From the NCBI RefSeq assembly GCF_000263195.1, contig NC_018748.1:3472001-3536000 (forward strand): DNA of 64,000 nucleotides, read 5' to 3'. The notes beneath the pieces were generated by a model that was given only the letters and a program-made list of their open reading frames with translations, did no database searches and was not told the DNA's origin. The DNA is from Emticicia oligotrophica DSM 17448 (lineage in GTDB: Bacteria; Bacteroidota; Bacteroidia; Cytophagales; Spirosomataceae). The translations under genes and the position numbers were made by a program. Shown one piece after another: positions 1-64,000 of the stretch. Position 1 is the first letter of the stretch. The number at the start of each line of letters is the position of its first letter.

Positions 1-1971
1 GCCATACGCTCTCACAACTGGCAAACGCATAGGGCTATAAAAATTACCCGTGAGGTCTATACTTAATTGAAGTTTCGGAAGTGTATAACTGATGGCATAA
101 TTAGCGGTGAAGTGTGGCGTTTGTATTTGATTGATTTTCAGACCATTATCTACTCGATAAACATCCATTAAAGTTCCACCCATAAAAACTTTCCAGCTTG
201 ATGCTAAAATGAGTTCAGCATTGAGAGCCACACCTTTCGAAATTCCGTAACCTTTCAAGTTATCGTAAACTACTAGTTCGGGGTTTTGGTCATAATCGGC
301 AATAATTTTATTCGAGAAATAGGTATAAAAACCATTTAGTTGAAGATTGCCATAACCATTGCCGAAACTAAAGAAATGCTGATAGTCTAAGTTGGCATTA
401 TAAGAGCGTTCAGGTTTTAAGTTGTTCTTAATCAGTACCTTACGCGAACCAGTTAGGGCGGCGTGGTCTTCTGAAAATAAATTGACCACTCGGTAGCCAT
501 TGCCTAAACTCAATCTAAAAATATTATCTTTATTGGGTGAGAGTTTCCAGTTGATTCTTGGTGAAGCAATGCCTCCATGTTTGGAATTATAATCATATCG
601 TAGCCCAACTAAAAGCTTGTTGGTTTGATTAAGTGAGATTTCATCCTGAAGAAAAATTCCTGGTAAACTTATATTATCTGGTGTGTTTTGAGCATCAGTA
701 TTTTGTGTAACAGGCGTGTTATCATCATAAAAAGTTTGACGAAATGTAGCCCCAAAAAGTGCATCATGTCTTTTTCCAAGTTTTTTATCCCAAAGTAATT
801 GTCCAAATGCAATTCGTTGCGTTGCTAGATAAAAAGTATTGCCATATACAGAATTTTGTTGATGTTGATTAAATGAGAAATTCAATATAATCTTCTGATT
901 ATCAATGGGTAATTGATAGCTACCAAGCATTTCTATTCGTTTTGTAAAGATAGACTCTCCGTAAACCTCGCTACCACCTCTATTCTCTTTTTGCCATTGC
1001 ATTTCACCTCCAAAACGGTCTTCGTAAATATATCTTGCGGCTAAATTAAATACCCTATTGCTCTTACGATTCATACTCCATTTATTAAAAATAGAGGTCC
1101 TATTTTGTAGCGTGATATCGGTAAAGTTATCATTGTTCACATCCCAACGTTTATTGAAAAGAAAGTAATTGCCCGAAAGTAAGACATCAAACTTTCCAAC
1201 TTTAGTTTTACCACTTATATCAAAATTGTTTTCAAGATAAGAGCTAGTATTCACATCAAAGTTTATTTTAGGAGCTTTGCTAGGATTTTTGGTGATTACA
1301 TTAATCAATCCGCCCACTGCTTCTGAACCATAAAGTGTAGAAGCTGGCCCTTTCATTACTTCGATGCGTTCGACCATTGAGTTCGGGATGCCACTCAAGC
1401 CATAAACCGAAGATAACGCAGAAACAATTGGCATTCCATCAATCATTACCATTGTGTAAGGGCCTTCCATTCCATTGATGTGAATATCACCCGTATTACA
1501 AACATTACAATTTAACTGAGGTCTTACCCCATTGACCATCGAAAGTGATTCAAAAAGGCTGGGTGTAGGGTTTTTACGAAAAAATGTTGGATTTAGTATT
1601 TGTATAGGTGCTGGAGATTCGTTAATACTGGTTTCTTTCATAGTACCAGTTACTACCACTTCATTGAGTTGAGCATTGGTTTCTTCAATTTCGATATTTA
1701 ATTGATGTGATTTATTTTCCTGAATATTTATCTGAACAGACTTGCTAATGTAGCCAACACTTGAAATGATAATGTTTTGTTTGCCAGAAGGAATGTTTTT
1801 TAGATGAAAATAACCTGATTCATCAGCTTGTGTACCATATTTAGTGTTTTGAACACTGATGCTTGCAAATGCGACACCTTTCTCTCGGTTAGTAATAATT
1901 CCCTTAATTTCTGAAGCTTTTAAGGGAATCATTGGTGTGAAAACAAGGAAAAATATGTATAGCTTTTTCAT
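1..1971 (-). CDS. TonB-dependent outer membrane receptor, C-terminus cut off by window start
   Basis: The minus-strand frame is open from an ATG at 1969-1971 to the window edge, 657 codons, so the beta-barrel end is missing. A signal peptide (MKKLYIFFLVFTPMIPLKA) is followed by a carboxypeptidase-regulatory-like domain (about residues 20-105, with GIITNREKGVAFASISV and a PSGKQNIIISSVGYISK stretch). The plug domain begins near residue 120 and holds NCNVCNTGDIHINGMEG, MVMIDGMPIVSAL and VMKGPASTLYGSEAVGG, the usual plug signatures of BtuB/FepA-like receptors. The rest is barrel with many aromatic-ended strands. Such proteins import cobalamin, siderophores or other large ligands using TonB energy; the two-cysteine CNVC plug motif is common in Bacteroidota receptors annotated for metal complexes, but the ligand cannot be read from the sequence. 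It is monocistronic as far as the window shows. Confidence 0.9.
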   Translation of the reverse strand, partial: MKKLYIFFLVFTPMIPLKASEIKGIITNREKGVAFASISVQNTKYGTQADESGYFHLKNIPSGKQNIIISSVGYISKSVQINIQENKSHQLNIEIEETNAQLNEVVVTGTMKETSINESPAPIQILNPTFFRKNPTPSLFESLSMVNGVRPQLNCNVCNTGDIHINGMEGPYTMVMIDGMPIVSALSSVYGLSGIPNSMVERIEVMKGPASTLYGSEAVGGLINVITKNPSKAPKINFDVNTSSYLENNFDISGKTKVGKFDVLLSGNYFLFNKRWDVNNDNFTDITLQNRTSIFNKWSMNRKSNRVFNLAARYIYEDRFGGEMQWQKENRGGSEVYGESIFTKRIEMLGSYQLPIDNQKIILNFSFNQHQQNSVYGNTFYLATQRIAFGQLLWDKKLGKRHDALFGATFRQTFYDDNTPVTQNTDAQNTPDNISLPGIFLQDEISLNQTNKLLVGLRYDYNSKHGGIASPRINWKLSPNKDNIFRLSLGNGYRVVNLFSEDHAALTGSRKVLIKNNLKPERSYNANLDYQHFFSFGNGYGNLQLNGFYTYFSNKIIADYDQNPELVVYDNLKGYGISKGVALNAELILASSWKVFMGGTLMDVYRVDNGLKINQIQTPHFTANYAISYTLPKLQLSIDLTGNFYSPMRLPVVRAYG

Positions 1972-2559
1972 TTTTTTGTATTGATAATACAAATTTTGAT
2001 GAATAAAATTTAATTTCAAAAATAAAACTAAAATAAATTTTAGACTAAACTAAAAATTTATCATTGTTTTGTGAAAATTAATGTTTAGATGTATTTGAAA
2101 TGTGATGACTTTTTCACGATTTGATGATTCCTAGAAAATAGTGTATTTGTAGGGTTTTATAATCAAAAAAAGTTTTGATTGATTTTTAGAAAAGTTGTAA
2201 CATGAAGTTGGATTACAACTTTCGGAGAAATGGAGGATGGAATAGAAGTTTTCTAAATCATTGAGAAAAGATAATATTAATTTCGAGCTTGGGAATGACT
2301 AATTTATAAACTTGTATGATGTATAAAATTTAGGTAATTCTGAATTTTGAGATTAGACGACTCCTTTTGGGCTAAATATCGACAACCGTTGCTTGGTAGA
2401 AAGATTAAATTCTAAAAAACGAGTTCCGTAGGAACGACCTATATATAACTAAATAGGTCGTTCCTACGGAACTCAAAATTGCAAAAAATCACTATATACT
2501 ATCAATATTTGATCCTTTACAGGGTCTTTTAAAATTGGGGATGACTCATATTAGTTGAG
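1972..2559. other. AT-rich intergenic region with one REP-like palindrome
   Basis: This gap lies upstream of the TonB receptor and downstream of the oxidoreductase stop, so it should hold the receptor promoter. I see no convincing coding frame. The only clear structure is the double palindrome at 2421-2474, listed separately. The first 130 bases next to the receptor start are very AT-rich, with no exact TAnnTTTG element that I could fix. Confidence 0.5.
2421..2474. repeat. REP-like double palindrome
   Basis: Two 22-nt arms (2421-2442 and 2453-2474) are perfect reverse complements around a 10-nt AT loop. Each arm also contains its own small hairpin, GTTCC-GTA-GGAAC. This nested design is typical of REP/BIME elements mobilised by RAYT-type transposases. 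It has no U-tract suited to a simple terminator, though it sits downstream of no plus-strand gene and upstream of the receptor. Confidence 0.75.
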
Positions 2560-3642
2560 TTAAATCTTTACAGTTCCGCCATTTTGAGCAGCTTTGTAGA
2601 TAGCTTCTACCACTTTAATATCTCTCAAACCTTCTTCACCAGGGGCAATTAAAGTTGTTCCGTTCATAATTGCAGCACAATCTTCATCTAACTGCTTTGC
2701 TTGTTGGCTTTTAAGTGGAAAATTAATCACACCATTGCTATGGCTTCCTTTATTATCAGAATAAGCCGAAAAAGGCTCCATTTTTAACCAACCTTTTTCA
2801 TAATTTACTTGTAGATAATTCATATTGATACCAAAACTTGTATGGCAGGCGGCTAAAGCACCACTCGGAAATTGCAATTGAAACATCATCGTTTCTTCAA
2901 CTTCTTTGTAGATTTCTGGCCGAGTTGTACTGGCTTGGGCAGTTACGGCTATGGGTTCTTCACCAGTAGCTAAGCGTGCCCCTTGAAGAGCATAAACCCC
3001 CATATCTCCCATTACACCACCACCCAAAGCTTTATTTTGTTTCCAGTGAGTGGTTCGAGCGTCGAAGTAACCCGCTCCACAAGAAATCATTTTAACTTTT
3101 CCATAAACTTGCTCACGTGTAATACGCATATACTCTTGCGTATTGGGGTCGTGTTGACAACGATAGCCAATGGCTAGATTTACTTTATTATCTTTACAGG
3201 CTTTAATCATTGCCAAACAATCGCTAACAGAGGGAGCCATTGGTTTTTCACAGAAAACATGTTTACCAGCACGAGCTGCTCTTACAACAAACTCTTTATG
3301 CATAGAAGGTGGTAAAACCACATAAACTACATCAATGTCAGGGTTATTGGCAATCGAATCGAAGTTTTGGTAGTTGTAAATGTTTTTATCAGGAATATTA
3401 TATTTTTGTTTCCATTTGATGGCTTTTTCGGGAGTGCCCGTTACAATTCCAGCTAAATAGCAATTAGTGGTTGTTTGAAGAGCAGGAGCGAGTAGATCTG
3501 TACTATAATAGCCTAAGCCTACGAGTGCAATACCCATTTTTTCCTTTTTAGTTTTTGTACTTGCTAGTAAAGTATTTGGAGAAAACAAGCTAGCTGTTCC
3601 ACCAATGATAATAGATTTTATAGCGTCTCGTCGATTAAACAT
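2560..3642 (-). CDS. Gfo/Idh/MocA family oxidoreductase with Tat-type leader
   Basis: A 360-residue NAD(P)-dependent sugar or polyol dehydrogenase-like protein. The N-terminus MFNRRDAIKSIIIGG has twin arginines followed by a hydrophobic run, so export by the Tat pathway to the periplasm is likely, as for the glycosidase-like GFO proteins of Bacteroidota. The Rossmann motif VGLGYYS is at about residues 41-47, the family EKP motif (catalytic lysine) at 132-134, and the GGGVMGDMGVY substrate-domain motif at 207-217. Length is normal for the family. The start ATG is fixed by the leader. It stands alone: the next gene upstream ends in a different transcription unit with its own terminator. Substrate is unknown. 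Confidence 0.9.
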   Translation of the reverse strand: MFNRRDAIKSIIIGGTASLFSPNTLLASTKTKKEKMGIALVGLGYYSTDLLAPALQTTTNCYLAGIVTGTPEKAIKWKQKYNIPDKNIYNYQNFDSIANNPDIDVVYVVLPPSMHKEFVVRAARAGKHVFCEKPMAPSVSDCLAMIKACKDNKVNLAIGYRCQHDPNTQEYMRITREQVYGKVKMISCGAGYFDARTTHWKQNKALGGGVMGDMGVYALQGARLATGEEPIAVTAQASTTRPEIYKEVEETMMFQLQFPSGALAACHTSFGINMNYLQVNYEKGWLKMEPFSAYSDNKGSHSNGVINFPLKSQQAKQLDEDCAAIMNGTTLIAPGEEGLRDIKVVEAIYKAAQNGGTVKI

Positions 3643-3787
3643 TTTGTTACATATTAAAGGTTGAATAATTGGATTTCATAATGGTATATTTTACTATAAG
3701 TAAAGCTAATCAATTAATTTCATTGTTGAATAGATTTTAGACGTATTTTTTGTGTTTGTGGCAGAAGTATTAGCTTTTTGTGAATTG

Positions 3788-3820
3788 ATAAAAAAAGGCG
3801 AAGTTTCCTTCGCCTTTAAG
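3788..3820 (-). terminator. Rho-independent terminator of the lipoprotein gene
   Basis: Ten-base perfect stem (3794-3803 with 3808-3817, core GGCGAAG/CTTCGCC) and a 4-nt loop. Read on the minus strand it is followed by a run of T. It begins 5 bases after the stop of the 3822-4973 gene. Confidence 0.85.
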
Positions 3821-3821
3821 A

Positions 3822-4973
3822 TTAATATTTGTCGTAGAATCTACGGATTCTTGTGGTGACTTGGTCGTAAATAGGTTTGGTAAATTCAATAAAGAGCTGC
3901 TGTGGCGGAGGTGGAAGTTGTTCTCGATTTTGGGTCAAATTGTATTCTACATTTGTTAAAGCTCTTTCATCACCATTGAAACTTGCCCATTCATTTACCC
4001 AAGTGTATTCACCCGGCACTTCTTCTCTTAGTAAAGTTTTATTCGTTTGGTAATCGTAAATTTCCATCGATAAAAGCCCTCTTGAACGTACTATCTTTCT
4101 TGATTTGATAATCGTTGCATTTACTTTACCATAAACGGGCATTTTTTTTCCATTAATGGTAGCCTCGCCTGTTTTTACACTGTCTTTGCTCGTAACCGTT
4201 TGGCGGTCAGTCTGAATATTGGTTTCGCCTACTACAAAATCAATAATTTCAAGTCTAACCACGTGGTCGGGGCTTAGTTTTACACTTTTCGCCTCATCTG
4301 GTGAATAAAATCTAATAAACTTATTTATTCTTCTGTTTGTACGTAAGAATTCATCAATTTTCCCTTGAAAGAATTCGTTGCTGTATTGATAAATTTTCGA
4401 GTTTATTTTTGGTTGTTCCACAACTACATGTACAGAACCTAAATTTAATGCTTCTTCCACACGATTACGTGCATCTTTGTAGTTTGGAGCGAAAGCCATG
4501 ATTCTGTCAAAGTGGTCGTAAGCTACACGAGCATCAAGTTTACTAATATTCCTACGGCTCAAAATTTCACTTCCTGCGGCATATCTTTCGGCCGCTGCAT
4601 TATCTCTGGCTTCTTCAGTCTCACGAAAATACGTTTGTGGACTCACAATTCTGCGGCAAGCCGTACAACGCTCAATAACCTCTTGCATTTTATTAAGTTT
4701 ATCGTAGTAGCCCAAAACAGTTTCCCATCGAAACTGTTGATTTGCATTTCTTACTCTAGCAATATCACGTGTAAGTTCATCTTGGGCATTACGATAAGCC
4801 ACAGGTAGTACATCAAGTGATTTACTATTGTCGGAATCTTTTTTTAATTTTTCGGCTGATTGTAACACAGCTTCATAATAATTGCCTTTTTCAAGAGCTT
4901 TGGTACCACTTTTCGAACAAGCTGCTATGAAGATGATACATGAAAATAATAGTAGTTTAATCGGAAGTTTCAT
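3822..4973 (-). CDS. Lipoprotein with N-terminal TPR-like helices, function unknown
   Basis: 383 residues. The N-terminus MKLPIKLLLFSCIIFIAAC is a lipoprotein signal with the lipobox cysteine at residue 19, so the mature protein is membrane-anchored and periplasm- or surface-facing. Residues about 25-175 are helical with repeated short A/Y/L-rich units (ALEKGNYYEAVLQSAEKL, AYDHFDRIMAFAPNYKDA) that look like tetratricopeptide repeats. A C-x-x-C pair (CTAC) lies near residue 99. The C-terminal half is predicted beta-rich (ATINGKKMPVYGKVNATII). I do not recognise a named family. It has its own terminator and a 187-base upstream gap, so it is probably monocistronic. Confidence 0.75.
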   Translation of the reverse strand: MKLPIKLLLFSCIIFIAACSKSGTKALEKGNYYEAVLQSAEKLKKDSDNSKSLDVLPVAYRNAQDELTRDIARVRNANQQFRWETVLGYYDKLNKMQEVIERCTACRRIVSPQTYFRETEEARDNAAAERYAAGSEILSRRNISKLDARVAYDHFDRIMAFAPNYKDARNRVEEALNLGSVHVVVEQPKINSKIYQYSNEFFQGKIDEFLRTNRRINKFIRFYSPDEAKSVKLSPDHVVRLEIIDFVVGETNIQTDRQTVTSKDSVKTGEATINGKKMPVYGKVNATIIKSRKIVRSRGLLSMEIYDYQTNKTLLREEVPGEYTWVNEWASFNGDERALTNVEYNLTQNREQLPPPPQQLFIEFTKPIYDQVTTRIRRFYDKY

Positions 4974-5092
4974 GATTTATGGTTTATTTGGTCAAAAACC
5001 TTGCTATATAAATTTGTGCAATATAATTGATTTTGAGGATTTTTTAGTTCAATTAAATGTTTGATTAACATTTTATTAGGAAAATTTGCTGA

Positions 5093-5126
5093 CAAAAAAA
5101 GTGATAATTCAAATTCGAATTATCAC
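5093..5126 (-). terminator. Rho-independent terminator after nuoB
   Basis: Perfect 10-bp stem (5101-5110 with 5117-5126, GTGATAATTC arm) and a 6-nt loop, followed on the minus strand by seven T. It lies 35 bases past the nuoB stop, which shows that transcription ends after nuoB and does not run on into further nuo genes. Confidence 0.85.
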
Positions 5127-5160
5127 TTATAGTTTGATTAATGTATTGATTATAAGTCGA

Positions 5161-5676
5161 TTAGCTTTCTTCTTTAAGTGCTGAAAGACTTTGTGTTTTA
5201 ATTTTTTCTTGTAATTTTAAAATACCACCAATTAATGCTTCGGGGCGAGGTGGGCATCCTGGTACATATACATCAACTGGTATAATTCGGTCAACTCCCT
5301 TTACAACATGATAACCATGTTCCCAGTAAGGTCCTCCACAATTTGAGCAACTTCCCATCGAAATTACATATCGTGGTTCGGCCATTTGTTCATATAAACG
5401 ACGAACACGGTCAGCCATTTTGAAAGTTACCGTTCCTGAAATAATCATTAAGTCGGATTGACGAGGAGAATTTCGAGGAAAAACCCCAAAGCGTTCGAGG
5501 TCATACGATGATGCATAAGTGGCCATCATTTCGATTGCACAGCATGCCAAACCAAATCCCATTGGCCAAATAGAGTTGGCTCTTGCCCAGTTGGTAATTT
5601 CATCAAGTGAAGTTAGTATAATTTCACTCTCACCAGTTTTGATATGTGCTTCTTTCTCAAGCGATTCAAAGTTCAT
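5161..5676 (-). CDS. nuoB: NADH-quinone oxidoreductase subunit B
   Basis: 171 residues. This subunit of respiratory complex I carries the terminal [4Fe-4S] cluster N2 that hands electrons to quinone at the membrane interface. All four N2 ligands are present: the adjacent cysteines in [11 protein letters not shown] (residues 45-46), the cysteine of [10 protein letters not shown] (110) and that of [11 protein letters not shown] (141). The ATG overlaps the nuoA stop by 4 bases, so the two are translationally coupled. Length and motifs are normal. No nuoC follows: a strong terminator and then unrelated genes lie downstream. Confidence 0.97.
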
Positions 5677-6143
5677 TTATCACCGTATTTTTCGTTGACT
5701 TGCTCATAAATTTCCATTGGAATTTTACTTTTGAATTTAGGCGTTCGGTATTCAGGTTTAATCCAATCAAGGTGTCCCTTTGCCCAAACATAAGCCAATC
5801 CAAGTGCTAAAACTACAATAAAAATACCCATTTCTGCTAAAGTTAACCATCCCCAAAGTCCATTGGTATCTTTTATGTATTGTTCGTTACCAAAAACAGT
5901 AGCCCAAGGAAATAGAAAAACTAACTCTACATCGAAAAGCAGGAATATAAGTGCAACAATATAGAATTTAACGTTGAATTGTACATTGGCATTTCCGATG
6001 GGGTCTTCACCAGACTCATAAGTGGTGAGTTTTTCTTCATTGGGCTTATTGGGACGTAATAACCAAGCAATACCAAGTACTGCTAATACCGCCACCGCTG
6101 CCAAAATGATTGCCAGTAGAATAATGCCAAAATCTGATAACAT
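5673..6143 (-). CDS. nuoA: NADH-quinone oxidoreductase subunit A
   Basis: 156 residues, a membrane subunit of complex I that helps form the quinone entry site. Three transmembrane helices are visible: residues about 5-29, 62-83 and 95-120. The conserved loop [20 protein letters not shown] after helix 1 and the [11 protein letters not shown] segment in helix 2 (with the family's conserved acidic pair) identify it. The C-terminal tail is longer than in E. coli and ends in a charged stretch, as is common in Bacteroidota. It is co-transcribed with nuoB (4-base overlap) and lies 68 bases after the rhodanese gene. Confidence 0.96.
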
Positions 6144-6158
6144 TGTATAAAAAGCTTA

Positions 6159-6198
6159 GAATTATTGAATTACCTAATGTTGAACTTTTCAATAATTC
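6159..6198 (-). terminator. Possible weak terminator between rhodanese gene and nuoA
   Basis: Eleven-base perfect inverted repeat (6159-6169 with 6188-6198, arm GAATTATTGAA) with an 18-nt loop. On the minus strand a short T-rich stretch follows after a few bases. The weak U-tract and AT-only stem make partial read-through into nuoAB likely. Confidence 0.4.
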
Positions 6199-6211
6199 TT
6201 TGATGAATCAA

Positions 6212-6520
6212 TTACTCCATATCACGGTAGGCCATGATGCCTCCTAATACATTATGTACTTTTTCGAAACCTTGTGCAATGAGGAATTCTTTTGCTTTTC
6301 CGCTTCTTGCACCGCTACGGCAGTGAATGTATATATCTTGTCCCTTAAGGGCTTCAAATTCGTCTAAATGCTCAGGGATTTCGCCAAGTGGAATTAGTTT
6401 TGCTCCGAGGTTGTCATCCTCATACTCATATTCTTCACGTACATCGAATAAGTTAATAGGTGTTTCGCCTTCTAATAACTCTTTTAACTGTTGAACGGTA
6501 ATATCAAAATTCTTATCCAT
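6212..6520 (-). CDS. Rhodanese-like sulfurtransferase domain protein
   Basis: 102 residues, one rhodanese domain filling the whole protein, like GlpE. The active-site loop is CRSGARS with the nucleophilic cysteine at residue 67 in YIHCRSGARSGKA, which suits a persulfide-carrying enzyme. The N-terminal LFDVREEYEY segment is the usual structural motif with the conserved aspartate. There is no signal peptide, so it is cytoplasmic. It lies between the T9SS cargo gene (37 bases) and nuoA (68 bases) on the same strand; a role in sulfur delivery for Fe-S or thiolation is possible but not shown by the context. Confidence 0.9.
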   Translation of the reverse strand: MDKNFDITVQQLKELLEGETPINLFDVREEYEYEDDNLGAKLIPLGEIPEHLDEFEALKGQDIYIHCRSGARSGKAKEFLIAQGFEKVHNVLGGIMAYRDME

Positions 6521-6557
6521 AGTTTTATTTTATCTTAATTATATTGATAGGTATATC

Positions 6558-8363
6558 TTAATGCAGAACTACAATCTTACGAATAAAATTCTTTTTTCCA
6601 TCCGAAAATTTCAACAAATATGTATTCGGAGGTAAGCTTTTCAGATTAAGTTCTTGATTATCAGTTGTTTCTTTATAGAATAATTCACGGCCTGAAATAT
6701 CGAAGATACTAACTGATTTGATATTTGGGAAATCCCACTTTACTACGTCACTTGTTGGGTTTGGATATATACTGAAAGCATTTTCAAATGTTGTTTCATT
6801 GCCCAAAGGAGCATTGATTTGACCATTAGTTGATTTGAATCCCATTACAGGACGAACCATTAAACTTCCTTTTAAAGTAGTGTTTTGTATCCAATCACTA
6901 CCTTTGTTATAGTATATTTTATCGGCAAATTGAGGGGAGTTTTTATCTACTCCAATACCAATTACATCTTCATTAACCTTAGTCCAAGCAACAAAAAAAG
7001 TATCTTTTACAGCAATATTTTGGTCGAGAGGGTATTCTACAAAACCATTGATATCGTTAGGGTATTTTACTTTTACTGATTGCTGATGGAGCGGTTTTCC
7101 CGGTTTTCCATTCGTACTTTCTAAAATTTGTAAAAGAAAGAATTGCCCAGAAATATCCTTAAAATATGGTGTAAAGTTAAATCTCACTGCATTGATAGTA
7201 TCAGCTCTGCTGAGTATAAATTTTATAGCTACTTTTCCTAAACTTTGGTCTGTATCTGCACCAGTTTCAGCAGTGCCGTCATCATAGGCATAATAGTCGA
7301 GTAAAGGGGTATAAATTGAAACGGAGTCATTGCTTAACAAAAGTGCTTCAGGTATATTATTGGTAGAATCAGGTACAATAATAACTCCCGAATTCTCATA
7401 TATTATTCTTTGGGTAAACTTCAATGAGGCTTGTTTTCCTTTAAAATTATTAAAAAGAGGAACGGGATTATTCTTGATTGGTGGATTTGGGGTAGTGATA
7501 ATTTCATTATTGCCCCTAATATTATACAAAATTTGTTTCGAAACCGTATCAGTTACAGTGAATGTTAGGTTTACTGAGCGTGCATTTTTTTGTAATGTAC
7601 TTACTGAAACATCTAGAGAATTATTTACTTCTGCCGATGGATTAACTAAAAACTGGCGGAGAGGCATCGCAGAATACCTCTTTAGATAGTTGTTTTTGAA
7701 ACCTCTAAGTGCTATATCTTGTGTATAAATATCTTTTTTACGTCGATTTTTATTAAGGTAAACAAAATCTATATGCCACATATCAAACGCACCCGATTGG
7801 CGGCCACGTGTTTGGAATCTGAATTGAAAATTTTGGTGTAAAAATTCGGTTTTATTAATGGGTAAAAGTGCTTGTGTAAATTTATCTTTACTCGTACCCT
7901 GTTGACGCCAAACGACTTTCCATTGGTTTTTATCATTTAAGAGTGAAACCACGAGAGAATCGTCTTCGTCAGGCAATTCTCCTAAGCCCTTCGCTTCCCA
8001 ATAAAAACTTAAATAGACTGAGTCTGATATTGCCAAACCTGCTAAGTTTATAGGACGTGAACTTAGCGTATCAGTATTCCCATAAGCAAACTTATTTGAA
8101 AAGTTATAGGGTATTCCGGCTGCATTGCGACTATCAAAAGTAGCTACATTGACAGATGGTTGATTGATAGGAAAAGAATTATTAATACTTACTCCTCCAT
8201 TAATCCAAAGTTGTGGATTGGGTGATGAAGTTTTATTAAGAGAAAAATCATCAAAAAATGGTAGGGTCAGCGATTGTGCGTAAGTAAGTTGTGTGCAAAA
8301 AAGAACTAATAAAATAACAGACCTGCAAATACTTACAGGTCTGTTGTTTTGAAATATCTTCAT
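6558..8363 (-). CDS. Secreted T9SS cargo protein with type A C-terminal sorting domain
   Basis: 601 residues from the ATG at 8361-8363 (MKIFQNNRPVS...). I chose this over a longer frame from 8423 because it yields a signal peptide (hydrophobic SVILLVLFCTQL then TYAQS cleavage region) and leaves a 16-base gap from the PASTA gene rather than an overlap. The body has beta-sandwich character (lectin/jelly-roll-like region around residues 30-200: LPFFDDFS, NKFAYGNTDTLSSRPI). The end is a T9SS type A sorting domain: FSIYPNPTSDVV, SIFDISGREL, then LPPNTYLLKFSDGKK and a basic FIRKIVVLH tail. The protein is therefore exported by Sec, then by T9SS. Function of the body is unknown. Confidence 0.85.
   Translation of the reverse strand: MKIFQNNRPVSICRSVILLVLFCTQLTYAQSLTLPFFDDFSLNKTSSPNPQLWINGGVSINNSFPINQPSVNVATFDSRNAAGIPYNFSNKFAYGNTDTLSSRPINLAGLAISDSVYLSFYWEAKGLGELPDEDDSLVVSLLNDKNQWKVVWRQQGTSKDKFTQALLPINKTEFLHQNFQFRFQTRGRQSGAFDMWHIDFVYLNKNRRKKDIYTQDIALRGFKNNYLKRYSAMPLRQFLVNPSAEVNNSLDVSVSTLQKNARSVNLTFTVTDTVSKQILYNIRGNNEIITTPNPPIKNNPVPLFNNFKGKQASLKFTQRIIYENSGVIIVPDSTNNIPEALLLSNDSVSIYTPLLDYYAYDDGTAETGADTDQSLGKVAIKFILSRADTINAVRFNFTPYFKDISGQFFLLQILESTNGKPGKPLHQQSVKVKYPNDINGFVEYPLDQNIAVKDTFFVAWTKVNEDVIGIGVDKNSPQFADKIYYNKGSDWIQNTTLKGSLMVRPVMGFKSTNGQINAPLGNETTFENAFSIYPNPTSDVVKWDFPNIKSVSIFDISGRELFYKETTDNQELNLKSLPPNTYLLKFSDGKKNFIRKIVVLH
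8316..8345. repeat. Palindrome inside the signal-peptide coding region
   Basis: Perfect 10-bp inverted repeat (8316-8325 with 8336-8345, arm AACAGACCTG) and a 10-nt loop. It encodes residues about 7-16 of the T9SS cargo protein, in the n-region of its signal peptide. The sequence resembles intergenic REP-like elements of Bacteroidota, and a related palindrome with ACAGGTT arms lies at 28691. Confidence 0.65.
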
Positions 8364-8379
8364 ACAGTTGTTTGATACG

Positions 8380-9168
8380 TTAATTATTATCTTCGACGTT
8401 TTCGGTAGGTGCATTCCCCGCAATTTCTACATCAATAACGTCGCCAATATGGATTTTATTTCCTTCAGCTGATGGTCTTTGCTTGATAATTGTACCATCA
8501 GGATAACCATCAACTGGCCCTACATATCGTTTAGCGATGCCTAGATTTTGTCCAGAAAGTAATATTTCAGCTTCATCAGCTAGCATTCCAACTAAATTTG
8601 GTATTTCAACCATTTGGTCGCCAAGGCCATCTCCAACCACAAAAACTACGGTAGAACCTTTCGGAATCATGGTACCAGCTTTGACTTCCTTTCCATTAAA
8701 TTTAACTTTTAATACAGTATTTTCCTCTAATGCTGGAATAACTTCTGTTGTACCTGCCACTAAGCCAGCAGATAATAACTGATTTTTAGCACTTGATTCT
8801 GAACGCCCAAAAACATCTGGTAGTTTTACCATTGGTGCGGTTTCGCTGACAATCGTTAAATAGATTTTTCTCCCTTCTTTCACGCTTGACCCCGGTTTAG
8901 GAAATTGCGTAAGTATTGAGAGAGGTTTTGCTCCTGCTACGAAAGTACAATCACTCACTTCATAGTCAAGGTCTCTGTCATCGAGTGCTTTTTCCATTTC
9001 TTCGATGGACATACCTTTCAAATCAGGAACCGTAATCGATTGTCCATGATTAGTACTCCAAGGAAGATAAATAAAGAAAAAACTAAAGAAAAACACCAAA
9101 AATAAGGCAACGATTATGCCAATATGAACAACAATATCAGATTTTGAACTTGTACTAAATTTTGCCAT
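8380..9168 (-). CDS. Membrane-anchored PASTA domain protein
   Basis: 262 residues. One transmembrane helix (about residues 14-36, rich in V/L/F) is followed by three PASTA repeats at about 44-110, 113-182 and 188-252, each opening with a V/L-P-D/N-L/V-x-G-type motif (TVPDLKGMSIEEMEKAL, KLPDVFGRSESSAKNQL, EIPNLVGMLADEAEILL). PASTA domains bind muropeptides or beta-lactams in Ser/Thr kinases and PBPs. Here no kinase or transpeptidase domain is attached, which is the usual Bacteroidota form. The protein should face the periplasm and sense or scaffold peptidoglycan. It is the first gene of a possible run PASTA - T9SS cargo - rhodanese - nuoAB. Confidence 0.9.
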   Translation of the reverse strand: MAKFSTSSKSDIVVHIGIIVALFLVFFFSFFFIYLPWSTNHGQSITVPDLKGMSIEEMEKALDDRDLDYEVSDCTFVAGAKPLSILTQFPKPGSSVKEGRKIYLTIVSETAPMVKLPDVFGRSESSAKNQLLSAGLVAGTTEVIPALEENTVLKVKFNGKEVKAGTMIPKGSTVVFVVGDGLGDQMVEIPNLVGMLADEAEILLSGQNLGIAKRYVGPVDGYPDGTIIKQRPSAEGNKIHIGDVIDVEIAGNAPTENVEDNN

Positions 9169-9181
9169 TTTTTATGGATTT

Positions 9182-9222
9182 TGGAAAAATCTGACAGTTT
9201 CTGGATGAAGCTGTCAGATTTT
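9182..9222 (-). terminator. Rho-independent terminator after the peptide transporter gene
   Basis: Perfect 12-bp stem (9186-9197 with 9211-9222, AAAATCTGACAG arm) and a 13-nt loop, 51 bases past the transporter stop, with a T-rich run following on the minus strand. It separates the transporter from the PASTA gene. Confidence 0.8.
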
Positions 9223-9273
9223 AAAGAGAATATTCAGCAAAAAAAAGATATTTTATCGGAAATAACAAAGGTT

Positions 9274-10722
9274 TTATTTCACACCACCCATCCAATTTTT
9301 AATTGGTTTGTATAATACAATCATTACCAAGCCCGAAACTGCTCCGATTAAGAATACTTGATGAAATAAATCTGGCATGGCTGCTACGTTGCTTTCATCA
9401 AAATTACCTGCAAATAAACCTGCAATTAAATTACCTAGTGCGGCACCAACAAACCATAACCCCATTAACTGGCTGTAATATTTTTTAGGAGCTAACTTAG
9501 TATAAGAACTTAAACCCACTGGACTTATACATAATTCACCAAGGGTGTGGAACATATAAGTAATGCCTAGCCAACCAAGACCAGCCATAGAGCCGTCTAA
9601 TACTCTTTTGGCCGCTAAATACATGACAAAAAAGCCTAAACCCATTTGTAAGAGTCCTAAACCAAATTTAACGGGTACAGCAGGATTCAAGTTTTTACTA
9701 TTCAAATATACCCATAAGAAACCCATTGGTGCTGAGAAAATCAGGATAAACATTGAATTAGCATTTTGAAGCCATGAAGCAGGAAGTTGCATTCCTAAGA
9801 AATTACGGTCGGTGTGGCGGTCGGCAAAAATAGTTAGGGTAGTAGAGGCTTGCTCAAATCCTGACCAAAAAATTGAAATGCCAATAAATAAAATAAAAAG
9901 TACCCCCACTCTTTTCTTTTCAACAACGGTAAGAGAGGAATCTAAAAAACCAATATAAGCAAAGTAAAGAATGGTAATCGTAACGATGATGTATTTCATG
10001 TATTGTGCTAAAGAAATACTATCTAAAATGCCTGATACTAATAATACTCCAACTAATAAAAGTGCTGCAATCACTACATATAAATAGGTTAGCGATGATT
10101 TTTGTAATGGAGGATTCCCCACTTCTTTAAGATATTTTCCATTTACTCTAAAATTTATAACTCCAAAAAGCATGGCAAAAGCGGCAGCTCCAAAACCATA
10201 GTGCCAACCAACTTTTTCACCTAGATAACCTACGATAAACATCCCTAAAAATGCTCCGAGGTTAATACCTAAATAGAATATAGAAAAACCAGCATCTCTT
10301 TTGGCTCCGCCTTCTGGATACAATTCGCCAACAATTGAACTTATATTGGCTTTTAATAAGCCAGTTCCAATAGCAACGGTGGCTAAGCCCAAGAAAAATA
10401 TTTCGTTTGAACCTGGAATGGCTAAAATTAAGTGTCCACACATAATACAAATGGCACCATACCAAATTGCTTTCTTTTGTCCTAAGATATTATCAGCAAT
10501 CCATCCACCGGGTAATGTAAGAAGATATACAGAAGCCATGTAGAGGCCCATAATTGCTCCACCAGTTTTTTCGGGGAGCCCCAAAGCTCCTTCTTGAACG
10601 CCTTTAGTTAGGTATAAAAATAAGATGGCACGCATTCCATAGTAGGAAAAACGCTCCCACATTTCGGTGAGAAACAATACCATCAAGCCCATTGGATGGC
10701 CAAAAAAATTCTTTTCTTGCAT
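9274..10722 (-). CDS. POT/PTR2 family proton-coupled oligopeptide transporter
   Basis: 482 residues with about 12-14 transmembrane helices. The protein imports di- and tripeptides with protons across the inner membrane. Evidence: the family N-terminal signature EMWERFSYYGMRAIL (ExxER proton-coupling region, residues about 15-29), the loop GGWIADNILGQKKAI, and the PTR2 signature IFYLGINLGAF (about 148-158). Length is normal for bacterial Dtp-like members. It is monocistronic: it has its own exact promoter upstream (TAnnTTTG with a -33 TTG) and a terminator downstream. Confidence 0.93.
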   Translation of the reverse strand: MQEKNFFGHPMGLMVLFLTEMWERFSYYGMRAILFLYLTKGVQEGALGLPEKTGGAIMGLYMASVYLLTLPGGWIADNILGQKKAIWYGAICIMCGHLILAIPGSNEIFFLGLATVAIGTGLLKANISSIVGELYPEGGAKRDAGFSIFYLGINLGAFLGMFIVGYLGEKVGWHYGFGAAAFAMLFGVINFRVNGKYLKEVGNPPLQKSSLTYLYVVIAALLLVGVLLVSGILDSISLAQYMKYIIVTITILYFAYIGFLDSSLTVVEKKRVGVLFILFIGISIFWSGFEQASTTLTIFADRHTDRNFLGMQLPASWLQNANSMFILIFSAPMGFLWVYLNSKNLNPAVPVKFGLGLLQMGLGFFVMYLAAKRVLDGSMAGLGWLGITYMFHTLGELCISPVGLSSYTKLAPKKYYSQLMGLWFVGAALGNLIAGLFAGNFDESNVAAMPDLFHQVFLIGAVSGLVMIVLYKPIKNWMGGVK

Positions 10723-10767
10723 GTAAGGTTTAGTTTATTTGGTTAGAATAATTTATCAAGTGTATGC

Positions 10768-10799
10768 CAAAAGTAATGCCTATTTATCGAATATTCCAA
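10768..10799 (-). promoter_or_regulatory. Bacteroidota-type promoter of the peptide transporter
   Basis: On the minus strand an exact -7 element TACTTTTG (10775 down to 10768) is preceded by TTG (10799 to 10797) with 21 bases between, matching the Bacteroidota consensus TTG-N17-23-TAnnTTTG. The element lies about 45 bases upstream of the ATG. Confidence 0.7.
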
Positions 10800-10867
10800 A
10801 TCTTGCTGCAATCACTAACGCTTAAAAGTATAAAAATATATGAAAATGTGTAATTATATTATTGAAA

Positions 10868-10905
10868 AATAAAAAAGGTGATACAAATTCTATTGTATCA
10901 CCTTT
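10868..10905 (-). terminator. Rho-independent terminator after the desaturase gene
   Basis: Perfect 13-bp stem (10874-10886 with 10893-10905, core GGTGATACAA) and a 6-nt loop, followed by an A-run on plus, that is T-run on minus. It lies 60 bases past the desaturase stop. Confidence 0.85.
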
Positions 10906-10964
10906 CTAGTAATTCTAAGTAAATAACAGTTTTAATTTTGATGGATTTAGATTCTTGCGGAATC

Positions 10965-11711
10965 TTACATGTATTTTAAATCATTGTTGATTTTTAACTT
11001 AATAATATGAAGAGCATCTAAAATCTTAATTAATGGATACGTTGGGTCGAACTCATGCCATTTGAATCCAAAATTTGCTCTTCCGCCATATTTATGGTGG
11101 TTATTATGATATGATTCTCCCATCATTAATAAATCGAGTGGTAGAAGGTTTTTGGCAGTATCATCAACCTCAAAATTTACATAACCATATCGGTGGGCAT
11201 ACCAGTTGATAATTACACCATGAATAGGTCCCATTAAATAATGAATCGGCAATAGTAGGAACATCCACCAAGCGGTTGCAAATTTTATGTAAAAGAGCGT
11301 GTATAATACTCCCCAAGCGAGTCGGCAAATCCATAAGTCTCCAAGCCATTCCATAAATTTCCAATTCGGGACACCCTTTTTAAATTTTGCCTCTACTGAA
11401 TCTTGGTTATGCAAAATTCTATTATAAATCAATCTAGTTTTCCACATCATATCAAGGATTCCCTTTGAATAACTTGGTGAATGTGGGTCTTCTTCAGTGT
11501 CTGCGTGTGCATGATGCAATCGATGCATGATACCGTAGGCTCTCGGACTTAAAAAAGAAGAGCCTTGGGCAATAAACGTAAGTATGTAAAATACTTTCTC
11601 CCACGATTTGCTCATCGTAAACATTTGATGCGAAGCATAGCGATGAAGAAAGAAGGTTTGCATTAATATTGAGAAATACCAGTGCAATACAAAAAAACCT
11701 AAAATAATCAT
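10965..11711 (-). CDS. Acyl-CoA/fatty acid desaturase
   Basis: 248 residues. A membrane di-iron enzyme that inserts a double bond into acyl chains. The three histidine boxes are all present: HRYASH near residue 24, HRLHHAHADTEEDPH near 64-78, and ESYHNNHHKYGG near 202-213. Hydrophobic helices at about residues 1-20, 120-160 hold it in the membrane. It is slightly shorter than OLE1-type enzymes but usual for the compact Bacteroidota form. Transcribed alone from a promoter with an exact -7 element and ended by a strong terminator. Such genes often respond to cold, but no thermosensor is visible here. Confidence 0.93.
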   Translation of the reverse strand: MIILGFFVLHWYFSILMQTFFLHRYASHQMFTMSKSWEKVFYILTFIAQGSSFLSPRAYGIMHRLHHAHADTEEDPHSPSYSKGILDMMWKTRLIYNRILHNQDSVEAKFKKGVPNWKFMEWLGDLWICRLAWGVLYTLFYIKFATAWWMFLLLPIHYLMGPIHGVIINWYAHRYGYVNFEVDDTAKNLLPLDLLMMGESYHNNHHKYGGRANFGFKWHEFDPTYPLIKILDALHIIKLKINNDLKYM

Positions 11712-11741
11712 TTGATAATTCTATTTGTAACAATTGAGCTA

Positions 11742-11768
11742 CAAAATTAGTACGGACTTTAGAGTCAA
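11742..11768 (-). promoter_or_regulatory. Probable promoter of the desaturase gene
   Basis: Exact -7 element TAATTTTG on the minus strand (11749 to 11742), 30 bases upstream of the ATG. A TTG (11768 to 11766) lies 16 bases upstream of it, one short of the usual spacing range, so the -33 assignment is less certain than the -7. Confidence 0.55.
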
Positions 11769-12049
11769 ATTATGATATACGTCAGGTTTTATGTATTCTT
11801 CTGCAATATTGTTGCATTTTTTTTGATTGGTTTTTCTTGTGTTTTTCTAATATTTTCTCTCTCAACTTTTAAATAATTTATTACTGAATGATACTGAATT
11901 TCAATTTGCTTTCTGTGCCAATGTATTTCATATCAAATTTTAGAGTCTTTTTTAAGACTTTCTTCTTTGATTTGAATACAAAATGTCATAGTTAAAAATT
12001 GTATTATTTTAATAAATTAAAATTTTAAGCGAAATTTCGCTAAAAATAT
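11769..12049. other. AT-rich divergent intergenic region, no gene seen
   Basis: Lies between the desaturase and fbp promoters, which face away from each other. The whole gap between the two start codons is 397 bases. No open frame with coding character and no stable hairpin was seen; homopolymeric T and A runs dominate. Confidence 0.5.
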
Positions 12050-12080
12050 TTGTTTCGCATTTTTTTGTTAAATACATTTG
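12050..12080 (+). promoter_or_regulatory. Bacteroidota-type promoter of fbp
   Basis: TTG at 12050-12052 and an exact -7 element TACATTTG at 12073-12080, 20 bases between them. This is a full match to TTG-N17-23-TAnnTTTG and lies 28 bases upstream of the fbp ATG. Confidence 0.75.
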
Positions 12081-12108
12081 TGCTATGATTCGCTCATAAA
12101 ACCAAAAC

Positions 12109-13101
12109 ATGACTAAACAAGAAACACTTGCAATGCCTGTTGGCGTAACCTTAGACCGCTTCATTAAGCGTCAGCAGAGTGCTATGCCATTTGCCTCGGG
12201 AGAATTATCTCAGTTATTGAGAGATATTGCCCTTGCAGGAAAAATTATCAATCGTGAAATAAACCGTGCAGGTTTAGTTGATATAACAGGAGCTTTTGGA
12301 AGCCAAAATGTACAGGGAGAAGAGCAACAAAAACTTGATGTAGTAGCTGATATCCGCTTTTTAAGAGCATTGAAGAATGGGGGTGAAGTGTGTGCAATAA
12401 TTACTGAAGAATCAGATGAAATTATTTATACCGACAACGATGAAGGGAAATATGTTGTAGCCATTGACCCACTCGATGGTTCGTCGAATATTGATGTGAA
12501 TGTTTCTATTGGAACTATTTTTTCAATTTATCGACGTACAAGTCCAATCGGTACTCGGGCTACATTGGAAGACTTTATGCAAGGAGGCAGAAACCAAGTA
12601 GCGGCAGGTTATATTCTTTATGGCTCTTCAACTATTTTGGTTTATACAACCGGACAAGGCGTAAATGCTTTTACTTATGAAAATTCTTTAGGCGAGTTTT
12701 TCCTTTCGCACAAAGACATTGTAAGTCCAGAAAATGGAGCTATTTACTCCGTAAATGAAGGTAATTATAATGATTTTGTGAGTGGTGCAAGAGCATATAT
12801 TGTGAATTGCAGAATGAAAGAATATTCGGGTAGATATATTGGTTCATTAGTTGGTGATTTTCACAGGAATTTATTGAAGGGGGGCATTTATTTATATCCA
12901 GCATCAAAAAAGTATCCAAAAGGTAAGCTTAGATTGCTATATGAGTGTTATCCATTGGCATTTTTAGCCGAACAAGCAGGTGCTACATCGACCGATGGTT
13001 ATCAGAATGTGTTAGATATAGAACCTAATTCTTTACACCAAAGAAGTCCATTTTATGTGGGTGCTAAAGAAATGGTTAATGAGTTATTACTTCATTTTTA
13101 A
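12109..13101 (+). CDS. fbp: Class 1 fructose-1,6-bisphosphatase
   Basis: 330 residues. Hydrolyses fructose 1,6-bisphosphate to fructose 6-phosphate, the committed step of gluconeogenesis, in the cytosol. The metal-binding and catalytic motifs of the class 1 family are intact: [10 protein letters not shown] with the paired glutamates at about residues 100-101, and the diagnostic [12 protein letters not shown] at 118-129. The substrate-binding [20 protein letters not shown] region is near residues 245-264. Length is normal. Its own promoter is complete, and the next gene, pckA, is the other gluconeogenic control enzyme. Confidence 0.97.
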
Positions 13102-13235
13102 ATGTTTTTAAGTGAAAGAAACTTCTATTGAATTACTGATAATCAGCTAATTGTATGATTAATGTCATGTCAAAAGAAGTTTAAAGTTTGTTATTTAGTT
13201 GTCAATTACACTTCATCAATATAAAAACTAAAATA

Positions 13236-14822
13236 ATGGAACTTTTAACAGAAGTTGCTCCAACAAAATTAGCTTTAAAAGCTAAACAAGTATTTTTTAA
13301 TCTAAGCCCAGCTGAGCTGATAGAAGCCGCCATTATAAATGGGGAAGGTGTACTTACTGACACAGGGGCTTTGATGTGCGATACTGGAAAATTTACAGGT
13401 CGTTCGCCCAAAGATAAGTTTTTGGTTTGCGATGAAAAAACTGAAAATACCGTTTGGTGGGGAGATGTAAATTTTAAGTTTTCGCCCGAAAAATTTGATG
13501 CTTTACTCAATAAAATGCTCGTATTCCTTGAAGAAAAGCGAGTTTATGTTCGTCAAGCATTTGCTGGAGCAAATTCTCAGTATCGTTTAAGTCTCGAAAT
13601 AATCAATACTCAGGCATGGCATAATTTATTCTGCAATAATATGTTTATTCGTCCAACTCAAAATGAATTGGAAAACTTTAATGCAGATTTTACTATAATT
13701 TGTATTCCTGAATTTGAGGCAGACCCTGCCGTTGATGGAACTCGTCAAGCAAACTTTACGATAGTTGATATGAGTCGTCGTATATTGCTTATCGGTGGAA
13801 CTGGATATGCCGGAGAAATGAAAAAGGGAATTTTTACTGTACTCAACTATTTATTACCACAGGAAAATGAGGTTTTATCGATGCATTGCTCTGCAAATAT
13901 TGGTGAGCAAGGAGATACTGCAATTTTCTTTGGTTTATCAGGAACAGGAAAAACAACACTCTCGGCAGACCCTAATCGAGGTTTGATTGGCGATGACGAA
14001 CATGGGTGGTCGGAAACTGGTGTCTTTAACTTTGAGGGTGGTTGCTATGCAAAGGTAATAGACCTGAGCCGTGAAAAAGAACCTGAGATTTTTGATGCCG
14101 TTCGCTATGGCTCTATTGTTGAAAATACAAGATTCATTAATGGAACTCGTACTGTAGATTACCACAATAATTCAGTCACAGAAAATACACGTACGGCATA
14201 TCCAATTCATTATATTCCGAATGCTGTTGAGCCTTCGCTCGGAGGAATTCCAAAAAATATCTTTTTCCTTACTTATGATGCTTTTGGGGTTTTACCTCCC
14301 ATTTCAAAACTGACAGTTGGACAAGCGATGTATCATTTCATTTCTGGATATACCTCTAAAGTAGCAGGTACAGAAATGGGTGTGAAGGAGCCACAAGCAA
14401 CATTTTCGGCTTGTTTTGGAGCAGCATTTTTGCCACTTCATCCAACTAAATATGCTTCTTTATTGGGTGAGAAAATTCACCATAATAAAGTAAATGTGTG
14501 GTTGATTAATACAGGTATGACAGGCGGAAGTTATGGTACTGGTACTCGTATGAAATTATCGAATACAAGAGCGATGATTACGGCCGCTTTAAACGGTGAT
14601 TTAAGTAAAGTTTCTTATACAAGGCACCCAATTTTTGGAGTGATGATTCCTGAAAATTGCCCGTATGTTGTTTCAGAAATCTTGAATCCAAGAAGCACTT
14701 GGGCAGATAAAGAGGCTTATGATGCCACAGCCCAAAAATTGGCCGATATGTTTGAACAGAATTTCAAAAAATACGCAGACTTTGCCGATGATGAAATTTT
14801 AGCAGGAGCACCAGTCAATTAA
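13236..14822 (+). CDS. pckA: ATP-dependent phosphoenolpyruvate carboxykinase
   Basis: 528 residues from the ATG at 13236 (MELLTEVAPTKLALKAK). The frame extends 48 bases further upstream, but that extension has no family resemblance. The enzyme converts oxaloacetate and ATP to PEP, CO2 and ADP. Motifs: RSPKDKF substrate loop (about residues 56-62), kinase-1a P-loop GLSGTGKTT (233-241), and the metal-binding kinase-2 region LIGDDEHGW (about 250-258). The ATP-specific form is shown by the P-loop type and by length. It follows fbp by 134 bases, so the two gluconeogenic genes may be expressed together, and it ends in a strong terminator. Confidence 0.97.
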   Translation: MELLTEVAPTKLALKAKQVFFNLSPAELIEAAIINGEGVLTDTGALMCDTGKFTGRSPKDKFLVCDEKTENTVWWGDVNFKFSPEKFDALLNKMLVFLEEKRVYVRQAFAGANSQYRLSLEIINTQAWHNLFCNNMFIRPTQNELENFNADFTIICIPEFEADPAVDGTRQANFTIVDMSRRILLIGGTGYAGEMKKGIFTVLNYLLPQENEVLSMHCSANIGEQGDTAIFFGLSGTGKTTLSADPNRGLIGDDEHGWSETGVFNFEGGCYAKVIDLSREKEPEIFDAVRYGSIVENTRFINGTRTVDYHNNSVTENTRTAYPIHYIPNAVEPSLGGIPKNIFFLTYDAFGVLPPISKLTVGQAMYHFISGYTSKVAGTEMGVKEPQATFSACFGAAFLPLHPTKYASLLGEKIHHNKVNVWLINTGMTGGSYGTGTRMKLSNTRAMITAALNGDLSKVSYTRHPIFGVMIPENCPYVVSEILNPRSTWADKEAYDATAQKLADMFEQNFKKYADFADDEILAGAPVN

Positions 14823-14943
14823 AAATGCAATAGAAAATGTTTTAAGGTTAAATAAATGCGATGCTGATAGACTCAGTAGGTTAGAAAAAATAAGTATTAA
14901 GGTTGAATAGATTTTAATTTTGCTTAGAATCTAAGGTTAAAAT

Positions 14944-14969
14944 GCCCTGCTAATAGCGGGGCTTTTTTT
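14944..14969 (+). terminator. Rho-independent terminator after pckA
   Basis: Eight-base GC-rich stem (14944-14951 with 14955-14962, one G-T pair), 3-nt loop, then seven T. It lies 121 bases after the pckA stop; the stretch between has no gene. Confidence 0.85.
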
Positions 14970-15071
14970 GTTTGATACTTTATTAAGTTTGCAGTTTTAA
15001 TTTTTTCATTTTATACATAATCTTTATATTGCGGTGTACTTCTGTATTTAATCAAAAATCAACCAAAAACT

Positions 15072-15587
15072 ATGAAAATATTTATCCCTGTGTTATTGCT
15101 ATTTATTGGGGTGAGCTCATTCATGTCAATGAGTAAATCATCAGAAACAGTTCAAGTAAAAACTGTATTGAAAGATACACTTATGCTTGACCGTGAAAAA
15201 TATATTACAAAACTCAAAGATTCTTTAAAAGGAAAAGAGTCGATGGTAGCTGATTCAGTCTTTAAAAATATTAAATCTCTAAAAGGGAAATCGGTTGAAC
15301 AAGTATTGAGCATCATGAATAACTGGGGCCATGCTTTAGGTGTAACTTGTAAGTTTTGTCATGATGTAAATGATTGGACTTCAGAAAAGAGCCGTAATCA
15401 CTTACGTACAAGAGAAATGATTGTGATGAACGACCGCCTAAATCGTGAATTGCTTTCTCAGATGAAAGGCTTCCGTCAGCCAGTTACAATGGGTTGTATT
15501 TCTTGTCATAATGAAATGAAAGAACCCCCACACGATGGTCCACGCCCGCAAGGCCCACGCCAACGCCCTGAAGGTGCAAAAAATTAA
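15072..15587 (+). CDS. Exported c-type cytochrome of the photosynthetic reaction-centre cytochrome c-like family
   Basis: 171 residues. N-terminal signal sequence (MKIFIPVLLLFIGVSSFMS), so periplasmic. Two haem-attachment motifs are present: CKFCH at 93-97 and CISCH at 142-146. The spacing and the segment MNNWGHALGVTCKFCHDVND resemble half of the tetrahaem reaction-centre cytochrome subunit family, which occurs widely as short dihaem proteins in non-phototrophic Bacteroidota. The conserved methionine and histidine before the first motif may be axial ligands. A proline- and arginine-rich tail follows the second haem. It stands alone between terminators; its electron partners cannot be inferred. 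Confidence 0.85.
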   Translation: MKIFIPVLLLFIGVSSFMSMSKSSETVQVKTVLKDTLMLDREKYITKLKDSLKGKESMVADSVFKNIKSLKGKSVEQVLSIMNNWGHALGVTCKFCHDVNDWTSEKSRNHLRTREMIVMNDRLNRELLSQMKGFRQPVTMGCISCHNEMKEPPHDGPRPQGPRQRPEGAKN

Positions 15588-15629
15588 TATATTTCGATAA
15601 TAAATTAATATTTGCTTATAAATTTCCAG

Positions 15630-15661
15630 ACGTGATAGAATAAACTCTATCACGTTTTTTT
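15630..15661 (+). terminator. Rho-independent terminator after the cytochrome gene
   Basis: Perfect 10-bp stem (15630-15639 with 15646-15655, arm ACGTGATAGA), 6-nt loop, then a T-run to 15661. It lies 42 bases past the stop codon. Confidence 0.85.
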
Positions 15662-15699
15662 GTACTAAATATTTAAGGATTAGTCAATTTTGAAAAAAA

Positions 15700-15743
15700 A
15701 CTATGAAAATAGTTTTAAAACTAAAAACTTAGTTATATATTTA
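15700..15743 (+). promoter_or_regulatory. Candidate BlaI-type operator pair and promoter
   Basis: Two copies of ACTA-N6-TAGT (15700-15713 and 15720-15733) start exactly 20 bases apart, two helical turns. They directly precede TATATTTA (15736-15743), which matches seven of eight positions of the -7 element. Dimeric BlaI/MecI repressors bind dyads of this size next to their own promoter, so autorepression is likely. The dyad sequence itself is inferred to be the site; it has not been compared with other genomes. Confidence 0.55.
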
Positions 15744-15766
15744 CATCAGGAAAATTTACCAAGAAA

Positions 15767-16144
15767 ATGGAATTAAGAGAATTAACACGTGCCGAAGAAG
15801 AAGTCATGCAAATTATGTGGGAAATAGAGCCAGTCTTTGTGAAAGATATTTTGGAATATTTCCCAGAGCCTAAACCTGCCTATAATACAGTTTCAACGAT
15901 TGTCAGAATTTTGGAGCAAAAAGGTTTTGTTGGGCACAAGGCATACGGCAAAACGCACCAATATTACTCCCTTATAAGTAAAGAACAATATAAATCTTTT
16001 GCTACCGGCAAATTGATGGAGAGTTATTTTGAAAACTCAGTAGAGGAAATGTTTTCGTTTTTTGTGCGTGAAAAAAAGATTGATATGAAAGAGGCCGATG
16101 AAATTCTAAAAATGATTGATAAAATGAAAAACTCTAATCAATAG
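15767..16144 (+). CDS. BlaI/MecI/CopY family transcriptional repressor
   Basis: 125 residues. A winged-helix DNA-binding domain fills residues about 3-80 (ELTRAEEEVMQIMWEIEPVFV, then PAYNTVSTIVRILEQKGFV as recognition helix and wing), followed by a C-terminal dimerisation helix region. Family members repress their operon until a membrane protease of the BlaR1 type cleaves them. The cognate M56 protease gene lies two genes downstream, after a TonB-domain gene, so this is a complete BlaI-BlaR-like signalling unit. Paired dyads upstream of the start are the probable operator. What it senses in Bacteroidota is unknown; there is no beta-lactamase here. Confidence 0.9.
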   Translation: MELRELTRAEEEVMQIMWEIEPVFVKDILEYFPEPKPAYNTVSTIVRILEQKGFVGHKAYGKTHQYYSLISKEQYKSFATGKLMESYFENSVEEMFSFFVREKKIDMKEADEILKMIDKMKNSNQ

Positions 16145-16291
16145 TTAGCGTTGGTAGACTTTAGAATTAAGCCCTTTCTGCTGAAAATTTTATATTTCTA
16201 TGATATAGACAAGTAAGTTCTTGTTGATTATAAACTATTTATCAAATTAGTATATCAATTTTTTATTCCAACTCTTTCTTAAAAATAAATT

Positions 16292-16690
16292 ATGAAAAAG
16301 CTATTCTCAATTTTTGTATTTGGCTTAATCGCCAATTTCGTGCAAGCACAAAATATAGAACCCGTTTATGAAAAAGTTGATGCCATGGCCGAATTTCCGG
16401 GAGGTATAACTGAAATGATTAATTTTATTGGTCAGAATCTGAAATACCCCAAGCCCGCCGCTCGTGCCAATGTAACAGGGAAAGTATTTGTCAAGATGAT
16501 TATCGAGAAAGATGGTTCTATTTCATCTCCCAAAATCGTAAAGGGTATTGGTTTTGGTTGCGATGAAGAAGTAATGCGTGTCGTTGGATTGATGCCTAAA
16601 TGGTCAGCTGCTCGATTAGATGGTAAAGTAGTTAGATCTTCAATGGTAATGCCCGTAATGTTTGCTTTAGACCATAAAAAATCAAAATGA
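16292..16690 (+). CDS. Stand-alone exported TonB C-terminal domain protein
   Basis: 132 residues. Signal peptide (MKKLFSIFVFGLIANFVQAQ), then a single TonB C-terminal domain (about residues 32-128) with PGGITEMINFIGQNLKYP, GKVFVKMIIEKDGS and KGIGFGCDEE. It lacks the transmembrane anchor and proline-rich spacer of a true TonB, so it should be free in the periplasm and cannot by itself transmit ExbBD energy. The domain is closely similar to one inside the following BlaR-like protein (shared NLxYPxPAxRANVxGKVFVK and KGIGFGCDEE), so one is probably a duplicate of the other. It sits between blaI and blaR-like genes and is likely in their operon. Confidence 0.85.
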   Translation: MKKLFSIFVFGLIANFVQAQNIEPVYEKVDAMAEFPGGITEMINFIGQNLKYPKPAARANVTGKVFVKMIIEKDGSISSPKIVKGIGFGCDEEVMRVVGLMPKWSAARLDGKVVRSSMVMPVMFALDHKKSK

Positions 16691-16744
16691 AACCATAGAG
16701 TCTTTGATTGAAAGGCTATATAGTTTACAAATTCTCCGCAGACT

Positions 16745-18931
16745 ATGGATTTCTTACATTATCTTATTCAAGTAAATATTTACTTGGCACTGTTCTATGG
16801 TTTTTACAAGCTGTGGCTTGCAAACGAAACCTTTTATAATCTCAATCGTGCATTTTTGGTTGGGTCGGCAGTTTTAAGTTTTGGTATTCCGTTTTGGTAC
16901 TCAGATTACATCCAATCTTTGTTTATCACGCAGCAGGTGAATGTCGTTTTTTATACGATTCTTAGCCCGGCGGTTTTAAAATCTAAGCCTTCTCATGAAA
17001 ACCCATTTACTTGGTATGATTTAATAAGAATTGCCTATCTGATTTGTACTATCTTCCTGACTTTCAAGTTATTATTCAATTTCCTGAAACTTAATAGTCT
17101 TTTAAAAGATACCGATAATCACTCAAAATTTGGAGCTGGTTTTTCATTCTTTAATTATGTTTTTGTGGATAAAGACCTACAAAAACATGAGGTTGTAATG
17201 GAGCATGAATACGTACACATTCGGCAGTTACATTCTGCTGATGTAGTATTGTTTGAAATCATTGCGGTATTGTGTTGGTTTAACCCTGTGGTTTACTTAT
17301 ATAAAAAATCAATTAAGCACATTCATGAGTTCATTGCCGATGATATTGCTTGCCGATTAGAACCTTCGAAGGCTGACTATGCTATGTTATTATTTTCTCA
17401 GCAATTTGGACTAAATCAAAACCAACTTACGAATCAATTCATTGATAAATCAACCCTCAAAAGAAGAATCGAAATGTTAAATAAGCCCCGCTCTCGTAAA
17501 ATTGCTTTGTTAAAATACGGACTTACCGCACCACTTTTTGCTTTAATGCTGGTCATTGCTTCGGCTAGCATTGCTAAAAATCAGGAAATCAGAATGGTGA
17601 GTGATTTAGTTAATACAACCGAGAAAGTTTCAATAACAGAATCGCCAATCGAACCTTTAAAGTTGATACTTACTAATAAAGAAACACCTATTAAAGGTAA
17701 TGTTATTTCAGCTGAATCAGGAAAACCATTGGTTGGAGTGGCAGTTATTATTAAAGGAAAAAATAAAGGAACAATTACCGATGATAATGGAAATTATACC
17801 ATTCAAGCAACTGCTAATGATGAGTTAGTTTTTAGTTTGGTAGGTTTTGAAAATACTACTGTTGCCGTTGCTGATAAAAAAGAAATTAATGTAAAGTTAA
17901 GTTCGGGTAGCCAAGTAAGTATGGAAGGTAGGGTGCAGGCCCTAAGTGAAATTGTTGTAGCAGGTTTTAAACCAAATGAAGATGCCGCTGGTGAAGAAGT
18001 TTTTACAACCGTTGAAGAAAATCCGTCTTTCCCCGGAGGACTTGATGAATTATACAAGAATATTGCAAGAAACTTACGCTATCCTGAGCCAGCACGTCGT
18101 GCCAATGTACAGGGTAAAGTGTTTGTAAAGTTTATTGTCCGAAAAGACGGTTCTGTATCAGACCTCAAGGTGTTAAAAGGTATTGGTTTTGGCTGTGATG
18201 AAGAAACAATTAGAGTTATAGGGTCTTTACCGAAATGGAATCCCGGAAAACAAAATGGTGTTTCTGTAAATGTATATTTTACTATGCCAATTAGTTTTGT
18301 GCTTGAAGGCGGAAAAAATAACATAGCCAATAAAAACGATTTCCCTTATGAGAAATTAATCATTATTGAAGATGGAATCACAAAGACATTAACAGATAAA
18401 GAGGAGATTCGTTTAGAGAATGAGCGTTTGAAAAAAAATATTGATGCCCATGAAATTTCGATTAATTCGATTGAAAAAAGTATGACTATAAGGGTTAAAG
18501 GTAATCCTAGTGAAGTTCTTCCTTTGTATATCATTGATGGAAAAGTTGCGAGTAAAACTGAGTTGTCAAAAATTAACCCTGATGATATAGCCAGTGTTGA
18601 TGTTTTGAAAAATGCTTCATCTACGGCAGTATATGGCGAAAAAGGAGCAAATGGCGTAGTAGTAATAACCTCAAAAAAAGCGGTTCTCGCGAAAGAAGAA
18701 CAAAACTTTACAATTAAAGGTCGCCAACTTTATACCATAAAAATTGGTAATAAACGCCAAATTGTAAATGCGAAAACGGCTAATGATTATTCACCAGAGC
18801 GGATTATGCAGGTAAATGTAGTCAAGCAAAATGAAATAAAAAGTCGTAAAGGTCAATTAAACGAATTTGAGCAAAAAGTTATCAAAGAAGGTTATGATGG
18901 TTGGGTTGATATTTGGTTGAGAGAACAATAA
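16745..18931 (+). CDS. BlaR1-like M56 metallopeptidase fused to carboxypeptidase-regulatory, TonB and plug-like domains
   Basis: 728 residues. Order of parts: four transmembrane helices (about 1-25, 35-55, 65-78, 92-115) and the zinc protease motif HEYVH at 154-158 with HEFIADD at 194-200; a further helix near 255-275; a carboxypeptidase-regulatory-like beta-sandwich (about 312-385, VISAESGKPLVGVAVIIKG); a TonB C-terminal domain (about 430-520); and a TonB-receptor plug-like motif near 595-650 (LYIIDGKVASKTEL, DVLKNASSTAVYGEKGANG). The M56 core would cleave the neighbouring BlaI when the sensor is triggered. The periplasmic tail replaces the penicillin-binding sensor of BlaR1 with parts usually found in outer-membrane import, which suggests sensing at the envelope. 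Ended by a strong terminator. Confidence 0.88.
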   Translation: MDFLHYLIQVNIYLALFYGFYKLWLANETFYNLNRAFLVGSAVLSFGIPFWYSDYIQSLFITQQVNVVFYTILSPAVLKSKPSHENPFTWYDLIRIAYLICTIFLTFKLLFNFLKLNSLLKDTDNHSKFGAGFSFFNYVFVDKDLQKHEVVMEHEYVHIRQLHSADVVLFEIIAVLCWFNPVVYLYKKSIKHIHEFIADDIACRLEPSKADYAMLLFSQQFGLNQNQLTNQFIDKSTLKRRIEMLNKPRSRKIALLKYGLTAPLFALMLVIASASIAKNQEIRMVSDLVNTTEKVSITESPIEPLKLILTNKETPIKGNVISAESGKPLVGVAVIIKGKNKGTITDDNGNYTIQATANDELVFSLVGFENTTVAVADKKEINVKLSSGSQVSMEGRVQALSEIVVAGFKPNEDAAGEEVFTTVEENPSFPGGLDELYKNIARNLRYPEPARRANVQGKVFVKFIVRKDGSVSDLKVLKGIGFGCDEETIRVIGSLPKWNPGKQNGVSVNVYFTMPISFVLEGGKNNIANKNDFPYEKLIIIEDGITKTLTDKEEIRLENERLKKNIDAHEISINSIEKSMTIRVKGNPSEVLPLYIIDGKVASKTELSKINPDDIASVDVLKNASSTAVYGEKGANGVVVITSKKAVLAKEEQNFTIKGRQLYTIKIGNKRQIVNAKTANDYSPERIMQVNVVKQNEIKSRKGQLNEFEQKVIKEGYDGWVDIWLREQ

Positions 18932-18950
18932 ATAACAACTATTTAATATG

Positions 18951-19008
18951 AACTGAGTTTATGAAGTACAAATGACTTAAATTTGAATTTCATAAACTCA
19001 GTTTTTTA
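18951..19008 (+). terminator. Rho-independent terminator after the BlaR-like gene
   Basis: Perfect 15-bp stem (18951-18965 with 18989-19003) with a 23-nt loop and a T-run after it. It overlaps the leader of the next gene, whose ATG is at 19016, so that gene must either have a promoter inside this region or rely on read-through. Confidence 0.8.
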
Positions 19009-19015
19009 TTTGAAT

Positions 19016-19681
19016 ATGTCGATTATTAAAGATTTAGAAGGATCTTATACTTGGCTCGATTTTACCGCCAATAATCAAGAATTAGATGATGTTGATTTGA
19101 CTAATACTGCAGTTTTTTCAAAATATGTATTTAATAAAATAGCAGAATCTAGAGCAAAGTTTGGTGTGGGCGGATATATGGAGCATCGGGTAATTTATCG
19201 TCGCTCTGAACACTTTTCAGATGGTCGGATTTTTGGTCAAGTACAATCCGAACCTCGTTGTATTCACTTAGGAATTGATATTTGGGCTTCTGCCGAAACA
19301 CCTATTTTCGCTCCGTTCGATGGTGTTATTCATAGCTTTCAGAATAACGATAATTTCGGAGATTATGGTCCAACGATTATTTTAGAGCATAAGCAAGTTT
19401 TTAATTTTACCAATCATAAAACTTTATATACGCTTTACGGGCATTTGAGCCTTGATTCGCTTGATGGTTTATATGAAGGGAAAGAAATAAAATCAGGCGA
19501 AGCTTTTGCAAAGATTGGGAATTACCCAATCAATGGAGATTGGCCCCCACATTTACATTTTCAAGTAATGACCGATATGCTAGGAATGAAAGGCGATTTT
19601 GCGGGTGTTTGTGCTATGTCAGAGCAAGAGAAATATCAACAAATATGCTTAGACCCTAATTTTATTTTAGGACTTAAATAA
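19016..19681 (+). CDS. M23 family metallopeptidase (peptidoglycan endopeptidase-like)
   Basis: 221 residues from the ATG at 19016; a longer frame from a TTG at 18983 lies inside the terminator stem and is rejected. The LytM-type zinc site is complete: HLGID with ligands at residues 84 and 88, the YGH catalytic histidine near 143, and the HLHFQV motif (PPHLHF) at 179-181. No signal peptide is seen. The family cleaves cross-links in cell-wall peptides, but cytoplasmic-looking members of this length occur in Bacteroidota and their substrate is unclear. It is followed by the repeat array and faces the ABC permease gene head to tail. Confidence 0.85.
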   Translation: MSIIKDLEGSYTWLDFTANNQELDDVDLTNTAVFSKYVFNKIAESRAKFGVGGYMEHRVIYRRSEHFSDGRIFGQVQSEPRCIHLGIDIWASAETPIFAPFDGVIHSFQNNDNFGDYGPTIILEHKQVFNFTNHKTLYTLYGHLSLDSLDGLYEGKEIKSGEAFAKIGNYPINGDWPPHLHFQVMTDMLGMKGDFAGVCAMSEQEKYQQICLDPNFILGLK

Positions 19682-19707
19682 AACTACAATTAATTGAAAA
19701 ATCGGTG

Positions 19708-19833
19708 CGGTGGTTGAGCGAAGCCGAACGGTAGTTGAGTGAAGCCGAACGGTGGTTGAGCGAAGTCGAACGGTGGTTGAGCGAAGTCGAACGGTGGTTG
19801 AGCGAAGTCGAACGGTGGTTGAGCGAAGTCGAA
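19708..19833. repeat. Tandem array of six 21-nt repeats
   Basis: Six units of exactly 21 bases, each starting CGGTGGTTGAGCGAAG and ending CGAA, at 19708, 19729, 19750, 19771, 19792 and 19813. The last four are identical; the first differs at one base (GCC for GTC) and the second also has A and T substitutions. The unit matches a REP-like sequence that also appears at 19971-20010 as a hairpin. It is not followed by spacers, so it is not CRISPR. The region from 19682 to 20032 has no gene. Confidence 0.95.
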
Positions 19834-19970
19834 ACCATCGCACCAATATTTTTGCAAGTAGCTTCGGCTTCGCTTAGCTATCGACCGATATGTGCATTTA
19901 ATTAACTCAGCTATCTAGGTATTTTGTATTTACTTTTTAAATTACCGTTATCTAAATCATATTTAAAGAC

Positions 19971-20010
19971 AAAAATCGGTGGTTGAGCAAAGTCGAAACC
20001 ACCGATTTTT
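19971..20010. terminator. REP-like hairpin acting as probable bidirectional terminator
   Basis: Perfect 14-bp stem (19971-19984 with 19997-20010, arm AAAAATCGGTGGTT) and a 12-nt loop that carries the same GAGCAAAGTCGA core as the array upstream. A-run and T-run flanks suit termination on both strands, between the convergent M23 and ABC permease genes. Confidence 0.7.
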
Positions 20011-20032
20011 AAAATGAGCTACCGCTTTATTT

Positions 20033-21370
20033 TTAGCCTTTATAGAAAATCCATTTGCCAATTTCTTTGAAAGTAGCTTTTTTGCCGTACATCAAAATAC
20101 CTACACGGTAAATTTTTGCAGCTAACCAAACCATTCCTAAAGTACCAGCCACGAGTAAAGTCATTGAAAGAATTAATTCCCAAGGCTCTACACCAAACGG
20201 AAGACGTGCCATCATCGTGATTGGAGATGTAAACGGAATAATAGAAGCCCAGAATAATAACTTGTTATCAGCTTGTCCGGCAGTCATGAGACCAATCATA
20301 TAGCCTGCTAATAAGGGCAACATGACCGGAAACATAAATTGTTGAGTATCAGTTTCGTTATCTACCGCAGAACCAATTGCACCATAAACTGATGCATAAA
20401 ATAGATAGCCAAACAAGAAGTAGAATAAGAAACATCCAATAATTAATGGAATATTTAAGCCTTTAGCACTTTCTAAAAACTTCATTACTTTATTGGCATC
20501 AGTTGGCGTTTGCTCCATCTTTTTAGCTACTTTATCTTTTTCTTTTTGTGGCATATCTGCCATTTGTTCCTGAGCTGCTTTGGCGATTTGCTGAGAAGGT
20601 AGAAGAGATGAACTAATGGTTGTTAAGGCAAATGTAAGGGTAATCCAAAGGGCGAATTGCGTTAGTCCAACGAGTCCAACACCTAAAATCTTTCCTAACA
20701 TCAACTGGAAAGGCTTCACTGAAGAAATAATTACCTCAATAATACGATTGGTTTTTTCTTCAATTACACCTCTCATTACTTGCATTCCAAAGCCTAATAC
20801 TGTTGAAAACATCAAAATAACTGTTACAAACCCTAATACCGTAGAAGCAAGCGTATTTTGTTCTTTTTGTTCACCTTCTTTGCTTACAACTACCACCTTC
20901 GATGAAACATTTACATCTGCGTCTTCAAGTACTTTTTGGTCGATTCCAGCACGAGCAAGTTTTACGTTTCGTATTTCGTTTTGAATGGTATTTTCAATTT
21001 TTGATTGTAATTCAAAGCCTACACCTTTACCTGTAAAGATTTTTAGGCTTTTAGGGTCTTCGATAATATTTGTTGGAATAAGGGCTACAATATCAATTTT
21101 CTTTTGATTGAGTTGAGCCATGGCTGAATCAAGGGGAAGCTTCGAAAATTGAAACTTGACTTTCTCCGAATCCTTGAACTTTTGAGTAAAAACATCACTT
21201 TCATCAAGAATCATTACTTTTTGCAGTTCACGAGAATTAAATACTCCCCAAAAAAGTAAAGCATAAAAACCAGAGATGAGTAATGGCATGAGAAGAGTCA
21301 TTATCCAAAACGACTTTTTCTTGATTCGTACCAAGTATTCTCGGCGAAGAACGAGTAATATATTTTTCAT
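20033..21370 (-). CDS. ABC transporter permease, NatB-like ABC-2 type
   Basis: 445 residues. N-terminal transmembrane helix (about 22-45, after the basic RREYLVRIKKKSFW), a long extracytoplasmic domain (about 46-175), then five to six helices in the C-terminal half (for example TVLGFVTVILMFSTVLGFGM and PLIIGCFLFYFLFGYLFYAS). The segment VMRGVIEEKTNRIIEVIISS is the classic ABC-2 coupling motif that contacts the ATPase. With the adjacent ATPase gene (46 bases upstream) it forms an exporter resembling the Na+ exporter NatAB; the substrate cannot be told. Confidence 0.88.
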   Translation of the reverse strand: MKNILLVLRREYLVRIKKKSFWIMTLLMPLLISGFYALLFWGVFNSRELQKVMILDESDVFTQKFKDSEKVKFQFSKLPLDSAMAQLNQKKIDIVALIPTNIIEDPKSLKIFTGKGVGFELQSKIENTIQNEIRNVKLARAGIDQKVLEDADVNVSSKVVVVSKEGEQKEQNTLASTVLGFVTVILMFSTVLGFGMQVMRGVIEEKTNRIIEVIISSVKPFQLMLGKILGVGLVGLTQFALWITLTFALTTISSSLLPSQQIAKAAQEQMADMPQKEKDKVAKKMEQTPTDANKVMKFLESAKGLNIPLIIGCFLFYFLFGYLFYASVYGAIGSAVDNETDTQQFMFPVMLPLLAGYMIGLMTAGQADNKLLFWASIIPFTSPITMMARLPFGVEPWELILSMTLLVAGTLGMVWLAAKIYRVGILMYGKKATFKEIGKWIFYKG

Positions 21371-21416
21371 GTGTATAGAATATTTTTAGTATAGTGGTAT
21401 AAAACCACTATTTAGA

Positions 21417-22331
21417 TTAGTCAATAGTTTCGTTTACAACCATTTTGAAAATACTATTCATCGTCGGAATGTTTTCACCGAACGAACGTACTTCAACTTG
21501 TTCAATTAACTGCTTAATCAATTGATTAGAAGGTACATTTGGTTTAAGTTTAATGGTTGATTCCTTGAAGTTATCACTAATAATTTTAGTGTCTAGAATT
21601 TCGAAATCTTCATTGTTTGTGGTCAAATCTCCCCAATAACGAGCTTGATACGTGTGTGTTTTGAATCTTTCTTTAATTTCATTTTTTTCACCATCAAGCA
21701 CTTTTTGCGATTTGTTGATGAGAGCAATGTGGTCGCAAAGTTCTTCAACTGATTCCATTCGGTGAGTAGAGAAGATAATGGTTGAGCCTTTTTCTTTCAA
21801 CTCTAAAATTTCGTTCTTAATTAAATCGGCATTAATTGGGTCAAATCCAGAGAATGGCTCATCTAGGATAATGAGTTGAGGCTCATGTAAAACCGTCGCC
21901 ACAAATTGAATTTTCTGTTGCATACCCTTAGAAAGGTCTTCTACATTTTTAGTCCACCACGATTTAATATCGAATTTAATGAACCATTCTTTAAGTTTTT
22001 CGAGGGCTTGTTTTTCAGAAAGACCTTTAAGTTGTGCTAAATAAAGTAATTGCTCACCAACTTTCATCTTTTTGTATAGCCCTCTTTCTTCTGGTAAATA
22101 ACCAATTTCTTTGATGTGCTTAGGAGCGAGTTTTTCTCCATCAAAAAGCACATAGCCTTCATCGGGGCCTGTAATTTGGTTGATAATACGAATAAGCGAG
22201 GTTTTTCCAGCACCATTAGGTCCAAGAAGACCAAAAATTACTCCTTTGGGAATATTGATGCTTACATTGTCGAGTGCAGTGTGTTGCGAGTAACGCTTCA
22301 CAACATTGTGAACTTCTAAAATATTATTCAC
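21417..22331 (-). CDS. ABC transporter ATP-binding protein, NatA-like
   Basis: 304 residues. Walker A GLLGPNGAGKTSLIRI (about 34-49), signature DLSKGMQQK (about 137-145, the ABC signature with KG for GG), Walker B QLIILDEPFSGFDP (about 156-169) and H-loop STHRMES (about 191-197). The last 80 residues form a small extra domain as in DUF4162-type ATPases paired with ABC-2 permeases. It is the first gene of a two-gene operon with the permease, from a promoter with an exact TATATTTG. Confidence 0.93.
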   Translation of the reverse strand: MNNILEVHNVVKRYSQHTALDNVSINIPKGVIFGLLGPNGAGKTSLIRIINQITGPDEGYVLFDGEKLAPKHIKEIGYLPEERGLYKKMKVGEQLLYLAQLKGLSEKQALEKLKEWFIKFDIKSWWTKNVEDLSKGMQQKIQFVATVLHEPQLIILDEPFSGFDPINADLIKNEILELKEKGSTIIFSTHRMESVEELCDHIALINKSQKVLDGEKNEIKERFKTHTYQARYWGDLTTNNEDFEILDTKIISDNFKESTIKLKPNVPSNQLIKQLIEQVEVRSFGENIPTMNSIFKMVVNETID

Positions 22332-22359
22332 GGTTGGTTTATGTTTGGTTTAGTTGATT

Positions 22360-22367
22360 CAAATATA
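22360..22367 (-). promoter_or_regulatory. -7 element of the ABC exporter operon
   Basis: Exact TATATTTG on the minus strand, 28 bases upstream of the ATPase ATG. No well-placed -33 TTG was found. The divergent gap to the PBP1A gene is 293 bases and holds no gene. Confidence 0.5.
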
Positions 22368-22624
22368 CTTGGATAGTAAGAGATTCGAAAAAAATATATA
22401 CGAAAGGATTTTTTTTTGAATAAATGGCTAAAAATCAATTATGTTGTAGATTGATTCATATCGTTGCTTGAAATATTATTATTATTATTTGATAATTTCT
22501 CGCAGAATCATTTACTTACAAACGTATTTTTCAAAACTTTCATGTTTCTTTGTACTTCAAATTAGAAACAGGCGTTGATTAGCCAATCCACGGTGAATAA
22601 ACAAAAATTATGTACTCATAACCT

Positions 22625-25174
22625 ATGGTAGATAAGTTAAGAAATATTTTAGAGAGTATCAGTACTAAAACTAGTAATGCATGGTGGTGGATTTTGGATA
22701 AAATTTACCTCTTTCTTTGTAAAGCTTTTGGTAAAGAACGAGTAGAAAAAGTATTCGTTAAGTTCAATCAACAAGTTGATGAGGCTAGGAGTTACTTTGT
22801 ATCAAAATTTGATACTGACGGAAATTATTACCCAATAATTTCTAAGATTTACAAAATTACCTTAAAGGTTGTTGCAGGGGTTTTAATCTATTTGTTTTGT
22901 ATTGAAACAAATTTTTTATGGCTTTGTGGTAGAATGCCAAGTATTGAGCAATTGACAAACCCAAAGATTTCTCAGTCTTCAGCCATCTTTACTGCTGATG
23001 GAGTAGAAATTGGTAAGTTCTTTACCGAAAATCGAAAAACCATTGATTCTGCTCAAATGTCACCTTGGTTGTTCAAGGCTTTGATTGCCACTGAAGATAA
23101 ACGTTTTTACGAGCACTCAGGAATTGATTTGCAATCAATGGCTGGTGTGGCTGTAGGTATTTTTAAAGGAGGTGAACGTGGTGGAGGAAGTACCGTTTCT
23201 CAACAATTAGCCAAAAACCTTTATAGTACTCGTAAGAGTGAAATGAAGGGGCTACTCTACTATATTCCAGTTGTAAAAACTTTGGTTTACAAGACAAAAG
23301 AATGGTTGACAGCCATTCGTCTGGAGCGAAATTTTACGAAAGGAGAAATACTTACAATGTATTTGAATACGGTTGATTATGGAAATAATGCGTATGGTAT
23401 TCGAACCGCTGCTAAAACATATTTTAATAAAGAGCCAATCAACCTTTTGCCTGAAGAAGCTGCCATTTTGGTTGGTTTGCAAAAGGGTACTACACTTTAT
23501 AACCCTATTCGGAATCCAAAAAATGCTCTGAAACGCCGAAATACGGTATTGCAGTTGATGGCTAGTAATGGTTCATTGTCGCAAGATGAAGCAGATAAAT
23601 TATCTAAGACAGAGATTAAGCTCGATGTAAATATGGAAGATGCCTCTGATGGGCAAGGCAATTATTTTAAGGTAGCTTTGGCAAAATTTATCGAAAATTG
23701 GGCTAAGACTAATGAAGTTGACTTAGATTTATATCGTGATGGCTTAAAGATTTATACAACCATTGATTCGAGAATGCAGACTCATGCCGAAACTGCTGTT
23801 TCGAGCCACATGAAACGTTTGCAAAAGATTTTCGACCAAGAATGGAAGGGCCGAAATCCTTGGACTTATGAAAATGGACAAGAAATTCCTGGATTCTTAG
23901 ATACAGTTGCTAAGCGTACGCCTATGTACAAACGATTGGTTAAGAAATTTAAAAATAATCCTGATTCTGTTCATTATTATATGTATGAAAAGAAAAAGCC
24001 TGTTAAGGTGTTCAGTTGGGAAGGTGAAAAAGAATTAATGTTGAGCCCAGTAGATTCTATAAACTATTATAAACGTTTCTTGCAAACGGGAATGATGGCC
24101 ATGGATCCATACACTGGTTTTATCAAAGCTTGGGTAGGAGGTATCAACTACGATTATTTTAAATACGACCACGTAAAGCAAGGGCGTCGTCAACCAGGTT
24201 CAACTTTCAAACCGATTCTTTATACAGCAGCCATTGATGGACCATTGAATCTTTCTCCTTGTGACCGTCGCACTGACCAACCGTTTAAGAAAGAATGGGT
24301 AGAGAATGGCGAACCAAAGGTTTGGGAACCTAAAAATGCCGATGGTGTTTTCACTTATTCAGAGATGACGCTTCGTCGAGCAATTGCTCGTTCGGTTAAC
24401 TCAGTTGCAGCACAATTAGCCGATGAAGTTGGCCCAAGAACAATTGTAAATTATGCACGTAAAATGGGTATTACTGCTCCTCTTGAGCCAGTTTTATCAT
24501 TGGGTATTGGGACTTCCGATGTTTCGCTTTATGAAATGGTGGCAGCATACGGTATTTTCCTAAATGAAGGGCAATACACCGAGCCAATGCTCGTTTTTAA
24601 GATTGAAGATGCTAAAGGGAAAGTATTATTTGAGTTTGAAACTAAACATCGTGAGGCAATTAAGGCAGAATCAGCGTACTTGATGCAGTATATGTTGCGT
24701 GGTGGTGTCGAAGAGCCGGGCGGAACTTCTCAAGGATTATTTGAATATTGCAGTGCTTTATTTGGTAATGCTGGACAAGCCGCTGGAAAAACAGGTACTA
24801 CTTCTAATTATTCTGATGCTTGGTATATTGGTTTTACTAAAGATTTGATATGTGGTGTTTGGGTTGGAGGTGATGACCGTAGTATTCACTTCCGAAGCCG
24901 AATGGGTGAAGGTTCTAGGTCTGCTTTGCCAATTTTTGGTAAATTTATGCAGAGCGTATATACCGATAAAAAGTTAGGGTATAGTCCCGGCCCTTTTCCT
25001 AAACCAGGCATAAAGATTACAAAGGAATACCAAGGATGTGTTTCAATTGGCGGAATTGATGCGGAAGGAGACTCTACCGCTTTAATGGGTGATTCTTCAA
25101 GTATTATTGAAAATGTTGAGCGTTTACCTTCAGTTGAGCCGATTAAACGAGATACAACGATTGATAATCGTTAA
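22625..25174 (+). CDS. Bifunctional penicillin-binding protein 1A (glycosyltransferase/transpeptidase)
   Basis: 849 residues. Class A PBP that polymerises glycan strands and cross-links peptides. One transmembrane helix at about 84-103. The GT51 domain follows with EDKRFYEHSGID (near 156), GGSTVSQQLAKNL, RNFTKGEILTMYLN and LPEEAAILVGL, all intact. The transpeptidase domain has SxxK (GSTFKP, active serine near 525), SVN (near 589) and KTGTT (near 721). An extra cytoplasmic N-terminal stretch of about 80 residues precedes the helix, longer than in E. coli PBP1A. It has a strong terminator, and a LytTR regulator follows. Confidence 0.96.
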   Translation: MVDKLRNILESISTKTSNAWWWILDKIYLFLCKAFGKERVEKVFVKFNQQVDEARSYFVSKFDTDGNYYPIISKIYKITLKVVAGVLIYLFCIETNFLWLCGRMPSIEQLTNPKISQSSAIFTADGVEIGKFFTENRKTIDSAQMSPWLFKALIATEDKRFYEHSGIDLQSMAGVAVGIFKGGERGGGSTVSQQLAKNLYSTRKSEMKGLLYYIPVVKTLVYKTKEWLTAIRLERNFTKGEILTMYLNTVDYGNNAYGIRTAAKTYFNKEPINLLPEEAAILVGLQKGTTLYNPIRNPKNALKRRNTVLQLMASNGSLSQDEADKLSKTEIKLDVNMEDASDGQGNYFKVALAKFIENWAKTNEVDLDLYRDGLKIYTTIDSRMQTHAETAVSSHMKRLQKIFDQEWKGRNPWTYENGQEIPGFLDTVAKRTPMYKRLVKKFKNNPDSVHYYMYEKKKPVKVFSWEGEKELMLSPVDSINYYKRFLQTGMMAMDPYTGFIKAWVGGINYDYFKYDHVKQGRRQPGSTFKPILYTAAIDGPLNLSPCDRRTDQPFKKEWVENGEPKVWEPKNADGVFTYSEMTLRRAIARSVNSVAAQLADEVGPRTIVNYARKMGITAPLEPVLSLGIGTSDVSLYEMVAAYGIFLNEGQYTEPMLVFKIEDAKGKVLFEFETKHREAIKAESAYLMQYMLRGGVEEPGGTSQGLFEYCSALFGNAGQAAGKTGTTSNYSDAWYIGFTKDLICGVWVGGDDRSIHFRSRMGEGSRSALPIFGKFMQSVYTDKKLGYSPGPFPKPGIKITKEYQGCVSIGGIDAEGDSTALMGDSSSIIENVERLPSVEPIKRDTTIDNR

Positions 25175-25209
25175 GATATTTTATTATTGATAGTATTTGA
25201 TTTTGTTTT

Positions 25210-25279
25210 AAGTGGTTGATTATTAGGGCTTTATGGGTGATTTTTTATTCATAAAATAATAATCAACCACTTATTTTTT
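25210..25279 (+). terminator. Rho-independent terminator after the PBP1A gene
   Basis: Perfect 16-bp stem (25210-25225 with 25257-25272, core AAGTGGTTGATTATTA), a 31-nt loop and a following T-run. It lies 36 bases after the stop. Confidence 0.85.
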
Positions 25280-25354
25280 TATCCAATACAACTATTTTGA
25301 ACATTTTGTGGTCATTGCTATAAAATGCTTCATTTTAAACCCTTTTAGTTAATT

Positions 25355-25705
25355 ATGAATTTGAAATTACCTATCCGCACCTCAACTATTCGTTTAACTG
25401 GAAAGAAAAAAGTAAATCCAGCAGATGTATTATTTTTAAAAGCAGATGTAAATTATACAGAGGTATTTTTGCAAGGTGGAGAAACATTAGTTGTTTCGAA
25501 AACATTGAAAGAACTTGAAAAACGTTTTAGCCCTTTTGATTTCTTCCGTACGCATAAATCTTACATGGTAAACCTCAAACACGTGGTTGGTTATCAGATT
25601 CATGATGGCCTAATGGTGAAATTAGATGAACAGTATAATGTTAATCTTTCACGACGTAGAAAAGAAGAATTCCTTAAATCATTCCATAATTTACCAAGAA
25701 ACTAA
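25355..25705 (+). CDS. LytTR-domain DNA-binding protein without receiver domain
   Basis: 116 residues, essentially one LytTR domain (about 15-112): DVLFLKADVNYTEVFL, VSKTLKELEKRF, FDFFRTHKSYMVNLKHV and SRRRKEEFLKSF are all family signatures. LytTR proteins usually sit behind a receiver domain in LytR/AlgR regulators; here there is only the DNA-binding part and no kinase nearby, so control must come by another route (abundance, a partner, or direct sensing). It is separated from the PBP1A gene by a terminator and faces the next gene convergently, with a shared hairpin between. Confidence 0.88.
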   Translation: MNLKLPIRTSTIRLTGKKKVNPADVLFLKADVNYTEVFLQGGETLVVSKTLKELEKRFSPFDFFRTHKSYMVNLKHVVGYQIHDGLMVKLDEQYNVNLSRRRKEEFLKSFHNLPRN

Positions 25706-25715
25706 CCTGAAAATG

Positions 25716-25749
25716 AAGGGTACTGGTTTAGAGATCGTCCAGTACCCTT
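25716..25749. terminator. Shared hairpin between convergent genes
   Basis: Perfect 11-bp stem (25716-25726 with 25739-25749, arm AAGGGTACTGG) and 12-nt loop in the 49-base gap between convergent genes. The T-runs on both sides are short, so it is a weak terminator or only an mRNA end protector. Confidence 0.6.
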
Positions 25750-25754
25750 TATGA

Positions 25755-26186
25755 TTAACTGGTATGGTCAGAAACAATCAACCATTTTCCGTTGATTTTT
25801 TTGAGTATAAGCGTAAAATACCCACCAATATCACCCTTTTCAGGGCGTGTTAAATGCCACTTTCCCAAGACCCAGCAAGTGGTTTTTGAATGAAAATCAG
25901 TTTTCTGAATATCAAACTTCAAAGTCCCCATTGTCGCACGGTCTGGATAACTTTTATGATAGCGGTCTAATGTAGCTTTCCAACCGTAAACAACCCCTTT
26001 AGAACCAATAAACATCAATGAGTCTGATTTCCAATAATCTTCCATAAAAGCTTCAATATTGCCCTTGTTCCAATTATCATTTTGGCGAGCTAAGACTTTC
26101 AAAACTTCTTGACGCTCATTAGGAGCCTGTCCGAAACTTACTTGTGCTGAAAGTAGCAAACATAAAATAAGGTATTTGTATTTCAT
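25755..26186 (-). CDS. Exported NTF2-like (DUF4440/SnoaL-type) protein
   Basis: 143 residues with a signal peptide (MKYKYLILCLLLSAQVSFGQ) and one NTF2-like cone-fold domain. The typical opening helix plus acidic-aromatic segment is seen: NDNWNKGNIEAFMEDYW, then SLMFIGSKGVVYGWKATLDR and the closing strand pair GGYFTLILKKINGKWLIVSDH. This last segment is the hallmark of DUF4440 proteins. Function is unknown; related domains bind small ligands or act as enzymes. It is divergent from the lipid kinase gene. Confidence 0.82.
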   Translation of the reverse strand: MKYKYLILCLLLSAQVSFGQAPNERQEVLKVLARQNDNWNKGNIEAFMEDYWKSDSLMFIGSKGVVYGWKATLDRYHKSYPDRATMGTLKFDIQKTDFHSKTTCWVLGKWHLTRPEKGDIGGYFTLILKKINGKWLIVSDHTS

Positions 26187-26234
26187 GGGTCTTTTGTTTG
26201 ATAAGATGTCTTCTCCGTACTGTATTTTTTTTTA

Positions 26235-26242
26235 TATCTTTG
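26235..26242 (+). promoter_or_regulatory. -7 element of the lipid kinase operon
   Basis: Exact TATCTTTG, 28 bases upstream of the GTG start. No TTG is found at the usual -33 distance. Confidence 0.5.
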
Positions 26243-26270
26243 CACGAAAGCATAAATCTATTAAATTTTC

Positions 26271-27140
26271 GTGAATAAACAAGCAATTTGGTTTATTGTA
26301 AATCCGATTTCGGGTGGCAAAAATGCTCATCAAACTATCGTTAAACTAATTGATAATCAGTTAGATAAAAAAATATATCAACCAGTAGTCCGATATACTG
26401 AATATGCAGGTCATGCTACAAAAATTGCTGCGGAAGGCGTAGAAAATGGTGTTGAGATTATTGTTGCCATTGGTGGAGATGGAACGGTCAATGAGGTTGG
26501 AAAGGCCTTAATTCATACAAAAACATCTTTAGGAATCATTCCAACTGGCTCTGGCAATGGATTAGCTCGTGAATTAGGTATACCCATGAAGGCCGCCGAT
26601 GCCATCGCTTCTCTGAATACACCCATTACTAAAATAATTGATGTATGTAAAGTGAATGATATTCCTTTTTTTTGTACTGCGGGTGTGGGATTTGACGCTC
26701 ATTGTGCCGAAGTTTTTTCTCGAAAAAAAGGTAGAGGTATGTTAAATTATGTAAAGGTTGGCTTTAATGAGTTTTGGAAATATAAGCCTTTAAGATGTGT
26801 TTTTGCCGCCGAAAATTATGAGGTCTTTAGTGTTACTTTCGGTAATGCGAGTCAATTTGGGAATAATGCGTATATAACACCTACTGCGAAGATAGACGAT
26901 GGACTTATTGATTGTACGATTGTGCATCAGCCATCAGCTTTTCAGGCCATGGACTTGATTTCTAAGCTTTTTAATGGGAATATTCTTTCATCAAATTTGA
27001 CGGAGAATTATCAAGGTACTAAATTCAAGCTTTCTTGCGAAGATAATTTTTTGATTCATTATGATGGTGAACCAATGAGACTTTCAACGAATGAGCTTAC
27101 AATCAGCATTTTAGAAAAGTGTTTAAAAGTTATGATATGA
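26271..27140 (+). CDS. Diacylglycerol kinase-family lipid kinase (YegS/BmrU-like)
   Basis: 289 residues with a GTG start at 26271, chosen because the NPISGG motif lies at the normal distance from it (residues 12-17) and no ATG lies nearby upstream. The nucleotide-binding GGDGT motif (AIGGDGTVNEVG, near 70) and GIIPTGSGNGLARELG (near 96) are intact. The enzymes phosphorylate diacylglycerol or similar lipids at the inner membrane face. The stop overlaps the ATG of the SUI1 gene in an ATGA, so both are translated together. Confidence 0.92.
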   Translation: MNKQAIWFIVNPISGGKNAHQTIVKLIDNQLDKKIYQPVVRYTEYAGHATKIAAEGVENGVEIIVAIGGDGTVNEVGKALIHTKTSLGIIPTGSGNGLARELGIPMKAADAIASLNTPITKIIDVCKVNDIPFFCTAGVGFDAHCAEVFSRKKGRGMLNYVKVGFNEFWKYKPLRCVFAAENYEVFSVTFGNASQFGNNAYITPTAKIDDGLIDCTIVHQPSAFQAMDLISKLFNGNILSSNLTENYQGTKFKLSCEDNFLIHYDGEPMRLSTNELTISILEKCLKVMI

Positions 27141-27487
27141 AAAATAAGAAGCATAAAGCGGGTACTCCGCAAGGAATAGTGTATTCTACAAACCCTGATT
27201 TTGAATTTAATTTTGGCGATGACGAGGAAGTTGAAACATTAGCAGCTAATCAACAGAATTTAAAAATATGGCTTGATAGAAAGGGTGGGAATAAAATAGT
27301 GAGTAGGATTGATGGTTTTATCGGTAAAGATGAAGATTTACAAGCTTTAAGAAAAAAATTACAAAACCTTTGCGGAAGTGGCGGAACTGCCAAAGATGGA
27401 GAAATATTATTGCAGGGAGACCATCGAGATAAAATTCTTATCTTTCTCCAAAAAGAAGGTTATAAAGCAAAAAAAGCAGGTGGGTGA
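27137..27487 (+). CDS. SUI1/eIF1-like translation factor (YciH-type)
   Basis: 116 residues from the ATG at 27137, which overlaps the lipid kinase stop. The C-terminal two thirds is a SUI1 domain (about 40-112): IVSRIDGFIGKDEDLQALRKK, then LCGSGGTAKDGEILLQGDH, with the basic loop and GGT turn typical of the fold. Bacterial homologues such as E. coli YciH bind ribosomes and affect start-codon fidelity under stress. The N-terminus GTPQGIVYSTNPDF is the standard bacterial form. It is probably in an operon with the lipid kinase and the hydrolase after it. Confidence 0.92.
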   Translation: MKNKKHKAGTPQGIVYSTNPDFEFNFGDDEEVETLAANQQNLKIWLDRKGGNKIVSRIDGFIGKDEDLQALRKKLQNLCGSGGTAKDGEILLQGDHRDKILIFLQKEGYKAKKAGG

Positions 27488-27511
27488 TTATTATACTGAG
27501 AAATTTAAAGC

Positions 27512-28165
27512 ATGAAAGAGCATCAAATCAAAATAGAGCGAACTGCACGTTATTATACACTTGGAGAATTGAATGAAAACACCAAAACCATTTGGTTTGT
27601 GGTGCATGGTTATGGACAGCTTTCGCAATTTTTCATCAAAAAATTTGCCTCAATTCTAAGTGATACTACCTTTATTGTCGCACCTGAGGCACCTTCGAGG
27701 TTTTATTTAGATAGTGAATTTAAAAGAGTGGGTTCTTCTTGGATGACACGTGAGTTGCGTCTAACAGAAATAGAAGAGAATAATGATTACCTCAATTCGC
27801 TTTATATACATTTGTTAAAAGACCATGATTTAAGTAAAATTGAAGTAAATATTTTAGGTTTCTCACAAGGTTGTGCAACTGTTTGTAGATGGATAAATAC
27901 AGATAAGATAAAATGTAACCGTCTTTTGCTTTGGGCTGGATTTTTCAGTAATGGTATCAGAGAAGTTATTGAACCAGAAAAGCTGAAAGGTATTGATACT
28001 TATTATATTTATGGTGATAAAGATGAGTTTTTAGTTGCCTATCCCGAAATCTCGGAGCAATTTAGAGCTTCGATGATTAAAGATATTAATCCCAAGGTTG
28101 TATGTTTCGAAGGAAAACATACGGTTGATGAACCAACTTTAAAATCGATTGTTGCTAATTTTTAA
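27512..28165 (+). CDS. Alpha/beta hydrolase, carboxylesterase-like
   Basis: 217 residues. The oxyanion-side motif HGYGQ (VVHGYGQLSQFF, near 30), nucleophile elbow GFSQGCAT (G-x-S-x-G, serine near 117), acid in YGDKDEFL and a histidine in GKHTVDEP complete a catalytic triad of the phospholipase/carboxylesterase family. No signal peptide. It follows the SUI1 gene by 24 bases in the same direction. Its last 11 bases overlap the end of the convergent MOSC gene, so both stops lie in each other's coding sequence. Confidence 0.85.
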   Translation: MKEHQIKIERTARYYTLGELNENTKTIWFVVHGYGQLSQFFIKKFASILSDTTFIVAPEAPSRFYLDSEFKRVGSSWMTRELRLTEIEENNDYLNSLYIHLLKDHDLSKIEVNILGFSQGCATVCRWINTDKIKCNRLLLWAGFFSNGIREVIEPEKLKGIDTYYIYGDKDEFLVAYPEISEQFRASMIKDINPKVVCFEGKHTVDEPTLKSIVANF

Positions 28166-28640
28166 TGAGACTTACAGCATCTCCGATTTTAATTTTACCA
28201 CTTTTGATTACCATACACGTAATGCCACCATGTCCACGCATGGCGTTATAACCGCCAGTGCCAAGATTTTGCTCCATTCGGCTGCATGGATGGCAATAAC
28301 CTGTCATTTTTAGAATTGCATCGCCAATTTTAAACTCTAAATTATTAAGTGCTAATAAATTAAGTCCTGAGACAACAATATTTCTACGAAGCAAAGAAGG
28401 GTCAATATTTTCTTTCTTTAATATTTTACTGACAGCCTCAATGTGTTCAGCTTGAATTATGGTTACTTGGCGTTTTTTATTACTTCCTCTGTATCTATCG
28501 CCTTCAATTCCTTGTTTTTCAGAAACACTGATTTCATCAACGACTACTATTTCCCCACGAGAAGTTGGGCCAGGGCGAAAACTTAGCCATTCAACTTTAC
28601 CATCATGTGGAAAAGTCTGCATCAATTCATTAATTTCCAT
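28155..28640 (-). CDS. MOSC domain protein (molybdenum cofactor sulfurase C-terminal-like)
   Basis: 161 residues, a single MOSC domain as in YiiM. Motifs: RPGPTSRGEIVVVDEI, EKQGIEGDRYRG (G-x-x-G-D motif), KKRQVTIIQAEHIEAV, RRNIVVSGLNLLAL and the conserved cysteine of TGYCHPCSRME, proposed to carry sulfur. Family members transfer sulfur or bind pterin/molybdenum, and YiiM helps detoxify N-hydroxylated bases. No molybdenum-cofactor genes are near. Start ATG at 28640 fits the family N-terminus. Confidence 0.9.
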   Translation of the reverse strand: MEINELMQTFPHDGKVEWLSFRPGPTSRGEIVVVDEISVSEKQGIEGDRYRGSNKKRQVTIIQAEHIEAVSKILKKENIDPSLLRRNIVVSGLNLLALNNLEFKIGDAILKMTGYCHPCSRMEQNLGTGGYNAMRGHGGITCMVIKSGKIKIGDAVSLIKN

Positions 28641-28690
28641 GATTTATTCGGTGGGAAAATTATAAATTTATTATTCTTAACATCCTTTTT

Positions 28691-28710
28691 ACAGGTTGGA
28701 AACCTGTCCT
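28691..28710. repeat. REP-like short palindrome
   Basis: ACAGGTT (28691-28697) and AACCTGT (28701-28707) around GGA, flanked by TCCTAC, between nth and the MOSC gene. The pattern of two paired heptamers with GGAAAC in the middle recurs in Bacteroidota intergenic REP families, and the arm is related to the palindrome at 8316. Confidence 0.55.
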
Positions 28711-28716
28711 ACAAAT

Positions 28717-29376
28717 TTATAAGTGTGGAGTGTCAAATTTTTGTTTTTCAAAGGCATTGCAGAATGCTTTCAAATTACATTCAAAGCATTTGGGTGTACG
28801 AGCTACACAAATATATCTACCGTGAAGTATCAGCCAATGATGAGCCACTGCAATTTTATCCTTAGGAATATGTTTAATTAATTCTTTCTCAACCAAAAGG
28901 GGAGTTTTAGCAGTTTTAGGTACTAAGCCTAAACGATGTGAAGTACGAAACACATGTGTATCAACTGCCATCGCTGGTTGATTGAAGATAATTGATACGA
29001 TTACATTGGCGGTTTTTCGGCCAACACCAGGCATTTTTTGTAAATCTTCAATCGTATTAGGTACTTCAGAATTGAAATCATTAACCAAAATACGAGCCAT
29101 TCCAACCAGATGTTTTGACTTATTGTTTGGATAACTCACGCTTCGAATATACTCAAAAACCTCTTCAGCATTTGAAGTTGCCAAACTCTCTGGCGTTGGA
29201 AAACGTTGAAATAGTTTTTCTGTTACTATGTTCACACGTTTATCAGTACACTGAGCAGATAAAATCACTGCCACCAATAATTCAAAAGGATTTGAATAAT
29301 TTAATTCAGTTTGGGCTTCTGGATAATTCGTACTAAAGTATTCTACTAATGCCTTGTATCGTTCTTTTTTCTGCAT
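28717..29376 (-). CDS. nth: Endonuclease III (base-excision repair glycosylase/AP lyase)
   Basis: 219 residues. Removes oxidised pyrimidines and cuts the abasic strand. The helix-hairpin-helix MPGVGRKTANV contains the catalytic lysine 121, and the catalytic aspartate is D139 in AVDTHVFR. The [4Fe-4S] loop is complete with cysteines 190, 197, 200 and 206 (C-x6-C-x2-C-x5-C). Length is as in E. coli Nth. Its ATG follows the VWA gene by 43 bases on the same strand. Confidence 0.96.
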   Translation of the reverse strand: MQKKERYKALVEYFSTNYPEAQTELNYSNPFELLVAVILSAQCTDKRVNIVTEKLFQRFPTPESLATSNAEEVFEYIRSVSYPNNKSKHLVGMARILVNDFNSEVPNTIEDLQKMPGVGRKTANVIVSIIFNQPAMAVDTHVFRTSHRLGLVPKTAKTPLLVEKELIKHIPKDKIAVAHHWLILHGRYICVARTPKCFECNLKAFCNAFEKQKFDTPHL

Positions 29377-29419
29377 TGGCTAATGTAAAAGGAGATAATT
29401 TCCTCAGTAATATTGCGAA

Positions 29420-30520
29420 TTATTTTAAGTTTTTACGACGGTTTCTTTGGAAATCTTCTAAAACAAAACCCCCTAAACCATTTAAGCCACTATAATAGGC
29501 TCTTCCATTATTTACTTGGGTAAATTGTTGAACAAATTGTTTTAGATATGGGTCGGAAGCAATCATAAATGTCGTAATTGGAATCTCAAGTCGGCGTGCT
29601 TGGGCTGCGATTGTCAAGGTTTTATTGACAATTTTTCGGTCGAGGCCAAAACTATTCTTGTAGTATCTAATTCCTTCCTTTAAGCAAGTCGGTTTTCCAT
29701 CAGTAATCATAAATACTTGCTTGTTTTTGGTTTTTCTTCTACGCAATAAATCCATGGCTAATTCTAAGCCAGCAACAGTATTGGTATGATAAGGGCCAAC
29801 TTCAAGGTAGGGAATATCTTTCAACTGAATTTGCCAAGCATCATTGCCAAAAACTAAAATATCAAGCGTATCTTTTGGATATTTAGTGCGAATGAGTTCG
29901 GCTAAAGCTAAAGCTACTTTTTTAGCAGGGGTAATTCTATCTTCTCCATATAAAATCATTGAATGTGAAATGTCAATCATCAAAACCGTTGAGGTTTGGA
30001 TTTTTGACTCACGGTCAACAACTTCTAAATCGCTTTCAAGTAGCATAAAATCATCAATGCCACCATTGATTTGGGCATTTTTCAAAGATTCAGTCATGGA
30101 AATTTGATCGAGTGTATCGCCAAATTGAAAGGAACGAATATCACTGCTTAGTTCATCTCCAGTGCCTGTATATGGGGTATGGTGAGTGCCGCTACTTTTA
30201 CTGCGTTTGAGTTTACCAAAAATTTCATCGAGCGATTGTTTCCTGATACTTTGCTCGCTTTTAGCGGTCATTTTAAACTCGCCTGATTCAGTTTCTTCAG
30301 AAATATAGCCTTTTTTCTTCAAATCATCAATGAAATTGGCCATACCATACTCATCGTTTGTGAGTTGATATTGACGGTCGAGGTCACTCATATAAGCCAA
30401 AGCTTGACTTACATCACCGGCCGTAATTAAAAGTAGTTGTTGGAAGATATTAAGCAATTGCTCAAATTTATTACCTCCCTTCATTTCAGGTTTGAATTCA
30501 GAAAAACGAAAGCCTTTCAT
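29420..30520 (-). CDS. VWA (von Willebrand factor A) domain protein
   Basis: 366 residues. Residues about 1-170 form a helical N-terminal part without known motif; residues about 175-350 form a VWA domain with the metal-ion site DISHS (183-187), a second MIDAS element around NTVAGLELAMDLL (threonine) and TDGKPT (near 273, the third MIDAS aspartate). Proteins of this shape usually work with a MoxR/AAA ATPase as a remodelling or chelatase-like pair (CoxE-type), but no ATPase gene is adjacent here. No signal peptide, so cytoplasmic. It may be in one unit with nth. Confidence 0.85.
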   Translation of the reverse strand: MKGFRFSEFKPEMKGGNKFEQLLNIFQQLLLITAGDVSQALAYMSDLDRQYQLTNDEYGMANFIDDLKKKGYISEETESGEFKMTAKSEQSIRKQSLDEIFGKLKRSKSSGTHHTPYTGTGDELSSDIRSFQFGDTLDQISMTESLKNAQINGGIDDFMLLESDLEVVDRESKIQTSTVLMIDISHSMILYGEDRITPAKKVALALAELIRTKYPKDTLDILVFGNDAWQIQLKDIPYLEVGPYHTNTVAGLELAMDLLRRRKTKNKQVFMITDGKPTCLKEGIRYYKNSFGLDRKIVNKTLTIAAQARRLEIPITTFMIASDPYLKQFVQQFTQVNNGRAYYSGLNGLGGFVLEDFQRNRRKNLK

Positions 30521-30582
30521 ATCGTATGCTTAAATTATATATGATGTAAACGATATTTTTTACTTTAAAGTTTGAGGTAAAT

Positions 30583-30614
30583 TAAAAAAAGACCCCTAAA
30601 ATTAAGGGGTCTTT
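30583..30614 (-). terminator. Rho-independent terminator of the two-component operon
   Basis: Ten-base stem (30588-30597 with 30605-30614, core GACCCCT/AGGGGTC), 7-nt loop, then a T-run on the minus strand. It lies 49 bases past the response regulator stop. Confidence 0.85.
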
Positions 30615-30662
30615 CAGAGATATTTTAATTATATTTATTGAAGCATAGAAATCCAATAATTT

Positions 30663-31316
30663 TTATTCTACCGCTAATCTTACTAATTCAGCAGTATTTT
30701 TAACATCTGTTTTACGTAAAATATTTGCTCGATGATTTGAAACCGTACGAACACTCAGTGAAAGTTTATCAGCAATTTCCTGACTACTTAGTCCTTCTGT
30801 GATGTATTTCAAGATTTCACGTTCTTTTTTCGAAATCTTAGTAAATAGACTGGTATTTTTAAGTTTTGGAGTTGTTTTTTGTTTTCTTTGAGCTAAAAGT
30901 CCATCAATAATCATGGCCGAAACGGTAGGAGGGAAGTATTTATTGCCCTGCGAAACACTACTTAAAGCCTTCAGTATTTCTTCCTTACTGGTATCTTTCA
31001 ATAAATACCCCATTGCACCATTTTCGACCGATGTGACCATGTATTCTGGGTTATTATGCATCGAAAATATAAGCGACTTGGTATTTGGGTATTTTTCTGA
31101 AAGAATTTTAGCAACTTCAAAACCTGACATCTGTGGCATCGTAAGGTCAAGAAGCACAATGTTAGGTTTGAGATTCTTTACTTTTTCGATAGCTTCTAGG
31201 CCATCTGATGCCTCACCAATAATATCAATGTAAGACTCTTCTTCAAGTAAATTCTGAATCCCCTTTCGCACTACGGCGTGGTCATCTACGATTAGTAATT
31301 TAATGGTGGCTGTCAT
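30663..31316 (-). CDS. NarL/FixJ-family response regulator
   Basis: 217 residues. Receiver domain (about 5-125) with the acidic pair D11/D12, phospho-acceptor D57 in VLLDLTMPQMSG, threonine/serine in LIFSMH and lysine in LLKDTS. The LuxR-type HTH occupies about 150-213 (SKKEREILKYITEGLSSQEI, SVRTVSNHRANIL). The kinase gene upstream on the same strand (99 bases) is its obvious partner. Both could control the divergent cobA. Confidence 0.95.
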   Translation of the reverse strand: MTATIKLLIVDDHAVVRKGIQNLLEEESYIDIIGEASDGLEAIEKVKNLKPNIVLLDLTMPQMSGFEVAKILSEKYPNTKSLIFSMHNNPEYMVTSVENGAMGYLLKDTSKEEILKALSSVSQGNKYFPPTVSAMIIDGLLAQRKQKTTPKLKNTSLFTKISKKEREILKYITEGLSSQEIADKLSLSVRTVSNHRANILRKTDVKNTAELVRLAVE

Positions 31317-31415
31317 TTGTTTCTCAAGTGTTTGGTGTATGTATTACTTATTGGCTTTTAGTATTGTATTGTTTAATTGATAGTCTAACTTTGGGCAAAA
31401 TAGCTTATAAATCAA

Positions 31416-32849
31416 TTATTGTAAGGGAATTTTTATGAAAATATTGGTCCCCTTGTTCAGTTCCGATTGAATTTTGATGGAACCATTTAATAGTCTTACT
31501 CGGGTTTGTAAATTTCCAATTCCGTTTCCCATACTTTTATTCTTTTTTCGTTTTTTCAAATCAAAGCCTTTGCCATCATCAATAATTGATAGTGTTATAT
31601 ATTTATTCTTTTCACTAGCTAAATTGATAGTTACGTTACTCGCTTGGGCATGCTTGATAATATTATTGAGTGCTTCCTGTGTAATTCTGTAAAGGTTATT
31701 TTCAATTTTATTAGCAATCCTAATATCATCAACTAAGTTATTGAATGAAACTTTAAAACTGGCTCCTTTAGCTGTGCGTTCAACCAAAATTCTGATAGCC
31801 GATGCAAGACCGAAATCAGTCAGTACGGCAGGCATAAGGTCAAACGAAACACTTCGAGTCGCTTCTATTGTTTCATCAATAAGTTTTTGGTGTTCTTCAA
31901 AAGATTTTCGCTGTTTATCATTTAAAAAAGGTAGATTCTTCAAATGTTCGCTATCTAGTTTTAAACCAGTTAGCATTTGCCCAATTCCATCATGCAACTC
32001 ACGAGCCAGTCGTTTTCTTTCTTCCTCTTGCCCTTCTATCAATGCAGCGGCTCTCACATTATCTTCATGTCGTTGTAAAGCGAATTTTTCTTCGGTTGTA
32101 CGTAATAACTCTTTTTGGGTTATAATGAGTTGTTCGTTTGTATCTCCGAGTTGTTGATTTTTTTGTTGTAATTCAATTTCAGAATTGCTTAGCCTTGTGA
32201 TTACATCCGTCACATAATCAACTAAAGGTTTAAATATGAGGAATGCCTCTAAAACAAGCGTAATGACTGTAAGCCCAAATAAAATCAGTTCAATTTTTTT
32301 TACATACTTTACTCTTTGCTGAGCTTCCATATCATATTGTAAAACAATTTTATCCATTATTTTAAGAAACTGCCTTTCATTGCTTAGCATGTTTGATAAA
32401 ATATCTGAAGAATGTTGTTTTTTATCTATTTGTATGGCTAGTGCATTTGAATGAATTACTTTGAAAATTGGCTCAATTTGTTCAAATAACTTATTTATTT
32501 GCTGACTATTTTTTATGTGATATGTTTTATCGAGTTGTAGCTGCCCTTGTTTCAAGCCATAATGACATTTTTGCCAGAGCTGTAATACTTCTTGAAAATC
32601 GGTTTTATAGAAACTTGCTTCCTTTGTAAATTGTTGTTGGTTGGTAAGTAATATGGCTATCTTGCATAAGCGTTGACTCAGCATACGTTGACGGCCCGCT
32701 AGATTCACAACGTGAGAGTCGTCAATAGATTCATTAAGCGATTTCTGTATCAGAAATTGTCCGAACAAAGATAATATGGCTACTACCAAAAGAGCAACCA
32801 TGTATAACCTCGTAAGCCGCTTTGAAACTTGTATATCAAGATTTTGCAT
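31416..32849 (-). CDS. Sensor histidine kinase with PilJ/NarX-type N-terminal domain
   Basis: 477 residues. Transmembrane helices at about 14-36 and 187-207 enclose a periplasmic four-helix bundle. Just after helix 1 the segment NLAGRQRMLSQRL (49-61) is the signature of the PilJ-type sensor domain, which in NarX and NarQ contains the nitrate-binding P-box. A coiled coil (about 220-270) leads to the HisKA_3 dimerisation domain with phospho-histidine 286 in RELHDGIGQ, then HATPase_c with N-box EALNNIIKHA and G-box DDGKGFD. Together with the NarL-like partner this is a NarX/NarL-type system. The signal (nitrate/nitrite or another anion) is inferred only from the domain class. Confidence 0.93.
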   Translation of the reverse strand: MQNLDIQVSKRLTRLYMVALLVVAILSLFGQFLIQKSLNESIDDSHVVNLAGRQRMLSQRLCKIAILLTNQQQFTKEASFYKTDFQEVLQLWQKCHYGLKQGQLQLDKTYHIKNSQQINKLFEQIEPIFKVIHSNALAIQIDKKQHSSDILSNMLSNERQFLKIMDKIVLQYDMEAQQRVKYVKKIELILFGLTVITLVLEAFLIFKPLVDYVTDVITRLSNSEIELQQKNQQLGDTNEQLIITQKELLRTTEEKFALQRHEDNVRAAALIEGQEEERKRLARELHDGIGQMLTGLKLDSEHLKNLPFLNDKQRKSFEEHQKLIDETIEATRSVSFDLMPAVLTDFGLASAIRILVERTAKGASFKVSFNNLVDDIRIANKIENNLYRITQEALNNIIKHAQASNVTINLASEKNKYITLSIIDDGKGFDLKKRKKNKSMGNGIGNLQTRVRLLNGSIKIQSELNKGTNIFIKIPLQ

Positions 32850-33145
32850 ATTGAAAATATAAAGTTTTTTTTTTGAACTGGCAAGCCAATTTAGAAGTTC
32901 TTTATTATTTCAAAGTTTTTATACATTTTGTACTATTTGCAAATTGAGTATTTTTACTCATTCTTGTATTTTATTGATAAATATTTGTTTGAAATTAATT
33001 ATTTTGAAATATTATTCTGTGGCTTTGCCTTTCTGGCAAATTTTACTTTTAACTTTATAACCATAAATTATGCACTTGGCTACCTATAATTCATTCTAAA
33101 GTATTGCTAGAAACAAATGTACTTAACTATTTATACTCATAAAAT

Positions 33146-33901
33146 ATGCAATCGAAGCTAACACTTGTGGGGGCAGGTCCGGGCGACAGCGAACTGATTA
33201 CACTAAAGGCGATTAAAGCTCTGCAAGGGGCAGATGTTGTTTTATATGATGCTTTAGCTAATGATTCATTTCTTGAATATGCACCTAGTCACGCTGTTAA
33301 AATAAATGTAGGTAAACGTAAAGGTCAACACTCTTTTAAGCAAGATGAAATTAATAAATTGATTGTTGACTCTGCTCTAGAACACGGGCATGTAGTACGA
33401 TTAAAAGGGGGTGACCCTTTTGTGTTTGGTCGTGGATATGAAGAATTAGAATACGCAAAAAAATTCGATATTGCTACTGAAGTTATTCCAGGTGTATCTA
33501 GTTCGATTGGCGTGGCAGCTAGCGTACAAATTCCAATTACTCATCGAGATATTGCACGCAGTTTTTGGGTAGTTACAGGCCATACAAACGATGGAAGTTT
33601 ACCTCTTGATATTGATTTGGCTGCACAATCATCGGCTACAGTGGTTATTCTGATGGGAATGAGCAAACTTCAAGAAATTCTTGGAATTTTTGATAAACAC
33701 GGAAAGTCAACAACACCAATTGCCATTATTCAAAATGGCACAATGGAAAATCAGAAATCAGTTTTTGGGCGAATTTGTGATATTAACTCAAAAGTAAATG
33801 AATCACAAGTGACGAATCCTGCTGTGATTATAATTGGTGAAGTAGTTTCTCTACACCCTGAATATCTTGAACAATATGTAGCTGAATTGACTAAACAATA
33901 A
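33146..33901 (+). CDS. cobA: Uroporphyrinogen-III C-methyltransferase
   Basis: 251 residues. SAM-dependent enzyme that methylates uroporphyrinogen III twice to precorrin-2, the branch towards sirohaem and cobalamin. Family signatures: LVGAGPGDSELITLKA (near residue 5), DVVLYDALAND, RLKGGDPFVFGRG (near 86) and EVIPGVSSSIGVAA. It is the stand-alone type without CysG oxidase/ferrochelatase part. It is divergent from the NarX-like kinase and ends in an 18-bp hairpin terminator. Sirohaem is the cofactor of assimilatory nitrite and sulfite reductases, so pairing with a NarXL-like system makes biological sense, but no reductase gene lies in the window. Confidence 0.95.
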   Translation: MQSKLTLVGAGPGDSELITLKAIKALQGADVVLYDALANDSFLEYAPSHAVKINVGKRKGQHSFKQDEINKLIVDSALEHGHVVRLKGGDPFVFGRGYEELEYAKKFDIATEVIPGVSSSIGVAASVQIPITHRDIARSFWVVTGHTNDGSLPLDIDLAAQSSATVVILMGMSKLQEILGIFDKHGKSTTPIAIIQNGTMENQKSVFGRICDINSKVNESQVTNPAVIIIGEVVSLHPEYLEQYVAELTKQ

Positions 33902-33916
33902 TAGTAGCTATATCTT

Positions 33917-33960
33917 AAACAAAACGTGCCATACCTCAGAAAGTATGGCACGTTTTGTTT
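33917..33960 (+). terminator. Rho-independent terminator after cobA
   Basis: Perfect 18-bp stem (33917-33934 with 33943-33960, core ACGTGCCATAC) and an 8-nt loop, with T-rich 3' arm. It lies 16 bases after the cobA stop. Confidence 0.9.
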
Positions 33961-34348
33961 TATATGACATAAAGTTTTTTGAATTATTCTTGATTGCTCA
34001 CAACTAGATTTCCTCTAATTTAAAAAAATAAGATTAGAATTTGAAAAGTGAACAATAATTAAAATTTAGGTGGAAAATGGCTTTTAAAGGAAAATAAAAT
34101 TGAATTTATCTAAAAGTAGGTTTTAAAATTGCATAAAATTTGAATTAAAATTGTAAAAATTTAAAAAATAGGTTACATGAATTTTTGATTGTAAAACATT
34201 ATTTGATACATTTAAAGAAGCAAACTAAAAAATTTGAGTATAAATAATCAACTATTTTTCTAATAGTTATATGAATCATAAAATTGGAAGTGAGTATTAA
34301 ACTATTTTGTATAAAACGTGAAAGAAAACACCAAAACAACTGCATGTA

Positions 34349-34423
34349 GTGTCATAGTAGAAGTGGGGGCTTCTATTGGCACCAAAAGAAAAACCGACCA
34401 GACATGGGGGTGTCGAAGTCGGT
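34349..34423 (+). ncRNA. Candidate structured RNA: twin hairpins with identical TGGGGG loops
   Basis: Hairpin 1 (34349-34382): outer stem GTGTCA with TGGCAC (one G-T pair), internal loop TAG/T, inner stem TAGAAG with CTTCTA, loop TGGGGG. Hairpin 2 (34393-34423): outer stem ACCGAC with GTCGGT, internal loop CA/GAA, inner stem GACA with TGTC, loop TGGGGG. Different stems with the same hexaloop and the same two-stem layout argue for selection on structure. The element is an island in AT-rich DNA. Strand is assigned from downstream gene direction. I cannot match it to a named RNA family. A 35-codon GTG frame (34318-34425) runs through it but has no good start signal. Confidence 0.45.
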
Positions 34424-34472
34424 AAGTGAATCATAATACCTAATTGTTAGTTTATAATTCAATTCAAAAAAA

Positions 34473-34514
34473 ATGAAAAAAAAACTATTTAACAAGCTTG
34501 CTCTTATAATTTAG
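34473..34514 (+). other. Truncated signal-peptide-like mini-frame
   Basis: ATG AAA AAA AAA followed by ten sense codons and TAG gives MKKKLFNKLALII, which looks like the first 13 residues of an exported Bacteroidota protein cut off by a stop. It lies 49 bases after the twin hairpins. It may be the remnant of a lost gene (for instance a SusC- or T9SS-type product) or a short leader peptide. There is no continuing frame downstream. Confidence 0.35.
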
Positions 34515-34669
34515 TTTTTCTAAATATTCCATTCTCGGTTAGATTTTATTTGTATGAGTATAGAGGTTTATGAATCATTTATAAACTTATTCTATTTATC
34601 AGAAAATTATTCAAATTTGTTTAGCGGTAAAATTTTACTTCTTTAAAATTCTTTGGCATAGATTTTCGT

Positions 34670-34677
34670 TAGTTTTG
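34670..34677 (+). promoter_or_regulatory. -7 element of the TlpA-like gene
   Basis: Exact TAGTTTTG, 55 bases upstream of the ATG. The nearest TTG (34653-34655) is only 14 bases away, too close for a canonical -33. This suggests the gene has its own promoter, independent of the hairpin element upstream. Confidence 0.45.
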
Positions 34678-34732
34678 TGGATAAAATAGTTGACGAATTG
34701 AGTGAACTATCTAATTTCAAACAAACAAAACC

Positions 34733-36001
34733 ATGCTTAAGAATTTTATTCTTTTACTACTTTTCCCAATCTTTTCGTTTGCACAAAAAACAGTTGGTTT
34801 TTCGATACCTGACAGTACCGATATTTTTGTAGAATATGGAGATGGGCACATCCTAAAAAAGGCCGAAGAATTGATTGGAAATACTGATGCACAAGCATTT
34901 TTAAAGGAGTTTCATAAAAAATTCCCCAATACATTTGATAAAGATATTCGATACGTTCATTTGATTTCATCGAATGTAGATGATTGGGAAATGACGCTTT
35001 ATGATGAGCGTAAAAGTCAGCTTAATTTCCTAAAAAATTATTCAAATTTATCAAAACTTAATCCTGAATTTCAATCTTTGGTAGAAGCCAATATTAAATG
35101 GAATTATTGGCATTTATTGCTTGCTTACTCAATTATTCGTAGCAATATTGATACAAAACTCACACGGGTCGTTTCGCTTCCTGCGGTTATGACCGAAGAA
35201 CTCGACCCTTCAAAAGTTAATGACGAGAAACTCATGATGGTAGAAAGCTACCGTAATTTCTTGCCTTTTTTTGTCACCTACTTCAACTCTCAGGAACAAA
35301 AATTTATCAAATACACCGACCAAGTCAAAGCCATTGCTGATAAAGGTAATTATGCTCAGAAATACCTCAAAGGTCAGGTTTTAGATTATACTTTAGCTAA
35401 ATTATTGTATGATAATTGTGGCAAAATTACGGCTTCTTCGGCCAAGTTTTGGATTAGTCAGATTGCTGCCAACGATTATCGAAATATGCTACTTGAACAT
35501 TGTAAAGAAACCCTGAGCAAAAAAGAAGAAGTAGCTTCAAAGAAAGAAAATAACAAGGTTAAACAAACACATGAAGAAGGCGACTCCCCAATTTTGATTG
35601 GCCTTGATGGTAAGCAATTCGATTTTACTAAATACAAAGGAAAAGTGGTGTATGTAGATTTTTGGGCAAGCTGGTGCGGCCCTTGTCGTGCAGAGTTTCC
35701 ATTTTCAAAAAAAATGCATAATGGTTTAACCGAAAAACAAAAGAAGAAAATTGTTTTTCTATACGTTTCGATTGATGAAGACCTTAATAATTGGAAAGAG
35801 GCTGTTGAAAAATTAAAACTTAATAATGGAGACCACGGACTTTCGGAAGGTGGTTGGGTTTCGGGAGTGACTCGAAAATACCAAATTAATAGCATTCCAC
35901 GTTATATGATTATTGATAAAAATGGCACGATTATCAATGCAAATGCACCTCGTCCGAGTAGTCCTGAAACTTTAGATTTACTTTTGAAGTTATTGGACTA
36001 A
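34733..36001 (+). CDS. Exported TlpA-like thiol-disulfide oxidoreductase with long N-terminal domain
   Basis: 422 residues. Signal peptide MLKNFILLLLFPIFSFAQ. Residues about 20-270 form a mostly helical domain of unknown role, as in the DUF4369/DUF5106-like Bacteroidota TlpA proteins. The thioredoxin-like domain (about 278-420) has the active site WASWCGPC (cysteines about 315 and 318), a cis-proline region NSIPRYMIID, and the opening GDSPILIGLDGKQFDF of AhpC/TSA-Redoxin folds. It should act in the periplasm as a reductase or in cytochrome maturation. The gene stands alone after a long gap, with 137 bases before the next gene. Confidence 0.88.
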   Translation: MLKNFILLLLFPIFSFAQKTVGFSIPDSTDIFVEYGDGHILKKAEELIGNTDAQAFLKEFHKKFPNTFDKDIRYVHLISSNVDDWEMTLYDERKSQLNFLKNYSNLSKLNPEFQSLVEANIKWNYWHLLLAYSIIRSNIDTKLTRVVSLPAVMTEELDPSKVNDEKLMMVESYRNFLPFFVTYFNSQEQKFIKYTDQVKAIADKGNYAQKYLKGQVLDYTLAKLLYDNCGKITASSAKFWISQIAANDYRNMLLEHCKETLSKKEEVASKKENNKVKQTHEEGDSPILIGLDGKQFDFTKYKGKVVYVDFWASWCGPCRAEFPFSKKMHNGLTEKQKKKIVFLYVSIDEDLNNWKEAVEKLKLNNGDHGLSEGGWVSGVTRKYQINSIPRYMIIDKNGTIINANAPRPSSPETLDLLLKLLD

Positions 36002-36138
36002 AGATTTCTTTCATTGGCTAAAGATTAAAATACTTTAGATTTTTGAAAATATTTTTCTCGAAAACATACTTGATAATCAGAAACCAATAATTTTGTGTTC
36101 AATAAAATAAATTTTTGATTTAAGACCGAAACACGACA

Positions 36139-36375
36139 ATGTTTAAATATATTCTTATACTTTTTTTATTGATTGCCTTTGTACCAGGTATCCGTAGTTT
36201 TTTATTTGAACTTTTGGTGGGTCGTCAGATTGCCAAAGAGCAAAAACGCTACAATGATTTTATGGAGAAAGAGCGTGGTAAGGAAGGAGAAGTTAAAGTG
36301 AAGTCAACTGGTACTAATCAGAAAGGTAAAGATTTTGATGGTGGTCAGTATGTTGATTATGAAGAAGTTAAGTAA
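36139..36375 (+). CDS. DUF4834 family small membrane protein
   Basis: 78 residues. One N-terminal transmembrane helix (MFKYILILFLLIAFVPGIRS), then a short conserved segment ELLVGRQIAKEQKRYNDFM and a charged, glycine-rich tail that ends in GGQYVDYEEVK. The tail motif D/E-G-x-Y-V-D-Y-E-E is diagnostic for the DUF4834 family, found only in Bacteroidota. Function unknown. It lies 21 bases before the DoxX gene and probably shares its transcript. Confidence 0.82.
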   Translation: MFKYILILFLLIAFVPGIRSFLFELLVGRQIAKEQKRYNDFMEKERGKEGEVKVKSTGTNQKGKDFDGGQYVDYEEVK

Positions 36376-36396
36376 CATTTTTCGATTGTTCAAAAA

Positions 36397-36807
36397 ATGC
36401 AAAAAAAATATTTAAAACCTGCTTCACTGCCAAACCAAGTAAGTTTGGCAGTTTTAGTTTTACGCCTAAGCTTTGGTTTTTTGATGATTCCACATGGCTT
36501 TGATAAATTTCAAGAATTTTTAGCAGGGCATCATGATTTTCCTGACCCTCTGCATGTTTCTCCTGTAGTATCGCAGATACTTACTGTATTTGCAGAATTT
36601 ATATGTTCTACATTGCTCATATTAGGTTTATTTACCCGTCCGGCATTGATAATTTTACTTGGTTGCATGAGTATCATTGCTTTCAAGATTCACGGCTCTG
36701 ACCCACTTGGTGATAAGGAACATGCTCTTTTATATTTATTCGGCTATCTCAGCATATTCATTACCGGTGCTGGAAAATACTCGCTTGATTCCAAACTTTT
36801 TAAGTAA
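36397..36807 (+). CDS. DoxX family membrane protein
   Basis: 136 residues with four transmembrane helices (about 15-37, 60-82, 85-103, 110-128). The first helix with LRLSFGFLMIPHGFDKFQEF, and later FAEFICSTLLILGLFTRPALI, are typical of DoxX/SURF4-like proteins such as E. coli YqjF. Some members are subunits of thiosulfate:quinone oxidoreductase, others have no known role. The gene is convergent with the next gene, only 6 bases between stops. Confidence 0.85.
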   Translation: MQKKYLKPASLPNQVSLAVLVLRLSFGFLMIPHGFDKFQEFLAGHHDFPDPLHVSPVVSQILTVFAEFICSTLLILGLFTRPALIILLGCMSIIAFKIHGSDPLGDKEHALLYLFGYLSIFITGAGKYSLDSKLFK

Positions 36808-36813
36808 AATTCA

Positions 36814-37548
36814 TCAAAGAAATTTCTTTATATAAGAAGGAATAATCAGGTAATTTTCATCTGAATTGCTGATATGTTTATTTTGAGTGATAAGTATGCT
36901 TAAAACGATTAGGAATTGACTATAAGCATAAAAAAAGAAGCTTGCATAAGACATCAAAATATTTTCGATATTTAAAAAGACCACACACGCATAGAAAATA
37001 TCTGATAAAACCCTGAATAAAACTGATGCTAATGCCAGTTTTTTGTAGGTTTGATTCGTGTCTAAATAAAGAGCATTAAGTATAAAAAGGTAGGTAAAAA
37101 TCGAATAAAAGACTCCTGAAAAATAAACGTACTCTTTGTTAAGTGTTGAGCTAGTAATAACAATAGAGAAGAAAGCACTTGGAATAATTGGTATTAGAAA
37201 TTTCCATAAGTCACTTTTATCTGAGTATATGATTAGTTTTCCTTCTAAGCGAATCAAGTAATATATAATTATATTATTTAATAAAGAAAGACTTATCTGT
37301 ATAGTAATTCCGAGGTCTCCAAAATTAGCATAAGTAAAAACATCACTTAAAAAACCTCCAAAGCACATTAGATATATTATTATATCAATGTTACTAAATT
37401 TCCAATTTCTTGTAAATCCATATAGTAAAAATAAAATAGGCATTACTAATCCATAACCAGTAGATACGAGCGGTCTAAAATTGAAAAAATATCCTATGAA
37501 TGTAAGCACTAAGCTTAAATGGAAAGTTAGTTTCAGGTAAGAGTTCAT
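36814..37548 (-). CDS. Multi-pass membrane protein, possibly YhhN/TMEM86-like
   Basis: 244 residues, about seven or eight transmembrane helices spread over the whole length and short loops. Two internal motifs are alike, FGGFLSDVFTYANFG (near 63) and LFRVLSDIFYACVVF (near 175), each placing an S-D pair inside a helix, which recalls the paired acidic residues of YhhN (lysoplasmalogenase-type) proteins. The match is by pattern only, so I leave the function open. It is single and lies between a DoxX gene and the deacetylase-like gene on the other strand. Confidence 0.55.
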   Translation of the reverse strand: MNSYLKLTFHLSLVLTFIGYFFNFRPLVSTGYGLVMPILFLLYGFTRNWKFSNIDIIIYLMCFGGFLSDVFTYANFGDLGITIQISLSLLNNIIIYYLIRLEGKLIIYSDKSDLWKFLIPIIPSAFFSIVITSSTLNKEYVYFSGVFYSIFTYLFILNALYLDTNQTYKKLALASVLFRVLSDIFYACVVFLNIENILMSYASFFFYAYSQFLIVLSILITQNKHISNSDENYLIIPSYIKKFL

Positions 37549-37681
37549 AAGTAATAGCTAAATAGGTAAAAGTACAGCAATTTTTCAAGTAAGGTTCATA
37601 ATATAAACTATTGAGGAAGAAATATGTTATGAATGTAAAAAAAAATCATTAAAAACTAATAAAACGAGTATAATATTTTTA

Positions 37682-38584
37682 ATGCTTAAAATCGCTTATA
37701 ATCCAATTTATCGCCACCCATTACCCGAAGGCCATCGTTTCCCGATGATGAAATATGAGTTAATTCCTGAGCAATTATTGTATGAAGGGACGTGCACCGA
37801 AGAAAATTTCTTTTCGCCAACGGTAGTTGATAAACGTTGGGTTTTGGGTGTTCATAATGAGCAGTATTTCAACGATTTACTAAACCTCAGCATTGACCCA
37901 AAAATGGAACGTAGGATTGGTTTTCCTATTTCAGAAATGTTGGTGAAGCGAGAGCTTATCATTACTCAAGGCACGATAGATTGCTGTCATTATGCCTTGC
38001 AATATGGCATTTCGATGAATATCGCGGGCGGCACGCATCATGCTTATTCCGATAAGGGCGAAGGTTTTTGCTTACTGAATGATGTAGCAGTAGCAGCCAA
38101 TTATTTGCTTGAAAATCAAATAGTTAAAAAAGTTTTAGTCATTGATTTAGATGTACATCAAGGCAATGGAACGGCAGAGATATTTCAGCAAGAGCCGAGA
38201 GTTTTTACATTTTCTATGCACGGGAAAGAAAATTATCCACTCAAAAAAGAAATATCAGATTTAGACATTGAACTACCAACTTATTGTAAAGATGAAGATT
38301 ATCTAAACATTTTGTATGATACCTTGCCACGTTTAATTGAAGTGGAAAAGCCTGAATTTTTGTTCTACATTTCGGGCGTTGATATTTTGGCTTCTGATAA
38401 ATTGGGCAAATTGAGTGTTTCGATGGAAGGGTGTCGACGTCGAGATGAGTTTGTTTTCGAACAAGCCATTAAACACAAATTACCCATTGTTGTTTCGATG
38501 GGAGGAGGCTATTCACCCCGAATCGCTGATATTGTAGAGGCTCATTGTAATACTTATCGTTTGGCCGAACGAATGTACTTCTAA
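37682..38584 (+). CDS. Histone-deacetylase-fold zinc hydrolase
   Basis: 300 residues of the HDAC/AcuC/acetylpolyamine amidohydrolase superfamily, closest in style to the short class IV-like bacterial members. The catalytic pieces are all present: the tandem histidines 119-120 in GGTHHAYSDKGEGFC, the zinc and charge-relay residues in DLDVHQGNGT (D155, D157, H159), a third zinc ligand in SGVDILASDKLG (D234) and the tail motif SMGGGYSP. It should remove acetyl groups from small molecules or protein lysines. It lies 80 bases before the MEDS-SARP regulator, same strand, at the edge of the P450 cluster, but membership in that pathway is only inferred. Confidence 0.9.
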   Translation: MLKIAYNPIYRHPLPEGHRFPMMKYELIPEQLLYEGTCTEENFFSPTVVDKRWVLGVHNEQYFNDLLNLSIDPKMERRIGFPISEMLVKRELIITQGTIDCCHYALQYGISMNIAGGTHHAYSDKGEGFCLLNDVAVAANYLLENQIVKKVLVIDLDVHQGNGTAEIFQQEPRVFTFSMHGKENYPLKKEISDLDIELPTYCKDEDYLNILYDTLPRLIEVEKPEFLFYISGVDILASDKLGKLSVSMEGCRRRDEFVFEQAIKHKLPIVVSMGGGYSPRIADIVEAHCNTYRLAERMYF

Positions 38585-38664
38585 AAAATCATGCTCATTT
38601 GGTGTAGATTTAAAGTATTGTTGTTGATAACTGCTTAAATTAGTATCATTATTCGAACCTAACG

Positions 38665-40134
38665 ATGAGCTTAGTACAAAACCACTTCATTGGCTACTTT
38701 TTTCATGAAAAAAATGACCTTTGGCAAACGGTAATTTCTTTAAGAAGTAGTTTTTCTGAAGCTATTTATATTACTGATGAACACACCATTTCTGAAGCCA
38801 AAACCAATCTTAACGATATACAGATTGAGGTAATGTCTTCGGATGATATTGCTTTGCGTGAGCAAGTAGTGAGAGCCAAACCGGTTATTTCTTCATTACA
38901 AGATAAAATTAAAGAGTTTTTACCTGAGCAGCTTGTCATTTTTATTGAAATGACTTGGGCTGTACGAACGCCATCAGGAGATATTTATCTACGAGAATTT
39001 CATGAAGCATTTCAGGTGTTTCTAACGCAATTTCCTACAACTATTGTTTGTTTGTATAATGAGTCTATTTTGCTCGATGAGCAACTAATGTTGTCTTTAA
39101 ATTCACATCCTTATATATATGCGGGCAATGAATACATTGAAAATCCCTATTATTTACCGCCAAACATTCTGCAAAAAAATCAAATTAAACTACGCTTTAA
39201 TTATCGCTTAAATAAACTAATTCCCGAACGCAAAGCATTTTCAAATCAAATTGCCGAGGTATCGCAAGAAGATAAAAGTGACTATCCACTTCAAAAAACT
39301 TTTTCTTCGCCCATTGCTCAAACCAATGAAGGACGCTGGAAAATTAGGTGTTTGGGTGAATTGCGTATTCGTCGAGAAAATGGTGAGCTAATCGAGTGGA
39401 ATACTAAAGCGGGTTCTACTCGAAAACTAAAAACACTGTTTGCTTTTTTGCTCATTCGTGGCGACCGTGGGGCAAGTACCGAAGAATTAGCAGATTTACT
39501 TTGGCCAAATGCTGATAGTACCGACCAAGCCGTTAATCGACTTTATCATGCTATTCGATATTTGAGGCTCATTTTAGAAGGCGAAAAGGCCGAAAAACAA
39601 AAATCTGCTTTTATTACTCATCAAGGTTCGCATTATTACCTGCGTTTGCCCTACGATAGTTGGATTGATTTACCAATGTTTCAGGAATTATGTTTTAAAG
39701 GCAACCAGCATTTAAAAGAAAATAACCTCGAACAAGTGAAAATTTGTTATGAGTCGGCCGAGCGTCTTTATACAGGCGATTTATTCAATGATATTCCCCA
39801 AAAATATATTGATAATAACGAAAACGACTGGCTGTGGAGTAAGCGTTTTTGGTATCGTGAAATGTATCATAAATTATTGTATAGCCTTGCCAATATTAAT
39901 CGCCAATTGGGTAACCTTGCTTTATCTATCAAATATTGTGATAAAGTTTTGGCCGAAGACCCAAGTCTTGAGGCTGCCCACCGAGAAAAACTCCTTTCCT
40001 TAGCTGCTTCCCAACGCTTCGATGCTTTGCATCGCCAATATCGAATTTACTGCGAATCACTCAAAAAATTCAATCTCGGACAACCTTCTGAAGATATGCG
40101 AAAGCTTTATTTGAATCTTTCAAGAAAAAATTAA
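38665..40134 (+). CDS. MEDS-SARP fusion: small-hydrocarbon sensor joined to an AfsR/SARP-type activator
   Basis: 489 residues, three parts. Residues about 1-185 look like the MEDS domain, first defined in the dichloromethane regulator DcmR: HFIGYFFHEKNDLWQTV, EAIYITDEHTI, IVCLYNESILLDEQL and the closing HPYIYAGNEYIENPYYLPPN. Residues about 212-310 are a winged helix of the OmpR-like SARP type (KTLFAFLLIRGDRGASTEEL, LADLLWPNADSTDQAVNRLY). Residues about 318-489 are the bacterial transcriptional activation domain, TPR-like helices typical of AfsR. MEDS domains are proposed to sense simple hydrocarbon derivatives. It ends 83 bases before the P450 gene, whose promoter has SARP-like direct repeats, so it is the likely activator. 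Confidence 0.82.
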   Translation: MSLVQNHFIGYFFHEKNDLWQTVISLRSSFSEAIYITDEHTISEAKTNLNDIQIEVMSSDDIALREQVVRAKPVISSLQDKIKEFLPEQLVIFIEMTWAVRTPSGDIYLREFHEAFQVFLTQFPTTIVCLYNESILLDEQLMLSLNSHPYIYAGNEYIENPYYLPPNILQKNQIKLRFNYRLNKLIPERKAFSNQIAEVSQEDKSDYPLQKTFSSPIAQTNEGRWKIRCLGELRIRRENGELIEWNTKAGSTRKLKTLFAFLLIRGDRGASTEELADLLWPNADSTDQAVNRLYHAIRYLRLILEGEKAEKQKSAFITHQGSHYYLRLPYDSWIDLPMFQELCFKGNQHLKENNLEQVKICYESAERLYTGDLFNDIPQKYIDNNENDWLWSKRFWYREMYHKLLYSLANINRQLGNLALSIKYCDKVLAEDPSLEAAHREKLLSLAASQRFDALHRQYRIYCESLKKFNLGQPSEDMRKLYLNLSRKN

Positions 40135-40149
40135 AATATTACCAATAAA

Positions 40150-40185
40150 ACCAAAGAAAAACCAAAGATTAGGTTTTTAAGTTTG
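40150..40185 (+). promoter_or_regulatory. P450 operon promoter with SARP-like direct repeats
   Basis: Exact -7 element TAAGTTTG at 40178-40185, 32 bases before the P450 ATG. No TTG is present at -33. Instead two identical heptamers ACCAAAG lie at 40150-40156 and 40161-40167, 11 bp apart start to start, the second ending 10 bases before the -7 element. SARP activators of actinobacteria bind heptamer direct repeats with 11-bp period placed about 8 bp upstream of the -10. The layout therefore suggests activator-dependent expression by the upstream MEDS-SARP protein. Confidence 0.6.
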
Positions 40186-40217
40186 TTACGGAATCAATTA
40201 AAAAACAAAATAAGTAC

Positions 40218-41459
40218 ATGAACACTGCGATTGGATGTCCGTATCATAAAGTGAGCGAATCGTTTAAACCTTTCGACCTCACCAATCCTTTTCCGTTCTA
40301 CAAACAGGCACGAGAAGAAGAACCTATTTTTTTTAGCGAAGAACTTGGTTATTATGTTGTAACCCGTTTTCAAGATATTAAAGAAATCTTTGGTAATTGG
40401 AAAGTATTTACTTCTGAAAATGCTCAGTCGCCTTTCAAACCTATCGCTCCAAAAGCTAAAGCATTAATGGAAGAGGGAGGCCTTATCGGACTATCGGGCC
40501 TATCGGGTAGAATTCCACCTGACCATACTCGTATCCGTCGCATTGTGAGCATGGCATTTAATGTGGGACGTTTCCGCAAACTTGAGCCAAAAATCAGAGA
40601 GTTGGCAATTAATATGATTGAAGATTTTGCGGCAAAAGGTAAAACCAACATTATTAAAGACTTAGCTTATGATTTACCTGCTTATGTCATTTTTATGTTA
40701 CTGGGAGTTCCAAACGAGGAAGTACAACAAGTAAAAAGTTGGGCCGAAAGCCGTTTATTGCTCACTTGGGGCGATTTATCGGAAGATGACCAATTGATGC
40801 ACGCTCAAAATATGGTGAAATATTGGAATTATTGCCAAGGATTAGTAGCCAAACGTAAAGAAAACCCAACTGATGACCTCCCAGGTGATTTAGTTCGCTA
40901 TCAAGCTGAGGGTTATGAGATTTCTGACCGTGAGATTGCAGCTATGTGTTATAGTGCTTTATTTGCTGGCCACGAAACAACAACTTCTTTGTTGGGAAAT
41001 GGTATCAGAGAATTATTGATTCACCGTAAAAGTTGGGAATCTCTTTGCACAAATCATGAAATGATTCCTAATGCAGTTGAAGAAGTACTACGTTATAGCC
41101 CTTCTATTGTCTCGTGGAGACGCCGCTCAACCGAAGAAGCAACGGTGGGTGGAATTACGATTCCAGCAGGTTCAAATATCCTTCTGGTGATGGGTTCGGG
41201 GAATAGAGATGAGGCTCAATTTGAGAATGGAGAAGACTTTGATATCGAAAGAAAGAATGCCAATCAGCACCTTTCAATGGGAAGTGGCATTCATTTCTGC
41301 TTAGGAGCACCACTGGCTAAATTAGAAGCTAAAGTTGTTTTAGAAGAACTTACTAAACGCTTACCGTCGCTTCGCCTAACACCTGAACAAACTTTTGCTT
41401 TTGCACAAAATACCTCTTTTAGAGCTCCAGTAGCTCTCGAAGTAGAATGGGATGTATAA
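40218..41459 (+). CDS. Cytochrome P450 monooxygenase (class I, three-component type)
   Basis: 413 residues, soluble bacterial P450 of normal length. The oxygen-activating I-helix motif AGHETT (about 250-255), the ExxR of EEVLRYSPS and the haem loop MGSGIHFCLG with cysteine ligand 361 are intact. A conserved PPDHTRIRR precedes the C-helix. The operon's own ferredoxin and reductase resemble rhodocoxin and its reductase, the partners of the thiocarbamate-inducible P450 ThcB, which this protein also resembles in its N-terminal region. It should hydroxylate or dealkylate a small hydrophobic substrate in the cytosol. It is first in the operon, with 54 bases to the next gene. Confidence 0.93.
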   Translation: MNTAIGCPYHKVSESFKPFDLTNPFPFYKQAREEEPIFFSEELGYYVVTRFQDIKEIFGNWKVFTSENAQSPFKPIAPKAKALMEEGGLIGLSGLSGRIPPDHTRIRRIVSMAFNVGRFRKLEPKIRELAINMIEDFAAKGKTNIIKDLAYDLPAYVIFMLLGVPNEEVQQVKSWAESRLLLTWGDLSEDDQLMHAQNMVKYWNYCQGLVAKRKENPTDDLPGDLVRYQAEGYEISDREIAAMCYSALFAGHETTTSLLGNGIRELLIHRKSWESLCTNHEMIPNAVEEVLRYSPSIVSWRRRSTEEATVGGITIPAGSNILLVMGSGNRDEAQFENGEDFDIERKNANQHLSMGSGIHFCLGAPLAKLEAKVVLEELTKRLPSLRLTPEQTFAFAQNTSFRAPVALEVEWDV

Positions 41460-41513
41460 ACCCTAAAATATACAATCAAACCTAATAAACGTAAACGTCC
41501 TTCGTCATTCAAC

Positions 41514-42584
41514 ATGAAATATACCTTGTTTTTTAATCAAGCTCAACCTTCAGACTACCAATATTTAGGTGGAAAAGGAGCAAGTTTAGCGAGTATGAGT
41601 GTAGCAAATATGCCTGTACCAGTTGGTTTTTGCGTAACTACACACGCTTATGAGCAGTTTTTAGATGCTTCAGGTTTAAAGCATGAAATTATGCAAATGG
41701 TTGAGTCGATAGATTTTAACCAAGTAGATGAGCTTGACCGAGTATCTGCTACCATCAGAGAGATGTTCATGAAAATGGCAATTCCAGCCGAAATTCAAGA
41801 ATCTATCAAAAATACATACGCAGAACTATGTATTTTATGTAGTTATGAAAATGATTTACCCGTGGCGGTTCGTTCGAGTGCTACCGCAGAGGATTTACCC
41901 GATGCAAGTTTTGCTGGGCAACAAGATACTTACTTGTGGATTGTTGGTGAAAATGAAGTGCTTGAACATGTAAGAAGATGTTGGGCTAGTTTATTTACTT
42001 CAAGAGCAATTAATTATCGAAAAGACCAAAAAATTGCCGAAGATGAAGTATTAATGTGCGTAGTTATCCAAAAAATGGTGAATGCTCGTACGGCAGGGGT
42101 AGCTATGACGCTTAATCCGACCAATGGCGACCGCTCGAAAATTGTGATTGATTCTGCTTGGGGACTTGGAGAGGCTGTAGTTTCGGGCGAGGTAACACCT
42201 GATAATTTTATTGTAGATAAAATTATGCTTCAAGTGATAAAAAGCAATATTCAAAATAAGCACATTGAGCATGTTCCTGATAGAGAAAATCGCAAAGTTT
42301 TAACTCGAGAAATTACAGATGAACGAGCAACACAGGCGAGTATCAATGAGACAGAAATCAAAGAGCTTTGCCGAATTGCTAAGTTAATTGAAAAACACTA
42401 TGGTTGCCCGCAAGATATTGAATGGGCGATTGATGCCGACCTCCCTGTTGGACATAATTTTACATTACTTCAAAGTCGCCCCGAAACGGTTTGGTCACAA
42501 AAGAAGGTCGAAAACACTGGAATTAAGATGGGGATGGAGGGTATATTGAATACTTTAATGAATCCTATTAGTGCAAAAAAATAA
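41514..42584 (+). CDS. ATP-grasp subunit of a split PEP-synthase-like dikinase (PPDK_N)
   Basis: 356 residues, corresponding only to the N-terminal nucleotide-binding part of PEP synthase. Motifs: GGKGASLASM (19-28), AVRSSATAEDLPDASFAGQQ (118-137), IQKMVNARTAGVAMTLNP, the SAWGLGEAVVSGEVTPDNF segment, QDIEWAID and LLQSRPETVW near the end. All ATP-contact residues of the family appear kept. The protein should transfer the beta-phosphate of ATP to the catalytic histidine of the next gene's product, giving AMP and phosphate. Sizes and division match subunit B (40 kDa) of phenylphosphate synthase from Thauera. No pyruvate-binding barrel is encoded, so pyruvate is not the substrate. Confidence 0.88.
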   Translation: MKYTLFFNQAQPSDYQYLGGKGASLASMSVANMPVPVGFCVTTHAYEQFLDASGLKHEIMQMVESIDFNQVDELDRVSATIREMFMKMAIPAEIQESIKNTYAELCILCSYENDLPVAVRSSATAEDLPDASFAGQQDTYLWIVGENEVLEHVRRCWASLFTSRAINYRKDQKIAEDEVLMCVVIQKMVNARTAGVAMTLNPTNGDRSKIVIDSAWGLGEAVVSGEVTPDNFIVDKIMLQVIKSNIQNKHIEHVPDRENRKVLTREITDERATQASINETEIKELCRIAKLIEKHYGCPQDIEWAIDADLPVGHNFTLLQSRPETVWSQKKVENTGIKMGMEGILNTLMNPISAKK

Positions 42585-42609
42585 GTACACCAAAACCTAA
42601 TATTAAACA

Positions 42610-44421
42610 ATGTCAAAAAAGTTCATCAGCCCCTACGACCACAAAGCTCCTGCTGGAGCCGAAGGTTGGAAAGAATTGTATCCCTATTACATGGTTTTTC
42701 AAGATAACTTGAAAGAAACCGAAGAAAATAAGTTCTTTTTTTGCGACTCACAACACTGGCCAAATGTTTTCAAACCATTTGATGCAATTACCGTTGAGTT
42801 TGCGGTAAAATGTTTAGGTCAATATAATACTCGTCAATGGTTGATTCCACCAGCAAATGGTATTGACTTTAAGATTCATAACGGTTATTGCTACATGAGT
42901 CCAGTAGGGGTTGCTCCCGAACTTATCGGCGACCGTGTGCCACAATTTTTAGAAAGAGCAGGTTTTTATTTTCAAAATTGGAATACGCTCCTTGATAATT
43001 GGCACGTAAAAGTAAAGGGTGTGATTGATGAAATGGAAGCTGTGAAATTTGAACCACTTCCAGAAGTGATTGATATTGAATGGGTTAAGAACGGTGTAGG
43101 CCTCGACCCAACTTACCATTTGATTCAGAATTATGATAAAATGATAGACCTTTGCTATAAAACTTGGATGTATCACTTCGAGTTCTTAAACTTAGGTTAT
43201 GCGGCATACCTTGATTTCTTTGGTTTTTGTAAAGAAACTTTCCCTGGTATTCCTGACCTTTCAATTGCTAAGATGGTGCAAGGAGTAGAAGTTGACCTTT
43301 TCAGACCAGATGAAGAGTTAAGAAAGTTATCGAAATTAGCTCTTGAATTAAAACTGACAGATATTATTTCAAGCAATAGTCTTGATGCTGCTTTAGTGGC
43401 ATTGGGTGCATCAGCCGAAGGAAAACAATGGATTGAAGCGTGGGAAAATGCCAAATATCCTTGGTTTAACTTTACTACTGGAAATGGTTTTTATTCTACA
43501 GATAAATATTGGATTGAAAATCTTGATATTCCATTTGGGTATATTCAAGACTACGTAAGCCGCTTAGTAAATGGTGAAAATATCGACCGTCCAACTGAAG
43601 AAATCGCAGCCGAAAGAGATAGAATTACAGAAGAATACCGTGACTCGATTCCGAGTGCCGAAGCACAAGCGGCTTTCGATGGCAAATTAGGTTTAGCTCG
43701 TGTGGTATTCCCGTACGTTGAAAACCATAATTTCTATATCGAACACTGGGCGATGTGTGTTTTCTGGAGAAAAATGCGTGAATTGAGTAGTGTATTCGTA
43801 CAAACTGGTTTCTACGATGACATCTACGATATGTTCTATTTCCGTAGAGAAGAAATTCACCAATTATTATTCGATTATGGTCGTGGTTGGGCGATGGGTG
43901 TGCCTTCAATTGGCCCAGACTACTTGCCAAACGAAATTGCTCGCCGTAAGAAAATTGTTGATGCTCTCTCGACCGCTGCTCCAAAACCAGCTTTCAATGA
44001 GCCACCAGCAGTTGTTACCGAGCCATTCACAATCATGCTTTGGGGTATTACAACCGATAGCGTTCAGAGTTGGCTCAATAGCGGTGAAACTTCTAATCAG
44101 CTGAAAGGAATGGCTGCTTCGGCTGGAAAAGTAGAGGGTATCGCAAGAGTAATCAATAGTCCAGAAGAGTTAGGGCAGTTACAATTAGGCGAAATCTTAG
44201 TTACTCGCGTAACAGCTCCAAGTTGGGCTCCAGTTTTTGGTAAAATCAAGGCTACTGTAACCGATATTGGTGGAATGATGTCGCACGCAGCTATCGTTTG
44301 TCGTGAGTATGGCTTACCTGCCGTTACGGGTACAGGCTCAGCAAGTACGACTATCAAAACAGGTGATTTGATTGAAGTAAACGGTTCAACTGGTGAAGTT
44401 GTTATCTTAAAAGCAGCATAA
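42610..44421 (+). CDS. Substrate-binding and phosphohistidine subunit of the split dikinase
   Basis: 603 residues. The last 110 residues are the PEP-utiliser mobile (swivel) domain with the phospho-carrier motif TDIGGMMSHAAIVCREYGLP; the catalytic histidine is residue 559, and GLPAVTG follows as in PEP synthase. Residues 1 to about 480 form a large, aromatic-rich domain without a recognised family name, matching in position and size the acceptor domain of rifampin phosphotransferase and of the phenylphosphate synthase alpha subunit (70 kDa). It most likely binds the alcohol or phenol to be phosphorylated. The gene starts 25 bases after the ATP-grasp subunit and is followed by a 13-bp hairpin. 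Confidence 0.85.
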   Translation: MSKKFISPYDHKAPAGAEGWKELYPYYMVFQDNLKETEENKFFFCDSQHWPNVFKPFDAITVEFAVKCLGQYNTRQWLIPPANGIDFKIHNGYCYMSPVGVAPELIGDRVPQFLERAGFYFQNWNTLLDNWHVKVKGVIDEMEAVKFEPLPEVIDIEWVKNGVGLDPTYHLIQNYDKMIDLCYKTWMYHFEFLNLGYAAYLDFFGFCKETFPGIPDLSIAKMVQGVEVDLFRPDEELRKLSKLALELKLTDIISSNSLDAALVALGASAEGKQWIEAWENAKYPWFNFTTGNGFYSTDKYWIENLDIPFGYIQDYVSRLVNGENIDRPTEEIAAERDRITEEYRDSIPSAEAQAAFDGKLGLARVVFPYVENHNFYIEHWAMCVFWRKMRELSSVFVQTGFYDDIYDMFYFRREEIHQLLFDYGRGWAMGVPSIGPDYLPNEIARRKKIVDALSTAAPKPAFNEPPAVVTEPFTIMLWGITTDSVQSWLNSGETSNQLKGMAASAGKVEGIARVINSPEELGQLQLGEILVTRVTAPSWAPVFGKIKATVTDIGGMMSHAAIVCREYGLPAVTGTGSASTTIKTGDLIEVNGSTGEVVILKAA

Positions 44422-44432
44422 AGTTTTATTAA

Positions 44433-44465
44433 CGAGTTGCGGACTCCAGAAAAGTCCGCAACTCG
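44433..44465. repeat. REP-like hairpin inside the P450 operon
   Basis: Perfect 13-bp stem (44433-44445 with 44453-44465, arm CGAGTTGCGGACT), 7-nt loop, in the 59-base gap before the first HD gene. There is no T-run after it, so it is not a classical terminator; it may lower downstream expression or protect the 3' end of the upstream message. The sequence resembles a Bacteroidota REP family. Confidence 0.7.
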
Positions 44466-44480
44466 AAACCTTCAAAAACC

Positions 44481-45068
44481 ATGAATAAACACCTTCAAGT
44501 TTATAAGGCTGCCGAAAAATACATGCGTGTTCGAAAAAACGATGTACATATACCACTTTCGTACAAATATGCCTTGAAACTCATAGAAAAATATCCAAAT
44601 GCCGATGCCGATTTAGCGGCTATTTCAATAATCTTACACGACATTGGTTGGTATTCGATTGACGAAGACGATATTTTCAAAAAAGGTTTTCAATCTGAAA
44701 ACTTCATGCAAAGTGATGTCAGATACTTGCACGAGTCAGAAGGAGTAAGGTTATCGACTGAACTACTAAAAGATTTAGGGTATTCTGAAGAGTTTATTCA
44801 GAAAGTAGCTGCAATAATTGATGGCCATGATACAAGAAATTTCTCCAAATCATTAGAAGATGAAATTGTGAGAGATGCCGATAAACTTTGGCGATTTACC
44901 GTAACGGGTGTAAGTGTTGCATGCGATTGGTTCAAACAAACGCCATCGAGATACTGTAATCGCCTCGAAACCGATATTATTCCGCAATTACACTTACCCG
45001 AATCGATTGAAATGGCTAAGGCAGATTTAGCCGAAACTCGCAAAGAACTTTTGTGCGATGTAATCTAA
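44481..45068 (+). CDS. HD-domain hydrolase, first of two paralogues
   Basis: 195 residues filled by one HD domain. Likely metal ligands follow the H...HD...H...HD...D pattern: H23, H53-D54 (ILHDIGW), H84, H116-D117 (DGHDT) and D132/D134 (RDADKLWR). HD enzymes of this size are phosphohydrolases or lyase-like enzymes on small molecules. It is clearly related to the protein at 46487-47077 (shared LHDxGW, DGHDT and DADKLWR), and both lie in the same operon around the aldehyde dehydrogenase. The setting suggests it processes the phosphorylated product of the dikinase, but this is inference. It ends 31 bases before the dehydrogenase start. Confidence 0.85.
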   Translation: MNKHLQVYKAAEKYMRVRKNDVHIPLSYKYALKLIEKYPNADADLAAISIILHDIGWYSIDEDDIFKKGFQSENFMQSDVRYLHESEGVRLSTELLKDLGYSEEFIQKVAAIIDGHDTRNFSKSLEDEIVRDADKLWRFTVTGVSVACDWFKQTPSRYCNRLETDIIPQLHLPESIEMAKADLAETRKELLCDVI

Positions 45069-45099
45069 TGACGATAAAGTTTATTAATTGAAAATTCAA

Positions 45100-46485
45100 A
45101 TGCAAGTCATAGAAGTCATAAATCCTTGCAATGGTGAGGTGGTGGGAGTATGCCCAAGAGCGACCGAAAACGATGCTGCCAAAAGCATTGAAGCCGCTCA
45201 TGAAGCATTCAAGAAATGGAAAAAAGTTTCGGTAGCGGAGCGTGTAAAACTACAGCATAAAGCTGCCGAAGGCATGCGAAAACACGCCGAAGAGTTAGCC
45301 CAAATCATTGCTAATGAATTGGGAAGACCAATCGCTGGCTGCTTGACAGAAATAAGTAGAAGTGCAGATTTGCTTGATTTTTACGCCGAAGAAGGCCTTC
45401 GATTAAAAGGAGAAATTCCACTGCATAATATTGAAGGCGAAAAAGCACTGATTATCAGAGAACCAATTGGGGTGGTAGTTTCAATTACCCCATTTAATTA
45501 TCCGATAACCTTGCTTACCATGAAATTGGGAGCTGCTTTGGTTGCTGGCTGCACGGTTGTGGCAAAACCTTCGGAAGATACCCCACTTTCTACGGTTCGT
45601 TTGGGGCAAATTTTCGAAGAAGTGGGTTATCCTGAAAATGTTTTTAAAGTCATAACAGGTTATGGTCACGAAATTGGGCATACGCTAATCGAACACCCTT
45701 TAGTGTCAAAAATTGCTTTCACGGGTGGAACAAATACAGGTAAGCGAATTGGTCAAGCAGCGGCCGCACATAATAAGCGAATCACTTTAGAGTTAGGTGG
45801 GCAATCGCCAGCCGTTGTTTGTGCAGATGCCAATATTGAAGTAGCTGCGGCGGCTATTGTTCGACACGGCTTTGCTAATAGCGGACAATTCTGCTATCGT
45901 GTCAACCGAGTTTATGTGCATGCGTCTATTTATGAATTATTTGTTGATAAAATGGTTGAGTTAGCTCAGAAACTTACGCTCGGAAGTCCATTTTCGGGTT
46001 GCGATATGGGGCCAATTATCAACCAAAAAATCTATCAGAATAGCGAAGTACAAGTAGCCGATGCTCTCGAAAAAGGGGCAAGCATTCGCACGGGTGGAAA
46101 AAGGCTTACGGGCGAATTGTATGATAAAGGCTGGTTCTTTCCACCAACAATCGTCGCTGATGCAAACCATTCGATGAAAGTAATGACCGAAGAAACCTTC
46201 GGACCCGTAATAGGAGTAATGCCATTTAATTCCAACGATGAAGCGATTACTTTAGCCAATGATTCAGAATATGGTTTGGCTGCTTATGTTTTCTCTGAAA
46301 ACTTGGCTATTGCTTTACGTATGGCAGAATCATTTGAAGCAGGTTCGGTTTGGATAAATAACATTCACCGAAGCTACCACGATGTGCCATTTGGAGGTGT
46401 CAAACAGAGTGGAATGGGAAGAGAAAAAGGGAGGTACGGTATTGAAGCCTACACCGAATTGAAGACAATTTATCTGAATTATTGA
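45100..46485 (+). CDS. NAD(P)+-dependent aldehyde dehydrogenase
   Basis: 461 residues from the ATG at 45100; a TTG twelve bases upstream is the alternative. ALDH superfamily member: cofactor motif TPFNYP, TGGTNTGKRIG, the general base glutamate in LELGGQSPAVV (residue 231) and catalytic cysteine in NSGQFCYRV (265), then EETFGPVIGV. The class is like succinate-semialdehyde or lactaldehyde dehydrogenases. It probably oxidises an aldehyde intermediate of the pathway to the acid. It lies between the two HD genes, with one base between its stop and the next ATG. Confidence 0.93.
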   Translation: MQVIEVINPCNGEVVGVCPRATENDAAKSIEAAHEAFKKWKKVSVAERVKLQHKAAEGMRKHAEELAQIIANELGRPIAGCLTEISRSADLLDFYAEEGLRLKGEIPLHNIEGEKALIIREPIGVVVSITPFNYPITLLTMKLGAALVAGCTVVAKPSEDTPLSTVRLGQIFEEVGYPENVFKVITGYGHEIGHTLIEHPLVSKIAFTGGTNTGKRIGQAAAAHNKRITLELGGQSPAVVCADANIEVAAAAIVRHGFANSGQFCYRVNRVYVHASIYELFVDKMVELAQKLTLGSPFSGCDMGPIINQKIYQNSEVQVADALEKGASIRTGGKRLTGELYDKGWFFPPTIVADANHSMKVMTEETFGPVIGVMPFNSNDEAITLANDSEYGLAAYVFSENLAIALRMAESFEAGSVWINNIHRSYHDVPFGGVKQSGMGREKGRYGIEAYTELKTIYLNY

Positions 46486-46486
46486 T

Positions 46487-47077
46487 ATGAGAAAGCAAGA
46501 CGAAGCAATTTGGGAAGTAGCTAAAACCCATCTAAATGTGCGGAATAATGATGAACACACCTTGTTTTCGTATTTGTTGGCTCAAAAAATAGCAGAAAAT
46601 TATCCTGAATCTGATATTGAAATTATTTTGCCAGCCATTTTATTACACGATACTGGTTGGTCTAAAATTCCGAAAGATAAACTTTTCAATGCTTTTGGTC
46701 CTAATAATAAATATCCAGAATTAACCCGTCAACATGAATTTGAAAGTGTTGCAATTGCACGTCAAGTTTTACCCGAATTAGGTTTTTCTAATCATCAAAT
46801 AGAAGAAATAACGTCTCTCATTGATGGGCATGATACAACAAAAAATGCTCGCTCGCTCAATGATGCTATTCATAAAGATGCCGATAAATTATGGCGATAT
46901 ACGCCTCATGGAAATCGGATAATAGGAGAGTGGTTTGAGATTGAACAGGCTGAGGTTTTAGAGATTCTCGAAAACTTTGTTTTACCTACATTCTTAACCG
47001 ATTTTGGACGAAAACAGGCAATTGTCTTTTTAGAAACTGCCAAATTAAACCTTAATCTGAAAAAGTACTTATGTTGA
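46487..47077 (+). CDS. HD-domain hydrolase, second paralogue
   Basis: 196 residues, same fold and motif order as the protein at 44481-45068: H24, H54-D55 (LLHDTGW), H83, H115-D116 (DGHDT), D131/D133 (KDADKLWRY). Identity between the two looks moderate, so they have probably diverged in substrate after duplication, or form a heteromer. It starts one base after the aldehyde dehydrogenase stop and overlaps the SDR gene by 7 bases, which means tight translational coupling within the operon. Confidence 0.85.
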   Translation: MRKQDEAIWEVAKTHLNVRNNDEHTLFSYLLAQKIAENYPESDIEIILPAILLHDTGWSKIPKDKLFNAFGPNNKYPELTRQHEFESVAIARQVLPELGFSNHQIEEITSLIDGHDTTKNARSLNDAIHKDADKLWRYTPHGNRIIGEWFEIEQAEVLEILENFVLPTFLTDFGRKQAIVFLETAKLNLNLKKYLC

Positions 47078-47817
47078 ATTTGAAAGATAAAGTAGTAATC
47101 ATCACTGGTGCTGCGGGAGGACTCGGCAAAGCATTTGCTTTGGCATTTGCCAATGAAGGAGCAAAAGTAGCTGTTTGTGATAAAAACATAAAAGGTGCTA
47201 CCGAAACCGCCCAAGAAATCGGTAAAGATGCCATCGCTATCGAAGTAGATGTAGCAAATGAGGCATCTACCAAAGCAATGGCACATGTAGTGGCCGATAA
47301 GTTTGAGAAAATAGATGTATTAGTCAATAATGCGGCTATTTATGCGACCATTCAACGCAAACCCTTTTACGAAATTTCAGAAGAAGAGTGGGATTTGGTG
47401 TTGAACGTAAACCTTAAAGGTGTTTGGATGGTATCGAAAGCGGTTTTCCCATTCATGAAAGCTGCTAATGCTGGTAAAATCATCAATATTTCGTCGGCAA
47501 CGGTTATGAGTGGCTCGCCACAGTGGTCACATTATGTGGCATCGAAAGGAGGAGTCATTGGTTTTACTCGCTCGATGGCCAAAGAAGTTGGCGATTTTAA
47601 TATCAATGTAAATGCCATTGCTCCAGGTTTTACGCTAACCGATGCCAGTTTATCGCTTATCGAAAATGCCCAAAAATATGGTGTTGACCGAGGAGCAATC
47701 AAACGCTCATCTTCGGCCGAGGATATTGTAGGAACTGCCCTTTATTTAGCTTCATCTGCTTCTGATTTTGTCACAGGACAAACAATCGTAGTAGATGGTG
47801 GAAAACAATTTATCTAA
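47071..47817 (+). CDS. Short-chain dehydrogenase/reductase (SDR)
   Basis: 248 residues, classical SDR. Cofactor motif TGAAGGLG at 12-19 with D/K after the second strand suggesting NAD(H), the NNAA structural motif near 89, catalytic serine in SGSPQWS, and Y155-x3-K159 (HYVASKGG). Length is standard. It likely interconverts a secondary alcohol and ketone in the pathway, or a 3-hydroxyacyl intermediate. The start overlaps the second HD gene by 7 bases; 64 bases, with a small hairpin, separate it from the ferredoxin gene. Confidence 0.92.
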   Translation: MLNLKDKVVIITGAAGGLGKAFALAFANEGAKVAVCDKNIKGATETAQEIGKDAIAIEVDVANEASTKAMAHVVADKFEKIDVLVNNAAIYATIQRKPFYEISEEEWDLVLNVNLKGVWMVSKAVFPFMKAANAGKIINISSATVMSGSPQWSHYVASKGGVIGFTRSMAKEVGDFNINVNAIAPGFTLTDASLSLIENAQKYGVDRGAIKRSSSAEDIVGTALYLASSASDFVTGQTIVVDGGKQFI

Positions 47818-47853
47818 CACTCTCTTTCCTCCGAAGGGAGCATCAATCAAAAT

Positions 47854-47872
47854 TCTCCATCGGAGGTGGAGA
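47854..47872. repeat. Small hairpin with purine-rich GGAGG ahead of the ferredoxin gene
   Basis: TCTCCA and TGGAGA pair around TCGGAGG. The GGAGG and GTGGAG runs lie 10-16 bases before the ferredoxin ATG and could act as a Shine-Dalgarno site, which is unusual because Bacteroidota seldom use one. A weaker G-T paired hairpin lies just upstream (47824-47841). Together they resemble a REP pair. Confidence 0.4.
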
Positions 47873-47881
47873 CCTTGAAAT

Positions 47882-48202
47882 ATGCCAGTAATAACTTATA
47901 TCGAAAATAACGGAAATCAACGCCAAGTTGAATTGCCAATGGGAGCTTCAATTATGGAAGGAGCTATACAAAATGATGTCAAAGGAATTGTCGCCGAATG
48001 CGGTGGTTCGTGTATGTGTGCCACTTGCCACGTGTACGTTGATGAACAATTCATTGATTTACTTCCAGAAATGCAAGAAGAGGAAGATGAAATGCTCGAA
48101 GCTGCCAATGCTCCACGTCAGGCAAATAGTCGTTTAGGTTGTCAAGTAAGAGTAACAAAAGCCATGGATGGTTTAGTTGTGCGTATTCCAGAAAGACAAT
48201 AA
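47882..48202 (+). CDS. Vertebrate/putidaredoxin-type [2Fe-2S] ferredoxin (rhodocoxin-like)
   Basis: 106 residues. The cluster cysteines are at 40, 46, 49 and 87 (C-x5-C-x2-C and SRLGC), as in adrenodoxin, putidaredoxin and rhodocoxin. The region IVAECGG then CATCHVYVDE and EEEDEMLEAA closely follows rhodocoxin. An extra cysteine at 44 within the cluster loop is unusual. It should pass single electrons from the reductase to the P450. The reductase gene starts one base after its stop. Confidence 0.95.
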   Translation: MPVITYIENNGNQRQVELPMGASIMEGAIQNDVKGIVAECGGSCMCATCHVYVDEQFIDLLPEMQEEEDEMLEAANAPRQANSRLGCQVRVTKAMDGLVVRIPERQ

Positions 48203-48203
48203 G

Positions 48204-49400
48204 ATGAAAGTTGTAATCATAGGTGCAGGACACGCAGGCGTACAAGCTGCTTCTTCTTTGCGAGAAGAAGGCTTTGCTGGTGAAATCGTTTTGGTTGCTG
48301 AAGAAAGATATTTACCTTACCAAAAGCCACCTTTATCGAAAGGGTATTTGCAAGGCAAACAGTCTGCTGAAGCTATTTTGTTTCGTTCAGAAAATTATTA
48401 CTCAGCCAATCAAATTGAACTTCGCTTAGGAACTAAAATTAGTCAGATTTTGCCAAATGAGCAGGAAATCATTACTTCCGAAGGTGAAAAAATTGAATAC
48501 ACACATTTAATTTTAGCCACAGGAGCCAGTAACCGTCAATTGAAAATCACTGGAGCCGATACGGCCGAAATATTCTATTTACGTACGTTGGCTGATGCTC
48601 GCAAGATTGAGGAAAAGTTACATAATGCCAAGAATGTTGCCATTATTGGCGGAGGATTTATTGGCCTTGAATTGGCCGCACTCGCCCAAGAAAAAGGCAA
48701 AAACGTATCAGTAATTGAAGCCCAAAGCCGACTGATGGAAAGAGTGTTACCTGCTGTTATTTCTGATGTTTTTAAAGATACGCATCTACAAAATGGCGTA
48801 GATATTTTGCTCAATACATTTACAAGTTCAATCGAGGGGAATACGATAAAAACTCAATGCGGTAAAAGCATTAAAGCAGACTTGATTTTGGCTGGAATTG
48901 GTGTTATTCCCGAAACTAAATTGGCTGAGCAAGCAGGTATCAACTGCGAAAATGGCATTGTAGTCAATGAATTTCAGCAGACTTCTATCGTTAATATTTA
49001 TGCCATTGGCGATTGTGCCAATCATTATAATGTTTTTGCTAAACGAAACATACGCCTCGAATCTGTACAAAATGCCGTTGACCAAGCTAAAGTTGCAGCC
49101 AATCATATTATAGGGAAAGCAGAAGCCTATCAAGCTGTACCGTGGTTCTGGACAAACCAATATCATTTAAAATTACAAATGGCTGGTATTTCGACTGGTT
49201 TTGACGAATATATGGTACGTGGAGATATTTCGAGTGGTAAATTCTCGGTTTATTATTTCAAAGATACGAAACTTATTGCGGTCGATTCACTCAATAAAGC
49301 GGCCGAGCATCTCAATGCACGAAAACTATTAAGTTTGGGTGTTAGCCCAAGCAAAGAAGAAATTTTAGATGTAAGTTTTAATCTAAATTCTTTGGTTTAA
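48204..49400 (+). CDS. NAD(P)H-ferredoxin reductase of the putidaredoxin reductase type
   Basis: 398 residues from the ATG at 48204, two bases after the ferredoxin stop. FAD motif VIIGAGHAGVQAASSL at the N-terminus, NAD motif AIIGGGFIGLELAALA (near 145), the LATGAS turn and the FAD-binding YAIGDCANH (near 270). The protein has the length of rhodocoxin/putidaredoxin reductases. It oxidises NAD(P)H and reduces the ferredoxin, completing the class I electron chain for the P450. It is the last gene of the operon, followed by a terminator. Confidence 0.95.
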   Translation: MKVVIIGAGHAGVQAASSLREEGFAGEIVLVAEERYLPYQKPPLSKGYLQGKQSAEAILFRSENYYSANQIELRLGTKISQILPNEQEIITSEGEKIEYTHLILATGASNRQLKITGADTAEIFYLRTLADARKIEEKLHNAKNVAIIGGGFIGLELAALAQEKGKNVSVIEAQSRLMERVLPAVISDVFKDTHLQNGVDILLNTFTSSIEGNTIKTQCGKSIKADLILAGIGVIPETKLAEQAGINCENGIVVNEFQQTSIVNIYAIGDCANHYNVFAKRNIRLESVQNAVDQAKVAANHIIGKAEAYQAVPWFWTNQYHLKLQMAGISTGFDEYMVRGDISSGKFSVYYFKDTKLIAVDSLNKAAEHLNARKLLSLGVSPSKEEILDVSFNLNSLV

Positions 49401-49406
49401 GTAAAT

Positions 49407-49442
49407 AACGAACTGTAAGTCTTATTGACTTACGTTCGTTTT
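49407..49442 (+). terminator. Rho-independent terminator of the P450 operon
   Basis: Long stem (49407-49421 with 49427-49440, one bulged base) and 5-nt loop, followed by TTAATTT. It begins 7 bases after the ferredoxin reductase stop, so deoC is not simply the last gene of this operon. Confidence 0.75.
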
Positions 49443-49502
49443 AATTTGGAGTACAACCTTTATAATTATTGATAAAAATCTACACCCATACTTTAGATTT
49501 AC

Positions 49503-49510
49503 TAATTTTG
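49503..49510 (+). promoter_or_regulatory. -7 element of deoC
   Basis: Exact TAATTTTG, 36 bases upstream of the deoC ATG at 49547. It lies within a longer upstream extension of the frame, which therefore is not translated. No -33 TTG at normal distance. Confidence 0.5.
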
Positions 49511-49546
49511 TCGTTCATTTTTCTAAAATTAGTAAAGTCTTTCGAT

Positions 49547-50218
49547 ATGCAAAATATTTCCAAATATATCGACCATACATTACTGAAACCCACCGCAACC
49601 GAAATGGATTTCAGAAAGTTGTGTGAAGAAATCTACCAAAATAGCTTCTATTCGGCCTGTGTGCCGCCATTTTATGTGAGTTTTGTAAAGGAATTACTTG
49701 AATATAGCGATGCCAAAGTCTGTACGGTCATTGGCTTTCCGTTGGGGTATCATTCAACTGAAGCAAAAATTGCCGAAGCACAAAAAGCCTTGGCCGATGG
49801 TGCTGACGAATTAGATTTAGTAATGAATATCAATGCTTTCAAATCAATGGCTTATGAAACTGTAAAGCAAGAAATAAAAACAATTGCTGAAATCGTTCAT
49901 GAAAAAAAAGCTTTGCTCAAAGTAATTATTGAAACGGCCTATTTAGACAATTTTGACATACGAATTGCCTGCGAAATCTGCGAAGAAGCAGGTGCTGATT
50001 TTGTAAAAACTTCCACAGGTTTTGCTTCAAAAGGTGCTGAAATTGAGCAAGTTAAATTAATGCGTGAAGTTTTGCCAAGCGATATCCAAATCAAAGCATC
50101 GGGTGGAATTCAAACGTATGAGCAATCCATAGCTTTTATTGAAGCAGGAGCAACTCGACTTGGCACTTCATCAGGAGTTTCTATTGTGAGTGGGGGAGTG
50201 GGGTATAGTGGATATTAA
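49547..50218 (+). CDS. deoC: Deoxyribose-phosphate aldolase
   Basis: 223 residues from the ATG at 49547 (MQNISKYIDHTLLKPTATE); the frame starts 78 bases further up but that part lies over the promoter. Class I aldolase that cleaves 2-deoxyribose 5-phosphate to acetaldehyde and glyceraldehyde 3-phosphate. The Schiff-base lysine is K154 in DFVKTSTGF, with K183 in IKASGGI and D90 in DELDLVMN. Placed right after the P450 operon with its own promoter, it could cleave a phosphorylated hydroxy-aldehyde of that pathway, or simply serve nucleoside catabolism; no other nucleoside genes are near. Confidence 0.95.
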   Translation: MQNISKYIDHTLLKPTATEMDFRKLCEEIYQNSFYSACVPPFYVSFVKELLEYSDAKVCTVIGFPLGYHSTEAKIAEAQKALADGADELDLVMNINAFKSMAYETVKQEIKTIAEIVHEKKALLKVIIETAYLDNFDIRIACEICEEAGADFVKTSTGFASKGAEIEQVKLMREVLPSDIQIKASGGIQTYEQSIAFIEAGATRLGTSSGVSIVSGGVGYSGY

Positions 50219-50234
50219 GATTTGATGTTAGTGT

Positions 50235-50263
50235 TTGTGGCACATTAAAAAGATGTGCCACAA
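50235..50263. terminator. Bidirectional hairpin between deoC and the Fe-S protein gene
   Basis: Perfect 11-bp stem (50235-50245 with 50253-50263, arm TTGTGGCACAT), 7-nt loop, in the 49-base gap between convergent genes. Flanking T-runs are weak. Confidence 0.65.
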
Positions 50264-50267
50264 CTAT

Positions 50268-51803
50268 TTACTTCTCCATCAAATTTCCCAATAAAACCTC
50301 AGGAGCAAGCATTATTCTTGTACCAGTTTCGGCATTTTCAAGATTCAAAACTCCACGCGGACAAACAGCTGAACAAACGCCACAACCCACACATGATGAA
50401 CGTACAATGTCTTGTCCTTTCTGTGCATAAGCTCGAACATCAATTCCCATTTCACAATAAGTAGAGCAATTCCCGCAAGAAATACATTGGCCACCATTGG
50501 TAGTAATTCTGAATCTTGATTTGAATCGTTGAATTATTCCAAGATAAGCCGCTAATGGACAGCCAAATCTGCACCAAACTCTACTACCCATCAGAGGATA
50601 AAAACCTGTACCCACAACGCCCGAAAAAATAGAGCCAATCATAAACCCATAAGTTGATTTGAGCCACTCAGTTGGAATAAAGCCTAATAAATTATAGCTA
50701 CCAGTGAAGTAGGTATAAAGTACCCCAATTGTCATGATAATAGCAAAAGCCAATATGCCATGAATAAGATAGCGTTCTATTTTCCATGCTTTCGTTGACT
50801 TATCAGAAAGCTGTCGGAATGGGTCTCCCAAAGTTTCGGCTAAACCCCCGCAACCACAAACCCACGAGCAGTACCAACGTTTCCCAAAGAAATAAGTCAT
50901 TACGGGTACACCTACTACAAAAAGTACAATCCCCCATACTAGTAAAAATATCCCAAATGTTCCTCCAGTAATGAGTTTATCGATTCTATAATTAAAGAAA
51001 AACGAATAATCTAGTGGCCACATATTTTTCAAATCGGCCGAAGGTAAATTCAGATTTGACATGATTTCCGGTAAAATGAAAGCAATGCAAGTCTGAAAAA
51101 ATATAATTGATAATGTTCTGATAATCTGATACTTAGAATGACGATATTTGATAATGTATCTAATACCCATTACCAAAACCGAAATCGTATAAAGAAATCC
51201 ATACATAAACCAACGACTTGCCTCGCCGCCATTAATGAATTTACTAACAGGGTCCACCACCATTATCCAGTTTGCAATATATTGTGGTTTGAAGTATAAG
51301 GCTATGTAGAATAAAATTAGAAAAGTACCAATCAACATACCCAACCATTTTCTGTTGGTTGCTGGATTGAAGAAAATTCCATTGTTTTTTATTCCAGCTT
51401 CTTGCTTGATGCTTGGTAAGAAATAAAGCAAAGCTCCGATAATAGAAAGACCAAATGTAAGGAATAATATAAGTGATTTGTTATCAGATAAATAGCCGTT
51501 TGATGAGGCCTTGATAATTGAAACAATGGTGTCCTCATAAATTTTTTTGTCCCAAGCTTGTTGGGCATTATAAACTTTATTGAGAGCTTCAATACCTTTA
51601 CTTACTTCTGATGCAAAAGCAAATGAATTAGTGTATGGTTGGTCTATGATTGAAGCAAATTCGATTTTTGCATCAAATAATGCCTCATCTTTTAGATTTT
51701 TCTCTAAAACCTCATTAGTTAATGTATAATTATTCATGCTTAAAGTGCCCAAAAATAGCCCAAAAGCAGCAATGAAAGTGATGAGTCCGAGTTTTTGTAG
51801 CAT
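50268..51803 (-). CDS. NapH/RdxA-like membrane protein with two [4Fe-4S] clusters
   Basis: 511 residues. Ten or more transmembrane helices are followed by a C-terminal cytoplasmic ferredoxin-like part. A cysteine-rich loop in the membrane part (WYCSWVCGCGGLAETLGDP) and VWCRFGCPLAAYLG are typical for the NapH/NosR/CcoG family. The two clusters near the end are complete: C-x2-C-x2-C-x3-C in CISCGNCSTYC and CVGCGVCSAVC. The family carries electrons between quinol and periplasmic or cytoplasmic acceptors. It is 3 bases downstream of the FAD oxidoreductase, so the two form an electron-transfer pair. The final acceptor is unknown. Confidence 0.87.
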   Translation of the reverse strand: MLQKLGLITFIAAFGLFLGTLSMNNYTLTNEVLEKNLKDEALFDAKIEFASIIDQPYTNSFAFASEVSKGIEALNKVYNAQQAWDKKIYEDTIVSIIKASSNGYLSDNKSLILFLTFGLSIIGALLYFLPSIKQEAGIKNNGIFFNPATNRKWLGMLIGTFLILFYIALYFKPQYIANWIMVVDPVSKFINGGEASRWFMYGFLYTISVLVMGIRYIIKYRHSKYQIIRTLSIIFFQTCIAFILPEIMSNLNLPSADLKNMWPLDYSFFFNYRIDKLITGGTFGIFLLVWGIVLFVVGVPVMTYFFGKRWYCSWVCGCGGLAETLGDPFRQLSDKSTKAWKIERYLIHGILAFAIIMTIGVLYTYFTGSYNLLGFIPTEWLKSTYGFMIGSIFSGVVGTGFYPLMGSRVWCRFGCPLAAYLGIIQRFKSRFRITTNGGQCISCGNCSTYCEMGIDVRAYAQKGQDIVRSSCVGCGVCSAVCPRGVLNLENAETGTRIMLAPEVLLGNLMEK

Positions 51804-51806
51804 GGC

Positions 51807-53216
51807 TTAGAATAATTTTGAGAAAATTCCTTTTTTAGATTTCAATTGTAATTTACTACCAGTTTCAGTATTGTACTTTTCCAATATATCGGCTTCGTAT
51901 TGTTTGAAAAATTCTGGGTCGAAATTGGCTTTGGGTAAATTTTCTAAAACGTATGTAATGGTTTTACCTTGACTAATCCATTCATCCCAAACCTCATGTC
52001 TCATTCTAATACCCAACGTATTTAAGCCATTTACGACTTTACTTATTGAATCAAAGTTTATTCTTACACAAATATTTTTACTTGGATGTTGCCAGAAGAA
52101 AGTTTGAATGCCTTCTGGTAATTTTGCTGGCACTTGTCCATAAGTTTGATATTCGATTTCGAAGAACTTTGCAGAATTAAAAAAGATGCCGGGTTGATAT
52201 TTTGTAGGCTTACCGCAGATAGTTCGGGCAACAGTTTCGCCCATGATACGCCCAGTGTACCATATTTGTTCAATATTTTTTCTGCCAATTGGCGGATTCT
52301 CATGTTCAACACAATCGCCGATTGCATATACATCTGGAATATTGGTTTCGAGGTATTCATTAACCAAAATCCCACGATTAAGTTTGATACCACCTGCACC
52401 CAAAACAAAGTCCGGTTTTTCTCTACCAATCATATTTCCTTGTGGTAATTTTAGGAAACTTATATTTGGATTAACTCCAACCGTTAATCCAACAAATTGA
52501 CAAATAATTTCTTCCCCATCTTTTGTTTTTACTGCTTTTACTTGTCCATTCTCATCGCCAATGATTTCATCTAATTCGCTCAAAAATTTTAGGTTAATAT
52601 GATTTGCCGCAATATGTTTTGAAATCATTGCCGACTCTTCTGTCGGCAATACAGTATTCCAAAAACTACTTTCTCTGACTAAAAATGTTACCTCAATCCC
52701 CCTAGAATGTAGCATTTCTGCCAATTCTACGCCAATTAAGCCACCACCTACAATTACAGCTTGTTTGACCTTCGGAGTAATTTCTTCTAAAGATTCTAAA
52801 TCTTGATAACTGTACAAACCTTGTACACCTTTAAGATTTTGTCCTTTCCAACCAAATTTGTTGGGTGTTGAGCCTGTGGCCAAAATTAGTTTATCATAGC
52901 TAATCGAACCACCTACTTTAGCTTCTGGATTTTCATCGGAAGGAATTCTGAAATAGAGCTTTTTTTCTTCAAAATCAACAGTTTTTACCCACGCTCGTTT
53001 GAGTTCAATTCGGTTTTTCTCCCAAAAAAAATCTTCGTAAGGCTTCGTATGCTCAAATTTCATGTGACCCATATAAACATACATGAGAGCCGTTCTTGAA
53101 AAAAAATAATCAGTTTCGCCCGAAATGACCGTAATCTTGCAATCAGAATGTTTTCTGATGTGCCGAGCGGCCGTAATTCCACTGATACCATTTCCGATAA
53201 TAACTACGTGCTGCAT
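51807..53216 (-). CDS. NAD(P)/FAD-dependent oxidoreductase, nitrite/rubredoxin reductase-like
   Basis: 469 residues. Two dinucleotide folds: VIIGNGISGITAARH at the N-terminus (FAD) and AVIVGGGLIGVELAEML (near 148, NAD(P)H), with LATGSTPNKF and the FAD motif VYAIGDCVEH. The arrangement equals the N-terminal half of NirB and rubredoxin or ferredoxin reductases; the C-terminal 100 residues replace their Fe-S part. No Fe-S motif here. Three bases separate its stop from the NapH-like gene, so NAD(P)H electrons may go into that membrane protein. It starts a two-gene operon. Confidence 0.88.
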   Translation of the reverse strand: MQHVVIIGNGISGITAARHIRKHSDCKITVISGETDYFFSRTALMYVYMGHMKFEHTKPYEDFFWEKNRIELKRAWVKTVDFEEKKLYFRIPSDENPEAKVGGSISYDKLILATGSTPNKFGWKGQNLKGVQGLYSYQDLESLEEITPKVKQAVIVGGGLIGVELAEMLHSRGIEVTFLVRESSFWNTVLPTEESAMISKHIAANHINLKFLSELDEIIGDENGQVKAVKTKDGEEIICQFVGLTVGVNPNISFLKLPQGNMIGREKPDFVLGAGGIKLNRGILVNEYLETNIPDVYAIGDCVEHENPPIGRKNIEQIWYTGRIMGETVARTICGKPTKYQPGIFFNSAKFFEIEYQTYGQVPAKLPEGIQTFFWQHPSKNICVRINFDSISKVVNGLNTLGIRMRHEVWDEWISQGKTITYVLENLPKANFDPEFFKQYEADILEKYNTETGSKLQLKSKKGIFSKLF

Positions 53217-53270
53217 TTTTAGAAGGATTTGCTTGTGGACGAATATACGAAGGAAATCTGAAATAAGTTT

Positions 53271-53990
53271 TTAGAGAACCATTTTTACCAAAATACCAAT
53301 TGAGATAGTTAGAGTAAAACTAATGAGCGTACCGATTAGTACATATTCGGTTCGTTTGAGGTCTGATTCTTTAAATCTAAGCAAGGCTTTGGCGGCAATC
53401 AAAAAACCGATTGGTTCATATTGGTTATTAATGATGAATGTTAGAATCAATATTCTTTCAAAAATACCAATCCATTTTCCAGCATCATTTAGGCTTTCTT
53501 CCTTACTCGTATTTACGTCTTCTCTCCAACGTTTGGTTGCAAGTCCAATGAGTATGCCTAATGGAATAGTACAAAAAACATAAGATACCAATATTACCCA
53601 TGTTTTGAAATCTGCTAATATTGAAGTAAATAAATTTGAGAATTGGTTAAAGCCTTTGATAATATATAACCAACTAATAATTAGAATAATAAAATGAAGT
53701 ACTTGGTCAAGAATAAACGATTTGACACTTTTATCTTTGGCATATATTTTCAATAAATCAAAACCATAGTGCGTAATTCCGATGAAAAGAGCTACTAAGA
53801 AGTTTCTTGAAAAAAGCCAAACAGTCAAGAATGTAAGTATGATGTGAAAAAGTAATTTTTGGGATTTAATTCTCTTTTCCTCTTTGTCTTTTACCCAACT
53901 TGTTGGTTGCAAAAAAAAGTCAGTAAGTATATGTGCAAAGATAAGTTTCAATAAAACCAATGCTTGTATCGCTGTAAAAAGATTAGACAT
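53271..53990 (-). CDS. DUF3307 family membrane protein
   Basis: 239 residues with about six transmembrane helices. The first segment LLKLIFAHILTDFFLQPTSWVKDKEEKR is the DUF3307 signature: an acidic and a histidine residue in helix 1 (H-x2-D-F-x-L-Q) followed by a short charged loop. Function unknown. Its start overlaps the SatD-type gene by 8 bases, so the two are made together, an arrangement that is common for these families. Confidence 0.85.
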   Translation of the reverse strand: MSNLFTAIQALVLLKLIFAHILTDFFLQPTSWVKDKEEKRIKSQKLLFHIILTFLTVWLFSRNFLVALFIGITHYGFDLLKIYAKDKSVKSFILDQVLHFIILIISWLYIIKGFNQFSNLFTSILADFKTWVILVSYVFCTIPLGILIGLATKRWREDVNTSKEESLNDAGKWIGIFERILILTFIINNQYEPIGFLIAAKALLRFKESDLKRTEYVLIGTLISFTLTISIGILVKMVL

Positions 53991-54573
53991 TTTGGAAACG
54001 ATTTAATATTTTTTCGATGATATGCCAAGCCGATGATTTGATTCTTGTACTTACCGAAGGTTGCCCAATTTTGATTATTGAAGCTATTTCTTGTTGATTT
54101 TTCCCCTGCAAAAGCCAAAAAATAACTTCGGATTGATTGACGGTTTGTTTTTCAAACAGATAATCTATCATGGAGCAATAAACTTCCCATTCTTTGTTTT
54201 TTTGATTATCGTTTGTGGAAATTCTCAAAAATTCATTCTTATTTTTCATGTCATCCAAATTTCTGCCCGATAGCCAGAATGCTTCTCCATCAGAATCAGA
54301 AATTTTTTCACTTAAAAATGTTACTTCACCCAAGCCTATTGATATTTTGACTTTTAGCGATAGTTTTATATGTAGATAAGTTTTTATAATTAATGCTTCA
54401 TGTAAAGCATTTTTATTTAATAATATTTGAAAACTATCTCCACGTATGAAATAGTCATATTTTCCTTCGGAAATGCTTGATAAAAAATCAAAGGCTTTAC
54501 GCAGTTTTAGGCGACTTTCTGCATCAAGATTTGATGATTTTACAATATCTCCTGTAATTACTTGTACTTGCAT
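53983..54573 (-). CDS. SatD-like protein with C-terminal helix-turn-helix
   Basis: 196 residues. Residues 1-125 match SatD-type proteins: ITGDIVKSS (D9), YFIRGDSFQILL (D46), VKISIGLGEV (74-83) and SDSDGEAFWLSGRNLDDM (92-109). The order and spacing of these segments parallel class III nucleotide cyclases (a D-I-V strand, G-D-x-(F/Y) hairpin, I-G-(I/L)-x-x-G-x-V, then D-G-x-A-x-x-x-(A/S)-x-R), so a cyclase-like palm fold is possible. Residues about 145-190 form an HTH (LQGKNQQEIASIIKIGQPSVSTRI), suggesting DNA binding. It is translated with the DUF3307 membrane protein. Confidence 0.72.
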   Translation of the reverse strand: MQVQVITGDIVKSSNLDAESRLKLRKAFDFLSSISEGKYDYFIRGDSFQILLNKNALHEALIIKTYLHIKLSLKVKISIGLGEVTFLSEKISDSDGEAFWLSGRNLDDMKNKNEFLRISTNDNQKNKEWEVYCSMIDYLFEKQTVNQSEVIFWLLQGKNQQEIASIIKIGQPSVSTRIKSSAWHIIEKILNRFQNV

Positions 54574-54609
54574 TTATCTAAAAATTAATAAATAAAATAA
54601 AAATATCTA

Positions 54610-54617
54610 CAAATATA
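54610..54617 (-). promoter_or_regulatory. -7 element of the satD-DUF3307 pair
   Basis: Exact TATATTTG on the minus strand, 36 bases upstream of the ATG, in very AT-rich DNA, so a chance match is possible. No spaced TTG was found. Confidence 0.4.
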
Positions 54618-54659
54618 TAAATATTTTTATTTTATCTACTTTTTTATCAATAAAGCTAC

Positions 54660-55592
54660 TTATTTCTCAGGCAGATGAACTTCTGCCATCATGCAACGTG
54701 CAGAACCACCACCGCAGTTTTCAATCATTGATAAGTCGAAGTGTTGAATATCTGCATATTCTTCTAATTCTACTCTTTGAGCATGGTTGAGTGAATTGAA
54801 TGCCGTTGTTGACATTACGAGCAAGTGATTACCCTTTTGCGTTTTCACTAAGAGCATATTGCCAGCAAACTGATTCATTTGTTCAAGTGAAATTTCAATG
54901 ATATTCTTCCCGCTACTCTCAAGCGATTCTTTTACTTTGAGGCGTTCATCTAAATCAGGAATAGAAGCCAAACAAACTACCGCAAAAGTATCACCTATGC
55001 ACATCACAACATTGGTGTGATATACTTCCTTTCCTTGCCCATCAACGGATGTAAATTTTACCAATTGATAGCCATTCATTTGTTTTGCCCAAGCATCGAG
55101 TACATCTGAATTGGTTCTTGGTGAAAGGCAAGCATAGGCAATACGATTCATTCGGTCGAGCACCATACTGCCCGTTCCTTCCAAATATTTGCCTTCTTTT
55201 TCGAAATGCGTGAAATCTAAAACAACTTCTACATGAAATTTTTTACGCAAATCATCAATGATGTCGCTTCTACGCTCTAATCGACGATTTTCGGCTTGCA
55301 TTGGATACAAGCAAACCTTTCCACTGTGGTGAAAAGAAACCCAATTATTCGGGAAAATGCTATCCGGTGTATATGGTTCAAGGGTATCATCATAAACCAT
55401 CACATTTACACCTGCTGAGCGGAGTTGACTGACCATTCCATCAAATTCGTTGAGGGCGTCAGCCTGTGTGATACTACTTGTTAGAGATTTAGCCTTTACA
55501 TCTTGAAAAGCATTACTTTCGGCTGTTTGCTCATTAAAAGCAAAATTTACGGGCCGAATCATTAGTATGTTTGATGTGGTTTGTGCTTGCAT
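54660..55592 (-). CDS. ctlX: Citrulline utilisation hydrolase CtlX-like (guanidino-group modifying superfamily)
   Basis: 310 residues of the pentein/GME fold. Motifs: ILMIRPVNFAFNEQT, DSIFPNNWVSFH, YLEGTGSMVLDR (catalytic acid region), YHTNVVMCIG with the catalytic histidine, and the C-terminal nucleophile cysteine 300 in GGGSARCMMAE. The motif set matches CtlX, first described for citrulline use in Francisella. It could release ammonia from citrulline or a related ureido/guanidino compound in the cytosol. Downstream of the arginine deiminase on the same strand, which makes citrulline, so the two may be consecutive steps; a 308-base repeat-rich gap separates them. Confidence 0.88.
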   Translation of the reverse strand: MQAQTTSNILMIRPVNFAFNEQTAESNAFQDVKAKSLTSSITQADALNEFDGMVSQLRSAGVNVMVYDDTLEPYTPDSIFPNNWVSFHHSGKVCLYPMQAENRRLERRSDIIDDLRKKFHVEVVLDFTHFEKEGKYLEGTGSMVLDRMNRIAYACLSPRTNSDVLDAWAKQMNGYQLVKFTSVDGQGKEVYHTNVVMCIGDTFAVVCLASIPDLDERLKVKESLESSGKNIIEISLEQMNQFAGNMLLVKTQKGNHLLVMSTTAFNSLNHAQRVELEEYADIQHFDLSMIENCGGGSARCMMAEVHLPEK

Positions 55593-55605
55593 TTTTTTAG
55601 TTCTG

Positions 55606-55619
55606 ACGGGGTCGCCCGT
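55606..55619. repeat. Short GC-rich palindrome (REP-like)
   Basis: ACGGG and CCCGT around GTCG, flanked by TTCTG and GCGATTCTAAG, in the arginine deiminase-ctlX gap. A GC-rich palindrome in AT-rich surroundings fits a dispersed REP-like family. Confidence 0.45.
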
Positions 55620-55725
55620 GCGATTCTAAGTTATGAATGCTGAGTTATTATAGGATTAAAGTACTCAGTAACTTTGAAAAGAAATTTTTACGGAATTATA
55701 AAAATATTGTTACAAATTTTTAAAC

Positions 55726-55820
55726 CGCAGATTGTACAGTTTTATTAACGCTAATTTTCGAAGATTTTATTGAATTTCCAGCGAAAATTAGCGTTTTTTA
55801 AGAAATTAGCATTATCTGCG
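55726..55820. repeat. Nested inverted repeat between arcA and ctlX
   Basis: Inner stem of 14 perfect bases (55747-55760 with 55782-55795, arm AACGCTAATTTTCG) nested in an outer stem CGCAGAT/ATCTGCG (55726-55732 with 55814-55820). A T-run follows the inner stem on plus. The sequence resembles a dispersed intergenic repeat of Bacteroidota. With the palindrome at 55606 it makes up most of this 308-base gap, in which there is no gene. Confidence 0.65.
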
Positions 55821-55900
55821 TGCCATCTTTTTTATTACGAGGAATTTTTATAATCCCCAAATTTTTATCCTTGAAATAATTATAAATGAAAACTCTAAAC

Positions 55901-57346
55901 TCAGAAATCTGAATTCAGAACTCTCAAAATTGGCATACTCATACAATGTGAGCCACCTCTCGCCCTTGAAAGCTCAGCAGATGGTAACAATATGATTGTA
56001 TTACTAATGTTTTCGGGCGAAAGCTCATTTTTTTCAAATTTATTGAGTAATTCAGCGGCTCGAATGGTCTGAAAACCAGCTTCACGAAATGCCTCGGCGG
56101 TTTTATCATTTCTATCATAGCCAATAGCTACTCCTTCTTTCACTACTAATAAATTACATGAGTCTGTCCATTGTTCACGAGCACCGTACGGAAACTCATT
56201 ATTACCAGAATACACAAACTTTATATCTTCATAACAATTCAAATCGTCTTTGGTTATCGAAGAAAGTAAATCTTCTAAATTGGCAAAGTCTTTTACTTTT
56301 ACACCATCATCTTTGTTAATAAATTGTTTGATAGTAAGTTTTTCATAACTTGGTTGTTGTCCGAGTTCTTCCCAAATAGATTGTCTGGCTGCTTCTTCTT
56401 GAATACGCCCTAAAGAACCCAATAAAACCCAAACATTGCGTTTAATTTGTGTAAAAATGGTGTCAATGTGCATGTAGTCACGTTTTTGTGGAATTTTCAC
56501 AATCGTCACTTTCTGCACAACATTTCTTTCAAAGAGTAAATCTATCGCCTGACGTGCCGCTTCAACTGATGTACGCTCACTCACGCCAATTAGTAAATGG
56601 TTAGGAGCGACCATCATTACATCGCCGCCTTCGAGCGTATTTAAACGTCCTTCTTGTTCTTCTTCGGGTAAAAGAAAATGGTTCTCATCTTCGGTAATTT
56701 CAACGATTTTTCCTTGTAAATCTTTGAAAATAGGATGATTAAAGAAAACATATTTCGCTAAAAGTGATTCACGTGTACGAGCGTATTTAGCTGGTTTATT
56801 GAGCAAAAGATGGTCGTTTACTACAATACCAATATCACGTGTAAAAATCAAATTTGGAATCGGTGGGAAAAGCATTTTATTATTGGGTAAAATGCCTGTT
56901 ATCAACACTTTAGTTAAATCAATACTTGAAAGTTGGTTCATTTCAACTTGAAATTGGAATGAACACTCTTCAACTGCACTTACCGCTGCAATAAGTTGTG
57001 TACGTACGGTGGCATCTTCAAGAATTTCAGATAATAGTTTTTCAAATTCAATCACTTTATCTGAGTTGAAATATTTCTCATTGTGAGGTTTATAGAAGTT
57101 ACGAGTTTTATCAGCATCAATTTCGCTAAGTTTTCCTTTCACTTTTTCAGTATCTAGAAAATAAAGCAAAATCTTTACATAAAAATCATATTCATCTCTA
57201 CGCATTGTTTCGAGATGAACAATGTCTTCAAATAACCAATCTTGGGCTTTTGAAGGTACAACTTTTCCAAGACCACTGTCAGGGCTATGTATAATAAGGC
57301 GGTGTAGCGTACCTACTTCGGAAGATACAAATATATTATTGTTCAT
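55901..57346 (-). CDS. Arginine deiminase family protein
   Basis: 481 residues, about 70 more than classical ArcA but usual for the Bacteroidota form. Converts arginine to citrulline and ammonia. Motifs of the pentein fold: NLIFTRDIGIVV with the substrate aspartate, EGGDVMMVAPNHLLIGVSER, the catalytic histidine in YMHIDTIFTQ, and the nucleophilic cysteine 468 in RGGSHCMSMPI near the C-terminus. No signal peptide. No carbamoyltransferase or carbamate kinase gene is near; instead ctlX follows, so citrulline may be hydrolysed. Confidence 0.9.
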   Translation of the reverse strand: MNNNIFVSSEVGTLHRLIIHSPDSGLGKVVPSKAQDWLFEDIVHLETMRRDEYDFYVKILLYFLDTEKVKGKLSEIDADKTRNFYKPHNEKYFNSDKVIEFEKLLSEILEDATVRTQLIAAVSAVEECSFQFQVEMNQLSSIDLTKVLITGILPNNKMLFPPIPNLIFTRDIGIVVNDHLLLNKPAKYARTRESLLAKYVFFNHPIFKDLQGKIVEITEDENHFLLPEEEQEGRLNTLEGGDVMMVAPNHLLIGVSERTSVEAARQAIDLLFERNVVQKVTIVKIPQKRDYMHIDTIFTQIKRNVWVLLGSLGRIQEEAARQSIWEELGQQPSYEKLTIKQFINKDDGVKVKDFANLEDLLSSITKDDLNCYEDIKFVYSGNNEFPYGAREQWTDSCNLLVVKEGVAIGYDRNDKTAEAFREAGFQTIRAAELLNKFEKNELSPENISNTIILLPSAELSRARGGSHCMSMPILRVLNSDF

Positions 57347-57361
57347 TGGTAATACTTTTGG

Positions 57362-57485
57362 GCTACTAGCGTTCGGCTATTAGCTTTTTAAATCTTAAAA
57401 TGTAAAATGAATAAAATGACGCTTTTAAACTAAAAATTAGAAAATTTAGAATAAAAAAAGTGCTAAAAGCTGGTAGCTAATAGCC
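57362..57485. repeat. Inverted repeat of a GCTA/TAGC-rich element
   Basis: GGCTATTAGCT at 57375-57385 and its complement AGCTAATAGCC at 57475-57485 enclose about 90 bases. A second partial copy (GGCTACTAGC at 57361-57370) precedes the first arm. The two ends look like a REP/MITE-type unit between the divergent arginine deiminase and transporter genes. Confidence 0.55.
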
Positions 57486-57756
57486 AAGAGCATTCTTTTC
57501 AAATTAGTAAAAACCAAAGTTGGCCATGAAGGCCATGAGCTGAAAGAAGAAAACAGAAATACGGTGAGGCTTACAAAAATGGCGATACAGCCCTGTGAGT
57601 GTAAAACTACAGTTTTCGTCGTTTAGGCGAATTTTTGAGGCTATATTTTTTTGTATTATTATCATAGTATGTTGCAATATTACAAATCAGATAACTTATT
57701 TCAAAAGTTTTTCGAGCAAAATTCCTATCTTGCGAAGTTCACATTTAAAACCCACA

Positions 57757-60700
57757 ATGGCTAATTTGTTTATCCGAAATCGAGAACAATCGCAGTTAGT
57801 TTTATTTTTTCTTCATAATTTCTTTATCAGTATCGGGACAGTCTTGGTCTATGTCTCGGCCAATATTATTTTGCTTGAAAATCACCCTGAATTTTCTTTA
57901 CCTATTGCCTACATAGCTTCTACATTAGCGATGATGGTTGTAGGGAAAATATACGAGTATTATGAACACCATTACCTTCTGCAAAAATTGAGTATGAGGG
58001 TATTATTATCGGTTTTGGTGCTGTCGTTGCTCATGGGAATGATAGTTTATGTGAGTCACTCAATATTCACAGCCATTGGAATAATGGTGGGTTTTAGAAT
58101 TATTTATTTGCTCGTAAATTTAGAATTTTGGGGAGTTTCGGCAGTGGTTTTTGATGTGCGTCAGAGTAAGCGAATTTTTAGTGTAATTGGCTCGGGCGAT
58201 GTACCTGCCAAAGCCATTGGTGCTATTTTAACCGTGCTTATTCATTCAACCTCGGTGCTCTCAATTCTGATTGGTGTTGCGTTCTTTACATTTTTATTAG
58301 CCTTTTTTACCCAAAAACGCACTTTTCAACTGACAGATGTGCCAGAGTCTCAACCCGAACGTAGAATAAGAAAAGATGATGCCAAATATATTCAGCAATT
58401 ATTTGGTGGTAATCGATTGATATTCGAAATGTGTGTTGGCTTGGTGGCAGTGGCACTTTCTGCAACTTGGATAGAGTATAATTTTTTCGTAAATGTTAAG
58501 TATAAATTTCATAGTCAGCACGATATTATCGCCTTTGTTGGTTATACTTTAGCAATAACTTATACAATATCAACAGTTATCAAACTCTTGCTTTCGAGCA
58601 AAGTAATTGAGCGTTTTGGTCTTCGAAATGCCTTGCTTTTCTTGCCAATCGGTACAGTTTTGATTTCGATAGTGCTCGTTTTTCTCTCTTCTTTTAGAGA
58701 TGATGAGACCTCACTTTTAATGGATTTTAGTGCGGCTTATTTGCTTTTTGAAGTAATGCGTCGAACGGTTTTCGACCCTGTATTTCTGGTGATGTTTCAG
58801 CCACTTTCTACCCACCAACGGCTCAAAGGACATACATTGGCTAAAGGTTTTTATGAACCTCTTGGAATGGGAATAGCTGGTCTTTTGCTTTTAGCTGAAT
58901 ATTATTTCGATTTTTCATTTACTTGGATTCATTTTGGTTTCACGGTCATTTCTGCATTTATAGCTTCTTATTATTTGAGTCGAGCGTTTCGTCATTACAT
59001 CATCGAATTAAAATCGGCTTTGGGTAAGCGTTTCCTTAGTACAGAGGAGTTAGTTGTTCAAAAAGAAGCTCTTTCTGCAATCATAAAAAATATTGAAAGC
59101 AATAATGCAGAGGAAGTGATTAGTGCGATTAATTGGATTGGAAAATATGATGGAGATAAACTTATAAAGTATATACCACAGCTTTTGAAGCATGATTCAG
59201 AGGCTGTACGGTTGAGTGCTTTACAACTACTCCAAAATAAGCAATTAACACCGAATATTGTAGAAATCCTATCTAAAAATATTGTTCAAGAATCAAATAG
59301 TGAATTGCGAAAACTGGGCGGTCAAATATTAGCTCAGCAAGCAATTTGGCCAACTGAAAAGATTGAAGGGGTTCTAAAAGCAACAGATTATGCTTTAATA
59401 GAAGGTGTTTTAATGGCTACTTTGCCAGATTCAAAAAAAGTTGGAGAAGCTAAGTTTAAGGAGTTTTGTCTAAAAGAAAGTTCAATAGCCGAAAAACGTT
59501 TGGCTTTAAGGCTTATCGAAAAATTAAAACTTTATGAGAGCGAGCTTTTCGTAATGGAGGCTCTTTCTGATGAAAACTTAAAACTTGAGGCCATCGAAGC
59601 TGCGGGAAGTCTAGCTACTCCCAATTTACTAAATCAATTGAGTGTACTGCTTGCGAACCATTTTTACGGGAAACGAATCTTAAATTTGCTTATAAGTGTG
59701 GGTGATAAAAGTTTATCAGTTATTGAGCCTTTAAAAGGAAGTGAAGATGCTTATTTGCTAAGAAATTTGGTTAGTTTCTGCGAAAAGTATCAAACAGAGG
59801 AAAGTCGAAAACTTTTGTTGCATCTTATTTCTGAAAAAGATTTTGAGATAAGTACAAACGCCCTAAAAGCACATGGTAGTTTTGTGAAAAAGGAATCTTT
59901 GAACAACTTTTTTGAGAACTTACTAGAGGTAGAATTAAAACGAGCATGCCAAATTCTTCATGGATTTGATACCATAGCTAGTAGTACCCTTCAATTTGAA
60001 TTAGACCAATCATCTGACCGTATTTTTTATATACTTTCTTCGATTTATGACCGTGACATTGTGCAAGATGCCATGCAAGGCGTAAGACATTCATCAAGAG
60101 AAAAAAGAGCAAATGCCCTTGAAATTTTAGACAATATTATTCCGAGAGAGATTTATCGTTGTTTACATTCTTTGCTTGATGAAACGTCTATTGAAGAAAA
60201 GAAAGAAGTTTTTGCTGCTTATGTAGGTGAAGAAATGTCGATGCAATCAATGGTTGATGTGATTGTAGAAAATGGTGAAAAAATGTTTGGAACGTGGACA
60301 CTCACACAAGCAATTCAAGCATGGAAACCGTCAATTAAACAAATTTCAATCGTAGAAAAATATTTGAACTATCCAAAAAGCTTAGTTAAAGAAGCTGCTT
60401 TTGATTTATTGGCTTTGAGCGAAATCTTGAAAAAACAACCCGAATTAGCAAAATATATGAGTCACACGCACGAAAAAACGACTATTTCAGAGCTTGAAAG
60501 AGTATTAGTGCTTAAAAACACCCAACTCTTTGCCGAAACCCCCGAAAACGTACTAACGTCGATTGTGCCAATTATGAAAGAAATTAGTTTTCATGAAGGT
60601 AAAACTATTTTCAAAAAGGGGGAAATTGGGAATTGTATGTATATTATCTATGCTGGAGAAATTGGAATTTATGACCACGAAACGCTCTTGGCAACTTTCA

Positions 60701-60912
60701 AGAAAGGAGATGTTTTTGGCGAGCTTGCTCTACTCGATGCTGAACCTCGTTCCGCATCAGCAATTGTAGAAAGTGATGTATTACTTTTTAGAATCGACCA
60801 AGCAGATTTCTATGATTTGATGGAAGAACGCAATGAATTACTGAGAAGTGTACTCCGTATTTTATGTCAAAGAATCAGAAATCAAAATGATAAAATCAGA
60901 AGCTTAAGTTAG
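57757..60912 (+). CDS. NTT/MFS-like transporter fused to HEAT repeats and a cyclic-nucleotide-binding domain
   Basis: 1051 residues from the ATG at 57757 (MANLFIRNREQSQLVL); a GTG at 57595 would add 54 residues of little coding character. Residues about 1-425 hold ten to twelve transmembrane helices in the style of ATP/ADP-translocase (NTT) and MFS proteins. Residues about 440-880 are helical HEAT-like repeats (for example AVRLSALQLLQN, ANALEILDNIIPRE). The C-terminus (about 910-1045) is a cyclic-nucleotide-binding domain with phosphate-cassette FGELALLDAEPRSASA near 987. This three-part fusion is known from free-living bacteria; cAMP or a similar ligand may gate transport, or the membrane part may be only a sensor. 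The substrate is unknown. Confidence 0.82.
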   Translation: MANLFIRNREQSQLVLFFLHNFFISIGTVLVYVSANIILLENHPEFSLPIAYIASTLAMMVVGKIYEYYEHHYLLQKLSMRVLLSVLVLSLLMGMIVYVSHSIFTAIGIMVGFRIIYLLVNLEFWGVSAVVFDVRQSKRIFSVIGSGDVPAKAIGAILTVLIHSTSVLSILIGVAFFTFLLAFFTQKRTFQLTDVPESQPERRIRKDDAKYIQQLFGGNRLIFEMCVGLVAVALSATWIEYNFFVNVKYKFHSQHDIIAFVGYTLAITYTISTVIKLLLSSKVIERFGLRNALLFLPIGTVLISIVLVFLSSFRDDETSLLMDFSAAYLLFEVMRRTVFDPVFLVMFQPLSTHQRLKGHTLAKGFYEPLGMGIAGLLLLAEYYFDFSFTWIHFGFTVISAFIASYYLSRAFRHYIIELKSALGKRFLSTEELVVQKEALSAIIKNIESNNAEEVISAINWIGKYDGDKLIKYIPQLLKHDSEAVRLSALQLLQNKQLTPNIVEILSKNIVQESNSELRKLGGQILAQQAIWPTEKIEGVLKATDYALIEGVLMATLPDSKKVGEAKFKEFCLKESSIAEKRLALRLIEKLKLYESELFVMEALSDENLKLEAIEAAGSLATPNLLNQLSVLLANHFYGKRILNLLISVGDKSLSVIEPLKGSEDAYLLRNLVSFCEKYQTEESRKLLLHLISEKDFEISTNALKAHGSFVKKESLNNFFENLLEVELKRACQILHGFDTIASSTLQFELDQSSDRIFYILSSIYDRDIVQDAMQGVRHSSREKRANALEILDNIIPREIYRCLHSLLDETSIEEKKEVFAAYVGEEMSMQSMVDVIVENGEKMFGTWTLTQAIQAWKPSIKQISIVEKYLNYPKSLVKEAAFDLLALSEILKKQPELAKYMSHTHEKTTISELERVLVLKNTQLFAETPENVLTSIVPIMKEISFHEGKTIFKKGEIGNCMYIIYAGEIGIYDHETLLATFKKGDVFGELALLDAEPRSASAIVESDVLLFRIDQADFYDLMEERNELLRSVLRILCQRIRNQNDKIRSLS

Positions 60913-60968
60913 TAGCTAACAAACTTTATATTTTTCCTAAATTTATAGCTCTAAACCTGCAGAAACTT

Positions 60969-62336
60969 ATGAATGGTATTGATTACAGTCAAATTGGTTC
61001 GGCCATGCTTGGAACTTCCTTGGCTATGCGTTTCTTAGATATTAATTTAGAAATAGCTAAAAAAGATCCTAAGCTGAGTCAAATATTAAAATTTACTTGG
61101 TTGTGGGTGTTTATATTTCTATTCGGAGCTGAGCTACTCAAACTTAAATTCATTACTGAACATATTTATAACATTGTTGGGTTAGTAGCAATTTATATTG
61201 TTTATCAATACCGACAAGAACCTGTAGCAAGAATGCTTGGAACAGCCATTATTCCAAGTGTAATTGCCGTTTTTTTGAGAGACATTACAAAGTTTATTTT
61301 TCCAGTATTCTATAAAGAAAATGATGATATCATTGGACTGATTTTTAGTTTTACTGTTTTTTGGCTTTTGGGTTTTGCTTTTTATACACAAAGACAAGTG
61401 AAGCAACAGAGGATTGAACGAGAACAGGCTGAACAAGAAAGAAAAATAATGGAGGCTAAAAAGCAAGAACTTGAATATCAAGTTGCAGAAAGAACAGCCG
61501 AACTCAGAAAACAAAAAGAATCCTTAGAAATTGCCCTTGAAGAATTAAAAATCACACAAAATCAATTGATTCACGCCGAAAAAATGGCATCTTTAGGAGA
61601 ACTTACGGCGGGGATTGCTCATGAAATTCAAAATCCATTAAATTTTGTCAATAATTTTTCGGAAGTATCGGTCGAACTTTGTCAAGAATTAAAAGAAGAA
61701 CTTGACCGAGAAAATTTTGATAAAGAATACATCGTTGAAATTTTAGGAGATATTAGTAAAAACCAACAAAAAATTGCTCATCATGGTCAGAGAGCAGCGA
61801 GCATTGTTCGTGGAATGCTTCAACATTCAAGGGCAAGCACAGGTCAGAAAGAATTAACAGATATTAATGCATTAGCCGATGAATACCTTCGTTTGAGTTA
61901 TCATGGGCTTAGAGCAAAAGATAAAACCTTCAATGCTGATTTTAAAACGAACTTAGATGCTGATTTACCAAAAATCGAGCTTATTCCACAAGATTTTGGT
62001 AGAGTATTGCTAAATATTATCAATAATGCTTTTTATGCAGTTCAGCAGAAATCAAAGCTTGGAATTGAAGGTTATAAACCAACTGTTACAATAAGTACTT
62101 TAAAATTAGAAGAGGAAATTCTCATAAAAATTAGTGATAATGGTACCGGAATGCCCGAAAGTGTGAAGGCTAAAGTCTTCCAACCATTTTTTACAACCAA
62201 ACCTACGGGGCAAGGCACAGGTTTAGGTTTAAGTTTGAGCTACGATATTATTACAAAAGGACATGGTGGTTCGTTAGAGGTAGAAAGTAATGAAGGCGAG
62301 GGAACCGTGTTCTTAATTAACCTACCTATTAAATAA
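60969..62336 (+). CDS. Membrane sensor histidine kinase
   Basis: 455 residues. About four to five transmembrane helices (residues 10-145) form the sensor part, then a coiled coil (about 145-205, rich in Q/E/R), HisKA with phospho-histidine 218 in [18 protein letters not shown], and HATPase_c with N-box [11 protein letters not shown]1 SDNGTGMPE and G2 [12 protein letters not shown]. The DHp and ATPase parts are almost the same as in the following kinase ([26 protein letters not shown]). No response regulator is in the window. It follows the transporter fusion by 56 bases. Confidence 0.93.
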
Positions 62337-62341
62337 ACCCT

Positions 62342-64000
62342 ATGAAAAAGTACATTTGTTTGTTTTTATTTCTTTTCACTACAAATGTGCTTACTGCACA
62401 GGTACAAGGAAATTATTTAATAGATAGTCTTAAACGTGAATTGAATAAAGATATTCATGATACAACCAAAGTACTTATTTTACATAAACTTACCAGCAAT
62501 TATACATTCGAAAACCCTATACAAGCTCTAAGGTATGGAAGAGAAGCATGGTATTTGGCCGATAGCATTAGGTTTGAAAAAGGTAAGGTATTCGTAGCAA
62601 TTTCTTCAGGTTTCATTATGGCTACTACTTCTGATTATACAGAGGCCTTATCGAAACTTTCTGAAGCTGTTAATATCTGTGAAAGGAAGAAAATGATGAA
62701 AGAGTTAATAAGTGTTTATTTGAATCTTTCATTGCTCTACACTACCCGAAAACAATCTTCCAATGCCTTGGAATATCTCACAAAAGCCAAGCAAGTCGAA
62801 GCTAAAACTAAGGTTAAAGATGTAATTATTCCTCTAAATTTGGCAGAAGGCTACATTTATAAAGATTTGGGTAAATCACAAATGGCACTTAATTCTTTTC
62901 AAAATGCATTGAAGGATGTATCACCAAGAAAAGAAGCTCCTCAATTACCTAATATCAATTTTTACATAGGCGATACTTATTGGGATATGAATCAACAAGA
63001 TTCTGCAATAAAGTACTATCACAAAACACTAACTTACAAAGAAACCTACATGGATGCTCAGGCATATTATGGACTAGCCAAGGCATTCAATGCGAAAAAA
63101 AATATAGATTCAAGTATTTTTTATGCAAAAAAGGCTTTGTACTTTCCAGAAAAATCCTTCTTATTTAATACAACAGTAGCTGCATCTTTGTTGTTGGCTA
63201 ATATTTATGAAAAGCAAAATAACCTGAATCAGGCACTATTTTATCATAAATTAGCGATGGAGCAAAAAGATAGTCTTTTTCATCAAGAGGAAGTTAGAGA
63301 AATAGAAAGGCTTAACTACGAAAAAAAAGAGCGAGAGTTAATTACTCAAAGAAGAATTATGGCACATAAGTCTGATTTGGAGGATGCAATCAAAATTTAT
63401 GGGTTATCGGGGCTATTATTTTTCTTAATTATTTTTTTCGTGATTTTATACAGAAATTATAAAATCAAGCATAAAGCCAATGAAAGCTTACAAGAACAAA
63501 AAGAAGAAATTCATACGCAAAGAGTCAAGGCTGAAAAAGCATTAGAAGATTTAAAAGCTACCCAAGCTCAATTAATTCAATCGGAAAAATTGGCAAGTTT
63601 GGGAGAACTTACTGCTGGAATTGCTCACGAAATTCAGAATCCATTAAATTTTGTCAATAACTTTTCAGAATTGAGCATTGACCTTGTAAAAGAACTAAAA
63701 GAAGAAGTAGAGAATTGTCCAGTTAATGCCGAAAACGAATTAATTATTAGTCAGGAAAATAAAAACTATATTGATGAAATTCTTTCAGATTTGACTCAAA
63801 ATCAAGAAAAAATTAATCAACATGGAAAGCGAGCAAGTAGCATTGTTAGGGGAATGTTACAACATTCTCGTACCAGTTCCGGAGAAAAAGAATGGTTAGA
63901 TATCAATACTTTGGCAGATGAATATTTAAGACTCTCTTATCATGGTTTAAGGGCGAAAGATAAAAACTTTAATGCTGATTTTTCGACAGATTTTGCGGAG
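62342..64000 (+). CDS. TPR-containing sensor histidine kinase, 3' end cut by window
   Basis: The frame is open from the ATG at 62342 to the window end, 553 codons. Signal peptide ([20 protein letters not shown]), then periplasmic TPR-like helices (about 25-330, for example [19 protein letters not shown]), one transmembrane helix (about 355-375), a coiled coil, and HisKA with phospho-histidine 429 in [18 protein letters not shown]. The ATPase domain is missing in the window. The gene starts 5 bases after the previous kinase stop, so the two form one operon. The DHp is paralogous to the neighbour's, which raises the chance of cross-talk or heterodimers. Confidence 0.92.

Follow-up and report, generated by a model that had tools for sequence, protein, structure and literature searches.

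The window, that is, the whole 64,000-nucleotide stretch of Emticicia oligotrophica DSM 17448 DNA analysed, carries nine co-directional genes between positions 40218 and 49400, as determined from open reading frames and domain searches, downstream of a MEDS-BTAD regulator gene (Table 1). The earlier note had counted eight. Its gene content (P450, split dikinase, HD, ALDH, HD, SDR, ferredoxin, reductase) agreed with the reading frames and domains, as did its compact layout in one direction, with intergenic distances of −7 to +64 bases calculated from the ORF coordinates. The operon had also been described as closed by a terminator: a terminator-like hairpin lies just past the last gene, but it is weak by itself, with 14 terminator-like sites found in the scanned stretch versus 9.5 expected. 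Promoter-like sites in the scanned stretch were at the level of shuffled sequence (32 found, 33.6 expected).

Table 1. Features of the operon and its flanks, in window coordinates. The Pfam query for the ferredoxin reductase began at 48207.
Feature	Position	Strand	Evidence
MEDS-BTAD transcriptional regulator, candidate operon regulator	38665..40134	+	Pfam; upstream homologues in related loci
CreJ-type cytochrome P450 (PF00067)	40218..41459	+	Identity to 5gwe, Foldseek, heme Cys361
CreI-type ATP-binding kinase subunit, PPDK_N, 356 aa	41514..42584	+	PF01326, 392.5 bits
CreH-type kinase subunit, 603 aa, swivelling phospho-histidine His559	42610..44421	+	PRK08296.1-2, 1003 bits
HD1, CreD-type phosphohydrolase	44481..45068	+	PF01966; orthologue at creD position in C. 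glutamicum-like loci
CreC-type aldehyde dehydrogenase	45088..46485	+	PF00171, 547 bits
HD2, second HD phosphohydrolase, separate clade	46487..47077	+	36% identity to HD1; tree
CreG-type SDR alcohol dehydrogenase	47071..47817	+	PF13561/PF00106; creG position in actinobacterial loci
CreF-type [2Fe-2S] ferredoxin	47882..48202	+	PF00111
CreE-type FAD-dependent ferredoxin reductase	48204..49400	+	PF07992 + PF14759 Reductase_C
Terminator-like hairpin	49414..49434	+	Scan of stretch

The P450 shared 50.1% identity over 399 aa with the CreJ structure 5gwe, which was its first PDB match by sequence (464 bits, the runner-up scoring 281). The top Foldseek matches were likewise entries named 'cytochrome P450 CREJ' (5gwe/5xjn), with TM scores of 0.90-0.91. 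In the P450 tree, CreJ is placed inside the P450s of actinobacterial loci that carry the same gene set (support 98). The heme ligand is Cys361, and seven residues ahead of it Met354 takes the place of Phe. A ferredoxin and a ferredoxin reductase dedicated to the P450 were recognized in the operon by Pfam, so that the class I system with its own redox partners proposed earlier is confirmed. One CreJ PDB entry contains bound (4-ethylphenyl) dihydrogen phosphate; in the part of a citing paper that mentions 5GWE, the structure serves only for the docking of other ligands.

The split kinase adopts the fold of PEP synthase but lacks a pyruvate domain, as anticipated by the earlier note: PF01326 was found in the 356 aa protein, and the PEP-utilizers mobile domain (PF00391) was the sole Pfam match of the 603 aa protein. 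The latter matched PRK08296.1-2 over its whole length at 1003 bits, for a cut-off of 650 that was passed by only one of 14 control genomes, C. glutamicum. Both subunits also resemble parts of rifampicin phosphotransferase (Rph): the ATP-binding subunit scored 284 bits, and the C-terminal 105 residues of the 603 aa protein scored 105. The full-length match to PRK08296.1-2 nevertheless led us to reject this identity. The residues that we take to be functionally important, namely the ATP site and the phospho-histidine, were assigned by analogy with PEP synthase. K21, R120, Q320 and R322 of the CreI-type subunit were invariant in 83/83 rows of the alignment, and His559 of the CreH-type subunit was conserved in 82/83, the remaining row having a gap. 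In the kinase tree, a Cre-type clade of 82 rows stands apart from the phenylphosphate synthase of locus L095 and from the Hpe-like kinases of loci L097 and L100, the dividing branch having a length of 1.3 and a support of 100.

Putative metal ligands were invariant in 141/141 rows of the alignment of HD proteins. HD2, only 36% identical to HD1, belongs by its sequence to an old, separate HD clade (62 rows, support 98 in the tree). Searches of PDB by sequence gave no match for HD1, and for HD2 only two, with E values of 0.45-0.48. The AF2 model of HD2 (pLDDT 97.1) had as nearest solved folds HD hydrolases, including B. subtilis YpgQ, none of them at E<=0.001 (Foldseek). These neighbours of HD2, weak as they are, argue against reading the HD proteins as PhnZ/MIOX-like oxygenases. 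The aldehyde dehydrogenase shared 53-63% identity with its alphaproteobacterial counterparts, and 32-37% with the enzymes at the creC position in Actinomycetota, except for one locus (L063, 56%). The SDR has its YxxxK motif at Tyr155, and the ferredoxin cysteines are arranged as C40-x5-C46-x2-C49...C87.

The earlier note had proposed a search for conserved co-occurrence of these genes. Eighty loci were fetched with the 603 aa protein, of which 53 had enough flank, a neighbour being defined by tblastn at E <= 1e-5. A P450 homologue adjoins the homologue of the 603 aa protein in 51/53 loci, and a homologue of the ATP-binding subunit does so in all 53; such a grouping is far beyond chance, and the reading of the region as a single catabolic operon is borne out. 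Within the genus, the P450 and the kinase were both present in three of 11 genomes and both missing from the other eight. Six actinobacterial loci (L074, L081, L087-L090) have the order P450-PPDKN-His-SDR-Fdx-FdR-HD-ALDH, that is J-I-H-G-F-E-D-C.

The MEDS domain announced upstream of the operon scored 41.1 bits in Pfam (cut-off 29.8), and it is accompanied by a BTAD domain (41.0 bits, cut-off 22.1). Among loci with full flanks, a homologue of this protein lies upstream in 7/9 from Bacteroidota, 25/28 from Pseudomonadota and 0/16 from Actinomycetota. Seven regulators of related loci all had BTAD above the cut-off, and one of them MEDS. The MEDS-BTAD protein is a candidate regulator of the operon. 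In its place, 19/20 actinobacterial loci have an IclR-type gene.

A route from 4-hydroxybenzoate to central metabolism exists in the same genome, about 2 Mb from the operon (G000:C5:1501821-1509720), with genes for a thiolase and a CoA-transferase together with pobA, pcaDC, pcaB, pcaG and pcaH. Two of these fell below family cut-offs, pobA (492.7 versus 538.7 bits) and pcaG (PF00775), and were named by their 72% and 66% identity, respectively, to proteins of a related locus, L017. In L017 itself, a pcaH-G-B-DC-pobA cluster begins about 10 bases past the reductase gene. Proximity of pca/pobA genes to the operon recurs in Bacteroidota, pcaH being inside the fetched flank in 8/17 loci. Toluene-4-monooxygenase-type genes were detected in the flank of 8/80 loci, all alphaproteobacterial, and on two Rhodococcus plasmids. 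A search of the E. oligotrophica genome for a toluene/phenol hydroxylase gave no match, and its control likewise matched nowhere.

According to the relevant part of PMC7764795, C. glutamicum genes cg0637-cg0645 correspond to creC-J, the p-cresol operon, and cresol degradation in this organism starts with a phosphorylation; CreE and CreF are named as reductase and ferredoxin in a passage of PMC9549646. Eight of the nine operon genes have a counterpart in C. glutamicum creC-J, CreJ being the only protein compared directly, and CreC-I being matched by family, synteny and published names. The cre-type features found are a CreJ-type P450 and a two-subunit kinase with an intact predicted ATP site and phospho-histidine, as well as HD (CreD), SDR (CreG) and ALDH (CreC) proteins recognized by family and by position in actinobacterial loci. 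Shared with C. glutamicum are thus the P450, ferredoxin, reductase, two kinase subunits, a phosphohydrolase, and alcohol and aldehyde dehydrogenases, whereas the gene order, the second HD protein, the distant ALDH and the Bacteroidota host are different; HD2 is without counterpart in the creC-J table of PMC7764795. We conclude that the operon is very probably a Bacteroidota version of the cre operon, acting on p-cresol or on a p-alkylphenol close to it. An undescribed pathway, for which no characterised precedent had been known to the earlier note, is ruled out by this match. The pathway is already known; here it occurs in a bacterial group far from that of C. glutamicum.

The reactions are those published for C. 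glutamicum, and they presumably hold in E. oligotrophica. The CreI/CreH-type subunits would spend ATP to phosphorylate His559, whose region would then swing across and pass the phosphate to the phenol hydroxyl. The CreJ-type P450, receiving electrons via its own ferredoxin and reductase, would recognize the aryl phosphate and oxidize the para methyl (or alkyl) group to the alcohol and beyond. HD1, and perhaps HD2 too, may take the phosphate off, and the SDR and ALDH would convert 4-hydroxybenzyl alcohol via the aldehyde to 4-hydroxybenzoate, in keeping with the acid that had been predicted as end product. The chromosomal pobA-pca genes would finally lead from 4-hydroxybenzoate through protocatechuate into the beta-ketoadipate pathway.

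As to the exact substrate, it is possible, if rather unlikely, that the same Cre-type chemistry acts naturally on a compound other than p-cresol, such as 4-ethylphenol, creosol, a terpenoid phenol or a longer p-alkylphenol. The P450 is only 50% identical to CreJ, whose crystal structure itself contains 4-ethylphenyl phosphate, and HpeHI, a kinase of the same superfamily, accepts two phenols, acetovanillone and 4-hydroxyacetophenone, according to an excerpt of PMC9618137. However, the pca/pobA neighbours suggest that the product is 4-hydroxybenzoate, and the toluene-4-monooxygenase-type neighbours that the substrate is p-cresol, a context provided by the relatives' loci rather than by the genome itself.

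The order of steps is not fixed by gene content alone. The earlier note had the P450 make an alcohol that the kinase then phosphorylates, the ester being processed by the HD, SDR and ALDH enzymes. This order is very improbable: the crystal structure of the homologue CreJ contains an alkylphenyl phosphate, so that this enzyme binds an aryl phosphate, and the phenol should be phosphorylated before the P450 step. The cresol order given for C. glutamicum in the excerpt of PMC7764795 also opens with phosphorylation, and, in that of PMC9618137, HpeHI and phenylphosphate synthase act on phenols as the first step.

Carboxylation of the phosphorylated phenol, as in phenylphosphate-synthase or Hpe-type pathways, can practically be dismissed: the kinase superfamily is common to all, the 603 aa protein being 46% identical to its counterparts in L095 and L097, but the operon kinase falls in a separate clade, and the partner genes of L095, L097 and L100 are absent from 38665-49400, where none of the ten proteins was recognized by Pfam as a CBS subunit, ppc carboxylase, biotin carboxylase or HAD phosphatase. 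Phenylphosphate synthase (L095, on plasmid pAZKH of Azoarcus sp. KH32C) resembles the operon in its two kinase subunits of the same families and in having a phenol as substrate, here a proposed one, whereas a CBS-domain gene and ppcABDG carboxylase genes adjoin the L095 kinase. Hpe (hpeHICBADEF, which L097 and L100 look like) shares a kinase pair and a phosphatase, phosphate being added and then removed; in the Hpe-like L097 and L100, however, a biotin-dependent carboxylase stands for the P450 and a HAD phosphatase for the HD protein.

The cre identification turns what family models list as 'hypothetical protein, P450, HD domain' into an operon with a firm function that can be tested. In two loci, L067 and L082, the P450 and HD genes are absent, and a Rieske oxygenase and a HAD phosphatase are encoded nearby in the same cluster. 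Neither this variant nor the second HD enzyme appears in the parts of the published cre descriptions that were consulted. We tentatively suggest that a modular 'phosphate-tag' strategy for phenol side-chain oxidation, built around the CreHI-type kinase, might exist in four phyla; its oxygenase would be exchangeable (P450, or the VanA-type Rieske enzyme of L067 and L082), as would its phosphatase (HAD, or HD1 either alone or together with HD2). In the majority of lineages seen, E. oligotrophica among them, two long-diverged HD phosphatases might then each handle the tagged intermediate at a different stage of oxidation, phosphate being released only after oxidation. Besides C. glutamicum, from which it is known, the cre-type pathway is found in other Actinomycetota and in Bacteroidota, Alphaproteobacteria and Chloroflexota; its substrate there may be p-cresol originating from toluene, lignin or tyrosine.

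The nine-gene operon of the window is a further member of the cre type, and the earlier note's claim of an undescribed pathway falls, since the p-cresol pathway that it matches is already known. In Corynebacterium glutamicum, creC (cg0637) encodes a benzaldehyde dehydrogenase, creD a phosphohydrolase, creG a 4-hydroxybenzyl alcohol dehydrogenase, creH and creI the 4-methylbenzyl phosphate synthase subunits, and creE, creF and creJ (cg0645) the subunits of a P450 system; cresol degradation begins with phosphorylation of the hydroxyl group (PMC7764795). CreF is the ferredoxin and CreE its reductase (PMC9549646). The domains that the note had assigned to the operon proteins were confirmed by Pfam, whereas its count of eight genes is corrected to nine.

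Positions of the features discussed (L, related loci; G000, the window's own genome)
Feature	Location	Strand	Remark
Nine-gene operon	window 40218-49400	+	intergenic gaps -7 to +64 bases
MEDS-BTAD regulator	window 38665-40134		upstream of the operon; domain search
Terminator-like hairpin	window 49414-49434		3' of the operon
P450	window 40218-41459	+	
HD1	window 44481-45068	+	
HD2	window 46487-47077	+	
Variant cluster, Bradyrhizobium sp. dw_411	L067:8866-14412		
Variant cluster, Caenimonas sedimenti	L082:7152-15953		
Second P450, Cecembia	L021:15219-16403		between SDR and ferredoxin
Second P450, Nitritalea	L023, near 15199		between SDR and ferredoxin
PF13557 Phenol_MetA_deg gene, Flavobacterium segetis	L016:11905-12873		within the operon
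pca/pobA set, CoA-transferase and thiolase	G000:C5:1501821-1509720		~2 Mb from the operon

The 603 aa kinase subunit matched NCBIfam PRK08296.1-2, described only as 'hypothetical protein', with 1003 bits (cut-off 650); Pfam detected a PEP-utilizers mobile domain (residues 527–595) and nothing further in this protein. In the alignment, the phospho-histidine His559 was kept in 82 of 83 rows, the remaining row having a gap, and the ATP-site residues K21, R120, Q320 and R322 in all 83; these positions are presumably important, as in PEP synthase. Pattern scanning of the species-genome collection with this subunit as query yielded 357 close relatives; the best 80 loci were kept, 79 of which entered a kinase tree of 86 rows. 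Homology links the kinases CreHI, HpeHI and phenylphosphate synthase, which belong to distinct clades, and HpeH (71.2 kDa) and HpeI (40.6 kDa) agree in mass with proteins of ~600 and ~360 aa (PMC9618137). In our tree, 82 Cre-type rows were split from four outside rows by a branch of length 1.3 (support 100). The latter were the phenylphosphate synthase of Azoarcus KH32C (L095), whose annotated neighbours include a CBS gene and ppcABDG, the Hpe-like loci L097 and L100 with biotin carboxylase, HAD hydrolase and CoA ligase, and the unassigned L101; their mutual order is unsure because their branches are long, as the tree tool warned.

The closest solved structures to the P450 were 5gwe and 5xjn/7ccf (464 bits, the next scoring 281), with 50.1% identity to 5gwe over 399 residues. 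Its AlphaFold2 model (39 sequences, mean pLDDT 88.3) retrieved with Foldseek 'cytochrome P450 CREJ' and 'CREJ in complex with (4-ethylphenyl) dihydrogen phosphate' (TM 0.90–0.91). In a P450 tree of 76 rows, CreJ grouped with seven actinobacterial and two Rhodococcus plasmid rows (support 98). Seven residues before the heme Cys, the window P450 has Met354, shared with the P450s of L011, L012 and L018; Phe occupies this position in 70 of 75 P450 rows. The second P450s of L021, where Pfam matched a P450, and of L023 are distant (25–27% identity).

HD1, which occupies the creD position of the C. glutamicum-type order, and HD2 are 36% identical and fell into two clades (support 98, 141 rows), with six putative metal ligands (H, HD, H, H, D) invariant in all 141. 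The HD2 clade is conserved across phyla. Foldseek found no solved fold for the HD2 AlphaFold2 model (pLDDT 97.1) at E ≤0.001; the closest hits were HD hydrolases, led by 2pq7 (E 1.2e-3) and including B. subtilis YpgQ (TM 0.62–0.68).

By homology, the Cre-type kinase would use ATP to phosphorylate the phenol. The P450 would next oxidise the alkyl group of this aryl phosphate, HD1 would take the phosphate off, and SDR and ALDH would finish the acid. Phosphorylation would thus come first, reversing the P450-before-kinase order of the earlier note.

Recurrence of the split kinase with P450 and HD genes, proposed there as a check, was borne out in the 53 full-flank loci among the 80 kept, those whose flanks exceed 5 kb upstream and 7.5 kb downstream of the match. 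The ATP-binding subunit and the SDR were present in 53/53, ALDH in 52, P450 in 51, ferredoxin in 46 and reductase in 39; 51 loci had one HD or more and 45 had two. Labels being best hits, the second HD proteins that L042, L054 and L063 have in the HD2 position were tallied as HD1. The full-flank Bacteroidota loci all had the complete set with two HDs (9/9); in Actinomycetota the set was complete in 16/16, with two HDs in only 10, and in Pseudomonadota P450 was found in 26/28 and reductase in only 14. A homologue of the window reductase was missing from the other 14 (e.g. L028, L031, L066, L083), where electrons may come from a shared or a different donor.

Window gene order and upstream regulator were kept in most alphaproteobacterial and both Chloroflexota loci; in one of the latter, L042, a HAD hydrolase gene separates the regulator from P450. 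The actinobacterial order, L063 excepted, was P450-kinase-kinase-(HD2)-SDR-Fdx-FdR-HD1-ALDH; six of these loci (L074, L081, L087–L090) lack HD2, and their order is identical to creJ-I-H-G-F-E-D-C. A MEDS-BTAD homologue lies upstream in most Bacteroidota, most Pseudomonadota and both Chloroflexota loci, which makes it a candidate cresol sensor. In Actinomycetota, an IclR-type gene takes its position in 19 of 20 loci. L049 and L051, at the two ends of PAPN01000001.1, are overlapping parts of one operon and do not differ in kinase sequence, suggesting that this replicon is circular and ~160 kb long.

The variant clusters L067 and L082 contain the Cre-type kinase pair and SDR, lack both P450 and HD, and carry adjoining genes for a Rieske/VanA_C oxygenase and a HAD hydrolase. 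The closest solved relative of the L067 oxygenase was dicamba O-demethylase (184 bits). An ALDH homologue (33%) was found in L082 and none at the L067 locus. Rieske oxygenase and HAD phosphatase stand in the place of P450 and HD here and may act on p-tolyl phosphate. The presence of a differently folded oxygenase and phosphatase next to this kinase supports a logic of tagging, oxidising and untagging. In the accessible parts of the literature, with most subscription journals outside reach, no report was found of the pathway in Bacteroidota, of HD2 or of the Rieske/HAD features, a silence that is weak evidence of absence.

In a Maribacter MAG (L017), pcaH, pcaG, pcaB, pcaDC and pobA follow the reductase by ~10 bases. 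Within fetched flanks, pcaH occurred in at least 17 of 80 loci (at least 8 of 17 in Bacteroidota) and pobA in at least 12. The window's own genome has the same pca/pobA set, accompanied by a CoA-transferase and a thiolase, ~2 Mb from the operon. Its pobA reached 492.7 bits where TIGR02360 requires 538.7, and shares 72% identity with its counterpart in L017; its pcaG, under the PF00775 cut-off, shares 66% with that of L017. Toluene-4-monooxygenase-type alpha subunits were found in at least 8 of 80 loci, every one alphaproteobacterial, and genes annotated as this type adjoin the operon on Rhodococcus oxybenzonivorans and R. ruber plasmids. This suggests a route from toluene via p-cresol to 4-hydroxybenzoate, para hydroxylation being taken from the annotation. 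The Phenol_MetA_deg gene of L016 possibly serves uptake.

C. glutamicum was the sole one of 14 control genomes to exceed the kinase model cut-off. Above it were 15 of 200 family genomes, including the window's own and G097, whose gene is split by a contig end; in G065 the kinase was in pieces and under the cut-off. The kinase occurred in 2 of 395 genomes of the phylum draw (own genome counted), and P450 and kinase together in 3 of 11 genomes of the genus, both missing in the other eight. This distribution marks an accessory trait. GC content (0.39–0.41 across 40001–48000, versus 0.32–0.37 in the remaining 4-kb blocks of the window) fits such a trait, although the Bacteroidota rows stay together on one side of a branch of the kinase tree (support 99). 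The window probably comes from an Emticicia-like bacterium, as the nearest named locus, in an Emticicia MAG (L011), is identical to it at 99% for the kinase and 100% for the P450.
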